Made by a program: the position numbers and the translations under genes. From Promethearchaeia archaeon (lineage in GTDB: Archaea; Asgardarchaeota; Lokiarchaeia; Sigyniarchaeales; SOKP01), in NCBI GenBank assembly GCA_029856045.1, contig JAHQWG010000021.1, positions 1 to 35,987 of the forward strand: DNA of 35,987 bases, written 5' to 3'. Below are positions 1-35,987 of the stretch, piece after piece. The first letter of the stretch is position 1; each line of letters starts with the position of its first letter. A model generated the notes under the pieces. It did no database searches, was not told where the DNA came from, and was given only the letters and a program-made list of their open reading frames with translations.

Positions 1-2
1 CG

Positions 3-251
3 GGATCTTGGTCGATTAATAATCTGGGCCCACGTATTGTAAAAGGTAATTTTGATCCAGGATTTTTTATTAAACATTTCGTAAAGGATATGGGAATTGC
101 GCTTCAAGAAGCAAAACACATGAATCTCTCCCTTCCTGGACTTTCCCTTGCTTATCAATTCTATATATCAGCAATGGCATTGGGATTAGAGAATCTAGGG
201 ACTCAAGGACTCTATAAAGTACTTGCTAAATTGAATGGAATAAACATATAA
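3..251 (+). CDS. 3-hydroxyisobutyrate dehydrogenase-family protein, C-terminal part (5' end outside window)
   Basis: The reading frame is open from the window edge to TAA at 249-251 and gives the last 82 residues. The start GSWSINNLGPRIVKGNFDPG and the later KDMGIALQEAKHMN match the C-terminal all-helical domain (NAD_binding_11) of beta-hydroxyacid dehydrogenases such as 3-hydroxyisobutyrate dehydrogenase and tartronate semialdehyde reductase. The KDM lysine-aspartate pair is a conserved part of that domain. The Rossmann domain and the catalytic lysine lie upstream and cannot be seen, so the substrate is unknown. A role in valine or other short hydroxyacid oxidation is the family norm and is inference here. 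Confidence 0.85.
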   Translation, partial: GSWSINNLGPRIVKGNFDPGFFIKHFVKDMGIALQEAKHMNLSLPGLSLAYQFYISAMALGLENLGTQGLYKVLAKLNGINI

Positions 252-389
252 AAAAGTAATTTTTAATCCTACAAATAAAAATTCTAAAGTTAATAGCTAA
301 ATTTTTTTTTAATGTTAATTGAAATTAAAATCTCATAGACAACTAATTTAAGCATAAAACAATATATTCTTTTTAAGGCTAAATATTCT

Positions 390-818
390 ATGAAAAGCAA
401 AGAATTCAAAATTGGAAGAGCAATTGTTGCGAAATTAGAAGGAGGAGAGGATATTTTAGATTCTGTTATGAAACTTGTGAAAGAACATAAAGTTAAATCA
501 GGATTAGTCAATGTGATTGGCGGATGTAAGAAATTTACGATTGGTTATTTTAATATTGACACCAAGGAATATCAAATTAAAACATTCGAAACTCCTGTTG
601 AGATGACGACTTGTATGGGCTCTATTGCTCAGAAAGATGGAGAACCAATAATTCACCTGCATATAACCCTTGGGAATGCAGATTATTCAATCATTGGAGG
701 TCATTTAAGCCAACCCTCTATTATCAGTGTTACCGGTGAGGTGTTAATTTATGAATTTAAACCATCTATAGAAAGAATTAATGATCCTGAATGGGATTTA
801 TCTTTATTAGACCTTTAA
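390..818 (+). CDS. PPC/DUF296 domain protein
   Basis: The 142-residue protein is a single PPC (DUF296) domain. The hallmark HLHITLG (HLH at residues 89-91) and the later GGHL (His105) are the conserved histidines, which probably form a metal or ligand site in the trimeric fold. In plants this domain is joined to AT-hooks in DNA-binding proteins. Archaeal and bacterial stand-alone versions like this one have no settled function, and no AT-hook is present here. The gene ends 21 nt before the start of the first small GTPase, so the two are probably co-transcribed. The start is ATG. Family assignment is firm; the cellular role is unknown. Confidence 0.85.
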   Translation: MKSKEFKIGRAIVAKLEGGEDILDSVMKLVKEHKVKSGLVNVIGGCKKFTIGYFNIDTKEYQIKTFETPVEMTTCMGSIAQKDGEPIIHLHITLGNADYSIIGGHLSQPSIISVTGEVLIYEFKPSIERINDPEWDLSLLDL

Positions 819-839
819 AAGAAAATAGGAAATTTGATT

Positions 840-1385
840 ATGAGTGAAGGGGATTATATATTCAAAATAGTAATAATAGGAGATGCGGCTGTTGGAAAAA
901 CTTCATTAATAAATCGTTTTGTTGGGGCGAAATTCAAGGAGGATTATCGTCCAACGCTTGGTGCAAATCTACTTCGACAGAATGTAGAAATAGAAGTTGA
1001 TGGTAAGCAATTTCTATGTACACTAGTAATATGGGATATAGCTGGGCAAAGTAGATTTGAGTTAATACGTTCTTTATATTTCAAGGGGTCAGTAGCTGGT
1101 TGCCTAGTGTATGATTGCACCAGACCTACGACATTCGAAAATATAAAAAATATTTGGTTAAATGAATTATTAATTAATACGGGGAGTACAGTTTCTTTTG
1201 TTCTTATAGGAAATAAAATAGATTTAAAGGATTCACAATCAGTTTTAAAAGAGGAAGGCATGGAATTAGCTCAGGAGATTAATGCCACTGAATTTATTGA
1301 AACCAGTGCAAAAACCGGAGAAAATGTAATTCATGCCTTTAAAAGTTTGTCTATTCAAATATTAAAGAATCTTGGTAAAATATAG
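840..1385 (+). CDS. Ras/Rab-like small GTPase (first of tandem pair)
   Basis: This 181-residue protein has all five G motifs of the Ras superfamily: P-loop GDAAVGKT (14-21), switch I region with the threonine of RPTLG (about 39), WDIAGQ (65-70) with the catalytic glutamine, NKID (125-128) and TSAKTG (155-160). It should bind and hydrolyse GTP and act as a molecular switch. There is no C-terminal cysteine motif for prenylation, so membrane attachment by a lipid is not expected. An in-frame TTG at 834 gives two more residues, but ATG 840 follows a purine stretch and gives the MSE start typical of the other GTPases here. It lies in a probable operon with the DUF296 gene. Target and regulator are unknown. 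Confidence 0.95.
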   Translation: MSEGDYIFKIVIIGDAAVGKTSLINRFVGAKFKEDYRPTLGANLLRQNVEIEVDGKQFLCTLVIWDIAGQSRFELIRSLYFKGSVAGCLVYDCTRPTTFENIKNIWLNELLINTGSTVSFVLIGNKIDLKDSQSVLKEEGMELAQEINATEFIETSAKTGENVIHAFKSLSIQILKNLGKI

Positions 1386-1503
1386 TAATTTTTTTAACAT
1401 TATAATCAACTTATTTCCTAGGAATTTCTTCAATTTTTTATTGAAATATTTCAATTAAAGATTAAATTTTAATATTATAAAGAAAAAATAAAGATTAGGT
1501 ATT

Positions 1504-2052
1504 ATGAGTGAACGAGATTTCATTTTTAAGATATGCATTTGTGGAGACTTTGCAGTAGGTAAAACTTCTTTAATTAAACAATATATTGAAAAACAATTCG
1601 AAAAAGAGTATAAACCCACATTGGGTTGCGATTTATTTAGAAGTGATATTAATATTGAGCATGGCAACAAAAAAATTCATTGTAGACTTGTTTTTTGGGA
1701 TATTGCAGGTCAGGAAAAGTATTTACAGGTTCGCCCTCTGTATTTTCAGGGATGTCGAGGTGCTCTATTAGTTTACGATATTACTAGGCAAGAAACTTTT
1801 AAAAATATTTCAGATTCTTGGCTGAAGGATTTTAAAGGTAATGTTAGGGAAGACACTTCTTATATTCTTATAGGAAATAAAATGGATTTAGAGGAGTCAC
1901 GATTAATTTCAACAGATAAAGGGAAAGATTTAGCAACAAAGATTAACGCGACAAAATTTATTGAGACTAGTGCAAAAACGGGAGATAAAGTCAAAGAAGC
2001 ATTTAAATCGCTGGTTTTAGCAATATTAAAACAATTCGGGGAAATAAGATAA
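1504..2052 (+). CDS. Ras/Rab-like small GTPase (second of tandem pair)
   Basis: This 182-residue protein is a paralogue of the GTPase just upstream, with the same layout: GDFAVGKT (14-21), KPTLG in switch I, WDIAGQEKY (65-73), GNKMD and ETSAKTG. The two genes are 118 nt apart with a separate AT-rich upstream region, so this one may have its own promoter. The pair looks like an old tandem duplication: core motifs are shared while the surface loops differ. As in the other GTPases of the window, the C-terminus (QFGEIR) carries no prenylation cysteine. Asgard archaea are known for large expansions of such GTPases; the specific pathway cannot be read from sequence. Confidence 0.95.
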   Translation: MSERDFIFKICICGDFAVGKTSLIKQYIEKQFEKEYKPTLGCDLFRSDINIEHGNKKIHCRLVFWDIAGQEKYLQVRPLYFQGCRGALLVYDITRQETFKNISDSWLKDFKGNVREDTSYILIGNKMDLEESRLISTDKGKDLATKINATKFIETSAKTGDKVKEAFKSLVLAILKQFGEIR

Positions 2053-2108
2053 TTTTTTTATGTTTTCACCAATATTTTACTCCCGATTAGAATCTCTTTT
2101 TAGTATAT

Positions 2109-3347
2109 TTAGCCATAATGTTTTTCTTCTACAGCATCGGAATCTAATGCATCTTTTTCAACATCTCTTCCTTGCCATTTTTCCGATAAAACTTCATTAT
2201 AATATTCATGTTGGATAATTAAACTCATCACTTCTGAGGTTCCAGTCCAAATCATGCTTAATCGTGCATCCCGGAGTAGTCGTTCGATAGGATAAACTGT
2301 AGTATAACCTATTCCTCCCATTACTTGCATTGCTTTATTGATAACTTCCCAGCAAGCTTCAGTGGCAAATTTTTTAGATTCAGAAACTAATCTTCTTTGA
2401 ACATTTGGAGGTGCACCATTATCAATTGCTCTTGCACTATTATAGACTAAAGATCTAGCAGCATCTAACAAGGTAATAGATTCTGCGATGTTAAAGCTTA
2501 CTGCTTCGAATCTTTTAATAACCCGACCAAAAGCTTTTCTTTTTGTACTATATTTAGCTGCGATTCGTAAACAAGCTCTTGCAGTTCCAAGCATACCTCC
2601 AGCACTGGTCATACGCTCTGGGACCATCATTTGATAAAAGATTTTACCACCTGCACCTTCTCCCAAAATTATATTTTCTTCCGGAATTTCAACATCTTTA
2701 AATACTAATCTTCCTGCACCTCCGCCTCTTGTGCCCATCAAGCCATATAGATATTCGGTTTTAACATTCTCCGTTCTATCAACAATAAAAAGGCTTAGTG
2801 ATTCACGAGATGGTGCATTTGGGTTTGTTTTTGCATAGACTAAAAAATAATCAGCACCTTCTGCTCCAACAACAAATCTTTTTTCACCATTTAAGATGTA
2901 TTTATCTCCTTGTTTTTCAGCATTGCATGTAGAACCAAAGAAATCACTACCTCCTCTAGGTTCAGTAAGAGCTTCCGCGTTGAAAATCTTACCTTCTAAA
3001 GTCGGTTTCAGATATTTCATTTTTTGTTCTTCTGAGCCAAACATATGAATGGCTTCACCACAGATGCTAACCAGTGAAAATAAGCATCCGAGAGACATTC
3101 CGAGAACTCCAATTTCTTCAAGTGCTAAAATCTCAGCTTCCCAGTTTAAACCTTGTCCACCATATTTTTTATCGAATCTTAAACCTAAAAGACCGTGTTT
3201 CGCTAAATTTTGAACATATTCTTTGGGATATATTACTTCATCTCTGTCCATTTGTTTTAGCAATGAATGGGGGACCTCGTCTTTAACAAAAGCCCTAACT
3301 TTATCTCTTAATTTTTTATACTCATCACTAATTAAATAGTCAAACAT
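2109..3347 (-). CDS. Acyl-CoA dehydrogenase
   Basis: The 412-residue protein has the full acyl-CoA dehydrogenase fold: an N-terminal helical domain, a beta domain with [10 protein letters not shown] (FAD/substrate region, about 126-135), and a C-terminal helical domain with QVMGGIGY and [17 protein letters not shown]. It should oxidise an acyl-CoA to the trans-2-enoyl-CoA with FAD and pass electrons to an ETF-type carrier. The usual catalytic Glu before GTSE (YEGT) is Thr368 here, while Glu244 in MVPERM sits where isovaleryl-CoA and long-chain enzymes carry their base. This suggests a branched or long-chain substrate. It lies 31 nt downstream of CDC48 on the same strand; that link may be only positional. 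Confidence 0.93.
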
Positions 3348-3378
3348 GTGAGAAAATAATACTCACAATCATTAATAT

Positions 3379-5658
3379 TTATTTATAAAAATCGATTTGA
3401 CTTTCTTTGATATTTCTGGAGCTTGTAATTTGGTTTGCTATTTTATCGTATTGATCGATAAATTCTTGTGATAATGAAGATTTAACTTTAGTGAGCGCAA
3501 ATACGAAATGGCGCCACTCAACTATATCAAAATTTTCTTTTTTTTCTCTTAAGGCTTGCATACCTGCTTCTCTAACTAAGTTTTCTATGTCAGCTCCACT
3601 ATATCCTTCCGTTTGATCGGCTATTTTTTCCATGGAAACATCAGGTGCGAAAGGCATATTTTTAGTATGAACTTCTAGAATTTTTAGACGACTTTCTCTA
3701 TCTGGAGCATGACAGTATAATAGACGATCGAACCTTCCTGGTCTTAATAATGCCGGATCAACCATATCTGGCCGATTTGTGCTGGCGATCACTACAATTC
3801 CTTCTCTTTTTTCAAGGCCATCCATTTCAACTAAAATTTGATTTACTATAGATTCAAATACATGAGATCCATCAAAACTACCCCTTCCAGAAGTTATAGC
3901 ATCAATCTCATCAAAATATACAATTGAAGGTGCGGCTAGACGTGCTTTTCTAAAGATTTCTCGAATTGTTTTTTCACTTTCACCAACCCATTTTGAGAAT
4001 ATTTCCGGACCTTTAATTGAAATAAAATTACATTTACTCTCAGTAGCAACTGCTTTCGCCAGTAAAGTTTTCCCACATCCGGGCGGACCAAAAAGTAAAA
4101 CCCCATTTATTGTTCTAATGCCAGCTTTTTTAAATAATTCTGGGAAATTCAAAGGCCATTCAATAGCTTCTACTAATTCTTCTTTAATGTCCTCTAAACC
4201 TCCAACATCTTCCCATTGTACATTGGGAACTTCTATCATAATCTCTCTCATTGCACTCGGTTCGATTGAATTAATCGCCCGAATAAAGTCTTCGTCTTTA
4301 ATTATTAATTCTTGAATAATTTCAGGAGGTATAGGCTCATCAAGATTTATTTTAGGTAATATTCTACGTAATGCATACATTGCCGCTTCTCTACATACGG
4401 CCATAATATCAGCTCCAACAAAACCGTAAGTGATTTCAGAGTAGTAATCAAGTCTTATATCATTTTCTAAGGGCATGCCTCTTGTGTGAATCTGTAAGAT
4501 TTCTTTTCTCCCCTTAATATCTGGGACTTTAAATTCTATTTCTCTGTCAAATCGACCTGGTCGTCTAAGAGCTTCATCTATACTATTGATTCTATTAGTT
4601 GCACCAATGCATATCACTTCACCTCTACTTGTAAGGCCATCTAACAAGGATAATAATTGAGAAACAACTCTTCTTTCAACTTCACCCATAGCTTCACTAC
4701 GTTTTGGTGCAATAGAATCGATTTCATCAATAAAAATTATAGAGGGAGCTTTTTCTTCGGCTTCTCGAAAAATATTTCGTAATCTACCTTCAGAAGCACC
4801 GTAAAATTTGCTCATTATCTCAGGTCCATTTATATGGATAAAATGAGCAGTCGATTCTTGAGAAACAGCTTTTGCCATAAGGGTTTTGCCGGCACCAGAT
4901 GGACCATATAGTAATACACCTTTAGGTGGATCAATATTTAACCTGTGAAAAAGTTCGGGGTGTTTTAAAGGAAGTTCAACCATTTCTCTAACTTTTTGGA
5001 TTTCTTCGCTTAAGCCGCCAATGTCGTCATAGGTAACAATATCTCCCGAAACATTTAATAACGCAACTCTTTTATTTATTCTAATCCTTGTATTTTGTGA
5101 AATTATTACTACTTTACCAGAAGGTTCAGTATTATCAACAATTAACCTTAATGTCCCAGGAGTTCCCTTACTTCTCATAGAACCTTTCATGAATGGAAAC
5201 ATCTTAGCAAATTCATTCATTGGATCGTCTGGATCACTGGATTGAATTATAGCTCCCATAATACTGATGATATCTCCAATAACAATAGGTTTTTGAAGTA
5301 ATTTAGTTTTAATTGTTTTAGCTTGTCTTTTCAAATCAATGTCCGGTCGGGTTGGAGTCAAGACAACTTCTCTTGCTTCATCAACTTCTGCTTTTTTGAT
5401 TATTACAGTTTCACCAATTGTAGCACCAGAATTAAGTCGAATTAATCCATCTATTTTAATCGACCCCTTACCTTTATCTTCTCTAGAAGAAACCACAAGT
5501 CCTGCAGTTTTTTTCTTTCCAAAGATTTCAATAATATCTCCATTGGATAATCCCATTTTTTCAATAATAGCACTATCTACATAACATAAACCCCTACCAC
5601 TTCTCTCTAGTTCAAGCTTTTCAATTCTTAAAGAAGCTTTAGTTAAAAATTTCGACAT
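3379..5658 (-). CDS. CDC48/VCP-type AAA+ ATPase
   Basis: The 759-residue protein has an N-domain (about 1-200), then two AAA+ domains. D1 has Walker A GPSGAGKT (252-259), pore loop KFYG, Walker B IIFIDEID (DE at 312-313) and RPGRFD. D2 has GPPGCGKT (525-532), KWVGESE, FDEID (584-585) and RPGRFD. It is the archaeal counterpart of p97/VAT, a hexameric unfoldase. The last three residues FYK fit the HbYX rule (hydrophobic-Tyr-any) used by proteasomal ATPases to dock on the 20S core. The N-domain carries an insert at about 139-168, rich in Met, Phe, Asp and Pro, which is longer than I expect for this family. The start ATG is followed by [10 protein letters not shown]. Confidence 0.96.
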
Positions 5659-5774
5659 TTTATAGAATCCCTTATTGATGTAAAATAATACTTCAAAATA
5701 AAAAAATATAAATTAATACTTTTAAAATTCCTTTAATTTTAAGAATAAAAAACATTGATAGATTAAAATTTTTT

Positions 5775-6593
5775 CTACTTTATTTTATCAATTTTTCTAT
5801 TTCTTAAGAGTGTTTCAAATTTATTAATGAGTTCGCTAACGCTTAAATCAGAATTAACATTTTTATTAATAAATTGCTTTCTAAAATTACTAATTTCCTT
5901 GCCATTAAATTGAATTCTTTGTTCTTTTAATATTTCTGAAACCATTTTTCGCGTAAGTGCATCGAGTTCTGTCTTTTTATTTTCTAATTTTTCACCAACC
6001 TTTTCTAGTTTTAATCTTTGAAAACTATCTTCTAGTAAATTAAGATTAATTTCAATAATATTCAAAATTTCATCGGAAACTTCATCTAAATTTTTTGAGA
6101 TACTTAAATCAACAGAATAGATTGGAAAATCCCAATTATAACGGTCAAATTTATCAATTTTTTCTTGGATTTTATAGATAACTTCATCTGGTATTATAGA
6201 ACCTCTTTTTTTATTCCATTCTAAGCATATTTTTAATGGAGTATTTAAATATACAATAAAAAAGGGAATATCTAGACTATCGGTTATTAGTTTTAAATCA
6301 TGACGCATACTACGATAATAATTTAAGTCATCGCTGATAACAATTTTCTTTTGCTCAAGGTTTTTTCTTATATTTTCCAAATTTTCCTTTCGAATGATTG
6401 GTTCTACAGTATAATCAAATTCCACGCCATTTTCAATAATTATACTTCTAATTAAATCAGGATCAATAATCGAAATGTGATCTTCGTTTACTTTGAATTT
6501 TTCAACCATTTTCTTTTTAACTGCGTTTGCTAATGTAGATTTACCTGAAGCTGGAAGACCAACTAATGCGATTAAAAAACTGGGTTTATCCAA
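5775..6593 (-). CDS. PSTK/Kti12-family P-loop kinase, probable L-seryl-tRNA(Sec) kinase
   Basis: The 272-residue protein begins with P-loop GLPASGKST (12-20). DPDLIR (44-49) has the Asp-x-x-Arg spacing of the catalytic pair in archaeal PSTK. ISDDLNYYRSMRHDL (86-100) is the signature shared by PSTK and Kti12, followed by YLNTP and NKKRG. A helical C-terminal domain (about 185-272) fits the tRNA-binding part. PSTK phosphorylates Ser-tRNA(Sec) before SepSecS makes Sec-tRNA. Kti12, an Elongator partner, is the main alternative. The only possible start near the P-loop is TTG, since an in-frame TAA lies two codons upstream. It follows the GIY-YIG gene by 10 nt. Confidence is high for the family and moderate for the tRNA(Sec) role. 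Confidence 0.75.
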   Translation of the reverse strand: MDKPSFLIALVGLPASGKSTLANAVKKKMVEKFKVNEDHISIIDPDLIRSIIIENGVEFDYTVEPIIRKENLENIRKNLEQKKIVISDDLNYYRSMRHDLKLITDSLDIPFFIVYLNTPLKICLEWNKKRGSIIPDEVIYKIQEKIDKFDRYNWDFPIYSVDLSISKNLDEVSDEILNIIEINLNLLEDSFQRLKLEKVGEKLENKKTELDALTRKMVSEILKEQRIQFNGKEISNFRKQFINKNVNSDLSVSELINKFETLLRNRKIDKIK

Positions 6594-6603
6594 AAATTAG
6601 CAC

Positions 6604-6867
6604 TTACAATTGTTTTGTTTTTATTAATTCTATTTTTTCTTTCTTTGGTAAAGTTTTAATTTCTCTTTCTCTTCTCATTGCTTCAATTTGTTTCGGATAA
6701 GTTTCTATATACTTTAAATTTAATTTTTTATTACGACAAAATTTTGCACCTTTTCCATTTTGATGTTCTAAAAATCTCCTATGCAAATTATTGGTATAAC
6801 CGGTATAATACTGATGCCGTCCTCTTTTATCGGTGCATTCTAAAATATATACTGTGTAGATTGGCAT
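6604..6867 (-). CDS. GIY-YIG domain protein (UPF0213/YhbQ type)
   Basis: The 87-residue protein is one GIY-YIG nuclease domain. TVYILE (5-10) and YYTGYTNNLHRRFLEH carry the paired tyrosines, glycine and catalytic-type arginine, and the later EAMRREREIK holds the conserved glutamate region. This is the size of stand-alone UPF0213/YhbQ proteins, which are usually uncharacterised and sometimes annotated as endonuclease-like. It lies between the TatD-family gene (70 nt upstream) and the PSTK-like gene (10 nt downstream), all on the minus strand, so the three probably share a transcript. No additional DNA-binding domain is present. The ATG start gives MPIYTVYILE, the usual N-terminus of the family. 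Confidence 0.88.
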   Translation of the reverse strand: MPIYTVYILECTDKRGRHQYYTGYTNNLHRRFLEHQNGKGAKFCRNKKLNLKYIETYPKQIEAMRREREIKTLPKKEKIELIKTKQL

Positions 6868-6937
6868 TTATTTTTACCTAATTTAATGTATTATCGAAAG
6901 AATTTATATTTTTATTGGTGGATAAATTCGATTTCAT

Positions 6938-7741
6938 TTAAATTTTTAAATTAAAAAAATCAATAGCATTTTTAGTGGTTTCGTTAGCAACTCTACCTAC
7001 ACTAACTTTTTTCAGTTTTGCTACATTTTTAACGCTAATTGTAATATTTTTCGGTTCATTTCTTTTAATATTTCTGTTTGGTGCAAGAAATGGAGCATCA
7101 GTTTCTAGCATCATTCTATCTAACGGTATGTGTTTAGCGGCATTAATATTAGCTGCTCTATATGTTACTGAAGTTGGTACTGTAAAAAACCAGCAAGTAT
7201 TTGATACAATTTCCTTAATGGTATTAGTATCCCCTGCATAACAATGAAATAAAACCTTATAATCATCAAAATTATGTTTTCTTAAAATTTTCATTGTTTT
7301 ATGTTCAGCATCTCGAGCGTGTATTACTAAAGGGATTCCCATTTTTTTTATAAAAGGTAATAATTCTTGAAATTTTTTTACCATTTCCGACCTTTTAGCT
7401 CTTTCTTTCACCCAATAGAAATCCAATCCTACTTCTCCAATACCAACAATTTCATTTTGATATTTTTCTATTTTTTGTTTTAATAATTCTATACTTTTTT
7501 TCTCGAAATATAGCCTTGGAATTAGTCCCATACAGGGAAATATATAGTTTTTATATTTCCTACATATTTCCAAATTCTTTTCTGCCTCATTAATAGTTGC
7601 AGAGACTGTAATTACCGCTTTTAAATTATTCTGTCTTGCTCTTTTTATGACATCATCTAAATCATTATCAAATGATTTCCACGTCAAGTGGCAGTGAGCA
7701 TCTATTAAGGGATATTTCTGGGAGATCATTAGTTTTTTCAC
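6938..7741 (-). CDS. TatD-family metal-dependent hydrolase
   Basis: The 267-residue protein is a TIM-barrel amidohydrolase of the TatD type. The metal ligands can be placed: HCH (16-18), Glu103 in GEVGLD, His141 in VIHAR, His166 in FHCYAG, and Asp215 in LETDAPFLAP. TatD proteins are reported as DNA/RNA 3'-5' exonucleases that act on damaged DNA, and related enzymes act on D-aminoacyl-tRNA or small substrates. A second in-frame Met at residue 5 is an alternative start. It is the promoter-proximal gene of the minus-strand run TatD, GIY-YIG, PSTK-like, and shares a divergent 154-nt region with the winged-helix gene at 7896. Confidence 0.9.
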   Translation of the reverse strand: MKKLMISQKYPLIDAHCHLTWKSFDNDLDDVIKRARQNNLKAVITVSATINEAEKNLEICRKYKNYIFPCMGLIPRLYFEKKSIELLKQKIEKYQNEIVGIGEVGLDFYWVKERAKRSEMVKKFQELLPFIKKMGIPLVIHARDAEHKTMKILRKHNFDDYKVLFHCYAGDTNTIKEIVSNTCWFFTVPTSVTYRAANINAAKHIPLDRMMLETDAPFLAPNRNIKRNEPKNITISVKNVAKLKKVSVGRVANETTKNAIDFFNLKI

Positions 7742-7772
7742 AGTGTAAAATATATTATTTTATAATGATTAA

Positions 7773-7904
7773 TTTAAATTAAATTATGTAAGGTGAAAAT
7801 ACCCAATGTTATGTGCATATATTTTAATTTAAAATATTTAATTGATAGATTAAAGATTAATTTTTAACATTGATTTTTAAATTAAATTATGTAAGGTGAA
7901 AATA
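7773..7904 (+). repeat. 29-bp perfect direct repeat spanning a duplicated gene start
   Basis: The sequence 7773-7801 is repeated exactly at 7876-7904, 103 bp downstream. The unit ends in AAGGTGAAAATA, which in the second copy contains the GTG start codon and first codons of the winged-helix gene. The first copy therefore also holds a GTG start (7793), from which a 25-codon frame runs to TAA just before copy 2. The layout looks like a partial tandem duplication of the promoter and start region. Confidence 0.85.
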
Positions 7905-8534
7905 TTTCCTCAAGGAATTTTCTTGATAAAGTGGGACCAGTTGAAAGGTGGAATCGTTTCTTTAAAGATCCCAGAGGACATGGAGGTTCCTGAAAACATT
8001 GTGCAGCAAATTCAAATAAGTCACAATTTCACTCCAAGTTATATGATTACAGAAGAAGCAGAGTGGAATTCAGTTTCATTTTATAATGATGAAAAAGAAA
8101 TCATTATTGTGTTTAAACTCGATAAATATGAAGAAGGGCAAGATTTCATTCAATTATTACATGATATTGATGAAAGATTAAAAGTTCTTGAAGAAGATGA
8201 GATAAAAAAAGAAATTAATAAATTTTTTCAAATCAGTTTTACAGTTTTTAAAACAAGGGATGAAGTGATAAGTAAACTAGCTAATGATGTGATGCAATTA
8301 AAGACATTCCAGCATGATGTTAATATAAGAATAGATTCGATTTTAAACAAAGGAAAGATCAAAGCCATGTTTAAAATCCTAACTTTTCTCATAAATAAAG
8401 AAAATTGTTCTTACAAAGAGTTAATAGAATGTTTAGAAATTAAAGAGTCTAGTTTGAGAAAAGCATTAGCAAAATTAGAAAAACAAAAATTAATCACACA
8501 TGATAAAAAAAAAGATTGGATTTATATTGAATAA
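7896..8534 (+). CDS. Winged-helix protein with possible longin-like N-terminal domain
   Basis: The 212-residue protein seems to have two parts. The first, about 1-120, opens with GIFLIKWDQLKGGIVSLKIP. This KWD-x3-G pattern resembles archaeal proteins with longin- or roadblock-like folds, by recollection only. The end, from about 155, reads CSYKELIECLEIKESSLRKA and LEKQKLITHDKKKDW, a clear winged-helix shape with a recognition helix and a final beta-hairpin. It is plausibly a transcription factor or scaffold with a sensing domain. The start is GTG at 7896, with AAGG directly in front. The next Met, at 7980, would remove the KWD motif, so GTG is preferred. Function is not known. Confidence 0.7.
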   Translation: MKIFPQGIFLIKWDQLKGGIVSLKIPEDMEVPENIVQQIQISHNFTPSYMITEEAEWNSVSFYNDEKEIIIVFKLDKYEEGQDFIQLLHDIDERLKVLEEDEIKKEINKFFQISFTVFKTRDEVISKLANDVMQLKTFQHDVNIRIDSILNKGKIKAMFKILTFLINKENCSYKELIECLEIKESSLRKALAKLEKQKLITHDKKKDWIYIE

Positions 8535-8609
8535 TATTTAACATCCCATGAGAATTATTTAATCATATTTAGATAGAATTTATTCCATAAAATCTTTTAT
8601 TGCTTATTT

Positions 8610-10100
8610 TTATTCCTCCACTTCTTTCTCATCTTTCATTTCCTCCTCCTCTTTGACTTCTTCCTCTTCTTTTACTTTTTCTTCCTTCTCTATTTCTTCC
8701 TCTACTTTTTTTTCTTCTTTAACTTCTTCTTCCTTCGCTTCTTCAACTTCAATTTCTTCTACTTTCTCCTCTTCTTTAACTTCTTCTTCCTCCTTCTCTA
8801 CTTCCTCTGCTTTTTCTTCTTCTTTAACTTCTTCTTCCTTTTCTACTTCTTCCTCTTCTAATTCTTCCATTTCTTCCTCTTTCTTAACTTCTTCTTCCTC
8901 CTCTTCCTTAACTTTCTCTATTTCTTCAATAATTTCTATATCCTTTGGAATTAATAGGAATCCGTCTTTTGCACAGAATTTTGAAGCTAATTTATTGCTT
9001 GTAAAACAAATTGGACATATTCTATAGGATTCTTGATAAACTTTAATTGAGCTTTTAATATCTTCTAGTTTTTGGATTAATTTTTTACTTTTTTCTATTT
9101 CAATTAAGGAATCGAGAAATTTCTCATCCACTTTATTTGCTGAGGTTTGGATTAATTTCTGGATCAGGGTTATTAATCCTTCTTTTAATTTTTTCTCATC
9201 AAATTGTGATTTAATTTCATTTAATATATCATCTGTGTGATCCTGTATAAGTAATGCTATAACTTTTGTTAATCCAGGTATTAAATCAGGATAAAAAGAG
9301 ACTCTAATTATATTCGGGAGTAAGGCTTTGAATATATTAAAATCAGAAAAACCGAGTCTACCTAGCGCCTGAATAACATAACTTCTAAATTGAATATTTT
9401 TTACTGAAATTAACTTTTGAATTTTTTTGTATAATTCTTCGAATTTGGAAAGATCATATAAGCTTAAACACCCGATTGCCTTAATTGTCTCAATTCGTAA
9501 TGCAATAATTTCACTCTTAAACATTTTCTTTATTACTGGAAGGATAACATCAATAAATTTTGGTTCTGAATCAACTAAATTTACAAAAAAGCTATAAATT
9601 TCCGCTTGATTATCATATTCCGAATTTAAAATTGTTTTATTTCCAAGGATCTCTGCAATCCACGAATAATTTTTAATAAAAACCTCTTTATTATTATTAA
9701 AGTAAATAGATACCAGTTTTATTGCAAATTTTAGAATATCTTGGTCCTTCGATTTTTTTAATGTTTGAATAATTGAGTACCAAGGATTAAACTCATCAAC
9801 TTCTTTTTTAAGATTTATTTTTTCTTGAATAAAAGTATTAAATAAAGATAGAACTCGCTTTTTTGCATTTGGGTTCTTTTCAGATTTGTAATATTTTGCA
9901 ATATAAGGAAAAGTGACTACTGGATCCTTCTTTCCCTCATCAATAAGCTTATTCATAATTTGGGAACCATGACTTTTAAAAGTAATTTCACGGTTTAATA
10001 AATCTAAAAGCAAAGAGAGTCCTTTAATAATCTGCCCTTCCGCAAAATAATTATTTGCTTTATTAAATATCTTTTCTAAATCAGCCAATCTTGTTTCCAA
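8610..10100 (-). CDS. HEAT-like repeat protein with zinc-ribbon-like motif and long Glu-rich tail
   Basis: The 496-residue protein has three visible parts. Residues 1-350 are helical with HEAT/ARM-like repeats: paired amphipathic helices such as LRIETIKAIGCLSLYDLSKF and RSYVIQALGRLGF. At 362-380 a CPIC and a later FCAKDG form a zinc-ribbon-like knuckle in which the fourth ligand position is Asp, not Cys. From about 388 to the end there are 109 residues made almost only of Glu, Lys and Val. The tail is probably a single long charged helix or disordered. The start is TTG (METRLADLEK), the earliest consistent codon. It is probably a scaffold or binding protein; no enzyme motif is seen. Confidence 0.75.
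   Translation of the reverse strand: METRLADLEKIFNKANNYFAEGQIIKGLSLLLDLLNREITFKSHGSQIMNKLIDEGKKDPVVTFPYIAKYYKSEKNPNAKKRVLSLFNTFIQEKINLKKEVDEFNPWYSIIQTLKKSKDQDILKFAIKLVSIYFNNNKEVFIKNYSWIAEILGNKTILNSEYDNQAEIYSFFVNLVDSEPKFIDVILPVIKKMFKSEIIALRIETIKAIGCLSLYDLSKFEELYKKIQKLISVKNIQFRSYVIQALGRLGFSDFNIFKALLPNIIRVSFYPDLIPGLTKVIALLIQDHTDDILNEIKSQFDEKKLKEGLITLIQKLIQTSANKVDEKFLDSLIEIEKSKKLIQKLEDIKSSIKVYQESYRICPICFTSNKLASKFCAKDGFLLIPKDIEIIEEIEKVKEEEEEEVKKEEEMEELEEEEVEKEEEVKEEEKAEEVEKEEEEVKEEEKVEEIEVEEAKEEEVKEEKKVEEEIEKEEKVKEEEEVKEEEEMKDEKEVEE
8613..8939 (-). repeat. Low-complexity Glu/Lys/Val coding repeat
   Basis: This stretch encodes the acidic tail of the HEAT-like protein. On the plus strand it is almost pure pyrimidine. 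A block reading TTCTTTAACTTCTTCTTCC and close variants recurs four times, with the AAC at about 8721, 8778, 8826 and 8886, so spacings are 57, 48 and 60 nt, all multiples of three. That pattern suggests growth of the tail by in-frame unit duplication. The strand also gives a long Ser/Thr frame on the other side, which is an artefact of composition. Confidence 0.8.
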
Positions 10101-10166
10101 CTCATATTATGAATTAAAGATTCAATCTTACAATTAATAATAAAATATGATATGCTATATATTATT

Positions 10167-10736
10167 TTAAGTTCTTAATGTTTTTTTCTCTCTTGATTTT
10201 AAGAAGAAATATACAAAAGTGGTATTCCAAATTAAATCTCCAAACATAAACCACATATAAGGGTAAGCGTATATGACGTCAGTATATCTATAATCCATAA
10301 AATAACACCACAAGATAAAAACAATTATAACATTTTTATATATCTCCCAATTGAAAATCTTGCCTTTTTGAATACGAATAATATAATAAGCAAGAATTGA
10401 GGGAATTCCATGAAGGATAAAATTTCGGATCATGTGCTCGAGTATATAATACCCCAGTACTGTTAATGAATAATAAATATCTGCTATTTGAAAAGCCACT
10501 AGTGTAATAACATTAGTTGGCATAGTTGAAATCATTAATGTGGTTAGATGTTTGTTTTTAAAATTAAAAATCATCATATTAATTAAAGAACATATATAGA
10601 TAAAATGAGAGATAAAAGTAATATGAATTAGAGGTTCCAATGAAATCAACCAGAGAAAAACAAAAATTCCCCCTAATCCAAGACTGATCTCAATAAATCT
10701 TTTATATTTATACTCCAGATTAAACCACACAACCAA
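10167..10736 (-). CDS. Multipass membrane protein of unknown function
   Basis: The 189-residue protein is mostly hydrophobic, with about six membrane segments. Examples are ISLGLGGIFVFLWLI, HFIYICSLINMMIF, TTLMISTMPTNVITLVAF, IPSILAYYII, VIIVFILWCYF and WFMFGDLIWNTTFVYFFL. It ends in KSREKKTLRT, so the C-terminus is probably cytoplasmic. I do not recognise a family. The start is TTG at 10736, with GTG at 10730 as an alternative. It follows the DegT aminotransferase gene by 18 nt, so the pair may be co-transcribed, and it precedes the HEAT-like gene by 66 nt. Confidence 0.65.
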   Translation of the reverse strand: MVVWFNLEYKYKRFIEISLGLGGIFVFLWLISLEPLIHITFISHFIYICSLINMMIFNFKNKHLTTLMISTMPTNVITLVAFQIADIYYSLTVLGYYILEHMIRNFILHGIPSILAYYIIRIQKGKIFNWEIYKNVIIVFILWCYFMDYRYTDVIYAYPYMWFMFGDLIWNTTFVYFFLKSREKKTLRT

Positions 10737-10754
10737 ATTTTAATTTTTAAATAG

Positions 10755-11891
10755 TTACCTTCGTTCAGCAATTTTCTTTAATATTTTTATATTTTCATCC
10801 AAGTCTTCCTTTGTTATTTTTGGATGAATGTCCAATGCAAAAATTTCACTTGCCACTTTTTCAACCACATTTAAATGGATAGTAGTATAATTAATTTCTT
10901 TTCCATAAAATGGACAAGACCACGGACATCCTCTAGGATAGCCAACCTTTTCCTGAAATAATTTTGTTTTATATAAAGGTTTAGGATATAGAACCTTTCC
11001 ACTTGGAAATTTTTCTAAAAATTGTGGCTTATCTAAACCAATAATTTCAGGGTGAATTCGGCCAATCCAGTAATTAAAAGCTGGTTTACAATATTCTGGA
11101 ATAAAAGGGGGATCAATGCCCTCGATCTCATTGACAGCTTCAGTTAAATAATTTGCATTGGTATTTCTAATTTCTATATACTCATCTAATTTTTTTAACT
11201 GGACTCTTCCGATAGCTCCTTGAATTTCAGTCATTCGATAATTCCATCCTAATCTATTATAAATATACCAAGAAGGTTCACCATGATGCCTTATTAATCT
11301 ACACTGTTCTGCTAAATTATCATCATTTGTTGTGATTAACCCACCTTCTCCTGTAGTCATATTTTTTGAAGGATAGAATGAAAAAGTCCCTAAATCTCCA
11401 ATTGAACCTACCTTTTTACCGCTATATTTCGCTCCATGAGATTGACAGGCATCCTCAATAATGAATATATTATTATCTTTAGCAATATCCAATAATGAGC
11501 CCATATCTGCAGTTATTCCAGCTAAATGAACGGGTATTATTGCCTTTGTTTTATCAGTTATTTTTTCTTTAACTGATTCTGGATCAAGTGTATATGATTT
11601 ATTATCAATGTCAGCAAAAATCGGGATTGCGTTATTGTGTATAACTGAACTTGCCGTAGCAATGAAAGTAAACGGTGGAACTATAACTTCATCACCTGGA
11701 CCTATATCTAAAGAGGCTATCGCAATATGTAATGCAGCAGTGCCTGAATTTACTGCAATCGCATGCTTAACCCCAATATATTTAGCAAATTCTTTCTCAA
11801 ATTTCGCTACTACATCTCCAGCTAATAAAGTTAGCATTTGAGACTTCATTACTTTTATTACTTCTTTCTGTTCTTCTTCTGTAAGATTCAT
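10755..11891 (-). CDS. DegT/DnrJ/EryC1/StrS-family PLP-dependent sugar aminotransferase
   Basis: The 378-residue protein is a standard-length DegT-family enzyme. It has NSGTAALHIAIA (48-59, phosphate binding), IIEDACQSHGA with Asp147 (which pairs with the PLP ring), and FSFYPSKNMTTGEGG with Lys176 as the PLP lysine. These enzymes transfer an amino group, often from glutamate, to a keto-sugar nucleotide for surface polysaccharide or glycan synthesis. No nucleotide-sugar genes lie beside it, so the sugar cannot be named. The start ATG is in a 111-nt divergent region shared with the acylphosphatase gene. The small membrane protein gene follows at 18 nt. Confidence 0.92.
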   Translation of the reverse strand: MNLTEEEQKEVIKVMKSQMLTLLAGDVVAKFEKEFAKYIGVKHAIAVNSGTAALHIAIASLDIGPGDEVIVPPFTFIATASSVIHNNAIPIFADIDNKSYTLDPESVKEKITDKTKAIIPVHLAGITADMGSLLDIAKDNNIFIIEDACQSHGAKYSGKKVGSIGDLGTFSFYPSKNMTTGEGGLITTNDDNLAEQCRLIRHHGEPSWYIYNRLGWNYRMTEIQGAIGRVQLKKLDEYIEIRNTNANYLTEAVNEIEGIDPPFIPEYCKPAFNYWIGRIHPEIIGLDKPQFLEKFPSGKVLYPKPLYKTKLFQEKVGYPRGCPWSCPFYGKEINYTTIHLNVVEKVASEIFALDIHPKITKEDLDENIKILKKIAERR

Positions 11892-12002
11892 TATAAATAA
11901 ACCAAGTTTTTTTTAAGATTTAAAATAAAAATAATATATAAAATAAAGAACCAAATATTTTAAGAATGTTTTTTTTTAGTTATATTGAGGGGAAATTAAG
12001 CA

Positions 12003-12284
12003 TTGGAAATTAAACATGTTAAAATTCAAGTATATGGGAGAGTTCAAGGCGTTTTTTTTAGAGATACAGCTAGAAGAGTTGCAAAAAAACTGAATTTAAC
12101 TGGTTATGCAAAAAATATGTTAGATGGCTGTGTTTTAATTGAGGCAGAAGGTCCCTTGGATAAACTGAATGAATTAATTGAATTTTCAAAAATAGGACCA
12201 AGATGGGCGCATGTTGATAAAATTGACTATAAATTTAGTGATGAGATCAAAAATTATTCCAATTTCAAAATAACTTTTTATTAA
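12003..12284 (+). CDS. Acylphosphatase
   Basis: The 93-residue protein is a complete acylphosphatase. VYGRVQGVFFRDTARRVAKK holds the phosphate-binding loop GRVQGV and the catalytic arginine of the FR pair, and GYAKNMLDGCV holds the catalytic asparagine. It should hydrolyse acyl phosphates such as acetyl phosphate. The start is TTG at 12003, since there is no ATG upstream in frame and GAGGGGA lies about 10 nt ahead as a ribosome binding site. A TATA-like AATATATAAAAT lies further upstream in the region shared with the DegT gene. A close neighbour follows at 12364, separated by 79 nt. Confidence 0.95.
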   Translation: MEIKHVKIQVYGRVQGVFFRDTARRVAKKLNLTGYAKNMLDGCVLIEAEGPLDKLNELIEFSKIGPRWAHVDKIDYKFSDEIKNYSNFKITFY

Positions 12285-12363
12285 TTTACCTGTGGTATTA
12301 TTGAGAACTATATCTCGATAATACTTAAATATTATAATATTTTTTTATCAACTCGTCTGAGAT

Positions 12364-12669
12364 ATGTTCATGGAATTAGAGGTTAATGAAAACATCTCTT
12401 CTTTAAAAATTAAAAATATCTTTAATCATATCTCAGAAAATCGTTGCATTCATTGTTCTTCCCATTTACATTACGATGAGCAACCCGATTCACTTTATAT
12501 TTCATGCAGCAAAAATTTTGATCATTTTCGAATTAGTGGATTTAAGGATATAGAGACGGGAGAAGTAATTTTGGTTTATTTAAATAATATGAATGAAGGG
12601 ATAATGAATGAAAAAATCTTGCGAGATTTTCGAAAAATAATTCATAACATTAAGTTTAATTCACACTAA
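12364..12669 (+). CDS. Small Cys-containing protein of unknown function
   Basis: The 101-residue protein has a CIHC pair at about residues 28-31 and a third Cys in YISCSKNFDHFRISGF. The third Cys is followed by Asn, with no CxxC pair there. A zinc-ribbon-like fold with His ligands is possible but unproven. The rest is predicted alpha/beta with a charged C-terminal helix. I do not recognise a family. It lies between acylphosphatase and TBP on the same strand, with AT-rich gaps of 79 and 199 nt, so it is probably transcribed on its own. The start is ATG at 12364; a second Met two codons later is equally possible. Confidence 0.55.
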   Translation: MFMELEVNENISSLKIKNIFNHISENRCIHCSSHLHYDEQPDSLYISCSKNFDHFRISGFKDIETGEVILVYLNNMNEGIMNEKILRDFRKIIHNIKFNSH

Positions 12670-12838
12670 CTTTTAATAAAACAGAATAAAATTAGTATTA
12701 AAGGCATTCATTTTTAAATGAATTTTTATTTTAAATATATATTTAAATAGGATCAAAAATTTCATTATTTTATTTAGTCTAACGTAAAATTATTGCAATT
12801 AAATCGTCCTTAAAATAATACAGTTTATTGATTTATCA

Positions 12839-12847
12839 TTTTATAAG
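12839..12847 (+). promoter_or_regulatory. TATA box of the TBP gene
   Basis: TTTTATAAG is centred about 26 nt before the ATG at 12869. That is the archaeal TATA-to-start distance, so the transcript would begin at or near the start codon and be leaderless. No Shine-Dalgarno sequence is seen before this ATG, which agrees. The site would itself be bound by the gene product, which allows autoregulation. Confidence 0.5.
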
Positions 12848-12868
12848 ACTTTATTTGGTATAAGACAC

Positions 12869-13540
12869 ATGAGTGAAGAAGAATTTAATGAAGATGATGA
12901 TTTGGAAGAGGGTGAGGGAGAAGATGAATGGGAAGATTATGATTACGAGGCGAACCTAGATTATAAAATTGAGAATGTTGTAGGCACAGTAGTAGTAGAA
13001 ATCGATGAAAAAATTGACCTAAATCAAATCGCCAGACGCCAACCCGATGTAGAATATAATCCTGAACGGTTTCCAGGTCTGGTAATGAGAATAGAAAAAC
13101 CACGTGCCACAATTTTGATCTTTTCAACTGGTAAGATGGTAGTTACAGGTCTTAGAAAAGCATCTGAATCTGATAAGGTTGTTCAAAAAGTAATCAAAAA
13201 TATTAAAAAAGCTGGAATTGATGTAAGAAATCCTGTAATAACCATTCAAAATATCGTAGCGAGTGGTGATCTTCATACAAATATAGATTTAAATATGGCA
13301 GCAATTGTGATGGAATATGCAATGTATGAGCCAGAAGTCTTTCCCGGACTTATTTACCGAATGCAAGATCCAAAAACTGTTTTTCTAATTTTCTCAACGG
13401 GGAGAATTGTTTGCACCGGCGCTAAAGAAAAGAGCATTGTTAGAGATGCAGTTCTCAAATTGAATAAACAAGTTCGTGATTTAGGTGTTGCTAAAAAGAA
13501 TTTGGACTCAATTGATTATGAGGATATTTCCTTTCTATAA
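12869..13540 (+). CDS. tbp: TATA-box-binding protein (TBP)
   Basis: The 223-residue protein has the two imperfect repeats of the TBP saddle. Repeat 1 runs from ENVVGTVVVE to about 118 and repeat 2 from IQNIVASGDL to about 210. Each has FPGL and an IFSTGK/R block followed by VVTG or VCTG, which carry the phenylalanines that kink the TATA box. It recruits TFB and RNA polymerase to archaeal promoters. A 32-residue N-terminal extension made mostly of Asp, Glu, Gly and Tyr precedes the core. Archaeal TBPs more often carry a short acidic C-terminal tail, so this placement is unusual. The gene looks leaderless, with TTTTATAAG about 26 nt upstream. Confidence 0.97.
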   Translation: MSEEEFNEDDDLEEGEGEDEWEDYDYEANLDYKIENVVGTVVVEIDEKIDLNQIARRQPDVEYNPERFPGLVMRIEKPRATILIFSTGKMVVTGLRKASESDKVVQKVIKNIKKAGIDVRNPVITIQNIVASGDLHTNIDLNMAAIVMEYAMYEPEVFPGLIYRMQDPKTVFLIFSTGRIVCTGAKEKSIVRDAVLKLNKQVRDLGVAKKNLDSIDYEDISFL

Positions 13541-13632
13541 AATCCCATTAAATTTTAAAAATTTTTATTTATTCCCGTTTTATGAGAGCTCTCTGAAAAA
13601 AGTAAAGTTCAAATAAAAAATACTAGATAATT

Positions 13633-14133
13633 TTAAATAATGCGTTTTAATAAATCAACAAATGATTTCTCAACATTTTGTCCAGTTTTTGCACTAGTTA
13701 GTACAAGACTCATATTGTTTTCACTTGCATACCTCTCAGCTTGACTTTGATCAATTATAATATTTTCTTTAAGATCAATTTTGTTTCCTATTAAGATTAC
13801 TGGTTTATCCCCGTGAACTTCTCTAAAACTTGAAATCCATTCTCCTAATTTAGTAAATGATTGTTGATTAGTTACATCAAAAAGTAATAAAGCACCTTCT
13901 GCTCCTTCTAAGTAAAGTTTTCTAAGTTTTTTAAATGGTTCTTGACCACCTAAATCCCATATTTGAGTCACAACAGTTGAATCCCCGATTTTAACTGTCT
14001 TTTTTAATAAATTTACTCCTAAAGTACTTCGAAAATCGGTACGGAATTTATTTTCAATGAACCTGTACACCAATGTGGTTTTTCCGACTTTTGCTTCTCC
14101 CAAAAGACAGATTTTGATTATAAATTCGCTCAT
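13633..14133 (-). CDS. Ras-superfamily small GTPase
   Basis: The 166-residue protein has P-loop GEAKVGKT (12-19), STLG in switch I, WDLGGQEPF (59-67), GNKID (116-120) and TSAKTG. The switch II reads DLGGQ, closer to Arf/SAR-type GTPases than the DTAGQ of Ras and Rab, while the rest of the chain is Rab-like. The catalytic Gln is kept. The chain stops at KRII with no lipidation cysteine and no N-terminal amphipathic helix, so it is probably soluble. It is the last gene of a minus-strand set with GTPase, thioredoxin-like and V4R-like genes, but a 175-nt gap suggests its own promoter. Confidence 0.95.
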   Translation of the reverse strand: MSEFIIKICLLGEAKVGKTTLVYRFIENKFRTDFRSTLGVNLLKKTVKIGDSTVVTQIWDLGGQEPFKKLRKLYLEGAEGALLLFDVTNQQSFTKLGEWISSFREVHGDKPVILIGNKIDLKENIIIDQSQAERYASENNMSLVLTSAKTGQNVEKSFVDLLKRII

Positions 14134-14308
14134 ATTCTTAATTTACCTCTATTCGATTTTTCTATGAACTTATTATTAAATAAGATTTATGTATAAGAAA
14201 TATATAAAACTCTCTATAATAATTTTTTATTTTTAATCAATTAATTCATTAAAATTTCTTTTATTTAATATTTTTATTGCAATATGGGTGATAATAGTGC
14301 TTACTTTT

Positions 14309-14818
14309 TCAAATATGATTAATTGAATCCTTTTGATATACAATTATAAATTCACAATACGATTGGTCGGTTTGCAGACTACACTTCTCTTCTTGAGCAA
14401 AACATTGAAGATCACTCATTTTCTCAACTAAAGCAGCTAATAATCCCGCTTCAAAACTGCAAAATGTTCCCTCTGCAGATATTTTTGAAGATAATAAATC
14501 TTTACAAGTAAGACAACTTCTTAATTTAACAGTTAAATGTTCATGTGAAATCTGCTCTTGTGAGAGTCCAGTTATATCAATTTCACCTAAATTGTATTTT
14601 TTAATTATTTTAACAAGTTCTTCAGGAATTTTAGTAAGATCATAAACTTTAGGAACATCAAATAATGAACCTAGTTCATGGCCTAAATAATAAAAAACAG
14701 CCTCCAATTGACTACCCAGAGCTAATAAGGCACCTATTTTCAAATTTCCAATACTTTTTCCTTCAAGAAGATTAGATTTCATCTTCTTTAATAAATCATT
14801 TAATAGAGAACGATTCAT
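14309..14818 (-). CDS. V4R-like cysteine-rich domain protein
   Basis: From ATG 14818 this is a 169-residue protein. Helices come first, then a Cys-rich C-terminal half: RSCLTCKDLL, then EGTFCSFEAGLLAALVEK, CFAQEEKCSL and a final QSYCEFIIVY strand. This order is like the V4R (4-vinyl reductase) domain, a small-molecule- or heme-binding fold found in sensors and transcription factors. The same end pattern is seen in the protein at 20539-21078. An upstream ATG at 14854 would add 12 mostly Lys residues, but AAAGGAAAA lies just before 14818, which favours the shorter form. It lies 57 nt after the thioredoxin-like gene. Ligand unknown. Confidence 0.7.
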   Translation of the reverse strand: MNRSLLNDLLKKMKSNLLEGKSIGNLKIGALLALGSQLEAVFYYLGHELGSLFDVPKVYDLTKIPEELVKIIKKYNLGEIDITGLSQEQISHEHLTVKLRSCLTCKDLLSSKISAEGTFCSFEAGLLAALVEKMSDLQCFAQEEKCSLQTDQSYCEFIIVYQKDSINHI

Positions 14819-14875
14819 GATAAATTTTCCTTTTTTTTTTTTAATTTTTAGCATTTTAATTTAATAAATTTTTAA

Positions 14876-15175
14876 TCAAATATCTACAGAAGATATAAAT
14901 CCTTGTAATATTGCGTCAATAATATCATCCATATCTACATTTCTAGTTAATTTTCTTCCTGCGATTACTAAAGATGGCACACTTGCAATTTTATATTTCT
15001 TTATTATTGGACTTTTTATGTCAATACTGATTTTCTGAATCTTTAATTTTTTTCCAAACATCGAGATATTAATTGTATGTATTAATTTCTCAACTTCTTT
15101 ACATGGTTCACAAAAATTTGAGGAGAAGAATAGAATTTCTGGTGTTTTATTTTCCTTCATAGTAGTAAAAGTCAT
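14876..15175 (-). CDS. Thioredoxin/glutaredoxin-like protein
   Basis: The 99-residue protein is a single thioredoxin fold. FFSSNFCEPCKEVEKLI carries the CEPC active site after beta-1, KIQKISIDIKS gives the second strand, and KIASVPSLVIAGRK gives the cis-proline loop facing the active site. It should be a dithiol-disulfide exchange protein, with a CEPC motif closer to archaeal mini-redoxins than to the CGPC of true thioredoxin. It lies between a small GTPase gene (43 nt upstream) and a V4R-like Cys protein (57 nt downstream), which makes that Cys protein a possible redox partner. The Met at residue 6 is an alternative start. Confidence 0.88.
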   Translation of the reverse strand: MTFTTMKENKTPEILFFSSNFCEPCKEVEKLIHTINISMFGKKLKIQKISIDIKSPIIKKYKIASVPSLVIAGRKLTRNVDMDDIIDAILQGFISSVDI

Positions 15176-15218
15176 TATATTTAATAGTAATTTTATTTAT
15201 TTCAATTGATGAATCTGC

Positions 15219-15749
15219 TTATTCTTTTACGGAATCGTATAATTCTTTTATGATGCATCTGAAAGCATCATACACGTTATTACCTGTTTTAGCAGAAGTT
15301 TTGTAATATTTAATAAAACGAATCTCATCTTTCAATGCATTGATTTTGGAATCATCTAATTCATTTTCATTTACTAGATCAACTTTATTGCCAAAAATCA
15401 CAATTGGAATATCTCCACAAAATTTTTTGATATCTTCATGCCAAATTTTTATACTATTAAAACTCTGCGAATCTATTAATGAAAAAACTAAAATGACTGC
15501 TCTTGCTCCTTTATAGAACGTCGGACGCATAAATGAAAACTCAGATTGACCAGCAATGTCCCAAAAAAAGAGTTTTACACGTATATCCTCAATTTCCTCA
15601 ATATATTTCGAGAACTGAGCCCCAATTGTTTTAATATAGTCTTTGACGAAACTCCCTTCAGTATATTGCTTAATAAGTGATGTTTTGCCAACCGCTCCGT
15701 TCCCTACGACAACGATTTTGAAAATATAAGATTTTTCCTCTTCACTCAA
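15219..15749 (-). CDS. Ras/Rab-like small GTPase
   Basis: The 176-residue protein has P-loop GNGAVGKT (16-23), KTIGAQF in switch I (Rab-like), FFWDIAGQSEF (WDIAGQ 63-68), GNKVDL and YYKTSAKTG. It is a complete Ras-superfamily switch. As in the other three GTPases of the window, the C-terminus (ELYDSVKE) has no prenylation cysteine. The start is TTG at 15749, which gives MSEEEK as in its relatives; there is no ATG upstream in frame. It leads the minus-strand set GTPase, thioredoxin-like, V4R-like, with gaps of 43 and 57 nt, so the three probably form one transcript. Confidence 0.95.
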   Translation of the reverse strand: MSEEEKSYIFKIVVVGNGAVGKTSLIKQYTEGSFVKDYIKTIGAQFSKYIEEIEDIRVKLFFWDIAGQSEFSFMRPTFYKGARAVILVFSLIDSQSFNSIKIWHEDIKKFCGDIPIVIFGNKVDLVNENELDDSKINALKDEIRFIKYYKTSAKTGNNVYDAFRCIIKELYDSVKE

Positions 15750-15916
15750 ATCGTTTTCACGTGATTTATTTTATTTATCTTATGTTATTAATTTAAAGTA
15801 TATGAATTTATCGTAGTCTTCTTTTTATTTAATTTTAAGTAGTTTTTAAAACCACATATTTATCTATATTACAATATAAATAATTTATAGTTAAAGAAAG
15901 AGAGATTGATTACTTA

Positions 15917-16384
15917 ATGCCTCAAGATATTAATAAAATGAGATTCTGCAATAATTGTCGAATGAATTGTTTTCCAACAAGATCGGAATTTAATACAATA
16001 GTATTTGTAACTTTTACTGGAATAATATTTATAATTACTACGATTCTTACGATTCTATTAATTTTAACGTGGTTTTTCAATCTTGTATTCTTTTTGTATT
16101 TATTTATGATTATAAATCCGTACCTCATATATTACTGTCTAATACCAAAACATTATTGCCCTAAATGCCATTCTAAATGCACAGAGGAACCAAATAAAGA
16201 ATATGAACCTTTTGGTCCTAAAAAAGGTGAAGGAATACCACGTCTTCCATATGAGCAACCCCCATCACATCAAAACAATATAAAAGTTAGAGAAGGGTGG
16301 TTTTGTACATATTGTGGGGCTCCAATTAGTAGAACTTGGAAACATTGTAAATCGTGTGGAAAATTGCTCGAGATAAATCTCTAA
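15917..16384 (+). CDS. Membrane protein with three Cys-pair (zinc-ribbon) motifs
   Basis: The 155-residue protein starts with CNNCRMNC, then has two adjacent membrane segments between about 30 and 80 (VTFTGIIFIITTILTILLIL and NLVFFLYLFMIINPYLIYYC). A cytoplasmic CPKCHSKC follows, then a linker with Pro, and the end FCTYCGAPI and HCKSCGKLL, a complete zinc ribbon of the DZR type. Such ribbons usually bind protein or nucleic acid partners. It may anchor a complex at the membrane. The gene is divergent from the GTPase at 15749 and is followed 85 nt later by a longin-like gene, so a GTPase-related membrane role is possible but only inferred from position. Confidence 0.75.
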   Translation: MPQDINKMRFCNNCRMNCFPTRSEFNTIVFVTFTGIIFIITTILTILLILTWFFNLVFFLYLFMIINPYLIYYCLIPKHYCPKCHSKCTEEPNKEYEPFGPKKGEGIPRLPYEQPPSHQNNIKVREGWFCTYCGAPISRTWKHCKSCGKLLEINL

Positions 16385-16469
16385 AAACTAGAAAAAAGTT
16401 AAAATATGTGAAAAGAGAATTATTTTATAGATACTGGGAATTTTTAAGAATTTTTAATTGGGAGATTAT

Positions 16470-16934
16470 ATGGTTTTAATTCGCGAATGTGGAATTTTAT
16501 TTAGGGGTTTTACTATAGTAAATTCACAGTATCATGATTTTGGGGCGAGTATAAAGGATAAAGACTTAAGATCGGGGCTTTTAACGGCTATAATTAACTT
16601 TTCAGATGCGGCATTCTCTCATAGTATTGAATATATAGAAGGTAAGAAGAAATCATTAATATTCACTCAAGATAAAATTTTATCTACGGATGTTGAGGAT
16701 GTTTCTGAAATAATTATTTCTTATATAATAATGGATAAAGTGAAAGATTTAGATAAAAAAAAGGAAAGAATTGTTCCTGAATTAAGAAAACTATTATTGT
16801 TATTTAAGGAGAAGTATAAAAATAAAAATCTTGCACATGTATCAGAATTTCAAGAATTCAAGAAAGAGATTGATAATTTATTTGGAGAAGAAGGAAAAAC
16901 CATTGAGCAACGATTAAAAGGTTCATTTTTCTAA
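16470..16934 (+). CDS. Probable longin-like domain protein
   Basis: From ATG 16470 this is a 154-residue protein. GILFRGFTIVNSQYHDF begins like a longin strand, and LRSGLLTAIINFSDAAF followed by IEYIEGKKKSLIF reads like the longin/profilin-like helix and beta strands. The C-terminal half is mainly charged helix. Longin and roadblock domains are abundant in Asgard archaea and in eukaryotes are regulators and tethers of small GTPases. A TTG at 16458 is in frame, but GGGAG at 16460-16464 sits well before ATG 16470, so that start is chosen. The gene ends 12 nt inside the convergent deoxyhypusine synthase gene. The fold call is inference from pattern. Confidence 0.6.
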   Translation: MVLIRECGILFRGFTIVNSQYHDFGASIKDKDLRSGLLTAIINFSDAAFSHSIEYIEGKKKSLIFTQDKILSTDVEDVSEIIISYIIMDKVKDLDKKKERIVPELRKLLLLFKEKYKNKNLAHVSEFQEFKKEIDNLFGEEGKTIEQRLKGSFF

Positions 16935-17855
16935 ATTTTTTAAATATGAAAAAACTAAGGGAAGAGCAATAGTTGCATCACAAATTAAAGTTGTGTATAA
17001 TGCTTCTTTATTAACCTTTCCCCATGAAACTGCCTCACTTAATGTTGCTCCACTTAGTCCTCCTGGTTCTGGTCGATCCATTGTTATTTGAATTGCGTAA
17101 GAGGCAGAATTAGGAGAAAATTGGAGGGATTGCATAATAAAATTTTTTGGAACACCTCCACCAACAATAAAAACACCGGCTTTTTTGGCATCCCATGCTA
17201 AATCTACCATTTTTAGCATATCTTTAAAATGATTTAAATTGAGTTTTTGATTGTGAAAACCCAATTGAAGTGCTAGACCACAATCAGTAAAAGCAGGACA
17301 GAAAATTGGAATATTTTTTTCAGCGCAAATTTTTAAAATCGAATTAGGATTGTTTGGTAGTTGTTCACCTAAAAATTTTAAAAACTCACTTACCGGCATC
17401 TCATTGTTAGGGACATTTAATTTTGAAATAAAATCTTCAATTCCTTCATAAGCATTATTAGGTAAAAATACATCATATATTCGATTGATTTTTTTATCAT
17501 ATAATTCTGCATCATCAATATTTTCTAATTTAAGATCACATTGCAGATGGTGGAATCCTAGAGTCTCAGCGACATCATGAGTTATAGTTGCACCGGTTGT
17601 CACAAGTACATCGAGAAAACCCTCTTCTATAAAATCGTGAATCACTTTTCCAAGACCAACCGGGATCATTGCACCTGCAAGTCCAAAAAATTTTATACAT
17701 TCTTTATCTTCTATCATCTTCTCGTAAATTTCACACGCTAAAGCTAGTCGTTTCGCATTAAATCCCGTATTAATTAAAGACCTAATGATTTTATTTATAT
17801 TATCGTTTTTAGAAATATCTATCTGCTCTACTGGTTTAAATTTATTATCCTTCAT
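16923..17855 (-). CDS. dys: Deoxyhypusine synthase
   Basis: The 310-residue protein has the family signatures: VTTGATITHD (NAD binding), YEGIEDF, GGGVPKNF with Lys237 as the catalytic lysine that forms the enamine intermediate, and GGLSGATLSEAVSWGKV near the end. It transfers the aminobutyl group of spermidine to a lysine of aIF5A. Archaeal enzymes are usually close to this length. Some DHS-like proteins make homospermidine instead, and this cannot be excluded from sequence. It follows the agmatinase gene by 18 nt, in an operon with argS and a V4R-like gene. The stop is TGA and overlaps the convergent longin-like gene by 12 nt. Confidence 0.93.
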   Translation of the reverse strand: MKDNKFKPVEQIDISKNDNINKIIRSLINTGFNAKRLALACEIYEKMIEDKECIKFFGLAGAMIPVGLGKVIHDFIEEGFLDVLVTTGATITHDVAETLGFHHLQCDLKLENIDDAELYDKKINRIYDVFLPNNAYEGIEDFISKLNVPNNEMPVSEFLKFLGEQLPNNPNSILKICAEKNIPIFCPAFTDCGLALQLGFHNQKLNLNHFKDMLKMVDLAWDAKKAGVFIVGGGVPKNFIMQSLQFSPNSASYAIQITMDRPEPGGLSGATLSEAVSWGKVNKEALYTTLICDATIALPLVFSYLKNLEK

Positions 17856-17873
17856 TTTCTCAATGCCTTAAAT

Positions 17874-18776
17874 TTATTTTTTGATAAAACTCATAAATTC
17901 CACTATTATTTTTGCTGCACAAATCTGAGTTATTTTATTTTGCAAATCCAAGTTAGGAGATACCTCAACTAAATCAAAACCTATAATATTAAATTCTTCT
18001 GCTAATTTTCTTAAAATTTGCCATAAATCTCTATAACTTAAACCACCAGGAACGACATATCCCGTTCCAGGAGCAATTGATGGATCTAACACATCGATAT
18101 CAATAGATACATATAATTTTAAGATGCCTTGAGATTTAAAGAACTTAAAAATTTTTTCAATTGTTTCTTGAATATCAATATCGTATATTTCACAAGAATT
18201 AATATGCTCTATTTTATTCTTTTTTATATTATCGAGCTCAATATTGTCGATATCACGAGCACCAACAATTAATAAATTTTTGTTATTCATATATTCTAAA
18301 TCAAATATTCTATGAGCGACGGTTGTATGAGAATTTTTTTTTCCTTCCCAAACATAGTAGAAATCTGCATGAGCATCAAATATAAGAACGCCAAATTTCT
18401 CCCTTTCCAAAACTAAATCCCCAATGGCTTTTAATACCGGATAAGTACAAAAATGATCGCCTCCAATCATCACCATTTTAGGTGACTTGTAAGGATTATA
18501 CAATTTTCTAACAAATTCTTCAATTTTTATCAGATTTTTTTCATTATTAGATGGGTCTATTTCGACATTTCCCAAATCAGAAGCATTTAATGTAGAAATA
18601 TCAAATCCCAATTCAGTAGATCTCGCAAGGTCGTAAGTTAATTCTCGTATTTTGAAGGGCGCGGCAGCAGAATTTACATTCTTTAAAGAACTAAGAGAAT
18701 CCCATGGAATACCAAAAATTAAAAACTCAGTGCTATGGTCAAAGTTATCTTTAAAGTCGTAAAATGTTTTTACCAA
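17874..18776 (-). CDS. speB: Agmatinase (ureohydrolase family)
   Basis: The 300-residue protein has the three metal-binding blocks of the arginase/agmatinase fold: GGDH (105-108), FDAHAD (Asp134, His136, Asp138) and SIDIDVLDPS (Asp226, Asp228), which bind the two manganese ions. The length and GFDLVEVSPN at the end fit agmatinase better than arginase or formimidoylglutamase. It should convert agmatine to putrescine and urea, supplying the polyamine pathway. The gene lies 19 nt after argS and 18 nt before the DHS gene, so putrescine and later spermidine production is placed with its consumer. No arginine decarboxylase is seen in the window; it must lie elsewhere. Confidence 0.9.
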   Translation of the reverse strand: MVKTFYDFKDNFDHSTEFLIFGIPWDSLSSLKNVNSAAAPFKIRELTYDLARSTELGFDISTLNASDLGNVEIDPSNNEKNLIKIEEFVRKLYNPYKSPKMVMIGGDHFCTYPVLKAIGDLVLEREKFGVLIFDAHADFYYVWEGKKNSHTTVAHRIFDLEYMNNKNLLIVGARDIDNIELDNIKKNKIEHINSCEIYDIDIQETIEKIFKFFKSQGILKLYVSIDIDVLDPSIAPGTGYVVPGGLSYRDLWQILRKLAEEFNIIGFDLVEVSPNLDLQNKITQICAAKIIVEFMSFIKK

Positions 18777-18795
18777 ATTAGACCCCTTACATAAT

Positions 18796-20514
18796 TTACA
18801 TTTGTAGTAAAACTTCTATTCCTAATAAGTTCAAACCAATTTTAATAACTATTTGGTTACATTTGATTAATAATAACCTTGCTTTCTTAGTCTTTTCATC
18901 GCTTGAAATAACAGGACAATTATCGTAAAAGATATTGAATTTTTGTGATAAATTTAATAGATATTGACACATTAAATGTGGTTTGTAAGATTCTGCAGCC
19001 TCTTTAAGAATTTCCGGAAATTGATATAGATTAAATATTAATTCTTTTTCGGTTTTGTGTTTTAAGAGTGAAAAATCAACATCTGTATCAATCTCAACTT
19101 CTGTTTTGTTAATAATGGATTGAATTCTTGCATAAACATATTGAATGTAGGGACCTGTATCACCTTCAAATGAGATACTCTTATCAGGGAAATAGGTAAA
19201 ATCTTTTTTTGAATCATATTTCAAAATGTAGAATCTTAAAGCAGCTTGTCCTATGATCCTCGATCGCTTTTCTATTTCCTCTTCATTCAAATCATTATAT
19301 CTTTTTAATATTTCATTTTTAGCTAAGTTATATACTTCCTCAATAATTTCATCTGCATCGACAGTTTGACCTTCTCTACTTTTCATTTTACCTTCTGGTA
19401 AATATACCATACCGTAATTAAGATGAATCATTTCCTCCGAAAAGCCTAAAAGTTCTAATATTTTAAATAATTGCTTAAAATAGGTGTTCTGTTCATTTCC
19501 AACAACATAAATTGACTTGTCGTAATTGAAATCTTCTTTTTTCTTTTTAGCTAAATATATGTCTTGTGTAATATAAAGTGATGTGCCATCACTGCGAAGT
19601 AAAACTTTATCAGGAAGATTATATTTCTCTAATCTAGCAATAACTGCCTTATTTTCAACCTGTTCAAAATTTTCACCATCTATTGCAGTTTTTATTATTT
19701 CTTTTCCTTTTTTATATATATCAGATTCGAAATATTCTTTGTCAAATTTAACATCTAATTTACTAAATGATTCATTAAAACCTTGTTTTGCCCAAGTATT
19801 CATCATTTTCCAAATAGCACGTATATTTGGGTCATTATTTTCCCATTTATGAAGTAAATCCTCAGCTTCTTGATTCATGTCGGGATCATTTTGCAATTTT
19901 TCATTAAATAAAACGTAGAACTTTCCAACAAAATGATCAGCCTTAATATTCTCATCTTCTGGTTTTTTATTATTCCCCCACTTTTGGTATGCAAGCATAC
20001 TTTTGCAAATATGAATACCTCTATCATTGAATAAATTAACTTCAAAAATTTCATTACCAATAAATCTTAGAAGGTTTGAAACTGATTGACCAATAAAAAT
20101 ATTTCTAAGAATTCCAAGATGTAGGGGTTTATTTGTATTTGGGGAAGGATACTCAACAACGATTTTAAGAGGGAGCTCAATCTCCTTGGATTCAATTCGT
20201 GCGAATTCTTCCCTTTTATTAAAAATATTAGTTAATACATCTTTTGCTAAAAATGTTTTATTTATATTAAAATTCAAATATGGTCCAACAGCTTTAATTT
20301 TTAATAAAAATTCAGGCTTAATCAAATTTTTTTCTAAATCTACAGCAATTTGTTGAGGAGATTTCTTTTTCACTTTTGATAAAATAAAGACAGGAAATGA
20401 ATAATCAAAATCAATATCTTTAGGAGGAAGTTCAATTAATTTTTCCACTTCTTGTGGAGTAATTTCCTTTATAAAATCAGATAATAAAACAGCAATCTGC
20501 TTCTTATAATTCAT
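18796..20514 (-). CDS. argS: Arginyl-tRNA synthetase
   Basis: The 572-residue protein has the ArgRS layout: an N-terminal additional domain, then the catalytic core with NTNKPLHLGILRN (HIGH block at 132-135, read HLGI where HLGH is common), FNDRGIHICKSM, and KMKSREGQ (376-380) as the KMSKS equivalent. The alpha-helical anticodon-binding domain with YVYARIQSI and a C-terminal Leu/Ile-rich end follows. It charges tRNA(Arg). It is the third-from-last gene of the minus-strand operon (V4R-like, argS, agmatinase, DHS), with gaps of 24, 19 and 18 nt. The loss of His in the fourth HIGH position is seen in some ArgRSs and does not imply inactivity. Confidence 0.96.
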   Translation of the reverse strand: MNYKKQIAVLLSDFIKEITPQEVEKLIELPPKDIDFDYSFPVFILSKVKKKSPQQIAVDLEKNLIKPEFLLKIKAVGPYLNFNINKTFLAKDVLTNIFNKREEFARIESKEIELPLKIVVEYPSPNTNKPLHLGILRNIFIGQSVSNLLRFIGNEIFEVNLFNDRGIHICKSMLAYQKWGNNKKPEDENIKADHFVGKFYVLFNEKLQNDPDMNQEAEDLLHKWENNDPNIRAIWKMMNTWAKQGFNESFSKLDVKFDKEYFESDIYKKGKEIIKTAIDGENFEQVENKAVIARLEKYNLPDKVLLRSDGTSLYITQDIYLAKKKKEDFNYDKSIYVVGNEQNTYFKQLFKILELLGFSEEMIHLNYGMVYLPEGKMKSREGQTVDADEIIEEVYNLAKNEILKRYNDLNEEEIEKRSRIIGQAALRFYILKYDSKKDFTYFPDKSISFEGDTGPYIQYVYARIQSIINKTEVEIDTDVDFSLLKHKTEKELIFNLYQFPEILKEAAESYKPHLMCQYLLNLSQKFNIFYDNCPVISSDEKTKKARLLLIKCNQIVIKIGLNLLGIEVLLQM

Positions 20515-20538
20515 TCTATAAATAATTTAGTATAAAAA

Positions 20539-21078
20539 TTAATTTATACTTTGGGAATTGGTTTCCTTTAATTTCGCTTCCATTTCCTTCTCCATTTCTT
20601 TCAAATCTTTCAAAAATACTAATTCGACGTAGCAGTAATCTTCTGTGGGTTTAACACCATTCAGTTTATATTCAACTTTTATGTCTGTTAATTTTTTTAA
20701 TGATTGTTCAAAATACGCTTTAGTAAATTGACAAAGAGTGCCACCATACTCAAGATCTTCTCTTTCTGCAATAAGTTTATGAAATGGGCATCGATTTTTT
20801 ATTTTAATTACTGTTCGGTCTTCTTCGTTATTTTGATTAAGCAGTTCAGCTTCAAATAGTTGAGAAACCATACTTTGAAATAAATTAAAAGCAGCAGAAA
20901 TATTTTCAAAATTACCACCATTTTGCTTGTGCTTTTCAAGAATTCTTTTGGCGATAATTTCAGCAGATTTTTGGCCAATTCTATAAATTAGAGCGTTTAA
21001 CGTAGGTTTTCCTAAAGTGGATTGTAGTTCATTTACCAAACTTCCTAAGAATGATCCTAAAGCCAAATTTTCATCCAT
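20539..21078 (-). CDS. V4R-like domain protein, leads argS operon
   Basis: The 179-residue protein is helical at first (SFLGSLVNELQSTLGKPTL, RIGQKSAEIIAKRI), then has KNRCPFHKLI and GGTLCQFTKAYFEQSL, and ends in DYCYVELVFLK. The Cys positions and closing beta strand are like those of the protein at 14309-14818, so both probably have a V4R-like fold that binds a small ligand or metal. It starts at 21078 (MDENLALG), is the first gene of the operon with argS, agmatinase and DHS, and is followed by 24 nt to argS. It could sense a metabolite of that pathway; this is a guess from position. No DNA-binding domain is seen. Confidence 0.7.
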   Translation of the reverse strand: MDENLALGSFLGSLVNELQSTLGKPTLNALIYRIGQKSAEIIAKRILEKHKQNGGNFENISAAFNLFQSMVSQLFEAELLNQNNEEDRTVIKIKNRCPFHKLIAEREDLEYGGTLCQFTKAYFEQSLKKLTDIKVEYKLNGVKPTEDYCYVELVFLKDLKEMEKEMEAKLKETNSQSIN

Positions 21079-21165
21079 GTTTTCTTACAACCCGTAATTA
21101 TTATAATTTAAAATTTATATAAAATTTTCGTAAAAATCGTCTTTCTTAAAAGATTATTTTGTTTA

Positions 21166-21217
21166 TATAAAGAATTGATTAAGTAAATCTTTTCATTTGT
21201 TATTAAAATTAACGATT
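21166..21217 (+). repeat. Imperfect direct repeat A, copy 1
   Basis: This 52-nt stretch and 21621-21672 agree at about 45 positions by eye (near 87%), with shared core AGAATTGATT, TAAATCTTTT and TTTGTTATTA. Weaker similarity may continue for some tens of bases to the right. It lies 90-140 nt upstream of the first gene of the argS operon. Confidence 0.65.
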
Positions 21218-21409
21218 AAATATGTTAAGTTATTAATATTGAATTATTTTGATATTTAGAAGTAATCTTCTTAAAAGTGATAGTACTAATATTATTCTTG
21301 TAGTATTGAAGTTTAATGAAGAAAAAACTTCAAATATAAATTTCTGAACAATTATTTTTTCTTTTAATCTGAATAGGATATTTTTAAGAGGATATATTAA
21401 TATTTCCCA

Positions 21410-21540
21410 TTAGTACGGACAAAATTATATCTTATAGAAAAACTCATATAAGCCATAAAACCAATTAATTAAAAATATTTTTAATCTTCAGAGATTTTTT
21501 ATCTTTATTTCTCATATTTCAAGTAGTAAAAATAATTTTT
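21410..21540 (+). repeat. Imperfect repeat B, copy 1
   Basis: TTAGTACGGACAA at the left end, and GATTTTTTATC and AAGTAGTAAAAATAATTTTT at the right, match 22251-22387 (TTAGTACGAACAA, GATTTTTATC, AAGTAGGATAATAATTTTT) with similar internal spacing of about 111 and 118 nt. The middle is weakly conserved. The two copies bracket the RGG gene. Confidence 0.45.
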
Positions 21541-21620
21541 TCTTAATTATAATTAATCAAAAAGATAGATATGATTATAATTATAGAGATATTGTTTATT
21601 ATCAAGAATTAATTTCATTA

Positions 21621-21672
21621 TATAGAGAATTGATTATGTAAATCTTTTGGTTTGTTATTATAATTAGAGATT
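21621..21672 (+). repeat. Imperfect direct repeat A, copy 2
   Basis: This is the second copy of the 52-nt repeat at 21166-21217, 455 nt away in the same orientation. It lies about 155-210 nt upstream of the RGG zinc-ribbon gene. Confidence 0.65.
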
Positions 21673-21813
21673 TTATACTCCAAATATTAAGATTAGATTA
21701 TTATTTAATGTAAAATATCTTTAATAATAGTGATATTGCATACAAGGGTTCTTAAGTATGTAAATTTCATATGGAAGTAATTAAAAATTAATTAAATAAT
21801 TTAAAATATAGTT

Positions 21814-21822
21814 AAAGGAGGT
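21814..21822 (+). promoter_or_regulatory. Strong Shine-Dalgarno site of the RGG gene
   Basis: AAAGGAGGT lies six nucleotides before the ATG at 21829 and is a near-perfect complement of the 16S 3' end. Most genes in this window have weak or no such site, so translation of this small gene is expected to be strong. Confidence 0.75.
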
Positions 21823-21828
21823 CATTTT

Positions 21829-22056
21829 ATGAGTGGTAGAGGCGGTGGAGGCGGTGGAGGCGGTGGAGGCGGTGGAGGCGGTAGAGGCGGTAGAGGCGGT
21901 AGAGGCGGTAGAGGAGGAATGGGAGGTCCTTATGCTGCTGGTCCTAGTGGGGCTTGTATCTGTCCAAATTGTGGTCATACGGTTCCACATCAAGTAGGAG
22001 TTCCGTGCATGAATCAAAATTGCCCAAAGTGTGGTACTAAAATGGTAAGGGGCTAA
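21829..22056 (+). CDS. Small poly-Gly/RGG protein with C-terminal zinc ribbon
   Basis: The 75-residue protein begins MSGR, then has 14 glycines in a row (5-18), then four R-G-G units, then a short linker. The end has CICPNCGHTV and NCPKCGTKM, a clear four-Cys zinc ribbon with a PHQVGVPC block between. Zinc ribbons of this CPNCG...CPKCGT kind occur in small bacterial and archaeal proteins with Gly/Arg-rich heads. RGG stretches commonly bind RNA or drive condensates in eukaryotes, which is a hypothesis here. Start ATG follows a perfect Shine-Dalgarno site. The gene stands alone, with long non-coding repeats on both sides. GC content of the repeat is far above its surroundings. Confidence 0.85.
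   Translation: MSGRGGGGGGGGGGGGGGRGGRGGRGGRGGMGGPYAAGPSGACICPNCGHTVPHQVGVPCMNQNCPKCGTKMVRG
21841..21912 (+). repeat. Tandem 9-bp repeat (GGCGGTGGA / GGCGGTAGA), eight units
   Basis: Four exact copies of GGCGGTGGA are followed by four of GGCGGTAGA. The period is three codons, so copy-number changes keep the frame and only alter the length of the Gly and RGG blocks. The two sub-arrays differ by one base (G to A), which fits expansion in two stages. Confidence 0.92.
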
Positions 22057-22250
22057 AAAACTGATTACCATATTTAACCAATAAGAATTATAATAACCAA
22101 TTCGCCGATAAAAGAATCATTTTGTAGAGTGGAAATGAAATCTTATTAATAAATTGTAAAATTATTTTATAAAAACTAACAATATAGTTCATGAAATTAG
22201 TAAAAGAGAAAAATTTCATATAGGGGAAAAATAAAAAGTAGATAGTCCTG

Positions 22251-22387
22251 TTAGTACGAACAATTTATTCTTTAAATAATGCATTTTATAAATTTCAGGA
22301 AAAATCAGTGTAATAGAAATAAAAATTTCTAATATTTAATTGATTTTTATCGCTATTTATTAAATTTTAAGTAGGATAATAATTTTT
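22251..22387 (+). repeat. Imperfect repeat B, copy 2
   Basis: This is the second copy of the sequence pattern described at 21410-21540. It ends about 50 nt before the sulfatase start, so it may include upstream promoter sequence. Confidence 0.45.
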
Positions 22388-22404
22388 CAATAATAAAGAA
22401 TCTA

Positions 22405-22414
22405 TTTATAAATA
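22405..22414 (+). promoter_or_regulatory. TATA box of the sulfatase gene
   Basis: TTTATAAATA is centred about 26 nt before ATG 22436, the distance expected for a leaderless archaeal transcript. The ATG at 22436 is preferred over an in-frame TTG at 22427 partly for this reason. Confidence 0.5.
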
Positions 22415-22435
22415 AAATAAAGTGGTTTGATTGCA

Positions 22436-23962
22436 ATGAGTAAAAAAATGAATGTATTATTCATAATCTCTGATGCTCATCGAGTGGATCATTTGGGATG
22501 CTATGGAAATCAAATTTTAAAAACACCAAATCTTGATAAGTTTGCAAAAGAAGGTGTTAGATTTTCTAATTACTTTTGTACTGCTCCTATTTGTATGCCC
22601 AACAGAGCAACACTACATACGGGATTATATCCAAATGTGCATGGTGTAAGGAGTAATGGGATTAATCTACGGGAAGACCTTCCAAATATTGCTCAAACAT
22701 TAATGAAAAGAGGTTGGCGTACAGCGGTTATGGGAAAAACACATTTTCAATTTATGTCTCCTCCATATCGAAGGAAAACAAAATCGGCAGAATGTTGGGG
22801 TGATTGGTTAGCTGAGAAAGCTGGTGACAACCCAGTAAAAGAAAACTTTCCTCTCCCATATTATGGATTCCAAGAAGTCGAATTCGCAACGGGTAATGGG
22901 ACTATATGCGTTGGACATTATTTAGATTGGTTGGAAAAAAAGTCACCGAAACACGCTGAATTTGTAAAAAAGAAATGGAGAAGAATCGACAATTACTTCT
23001 CGTTATGGTGTGATAAGGGCTTTCCTGAAGAACTTTATAGTACAACATATATTAAAGAACGTACTATTGCCTTCCTTGAACGACATGCCCGGGGAGATTA
23101 TGGAGATAAACCCTTCTATTTGCATTGCTCTTTTTTAGATCCTCACTATCCTCTATGTCCTCCAGGAAAATATTATGATATGTACAAACCAGAAGAAATT
23201 GAGCTTCCTCCGAATTTTAAAGATGTAAAGAACTTATATGGCCATAAATTTTTGGGACCTCTTTTAAAAAATCCACCATTTTTTAGAGCGTTCTTGCGAG
23301 AAACTAATGAAGAGGAGGCACGAAAATTTATAGCCTTAACATACGGGTCTGTTGCATTAATAGATTATAGTATAGGAGAAATATTATCAACACTAAAGAA
23401 GTTAGGTTATGCAGATAATACAATAGTAATGTATAGCAGTGATCACGGTGATTTAATGGGAGATCATGGTTTATTATTTAAAGGTCCTTGCCCTTATAAT
23501 GGTGTATTACATCTTCCTCTAATATGGAAAGTGCCAGGTTTAACTAAACCGGGAGTTTCTGAATCTTTAATAAGTTCCATCGACATTCCAAAAACCATTC
23601 TAAATCTCTTAAATATTAAAGAACGCCATCACCCTCCTGATATGCAAGGTTTTAATATGACTCCGGTATTAATGGACCAAAATGAAAAAGTTAGAGACTG
23701 TGTTTTCATCGAAAATGATGAAGAAGTTGGATCTCTTGAAGCACGATTAAGACATTTAGTAACCGAAGATTATAAATTAACAATATATGAAGGTTTTGAA
23801 GATCATGGTGATTTATTTGATCGAAAGAACGATCCAGATGAATTGAATAATTTGTGGTATAAAGAGAAATTTAAAAATATTCGATTTAAACTGGTTAATA
23901 AATTATTGCAAGAGAATCTCAAAGCTCAAACTCGAGATCCTAAACGAGTCGCAGGAACATAA
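22436..23962 (+). CDS. Sulfatase, Cys-type (alkaline phosphatase superfamily)
   Basis: From ATG 22436 this is a 508-residue protein. NVLFIISDAHRVDHLGCYGN gives the first metal Asp (Asp13). ICMPNRATLHTG carries the C-x-P-x-R core, with Cys53 as the residue converted to formylglycine, and Asn instead of the usual Ser or Ala before Arg. SDHGDLMGDHGLLFKG (335-349) holds further metal Asp and His and the active-site Lys. It should hydrolyse sulfate esters, or phosphonate/phosphate monoesters in some relatives. There is no signal peptide, so it acts inside the cell. The cysteine requires a formylglycine-generating enzyme elsewhere. An MFS transporter follows at 143 nt, a natural partner for uptake of its substrate. 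Confidence 0.93.
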   Translation: MSKKMNVLFIISDAHRVDHLGCYGNQILKTPNLDKFAKEGVRFSNYFCTAPICMPNRATLHTGLYPNVHGVRSNGINLREDLPNIAQTLMKRGWRTAVMGKTHFQFMSPPYRRKTKSAECWGDWLAEKAGDNPVKENFPLPYYGFQEVEFATGNGTICVGHYLDWLEKKSPKHAEFVKKKWRRIDNYFSLWCDKGFPEELYSTTYIKERTIAFLERHARGDYGDKPFYLHCSFLDPHYPLCPPGKYYDMYKPEEIELPPNFKDVKNLYGHKFLGPLLKNPPFFRAFLRETNEEEARKFIALTYGSVALIDYSIGEILSTLKKLGYADNTIVMYSSDHGDLMGDHGLLFKGPCPYNGVLHLPLIWKVPGLTKPGVSESLISSIDIPKTILNLLNIKERHHPPDMQGFNMTPVLMDQNEKVRDCVFIENDEEVGSLEARLRHLVTEDYKLTIYEGFEDHGDLFDRKNDPDELNNLWYKEKFKNIRFKLVNKLLQENLKAQTRDPKRVAGT

Positions 23963-24105
23963 AGTTAATATATTTTTTTTTGAATATTTTTTCATTTACT
24001 CTTTTAATCATCATTTATCCAAAATATTTATGAAGATTTTATATATTTAGTAATGTAATATATATCTATTTAAAATAACAATTTTACATAAAAAGGAATT
24101 TAATC

Positions 24106-25428
24106 ATGAGTGAAAGTAAATCCAATTCAAAATGGATTGTATTGGTAATTATTTTAGCAGCAATGATTGCATGGATGCATGATGGGTACTCATTGGTTTT
24201 AATTAGCCTACTTGCTAACGATTTAAAGGCATATTTTGCAGTAAACGATGCTGCAATTGGTCTTGTTATATCGCTTCAATTCGTGTGCACAGTGCCTGGT
24301 GCCATATTATTTGGCGAATTGGGAGATCGATTTGGACGTAAGAAAGCACTAATTATTTCAATAGCATGGGATGCAATTTTTTCATCATTAACTTCTTTAG
24401 TTCCTTCAAATGGATTTATACTTTTTGCAATATTAAGAATGGTTTCTGGACTCGGTGTAAGCTGGGGTATTTCTTTCTCTTTAATTTCAGAACATTTTTC
24501 ACCAAAAAAAAGAGGGGCAGCTGGTGGGCTGGTCCATTCGACATTTGTTATTGGATATATGGCTGCGATTATTGTAACATTATTAATCGCACCGTTTGGA
24601 TGGCAATTCTGCTTTGTAACGGCTTTATTTCCTATTCCGTTTTTAATATTATTCTGGTTTGCACTACCCGAATCCGAAATTTGGTCTGAATATGATAAAA
24701 TATCGAAAGAACAAAAGGTTAAGCAAAAAATAAGAGTTAAAGAAATTTTTAGTGGAAAATGGTTAAAATTGACAGTGCTATTAGTCCTACTCTTCTGGTT
24801 GTGCGAAACGGCATATCACACGTTAGTAGATTTTGCACCAGTTTTTTTTGAATACCTTTTTAGTCATCTAGGTTATTCAAATCCAGCAAATAGCTCATTA
24901 ATGTTTATGCTAGTCCTTATGTTAATAGCAGCATTTGTATTAATTGGTTTCGGTGCATTAAGTGACTTTATTGGCAGAAAAAAGGCGTTTCTTATTGATA
25001 ATATATTTGGCATTGTAGGTGGCTCAATATTTGGAATATTTCTTTTACTGATTTTTGATAGTTCAATGATTATGGTAGCGGCATTATTAATTACGGTTTC
25101 CTTTGGTCTTCATGGTATATTTGGTGTGTGGTCTTCTGAATTGTATGATACTGAAGTAAGAGCATCAGCAAATTCAATTATATTTTCAATTGCACGCGGG
25201 GCAAGTCTTGGAGCGTTTTTTGTGGGATTAATTTCTGATAGTTTAAATCCATACACTACTACAGCAGAAAGGTTAGCAAATCCATTTATTTCACTTCAAG
25301 CATTAGGCACTGGAATGTTACTTTGTCTATTAGCATATATTGGGGTATTCATCGTTTTATTATTCGTACCAGAACCTAAAGATAAAGTAATCACAGCAAT
25401 AAGTAAACCGAAAATTCTTGAATCTTAA
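24106..25428 (+). CDS. MFS transporter
   Basis: The 440-residue protein has about 12 membrane segments in two halves. The MFS motif A is clear between TM2 and TM3 (GELGDRFGRKKA) and repeated in the second half (ALSDFIGRKKA). A central hydrophilic loop with many Lys lies around 190-210. The overall look is of the sugar or organic-acid:H+ symporter branch, with WMHDGYSLVLISL in TM1 where aromatic-acid carriers have a conserved Asp. The substrate is unknown. Position after the sulfatase, and before an alkylsulfatase-like protein, suggests transport of an organosulfate or its product. AAGGA lies nine nucleotides before ATG 24106. Confidence 0.92.
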   Translation: MSESKSNSKWIVLVIILAAMIAWMHDGYSLVLISLLANDLKAYFAVNDAAIGLVISLQFVCTVPGAILFGELGDRFGRKKALIISIAWDAIFSSLTSLVPSNGFILFAILRMVSGLGVSWGISFSLISEHFSPKKRGAAGGLVHSTFVIGYMAAIIVTLLIAPFGWQFCFVTALFPIPFLILFWFALPESEIWSEYDKISKEQKVKQKIRVKEIFSGKWLKLTVLLVLLFWLCETAYHTLVDFAPVFFEYLFSHLGYSNPANSSLMFMLVLMLIAAFVLIGFGALSDFIGRKKAFLIDNIFGIVGGSIFGIFLLLIFDSSMIMVAALLITVSFGLHGIFGVWSSELYDTEVRASANSIIFSIARGASLGAFFVGLISDSLNPYTTTAERLANPFISLQALGTGMLLCLLAYIGVFIVLLFVPEPKDKVITAISKPKILES

Positions 25429-25444
25429 AATTTAATTTAATTAA

Positions 25445-25458
25445 TTTTTTTTTTTTTT
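25445..25458 (+). terminator. Oligo-T terminator after the MFS gene
   Basis: A run of 14 T lies 16 nt after the transporter stop codon, between convergent genes. Archaeal RNA polymerase stops at such U-tracts without needing a hairpin. The opposite strand has only A here, so it would serve the rightward gene. Confidence 0.5.
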
Positions 25459-25522
25459 AAGATAACTCATCTTTTAGTTCATTCAAAAAATTTAAACATA
25501 AAAAAAAATGTATTAATTAGAA

Positions 25523-26812
25523 TCATTTCAATTTTTTTTCCAATTCTTTTATTTTCTCTTTAATTTGATAAGCCGCATTATCAATTATATTAGCTGCTAT
25601 GAAAGAGGTCTCATTGTTTGCTTTTTGTTTCAATATTTTATACTTTAAATTTAAAGCTTCTAAGAGTATTTTATTATGCATTTTATCAGTTCCTTTTATT
25701 ATAATATCAAGGATATGAAGGGCTAATTGTAATTTTCCTATTTCATATAATTTTTTCGCATGTTCCATATAGTTTTTTTCGCTATTTAATCTCAAAAATT
25801 CTTTTGCAATCTCTTCTGACTTAGCTGGAAACAGATCTGTTGGATTTCCGCTATTATACCAACCATGATATAATCTATAACTTGCATGTATTGCAAAACG
25901 AACACACCCGTACATTGGTCTTAGATATTTATGTTTTTTGAACTTCTCCGGATAAATCTCAAGTATTTCATGGTATATCTGCTCAAACCATTTACCTTCA
26001 TTTAATCTTTTTACAACCTCATCATGTACAAAATGCATGGCCTCTGCTGTAATTGATAAGACATCTTTTACTTTTTCTTTGCCTTCAATTAAAGGACCAT
26101 GCCCAGGAATTAAATATTCAGCGTTTTTTTCCATCATTTTTTCCATTGCTATAGCCCATTGTTTAGGATATCGTTGTACTTTATATGGATTGCCAACATT
26201 AGGGAAAGATGAAACCATTAAATCTCCCGCACATATAAGCCTTTTTTCTGGTACCCATAACCAAATTGAATCATCTGTCTCGCCCTTATCGTGGTAGATA
26301 TTAAAAGTACAATCACCTAGTTTGAATGAATATTGCTCCTCATTTCCATGCATAATTATAGTAGGGGCAAGTGTTTCATGTGCTGAAACAAGAATCTTTT
26401 GTCTCTTACCTGATACTGAAGCAAATTGTTGTTTGTTTAACCAATCATGATATTTATCCAACATTCTATATTTTTCAAATCTTCTTAGGCAATTTTCGTG
26501 GGCAATTATTTTAGGCATCTCCCAACCTTTTACCTTAATTTCTTCAATGAATGGTGCATACCCAAAACAATGGTCAAAATGTCCATGTGAATAGATAATA
26601 TATTTAACCTGTTTATCTGTTAATTTTCGAACCTCTTTAAATGTCCTTGGGCCATATTGCACTATGGGAAGATCAAATATTACTAAACCGTCATCAGTTT
26701 CAATAACACCCGTATTAGCCATGCCAGGGATTAGATGGCATGAATTGTCTGCAAACGTGGAAGATGGAAACATTCCAAACCAATCACGCATACCTTGATT
26801 TGTGACTCTCAT
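25523..26812 (-). CDS. Metallo-beta-lactamase-fold hydrolase with alkylsulfatase-type C-terminal domain
   Basis: From ATG 26812 this is a 429-residue protein; GTG 26821 would add three residues. YIIYSHGHFDHCFGY gives the HxHxDH motif. The usual downstream His region reads HDKGETDDS, with Glu where most MBL enzymes have His, as I recall for SdsA1-type alkylsulfatases, and PEKRLICAGD follows with Asp where those have Glu. GHGPLIEG supplies the last His. The C-terminal part, from YRLYHGWYNSGNPTDLF onward, matches the alkylsulfatase dimerisation domain, but the further C-terminal SCP2-like domain is missing. It probably hydrolyses an ester, perhaps a sulfate ester. It is convergent with the MFS gene and lies near the sulfatase. 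Confidence 0.85.
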   Translation of the reverse strand: MRVTNQGMRDWFGMFPSSTFADNSCHLIPGMANTGVIETDDGLVIFDLPIVQYGPRTFKEVRKLTDKQVKYIIYSHGHFDHCFGYAPFIEEIKVKGWEMPKIIAHENCLRRFEKYRMLDKYHDWLNKQQFASVSGKRQKILVSAHETLAPTIIMHGNEEQYSFKLGDCTFNIYHDKGETDDSIWLWVPEKRLICAGDLMVSSFPNVGNPYKVQRYPKQWAIAMEKMMEKNAEYLIPGHGPLIEGKEKVKDVLSITAEAMHFVHDEVVKRLNEGKWFEQIYHEILEIYPEKFKKHKYLRPMYGCVRFAIHASYRLYHGWYNSGNPTDLFPAKSEEIAKEFLRLNSEKNYMEHAKKLYEIGKLQLALHILDIIIKGTDKMHNKILLEALNLKYKILKQKANNETSFIAANIIDNAAYQIKEKIKELEKKLK

Positions 26813-26821
26813 AATTTTCAC

Positions 26822-27378
26822 TTACTCAACATTTTTTTAATTTTTTTAATTAAAACTATACTTCTTGACTTATATAAAAATTAAACTCATAATATAAAAT
26901 CATTCAATTATTGAATTTTACTAAAAAATCAAATAAAGTAAAGACGATATAATTTCCCATTATTCAAAAATAGAAGATCATCACCTATTTATAAACTTGA
27001 GAGAAGAGTTATTCCAATTTGTAATATAAGAGTAAAAATATAATTGAATCTTTTTTTATGAAAAATTATAGTTCAAAAATTTACCATTTCAATTTAAATA
27101 ACGGCATCAGAGTTATTAGTCTAAAACATTTTAAATTAAAAAAAAAATTATTATAGGGATATTTCAATGAATAGAAAATATTGTATATTAGGATTTTTTC
27201 TAATAGGGATTCTGTTAATGAGTATGAGTTATGGTTTTACTATAGATTTTATTGAAAATTCTCATTAACTAACAAATTGATATCCAACTATAATTAATAT
27301 TGATTTAAAATAATTTTTCTTGTAATTCTCAAATAATTAAGAGAAATCTTAAAATTCACTAATAACGAAATAAAAAGT
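26822..27378. other. 557-nt AT-rich region, mostly non-coding
   Basis: The region holds the divergent promoters of the MBL-fold gene and the LutA-like gene. The only coding candidate is the 33-codon peptide at 27167-27268. No tRNA, repeat array or structured element is visible by eye. Confidence 0.6.
27167..27268 (+). CDS. Possible small membrane peptide or signal-peptide remnant
   Basis: A 33-codon frame starts at ATG 27167, with AGGGAT six nucleotides upstream. It reads MNRKYCILGFFLIGILLMSM, then SYGFTIDFIENSH and TAA. This is a positive start, a hydrophobic stretch of about 17 residues and a small polar end, the shape of a signal peptide or a single-span membrane peptide. It may be a small protein or the leftover 5' end of a lost secreted-protein gene. 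It lies 110 nt before the LutA-like gene in the same direction. Confidence 0.35.
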   Translation: MNRKYCILGFFLIGILLMSMSYGFTIDFIENSH

Positions 27379-28116
27379 ATGGTTAAATTAATTTATCATG
27401 GCTGTATAAACTTAAGCAAATTACCGACTCTATGTGAAGCAGGGACAGAATTAATCAAATTCCTAGAACCAGAATATCAAGAGTTAGAAGACCCTCCTTG
27501 TTGTGGCTCTTTATTATTTCATACTGACGAGGAGGGAGCAAGAAAGAACTGCAATGAGGTCTATGATTGGTTAAAAAAAAATAATGTAACAGAACTAACA
27601 ACTATTTGTGCTGGATGCTATAATTATTTTGTAACGTTTTACCCACAATATATCCCTGAATTTGATGTTAAAATAAATCACATATCACAGTTTCTTTCCA
27701 AACCAGAATACATGCAAAAGCTTAATTTGATATATCCAGGAGAAAAAAGTGTAAAAATAACATACCATGACCCATGTCATATGAAAAATGCCCGGATTCC
27801 AATATTCGAAGAGCCAAGAATCATTTTAAGTAATATAAAAAATATTGATTTAGTATCGCTTGAGTTTGAGAGAGAATTATCAACTTGTTGTGGAGCTGGG
27901 GCAGGAGTATATTCTTCATTTAAAGAGATCAGTAATTTTACCACAGCAGATATCTTCAGGCAAGTTAAAAAGTCAAGAGCTAAAATTTTGATTACTCCAT
28001 GTAGCTTTTGCTATGTAACGTTTAAAAGACTTGTATCAGAAAAAAAACCACGATTTAAAATATTTAAGCTTGAGGAATTCATAAATAAATTGAAAAAAGG
28101 AGAGGTGATTGAATAA
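27379..28116 (+). CDS. LutA/HdrB-like iron-sulfur protein (two CCG domains)
   Basis: The 245-residue protein has two Cys-rich (CCG) domains. The first has CCGSLLF (Cys41-42) and CAGC (77-80). The second has HDPCHM (Cys133), STCCGAGAG (Cys170-171) and PCSFC (208-211). In HdrB, each motif binds a non-cubane [4Fe-4S] cluster; LutA and GlcF relatives use them for electron transfer in hydroxyacid oxidation. No membrane segment is present. The gene overlaps the LutB-like gene by one base (TAATG), so the two are translationally coupled. LutAB-type complexes oxidise L-lactate, but no LutC gene is seen, so the substrate is uncertain. Confidence 0.88.
   Translation: MVKLIYHGCINLSKLPTLCEAGTELIKFLEPEYQELEDPPCCGSLLFHTDEEGARKNCNEVYDWLKKNNVTELTTICAGCYNYFVTFYPQYIPEFDVKINHISQFLSKPEYMQKLNLIYPGEKSVKITYHDPCHMKNARIPIFEEPRIILSNIKNIDLVSLEFERELSTCCGAGAGVYSSFKEISNFTTADIFRQVKKSRAKILITPCSFCYVTFKRLVSEKKPRFKIFKLEEFINKLKKGEVIE
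28099..28110 (+). promoter_or_regulatory. Shine-Dalgarno site of the LutB-like gene
   Basis: GGAGAGGTGATT lies inside the end of the upstream gene, five nucleotides before ATG 28116. GAGGTGAT closely matches the anti-Shine-Dalgarno complement and supports the chosen start and coupled translation. Confidence 0.7.
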
Positions 28117-29396
28117 TGACATCAGGAAAAGAATTATATGAAAATAATAAGGAAAAACTTAAGAAACTTCTTGATGAAACGAGCGAAGAGTATCAATTTG
28201 CTGATTTTTGGGGTAATCTTGCCTCAGTTAAAAAGCATCGGGAATATAATGAGGATACTAAGGAATATGTTGATAAATATGTAGATAAATTAAGACCAAT
28301 GAGAGAAGACTTAGTAAATAATCTTGAAAAATATACTGAACAAGCAATGAAATCAATAGAAAAAACTGGCGCCAAAGTTTATCTAGCTAAAACTAATGAG
28401 GAAGCTCAAAAATTATTTTTACAAGAATTAGGAGATGAACGAACTCTATATAAATCAAAAAGTGCAGATGCAAAAGAAATGGGCATTTTAGATGCTTGTA
28501 AAAAAAATGGAATAGAAGTTATTGAAACTGATCTAGGAGATGTTTTGGTTCAGCTGTTTGAGTATGAATTGCCATCATATCAGCTAGCTCCTGGAGTTCA
28601 TTTTCACCCTAACCAAATTGCAAAAAAAATTAAAGAAAAATATAATGTTGATGTAGAACCTAGTGCACCAGCCATTGCTAATTTTTTTAGAAAGACACAT
28701 AGACCGAAGATCCTTAAAGCAAAGATTTCATTAACATCAGCTAATGCCGTAGCAGCGGAAGATGGTTCTATTGTTTTAATAGAAAATGAAGGAAATATTA
28801 GTTTATTAACCCGTTTACCCCCAAAACATATCGTGATTTGCGGTATTTCAAAAATCGTTCCCACTGTTTATGATGCATTATTACAGGTAAATATGCAAGA
28901 ACGATGGAATACCTTAATTGGTAGTTATATATCTTTTATTAGGGGACCATCATCAACAAATGATATTTATGGCGCAAAGGTAAAAGGTATGTATGGAGCT
29001 CAAGAAGTAGTGGTCATACTTGTAGATGATTGGAGAACAAAAGCAGTTAAAGAAAATAGTTTTCTTAAAGAATTTTTGCATTGTATAAGTTGTAAGGCTT
29101 GCAATTACGTATGTACTGCAAGCAGAGCAGTTGGAAATATATATGCTTCAAAAATGGGGCTCGGCGCATATGGTATTATAAAAGATTACATTCATAATGG
29201 AATTGAGTCGGCTGTGAAAAATGGTTTGTTTTTATGTACTTCTTGCGAAAATTGTAAAAATTTTTGCCCAGTTCAGGTTGATTTACCCAAAATAATGAGA
29301 GAATTAAAAAAAATTGCTGTTAGTAAAGGATTTACACCTCCACCTTTAGAATCGTATCTACAAAATATTAAAATAAAAAAAAATCCATTTAAATAA
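28116..29396 (+). CDS. LutB-like protein (LUD domain plus two [4Fe-4S] motifs)
   Basis: The 426-residue protein has an LUD domain in the first 290 residues (IEKTGAKVYLAKTNEEA; LTSANAVAAEDGSIVLIENE, the typical LUD core). The C-terminal part is ferredoxin-like, with CISCKACNYVC and CTSCENCKNFCPVQVDLP, two C-x2-C-x2-C-x3-C motifs. The first motif lacks the Pro that usually follows its last Cys, which may alter cluster potential. LutB is part of the LutABC L-lactate-oxidising complex and related archaeal enzymes. Here only LutA- and LutB-like genes are seen, coupled by an overlapping TAATG. Its electrons may pass to a ferredoxin, flavin or quinone-like partner elsewhere. Confidence 0.9.
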   Translation: MTSGKELYENNKEKLKKLLDETSEEYQFADFWGNLASVKKHREYNEDTKEYVDKYVDKLRPMREDLVNNLEKYTEQAMKSIEKTGAKVYLAKTNEEAQKLFLQELGDERTLYKSKSADAKEMGILDACKKNGIEVIETDLGDVLVQLFEYELPSYQLAPGVHFHPNQIAKKIKEKYNVDVEPSAPAIANFFRKTHRPKILKAKISLTSANAVAAEDGSIVLIENEGNISLLTRLPPKHIVICGISKIVPTVYDALLQVNMQERWNTLIGSYISFIRGPSSTNDIYGAKVKGMYGAQEVVVILVDDWRTKAVKENSFLKEFLHCISCKACNYVCTASRAVGNIYASKMGLGAYGIIKDYIHNGIESAVKNGLFLCTSCENCKNFCPVQVDLPKIMRELKKIAVSKGFTPPPLESYLQNIKIKKNPFK

Positions 29397-29426
29397 TACT
29401 ATTTCAAATTAAAAACACAAATAATT

Positions 29427-29440
29427 AAAAAAAAAAAAAA
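29427..29440 (-). terminator. Oligo-T terminator after the acyl-CoA synthetase gene
   Basis: Fourteen A on the plus strand are a T-run on the minus strand, beginning 39 nt after the stop of the leftward synthetase gene. This is the expected form of an archaeal terminator between convergent genes. Confidence 0.5.
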
Positions 29441-29479
29441 CAAAAGAGATTAAATAATTTTTTTACTCTAAATTTCACT

Positions 29480-31249
29480 CTACTTTGATTTCCAGAGCGA
29501 ATCTGCTTCTTGGAGCGCTCTTCTCTGAACTTTTCCTAGAACACTCTTTGGAACTTCGTCAACAAATTCAATAATTGCCGGACATTTCCATTTTGTTAGA
29601 TTCTCTTCTGTCCAAGCTTTTAACTCATCCTCGGTAATCTTTCCTTTATATTCTGGTTTTATCTCCACCCACGCTTTGGCAATTTCGCCTACTTTTCCTT
29701 CTGGATCGGGTAAACCTGCAACAGCCGCCTCGGAAACAGCTTCATGTTTCATAAGCATTGATTCAACTTCTTTCGGAAAGACGGAATGACCAGCTACTTT
29801 AATTAATTGTTTCTTACGATCTCGAATCGCAATTGTTCCATCCTCATTCATGAACCCAATATCTCCCGTAAGAAGCCATTTTCGATTATCCCATTCTTTA
29901 ATAGTGTCGGCAGTTTCTTCTGGTTGGTTTAAATATTCTTTCATAACTTGAGGACCACATACACATATCTCTCCGGAATATTCCTCACCGTACTTTGAAC
30001 CAGGTGATCCAATAGCAATTGGACCTTTGTTAAAATCTTCAGCATCAAAAATAGCCCAGTCAGTTCCAGTAAACGGCATACCTATAGTGCCAATAGGACT
30101 TTCTCCAAATAAATTACCAGCGCTAACAACAGGACTTGCTTCAGAAAGACCATATCCCTCAACTATTCTTCCTCCAGTATTCTTTTCAAATGCTTCTGCG
30201 ACCGGTCCATGTAAAGGACCCGCTCCTGAAACACACAAGCGTAATTTACCCATAATATCAAATTCATTAATTGTTGGAAGATCAGCGAGCCTTTTAAACA
30301 AAATTTCTGCACCAGTATATAAAAAACCTTTTGGTGCCGGTAAATCTTGAATTGTCTCAAGTAATTCTTCAGTTGGAGGGGGTCTTGGAAATAACATCAT
30401 CCAACCGCCAAGTGCAATACATGCATTCATAACCGTAGTCATAGCAAACGAGTGAAATAATGGTAAAACACCGACACCTCCTACTCCAGGCTCCTCTCCG
30501 CCAAACCATGAAATGCATTGTCTTGCATTAGATACTAAGTTAAAATGAGTTAATACCGTAGCTTTTGGGATACCAGTTGTACCACCCGTCATTATGTATG
30601 TTACGGGAAGATCAACTGGGTCAATATCAACATCAGGAAGATTTGGCTCCGTTTTTAATAGATCTAACAACTTATAAGCTGGCTCAAAATCAACTTTACC
30701 TTTTGGAATCTTACCGATCAATTTACCAATAAATTTAATCGCACCTGAAAGACCAGAAGCTAAATCTGCAACGTTTGTATATATAATAAACTCAATGTTG
30801 GTCTTAGCAATTATGGGCTTGACAAATTCACCATACAAGGCATCCAATACAATTAAAGCTTTAGGATTAGTCGTCTCAATCTGATATAAAACTTCAAGAG
30901 GTTTGTAGGTAGGATTAATTCCGGTTGCAATAACGCCAATCTTTGCGCATGCATAGAAACTAATGATATATTGAAAACTATTTGGCAGAAGTAATGCACA
31001 TACATCCCCTTTTTTTAACCCCAAATTAGAAAGAGCAGTCGCAAGGGAATCCATAGCCTTACCAGCCTCATCATACGTCATCCATGAATGCAAAAACCAC
31101 ATCATATTATCGTTTGCATATTTCCTTCTCTGCCCTTCAAAAAATTCTCCTAATGAAATCTTCTCAAATTCCATGTTCTTAGGACATTTTTCTGGCCACC
31201 ATTTTTTAAACCAAGCTTTATCTTCATTTACTTGCCATTCTTTTGCCAT
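29480..31249 (-). CDS. Long-chain acyl-CoA synthetase (AMP-forming)
   Basis: The 589-residue protein has the ANL-family signatures: MTGGTTGIPKA (220-230, ATP-binding P-loop), GYGLSEASPVV (A5 block), LTGDIGFMNEDG (Asp that binds ribose), DRKKQLIKVAGHSVFPKEVE (hinge region) and KSVLGKVQRRAL near the end with the catalytic Lys. It activates a fatty or other carboxylic acid to the acyl-CoA. The first-domain sequence and length are those of FadD-type ligases. An acyl-CoA dehydrogenase also lies in the window, far to the left, so a fatty-acid catabolic set is possible in this genome. It stands alone on its strand here, convergent with the LutB-like gene. Confidence 0.93.
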   Translation of the reverse strand: MAKEWQVNEDKAWFKKWWPEKCPKNMEFEKISLGEFFEGQRRKYANDNMMWFLHSWMTYDEAGKAMDSLATALSNLGLKKGDVCALLLPNSFQYIISFYACAKIGVIATGINPTYKPLEVLYQIETTNPKALIVLDALYGEFVKPIIAKTNIEFIIYTNVADLASGLSGAIKFIGKLIGKIPKGKVDFEPAYKLLDLLKTEPNLPDVDIDPVDLPVTYIMTGGTTGIPKATVLTHFNLVSNARQCISWFGGEEPGVGGVGVLPLFHSFAMTTVMNACIALGGWMMLFPRPPPTEELLETIQDLPAPKGFLYTGAEILFKRLADLPTINEFDIMGKLRLCVSGAGPLHGPVAEAFEKNTGGRIVEGYGLSEASPVVSAGNLFGESPIGTIGMPFTGTDWAIFDAEDFNKGPIAIGSPGSKYGEEYSGEICVCGPQVMKEYLNQPEETADTIKEWDNRKWLLTGDIGFMNEDGTIAIRDRKKQLIKVAGHSVFPKEVESMLMKHEAVSEAAVAGLPDPEGKVGEIAKAWVEIKPEYKGKITEDELKAWTEENLTKWKCPAIIEFVDEVPKSVLGKVQRRALQEADSLWKSK

Positions 31250-31526
31250 TTTTTATCACTTAAAAATCTCGATTTTAAGAAAATATTACTTTTAAATCAT
31301 ATAAATAATATAAGCAATATAATTGTAGAATTGTTTTAAATTTTTTTAGAGCTCTTAGAAATATTTTTTTTCTCGTTTATTTTTTTATTATTTCCAAAAA
31401 TTATACAATTTCTTATTAGAACTTAATTTAACGTGTAAAGAGAGATATCTTAACCATTTGAAGAAGAAAATAAATATAATTTGAAAATTCAGGAATCAAT
31501 ATAATGAAAAAATAATATGAATAAAA

Positions 31527-31826
31527 ATGCGTCAAAAAGAGAGAGATTTAAAAAAAAGAAGTAAAACAATATTTGAAGTAATTAAAAAGACACCGTATTA
31601 CTATGCTCCACTTGAATTTATTAAAGATTTGGGATTGGAAGAAAAAGATATTAATAATAAACCATTTATCGGAATTGCAAATACGTGGAACGGATTAAAC
31701 CAGGGTCGTAAACATTTAAATACTTTGACCAAGGCGGTAAAATATGGCATTATTGAAGGAGGCGGTATCCCTTTCGAATTCTGTGTCACCTCTTTTATAA
31801 TATATTTTAAGTATCGATATAAATAA
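31527..31826 (+). pseudogene. ilvD: Truncated dihydroxy-acid dehydratase (ilvD) fragment
   Basis: The 99-codon frame starts normally at ATG 31527. YYAPLEFIKDLGL, NKPFIGIANTWNGLNQGRKH and EGGGIPFEF match the N-terminal start of IlvD/Edd dehydratases (KPxIGIANTWNxxxPxxxHL ... GGxPFEF). After PFEFCVTS the match ends, at about residue 90 of an expected 550-570, and the frame runs into unrelated sequence. The rest of the gene is not found in the window. The Cys ligands of the iron-sulfur cluster lie beyond the break, so any product would be inactive. It is a decayed or rearranged gene start, probably not functional. Confidence 0.85.
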
Positions 31827-31951
31827 CCGCGAAGCCTAATTTGCTACCGCATTAAAAAAAATAAAGATTTTTATTTTATTTGTTTTTTCATTATTCAATA
31901 GAATACGAAATAGGAAACGAGGAAAATTCAGCCTTTTGGAGCTTATGAAAA

Positions 31952-33349
31952 TTGGGAAATAACTCATCTCAAAATAGTGGTAATTCGTCTGATAAAGCTG
32001 AAGCATTTTTAAAACCTCGGATCTCCAAACCTCCCTTATCTCCTAAAGAATTTTTCAAGTATTTGGGTCCTGCTTTTATCTTTACGGCAACACAGATTGG
32101 AGGTGGAGAATTTATTACTGTCCCCTTAATGGGGGCTTATTTAGGAATGACAGGGATTTATCTCACGCCTATTATCGCTTTTATCAAAGTATTCGGACAA
32201 TTTTATTTGGTACAATATGGCGTTATTAGAGGTAAGACTTTTCTCAAGACTTGTTGGGATAAGAAATGGCTGAGATGGATGTTTTTTTGTTTAATGGCTG
32301 GGTGCATAATTCATTCAATGCTGCTGGCTGGATTATTGGGTCAAATTGCGGGGACGATTAACTATCTAATTCCAATCTCTAATGAAATCTGGATATTAAT
32401 AATAATGATTATTGCTTTTTCCATAGTAGTTACAAGAAGTTATAATTTACTGGAAAAGATTTCCAGCGTATTGCTTTGGATTTTTTTGACCTTAATAACT
32501 ATTGTTGCTATACTTTTTTGGCCCTCTTTGGAGCAATGGATAATAGGGTTCACTCCTCAATTACCTGGAGCAATTGAAGGTCTTGAGACAACATCGGGGA
32601 TTATGACGGTAGCAGTACTATTTGTTGTCCTGGGTGCTGGTTTTGGACCGACAGTTTCATATATCTGGTTCGCTAAAGACAAAAAAATGGGAATGTTTGA
32701 GCCTTACGAAAATGGTTTTGAATTAAACCCTGAAGATCTAACAGAGGAAGAAACAAGAAGGTTAGATGGTTGGAAAAAGGTAATCTTATACCAGAATCTC
32801 GTGTCGGCTTTAATTTTAACTTTCTTTTCCATGTTTATTTGGATTGCAGCGGCTCAGACACTTCATGTTCAAGGTTATAAGCCCGTAGGGTGGGAACTCA
32901 TACCTCAAATGGAATCTATCTTCACTTTAACTTACGGCAAATGGTCTGGGTTATTATTTATCATATGCGGAGCCGTTGCACTCTTTAGTTCGATATTAGG
33001 ACCGCTTTACGGGTTCTCAAGGTTATGGGAAGAGAGTTTAGAACAATTTGGGCTTTATAGTAAAGTTAATATTAAAAAAGAAAATGTTTATCGAATTTGT
33101 CTTGCTTTTTTTGCCTCTTTACCTATGATCTTTATTTTTATCACAGGAAAACCCATGTGGCTTTTCTCTATTGCTAGTATGTTATCTGGACCAATATTAG
33201 GCTTGCTATATATCATTCCTATTCCTCTTACTTACATTGAAATGAAAGAAAACGCCCCAGATTTGAAACCAACTCGTTATTGGGCAATAATGTTAGCATT
33301 ATTTAGTGGAGTCCTAATGATAATTTTATCATTAGTTGGTTTAGGTTGA
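31952..33349 (+). CDS. Nramp-like transporter
   Basis: The 465-residue protein has about 11 membrane segments and the Nramp (SLC11) layout. TM1 reads GPAFIFTATQIGGGEFITVP, where metal-transporting members have DPGN, and TM6 reads FVVLGAGFGPTVSYIWFAK, where they have MPH. Both metal ligands (Asp and Met) are thus replaced. Relatives with IGSGE-type TM1 sequences occur in Planctomycetes and others and are usually annotated as Nramp-like with no proven substrate. The start is TTG at 31952, with GGAG ten nucleotides ahead; no other start fits. The stop is TGA. It is intact, yet lies between three broken genes, so it may belong to a newly arrived or rearranged segment. Confidence 0.85.
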   Translation: MGNNSSQNSGNSSDKAEAFLKPRISKPPLSPKEFFKYLGPAFIFTATQIGGGEFITVPLMGAYLGMTGIYLTPIIAFIKVFGQFYLVQYGVIRGKTFLKTCWDKKWLRWMFFCLMAGCIIHSMLLAGLLGQIAGTINYLIPISNEIWILIIMIIAFSIVVTRSYNLLEKISSVLLWIFLTLITIVAILFWPSLEQWIIGFTPQLPGAIEGLETTSGIMTVAVLFVVLGAGFGPTVSYIWFAKDKKMGMFEPYENGFELNPEDLTEEETRRLDGWKKVILYQNLVSALILTFFSMFIWIAAAQTLHVQGYKPVGWELIPQMESIFTLTYGKWSGLLFIICGAVALFSSILGPLYGFSRLWEESLEQFGLYSKVNIKKENVYRICLAFFASLPMIFIFITGKPMWLFSIASMLSGPILGLLYIIPIPLTYIEMKENAPDLKPTRYWAIMLALFSGVLMIILSLVGLG

Positions 33350-33414
33350 TTTTGGGATTACTAAAAAAAGAATTGAATACTATTTATAGTTAAGAAAAAA
33401 AAGATAAAAATCAG

Positions 33415-33853
33415 GACAGCAAGCTTATCGAAATAACAGCTTATCGAAATAAAATCTGAACTCCTTTCAAGCATTTTAGTAATAACACTTTAATCAAATA
33501 GATTACGCTCCATAAATTTACATTTAAGACTTTTGTCCAATCTTCAATTTCCAGTTCTTCAGCAGGTGCTCCTACTGCAATTCATGAATTATTGAAGAGC
33601 AAATCGACCCCACCAAGCTCTGAGTAGAATTTTTCTGCCACTTTCTCAAAAACCTCTAATTTAGAGACTTCACATTTGCCTGTAAAGACTTTAATTCCTA
33701 ATTCTAGCTGTTCTATCTCGTTTTTAACCCTCCTAAAATTTTCCATATCAATATCTGTGATAAATAGATTCATACCTTCTTTTGCCAAGCCAATCGCTAA
33801 TGAGCACCCGATGCCACTGGAGCGCCCGTTATGAAACAATTTTTTACCTATTA
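33415..33853 (-). pseudogene. Decayed short-chain dehydrogenase/reductase (SDR)
   Basis: Read in pieces, this is a clear SDR. NCFITGA is in one frame, then SSGIGCSLAIGLAKEGMNLF in another, so the glycine-rich NAD motif is split by a frameshift. The frame runs to GGVDLLFNNS, then TGA at 33582-33584, where the NNAG motif needs Gly, and continues in the same frame as IAVGAPAEELEIEDWTKVLN and VNLWSVIYLIK. A third frame then gives ITKMLERSSDFISIS, the strand before the catalytic Ser. The sequence then ends, and the Tyr-Lys active site is missing. It cannot make a working enzyme. GGA to TGA is one base change. Confidence 0.85.
33422..33453 (+). repeat. Tandem 16-bp duplication inside the SDR remnant
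   Basis: AGCTTATCGAAATAAC at 33422-33437 is followed directly by AGCTTATCGAAATAAA at 33438-33453, with one mismatch. A 16-bp duplication breaks the frame and is one of the lesions of the pseudogene. Confidence 0.85.
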
Positions 33854-33884
33854 AGTCTTACAACTTTAAAACCAATTTTAGATT

Positions 33885-34088
33885 TCACAATGATAGATGT
33901 TTCGCCTCATCAATCGATTGAAGTTCATTTAATGATTTAATTTCATCAATTGCAATATTTAATAATAAATATTTGCACACGTCGAGTTTTTCATAATTTA
34001 GATATATGATTGTTTTATCATTTTCCAATTTTAGGGTAATATAATCATTTACTCAGAATTTTATGTCGAAATCTCTAAAATTGTTCAT
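33885..34088 (-). pseudogene. Broken N-terminal fragment of a conserved archaeal protein
   Basis: From ATG 34088 the minus strand reads MNNFRDFDIKF, then TGA at 34053-34055, then VNDYITLKLENDKTIIYLNY, CKYLLLNIAIDEIKSLNELQ and SIDEAKHLSL, then TGA at 33885. From recollection, the pattern FKVNDYITLKLE...NIYV...CKYLLLNI...ESIDEA is the start of a family found in Asgard and methane-cycle archaea, often followed by leucine-rich repeats. Here the Lys of FKVN is a stop codon, and the end of the conserved block is lost. It is a short remnant, next to the decayed SDR. Confidence 0.6.
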
Positions 34089-34187
34089 ATTCTTTATTTA
34101 AGATCTAATTCTCTAACTAATTATAACTAATTAAATACAAGGACTCTTAAAAATAATATAAAATATTCTTTATTTTTTGGTATTATC

Positions 34188-34204
34188 AAAAAAATAAAAA
34201 AAAA
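34188..34204 (-). terminator. Oligo-T terminator after the surface protein gene
   Basis: Two A-runs on the plus strand (T-runs on the minus strand) lie 23-39 nt beyond the stop of the leftward surface protein gene, as expected for archaeal termination. Confidence 0.4.
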
Positions 34205-34226
34205 TAAAAATTTAAATTTAACTTGC

Positions 34227-35987
34227 CTATCTTATCAATTTATTTTTACGTCGTGTAATTAGAATCGTTGCAACTCCAAGTAAAGTAATACCACCTAAGA
34301 GAAGTATAATGGAGATAATTGATTGAGCCTCCCAAGTCATGAAAACGCTGAATACAGGGTCATGGAATAACCCATCACCACTTCCGGCGAATGTTGGATA
34401 ATTTACAGAGTATAGCATCACATTGAAATCTGTTTGGAAAAAGCCTTCAGAAGTAAAAGATGCGGTAGGATCCTCTTCATTTATGTGAGTTGAGAAGTCT
34501 GAAACTCCTGCCTCGAACAATCCCAGAGGAATTATACTCGTACTGGCGGAGTGTTGATATGTGCCAGTTTCATTTACTTGTTCATAGTAAGGTCCAGCAA
34601 TATCAACGAAGGGAACTTTCTCAGCACTAGGCATATAATTGCCGATATATAAAGCGTGTTCTTCTTCATGGTAATCATTTTCGGTCAGCATAGGTTTATC
34701 TCTTTTGTCATCATAATTTAACATCTTTTCTTGAGTGATTTCATTTAAACTTAGATTGAAATGAATGTGCAAAGCAGTTGAGAGATAAACAATTGCCATA
34801 TCGAGGTCAGTAATGTTAGCATTAGGTCCATCACCATCATTCCATGGCGCAAAATACTGATCTAGTTTAACTTTACCCGATGCTAATTGAATAGTTTTGG
34901 TGGTTTCACCTTCTGTGATTTCTACAGTATCTGTGATATTTGGTATGAATGTAAAACCAAAGAATATAAAATCAAGGTCTTCTTCTAAAACATCTCCGAC
35001 ATAATCTTCCATTTCAACACCTAACGGCACAGTGGAGAGTTTTACATCATTCATTTGCATACCCCAGGAAATTGATTCGTCAACACCGTCTTCATTTTTA
35101 TTAATTGTTGGTTCTTTAACATCGAAATCATTTACTGCTCCCAGTTGTATTCGGTGGGTCACTTCTGTAGAATTTGGAACTTGGACATTAGTACCATCAA
35201 TTACCAGTGGTTCTCCAGTAGTTTCATTTAACACATTTACATAATCAACAGTAATTTTTCCATCTTCATTTGCATCATCGAATAGGAAAGCTCCTGTAAG
35301 ATGGTGAGTAAATAAGTAGAATTCGATATCACAACCTTCAAAGATTTTGGCGGGATTTATACTTGAAAATGGATCTTGAGAAATACCAATTCCATTATCT
35401 ACAGATAGACCAAACATGTCACCGCCACCACCATTACCTGTAGGTAGAATTGCACCAAGCAAGTTTATTATTTCATTTGCATCAATTTCGATGTGAAAAT
35501 TCTTAATCCACAACTGAATAAGGTCAAAAGCAAAGTGAGTCCATTTTTTTGTGTGTACACCTCCAAGACTTTGGTTTGAAAGGAGCCATAGCATATATTC
35601 ATCATGATTTTCTTCAGCCCTGGTTTCCCAGCCCAATTCTTCAATCCGTTCTTTAAGTAATTCAGTCCCATTTGCATAATACCATTTCTTTGTTGTATTG
35701 AAGTCAGCGCTGGTTTCAATCAATAACGATTGATAGGTAATTGGGTTTAACATTATTAACTCATCGCCATTGATAATATCATTAATATGGATGAGTAAAT
35801 AAGAGATAACATTAGCAATTTTTCCAATTATCTCTGTCATCGCTTTTGTAGCTTCTTCGGTTGGTGGCTCATCCTCGAATTTTTCAGCCATTATAAATAA
35901 TTCCTTACCCACGTCAATAATTCTCTGTAGTACAGCTATAAGTGAGCCATCACTATCCAAAATTACAAATGTGATTGATGCACCAGA
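34227..35987 (-). CDS. Large surface protein with C-terminal membrane anchor (5' end outside window)
   Basis: The frame is open to the window edge, so about 586 residues are visible and the true start lies beyond it; a TTG at 35960 is internal. The chain is acidic and rich in Asn, Thr and Asp. DDANEDGKITVDYV resembles an EF-hand-like calcium loop, and a Gly-rich turn lies at TGNGGGGDMFG. The end has one membrane span (SIISIILLLGGITLLGVATI) followed by TRRKNKLIR, so most of the protein is outside the cell, anchored at its C-terminus. It looks like a cell-surface or S-layer-associated protein. I do not recognise a family, and no enzyme motif is seen. Confidence 0.75.
   Translation of the reverse strand, partial: SGASITFVILDSDGSLIAVLQRIIDVGKELFIMAEKFEDEPPTEEATKAMTEIIGKIANVISYLLIHINDIINGDELIMLNPITYQSLLIETSADFNTTKKWYYANGTELLKERIEELGWETRAEENHDEYMLWLLSNQSLGGVHTKKWTHFAFDLIQLWIKNFHIEIDANEIINLLGAILPTGNGGGGDMFGLSVDNGIGISQDPFSSINPAKIFEGCDIEFYLFTHHLTGAFLFDDANEDGKITVDYVNVLNETTGEPLVIDGTNVQVPNSTEVTHRIQLGAVNDFDVKEPTINKNEDGVDESISWGMQMNDVKLSTVPLGVEMEDYVGDVLEEDLDFIFFGFTFIPNITDTVEITEGETTKTIQLASGKVKLDQYFAPWNDGDGPNANITDLDMAIVYLSTALHIHFNLSLNEITQEKMLNYDDKRDKPMLTENDYHEEEHALYIGNYMPSAEKVPFVDIAGPYYEQVNETGTYQHSASTSIIPLGLFEAGVSDFSTHINEEDPTASFTSEGFFQTDFNVMLYSVNYPTFAGSGDGLFHDPVFSVFMTWEAQSIISIILLLGGITLLGVATILITRRKNKLIR

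Follow-up and report, generated by a model that had tools for sequence, protein, structure and literature searches.

The window, the whole 35,987-nucleotide stretch of DNA that was analysed, belongs to a Lokiarchaeial genome that is 100% complete. It contains four minus-strand ORFs arranged head to tail, in the order V4R-like gene, argS, agmatinase and a gene of the deoxyhypusine synthase (DHS) family, separated by intergenic gaps of 24, 19 and 18 nt. The sequence-only reading had described this cluster and named its three enzymes, and profile matches bear out these identities.

20539-21078, minus strand: stand-alone protein with a predicted V4R/Bet3(TRAPPC3) fold, 179 aa (AlphaFold and Foldseek; weak PF14196 match)
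18796-20514, minus strand: argS, arginyl-tRNA synthetase, 572 aa (TIGR00456, 458 bits, cut-off 262)
17874-18776, minus strand: agmatinase (ureohydrolase), 300 aa (TIGR01230, 186 bits, cut-off 174)
16923-17855, minus strand: DHS-family protein, 310 aa (PF01916, 313 bits, cut-off 27)
21116-21130, minus strand: BRE/TATA-like element CGAAAATTTTATATA, 38-52 nt upstream of the first ATG (a consensus match only)

The four genes probably form one transcription unit, in keeping with the operon first proposed, since no gap within the cluster has room for a promoter and leader and the first gene is preceded by a conserved BRE/TATA-like site, probably the operon's single promoter. The TATA core of this element is invariant across four same-genus genomes, and sequence past about 21310 is not alignable among genomes of the genus. 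A scan for bacterial sigma-70 promoters, a model inapplicable to archaea, returned sites no more frequent than in shuffles.

The gene order is not unique to this contig and is conserved far above chance expectation. The argS and agmatinase genes are adjacent in 46 of the 49 genomes of the window's family, and the argS-agmatinase-DHS trio occurs at all 28 examined family loci of the argS-type cluster, the window itself not counted, as well as at 20 of 20 Lokiarchaeial loci from a second genome collection; gaps in the family loci are mostly 0-37 nt, or give way to small overlaps. The trio was already known from two Lokiarchaeota, Baja_Loki3 and Loki_GC14, for which one sentence published in 2019 gives the same three genes as being conserved next to a putative reductive dehalogenase (PMC6737245); the passage concerned makes no link to hypusine, surveys no family and includes no V4R-fold leader.

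Do these genes share more than a promoter? They might have been brought together for convenience only, with argS and the V4R-fold gene functionally unrelated to agmatinase and DHS, an explanation that we take seriously while leaning against it. Family f2 speaks for such loose association, its genomes having lost argS or agmatinase from the cluster and retained the remaining genes, as does genus g3, in which a bacterial-type argS has been substituted in place; most of the window's own family (f1), moreover, has no V4R-like gene at the head of the cluster. Yet even the foreign argS kept to the same position, and in each of the 10 genomes with a V4R-like copy of at least 40% identity, that copy stands first in the cluster.

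The first gene leads the cluster only in the genus of the window and in a sister family. The label "V4R-like" proved right at the level of fold: the AlphaFold model (pLDDT 83, pTM 0.77) finds its best Foldseek matches in the phenol-sensor domains of MopR, DmpR and PoxR (E 5e-6) and also matches Bet3/TRAPPC3 (E 5e-5), the shared predicted fold extending to Asgard TRAPPC3 (PDB 7yh3). These similarities amount to TM-scores of about 0.5-0.6 at about 15% identity, and the protein carries neither an HTH nor an AAA+ output domain, nor was any other output domain, DNA-binding or otherwise, found in it. In Pfam, the V4R domain PF02830 gave no match to the first gene, and ATC_hydrolase (PF14196) gave a weak one of 25.3 bits, below the cut-off of 28.1, which a same-genus orthologue just passes at 28.4 bits. 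A sequence profile of the V4R-like family returned only chance matches against the PDB, leaving fold comparison as the one informative approach. Three cysteines (Cys97, Cys116 and Cys149) are conserved. The single pointer to a sensor role is this predicted fold match, and we regard the V4R/Bet3-fold leader as a putative accessory protein in a subset of lineages.

What would agmatinase and DHS be doing together? The genome encodes single copies of DHS, agmatinase, argS, pyruvoyl arginine decarboxylase and aIF5A. The DHS is its sole DHS-family gene, the agmatinase its sole arginase-family protein (a single match), with intact metal-ligand motifs (GGDH, DAHAD, SIDIDVLDP and VEVSP), and argS, whose HIGH motif reads HLGI, its sole arginyl-tRNA synthetase gene (one full-length match). 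The pyruvoyl arginine decarboxylase (TIGR00286, 127 bits, cut-off 107) is encoded outside the operon, and aIF5A, with an intact modification loop (KSKSGKHGHAK), is likewise unlinked to it: its neighbours, on contig C27, are Fen1/XPG-like and NAD-kinase-like ORFs. Searches for AdoMet decarboxylase (SpeD) and spermidine synthase (SpeE) found neither in this genome at E 0.001, the same searches being positive in 8 of 14 control genomes, and carboxynorspermidine decarboxylase (NspC) was not found in it either, the sole nspC-like match being nearest to LysA. SpeD was found in none of five same-genus genomes, and SpeE is absent from 59 of 60 genomes of the class. Judged by SpeD, SpeE and NspC, the organism seems unable to make spermidine.

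The DHS itself departs from the canonical enzyme. It scores under every NCBIfam DHS equivalog cut-off, including the nearest, PRK02301 (333.5 versus 364 bits), and TIGR00321 (279 versus 304). In human numbering it retains the catalytic Lys329 (SWGK motif), Trp327 and Glu323 and carries Asn in place of His288, which is catalytic in human DHS, Gln in place of Asn292, and Leu in place of both Asp243 and Asp316, so that of the acidic spermidine-binding residues (Asp243, Asp316 and Glu323) Glu323 alone is present. We considered Asp243 and Asp316 as markers of agmatine use and rejected them, as Sulfolobus DHS has neither yet uses spermidine. Asn288 was likewise rejected as a predictor of missing spermidine genes across Asgard genomes, there being no clean association: families f3-f6 have a His288-type DHS and no SpeE, and in f8, f10 and f15, which carry SpeD and SpeE, the DHS is of the Asn288/Gln292 type, so this residue alone does not exclude spermidine. 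Agmatinase near DHS also occurs with DHS of the His288 type.

The closest known parallel is in Haloferax volcanii and other Euryarchaeota, in which aIF5A, agmatinase, HVO_2298 and DHS form a cluster (Prunetti et al. 2016, PMC5178350); the Haloferax DHS lacks His288 and is inactive with spermidine, and the agmatinase gene of this cluster is essential. The Lokiarchaeial system resembles it in the clustering of agmatinase and DHS (with a gap of 18 nt in the window), the presence of an arginine decarboxylase, the lack of AdoMet decarboxylase and a DHS without His288. It differs in that the euryarchaeal cluster contains aIF5A, which is unlinked here, and in that the Lokiarchaeial cluster, whose enzymes are known from genes alone, includes argS and the V4R-fold gene.

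With moderate confidence, we therefore read the cluster as an operon for (deoxy)hypusination in a Lokiarchaeon lacking spermidine synthesis, one in which agmatine would supply the carbon. By analogy, the route is probably Haloferax-like, running from arginine through agmatine to deoxyhypusine on aIF5A: the pyruvoyl enzyme encoded elsewhere would decarboxylate arginine to agmatine, and the operon's agmatinase and DHS would place a 4-aminobutyl group, its carbon drawn from agmatine, on the aIF5A lysine. The two enzymes could act in either order. In the model favoured for Haloferax, DHS would transfer agmatine's guanidinobutyl group to the protein, from which agmatinase would then remove urea; alternatively, agmatinase would first yield putrescine, which DHS would use. 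In two f2 genomes agmatinase lies outside the DHS cluster and adjoins arginine decarboxylase, an arrangement more readily explained by the synthesis of free putrescine than by an enzyme acting on protein. On the same transcript, argS would draw on the same arginine pool. Of the earlier interpretation, then, a conserved and probably single transcription unit tying together arginine, agmatine and DHS stands, and three parts of it, the spermidine donor, the homospermidine alternative and the V4R sensor, call for revision.

Canonical hypusination, in which DHS would use spermidine from import or from an unrecognised synthetic route, agmatinase being a separate putrescine-making enzyme, strikes us as rather unlikely, despite the co-occurrence of the Asn288 DHS with SpeD and SpeE noted above and the example of Sulfolobus, whose spermidine-using enzyme keeps His288. 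Because SpeD, SpeE and NspC were not found in the genome and its DHS, like the Haloferax enzyme that showed no spermidine activity, lacks His288, the natural donor is probably something other than spermidine.

The homospermidine alternative can be compared with Thermus thermophilus CdmS, a DHS homologue that couples agmatine and is followed by a ureohydrolase that removes the guanidino groups (PMC10981699), a precedent that also speaks for the favoured agmatine route. Like CdmS, the window's DHS has Leu316 and a non-acidic residue 243, and a ureohydrolase adjoins it; however, CdmS acts on a second agmatine and not on aIF5A. A role in homospermidine synthesis or agmatine coupling, of the SpeY or caldomycin-synthase type, performed with agmatinase and not on aIF5A, is quite unlikely: the protein falls far below the cut-off of the caldomycin-synthase profile PRK02492 (215 bits, cut-off 500), archaeal DHS, that of Sulfolobus among them, commonly have Leu316 and a residue other than Asp at 243, a second DHS clade (DHS2) adjoining arginine decarboxylase in related genera is a better candidate, and a pure homospermidine-synthase role would leave the intact aIF5A with no other DHS.

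Returning to deoxyhypusine formation from arginine, a bolder and unlikely version would have Lokiarchaeia modify aIF5A directly with agmatine and the mark finished on the protein by the operon's agmatinase, so that the level of arginine would set both tRNA charging and deoxyhypusination; in some lineages the machinery would include the V4R/TRAPPC3-fold protein.

A hypusine-type mark on this translation factor is essential, and for its formation in archaea that lack spermidine there is one experimental case, Haloferax, and a putative model. Lokiarchaea are relatives of the ancestor of eukaryotic cells, in whose descendants spermidine-dependent hypusination is, to our knowledge, universal. The cluster represents an independent lineage near eukaryote ancestry that shares with Haloferax the gene pair, the missing DHS residue and the lack of spermidine genes and, if our reading is true, would bear on when spermidine-dependent hypusination was acquired.

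The window's agmatinase has a history of its own, having been exchanged in place by recombination.

17870-18990, no strand assigned: recombination tract in which agmatinase and the argS 3' end are replaced by a divergent allele (identity and dS)

Within this tract, nucleotide identity to three same-genus genomes is about 70%, versus 82-99% on either side, and dS is 1.2-1.3, versus 0.1-0.5 in adjacent genes; with synonymous divergence elevated as well, accelerated protein evolution was rejected. A distant source was also rejected, the nearest relatives of this agmatinase being same-genus copies (63% versus at most 57% for others), which points to a related, unsampled lineage as the donor.

The four genes singled out in the sequence-only reading form a run on the reverse strand with successive spacers of 24, 19 and 18 nt, and both their coordinates and family searches bear this arrangement out:

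21130-21116, reverse strand: BRE/TATA-like element upstream of the first gene, a consensus match kept in four genomes of the genus
21078-20539, reverse strand: V4R-like first gene (the leader), no Pfam assignment above cut-off
20514-18796, reverse strand: argS, confirmed by family search
18776-17874, reverse strand: agmatinase, confirmed by family search
17855-16923, reverse strand: deoxyhypusine synthase (DHS)-family protein, confirmed by family search

Beyond the BRE/TATA-like element, upstream sequence has diverged completely among genomes of the genus. The intergenic promoters that had been raised as an objection to a single operon find no room here, the gaps being too short for a promoter with a leader, but promoters could lie within coding sequence. 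The source genome is Lokiarchaeial (3.34 Mb, completeness 100%, contamination 3.5%), and the closest named relative at the locus is Candidatus Lokiarchaeota archaeon CSMAG_2237, with 94% identity in DHS. Convergent with DHS, and overlapping its 3' end by 12 nt, lies a 158-aa ORF (16458-16934, forward strand) that has no Pfam match and is kept in most genomes of the family.

The argS-agmatinase-DHS trio is already on record: a passage of a 2019 survey places a Lokiarchaeota putative reductive dehalogenase near a conserved arginyl-tRNA synthase/agmatinase/deoxyhypusine synthase trio, about 75% identical between two Lokiarchaeota genomes, and suggests organoamine metabolism (PMC6737245). Clustering of aIF5A, DHS and agmatinase genes is known from Euryarchaeota (PMC5178350). 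New here are the family-wide conservation of the trio, the apparent absence of a spermidine route and the loss of His288 from DHS, together with the leader's fold and narrow distribution and a specific, testable question about the DHS donor.

Gene order peculiar to this contig, the other objection raised beforehand, is not what we find. A 60-genome sample of the class includes 49 from the window's family and, counted from coordinates, argS adjoins agmatinase in 46 of these; the remaining three are 69-79% complete, and one or both genes are missing from their assemblies. DHS genes served as anchors for 40 Lokiarchaeial stretches, of which 28, all from the family, carry the trio in order, usually with gaps of 0-37 nt or small overlaps, the others being second DHS copies or members of family f2; the trio is also present in all 20 Lokiarchaeial loci of an independent collection. 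Outside the family the order is looser. Genomes of f2 (closest named match: Candidatus Sigynarchaeota) show V4R-argS-DHS (G071, G101) or V4R-agmatinase-DHS (G027, G092, G134), and one (G151) probably has all four genes together, spanning a contig break. Where agmatinase is gone from the cluster, it adjoins arginine decarboxylase instead (G071:C17, G101:C107). In euryarchaeal and DPANN relatives, agmatinase within about 6 kb of DHS is rare (loci L221 and L230, the latter aIF5A-agmatinase-DHS). In family f13 (L258, L263, L270, L272, L274, L275, L279, L287), unlike in Lokiarchaeia, aIF5A directly adjoins a His288-type DHS.

From what donor would this DHS work? The window's genome holds a single DHS, a single arginase-family protein (the cluster's agmatinase), a single full-length argS, a single pyruvoyl arginine decarboxylase (contig C44; TIGR00286, above cut-off) and a single aIF5A (contig C27; TIGR00037, above cut-off), the last with its loop KSKSGKHGHAK intact and, judged by eye, Fen1/XPG-like and NAD-kinase-like ORFs as neighbours. 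Searches found no AdoMet decarboxylase in this genome or in the other four genomes sampled from its genus, no spermidine synthase in it (absent from 59 of the 60 class genomes), and carboxynorspermidine decarboxylase (nspC) above cut-off in no genome searched; its weak nspC match is nearest diaminopimelate decarboxylase. With all three lacking, the known de novo spermidine routes appear to be missing. Elsewhere, a 478-aa protein (L104:1450-2886, reverse strand) fuses BpsA_C, the branched-chain polyamine synthase domain, to AdoMet decarboxylase, and a like fusion is suggested for further genomes without spermidine synthase (SpeE), in genera g2 and g4 and in family f24, where AdoMet decarboxylase matches fall in frames of similar length, about 390-510 aa.

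Because a modifiable aIF5A and a single DHS coexist with no recognised spermidine route, the window DHS most likely modifies aIF5A, using a donor derived from arginine by way of agmatine. Its active site, numbered by alignment to human DHS, retains Lys329, Trp327 and Glu323 and carries Asn for His288, Gln for Asn292, and Leu for both Asp243 and Asp316. His288 is described as catalytic and invariant among eukaryotes (PMC7226451, PMC9117371) and as lost in a halophile group including Haloferax (PMC5178350), a loss that the window DHS shares. Across about 240 archaeal DHS, Asn288 always occurs with Gln292 and His288 never does, pairing instead with Gly, Asn, Trp, Ala, Leu or Met; on a tree of 76 DHS sequences, the two states require two changes. 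The Sulfolobus enzyme uses spermidine, yet also lacks Asp243 and Asp316. Since Asn288 enzymes are also found in Asgard families having AdoMet decarboxylase (SpeD) and SpeE, we take Asn288 as supporting evidence rather than proof.

How the agmatinase would partner DHS is suggested in two forms that sequence does not separate: it may cleave an agmatine-aIF5A conjugate, or it may supply putrescine. Haloferax volcanii lacks spermidine, its aIF5A is deoxyhypusinylated, its DHS showed no activity with spermidine, and its agmatinase gene stays essential when putrescine is supplied; in the model favoured there, agmatine is attached to aIF5A and the conjugate is then cleaved by agmatinase (PMC5178350). 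These genetics favour the conjugate, whereas agmatinase beside arginine decarboxylase in the two f2 genomes slightly favours free putrescine. The alternative raised earlier, homospermidine synthesis from putrescine, is unlikely as the only role of the window DHS, since it is the sole DHS and aIF5A would stay unmodified. For homospermidine or caldomycin-type agmatine coupling, a better candidate is a second DHS clade (DHS2, motif GGGVPRNWAQQ), sometimes tandemly duplicated; at least 11 family genomes of other genera have it next to their pyruvoyl arginine decarboxylase gene (L036, L041, L044 and other loci of the family); this is a proposal, because DHS2 scores under every NCBIfam cut-off.

Ten genomes, four of the same genus and six of f2, have an orthologue of the leader (at least 40% identity), and in each it heads the cluster; in the rest of the family the homologues are remote and lie elsewhere. 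The leader's AlphaFold model (pLDDT 83) resembles both the V4R domains of phenol sensors and Bet3/TRAPPC3 proteins, Thorarchaeal TRAPPC3 among them, and three cysteines are invariant; no output domain was found in it. The leader may have a regulatory or ligand-binding role, with a TRAPPC3-like role an equal candidate in Asgard archaea.

Part of the cluster has been exchanged by recombination. Window positions of about 17870-18990 show about 70% identity to three same-genus genomes, with sharp bounds and flanks of 82-99% on both sides, and dS is 1.2-1.3 for agmatinase compared with 0.1-0.5 for neighbouring genes. This identity drop and raised dS indicate an in-place swap of agmatinase together with the 3' terminus of argS, by sequence comparison from a related but divergent lineage; no catalytic motif was lost in the swap, and the gene order is unchanged. 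The genome's sole argS (18796-20514) reads HLGI at the HIGH motif rather than HIGH or HLGH, as does the sole argS of two same-genus genomes, a fourth having HLGH. In genus g3 (L152/L153; G011, G068) the argS at the same cluster position is bacterial-type and only 33-35% identical, a displacement in place.

Downstream of DHS, a Rab-like GTPase, a thioredoxin-like protein and a second V4R-like protein (14309-15749, reverse strand) form another neighbourhood conserved in much of the family. At 8610-10100 (reverse strand) and 8653-9027 (forward strand), two opposed frames overlap: one encodes a HEAT-like protein whose long C-terminal tail is Glu/Lys-rich, and the other is a spurious Ser-rich ORF.
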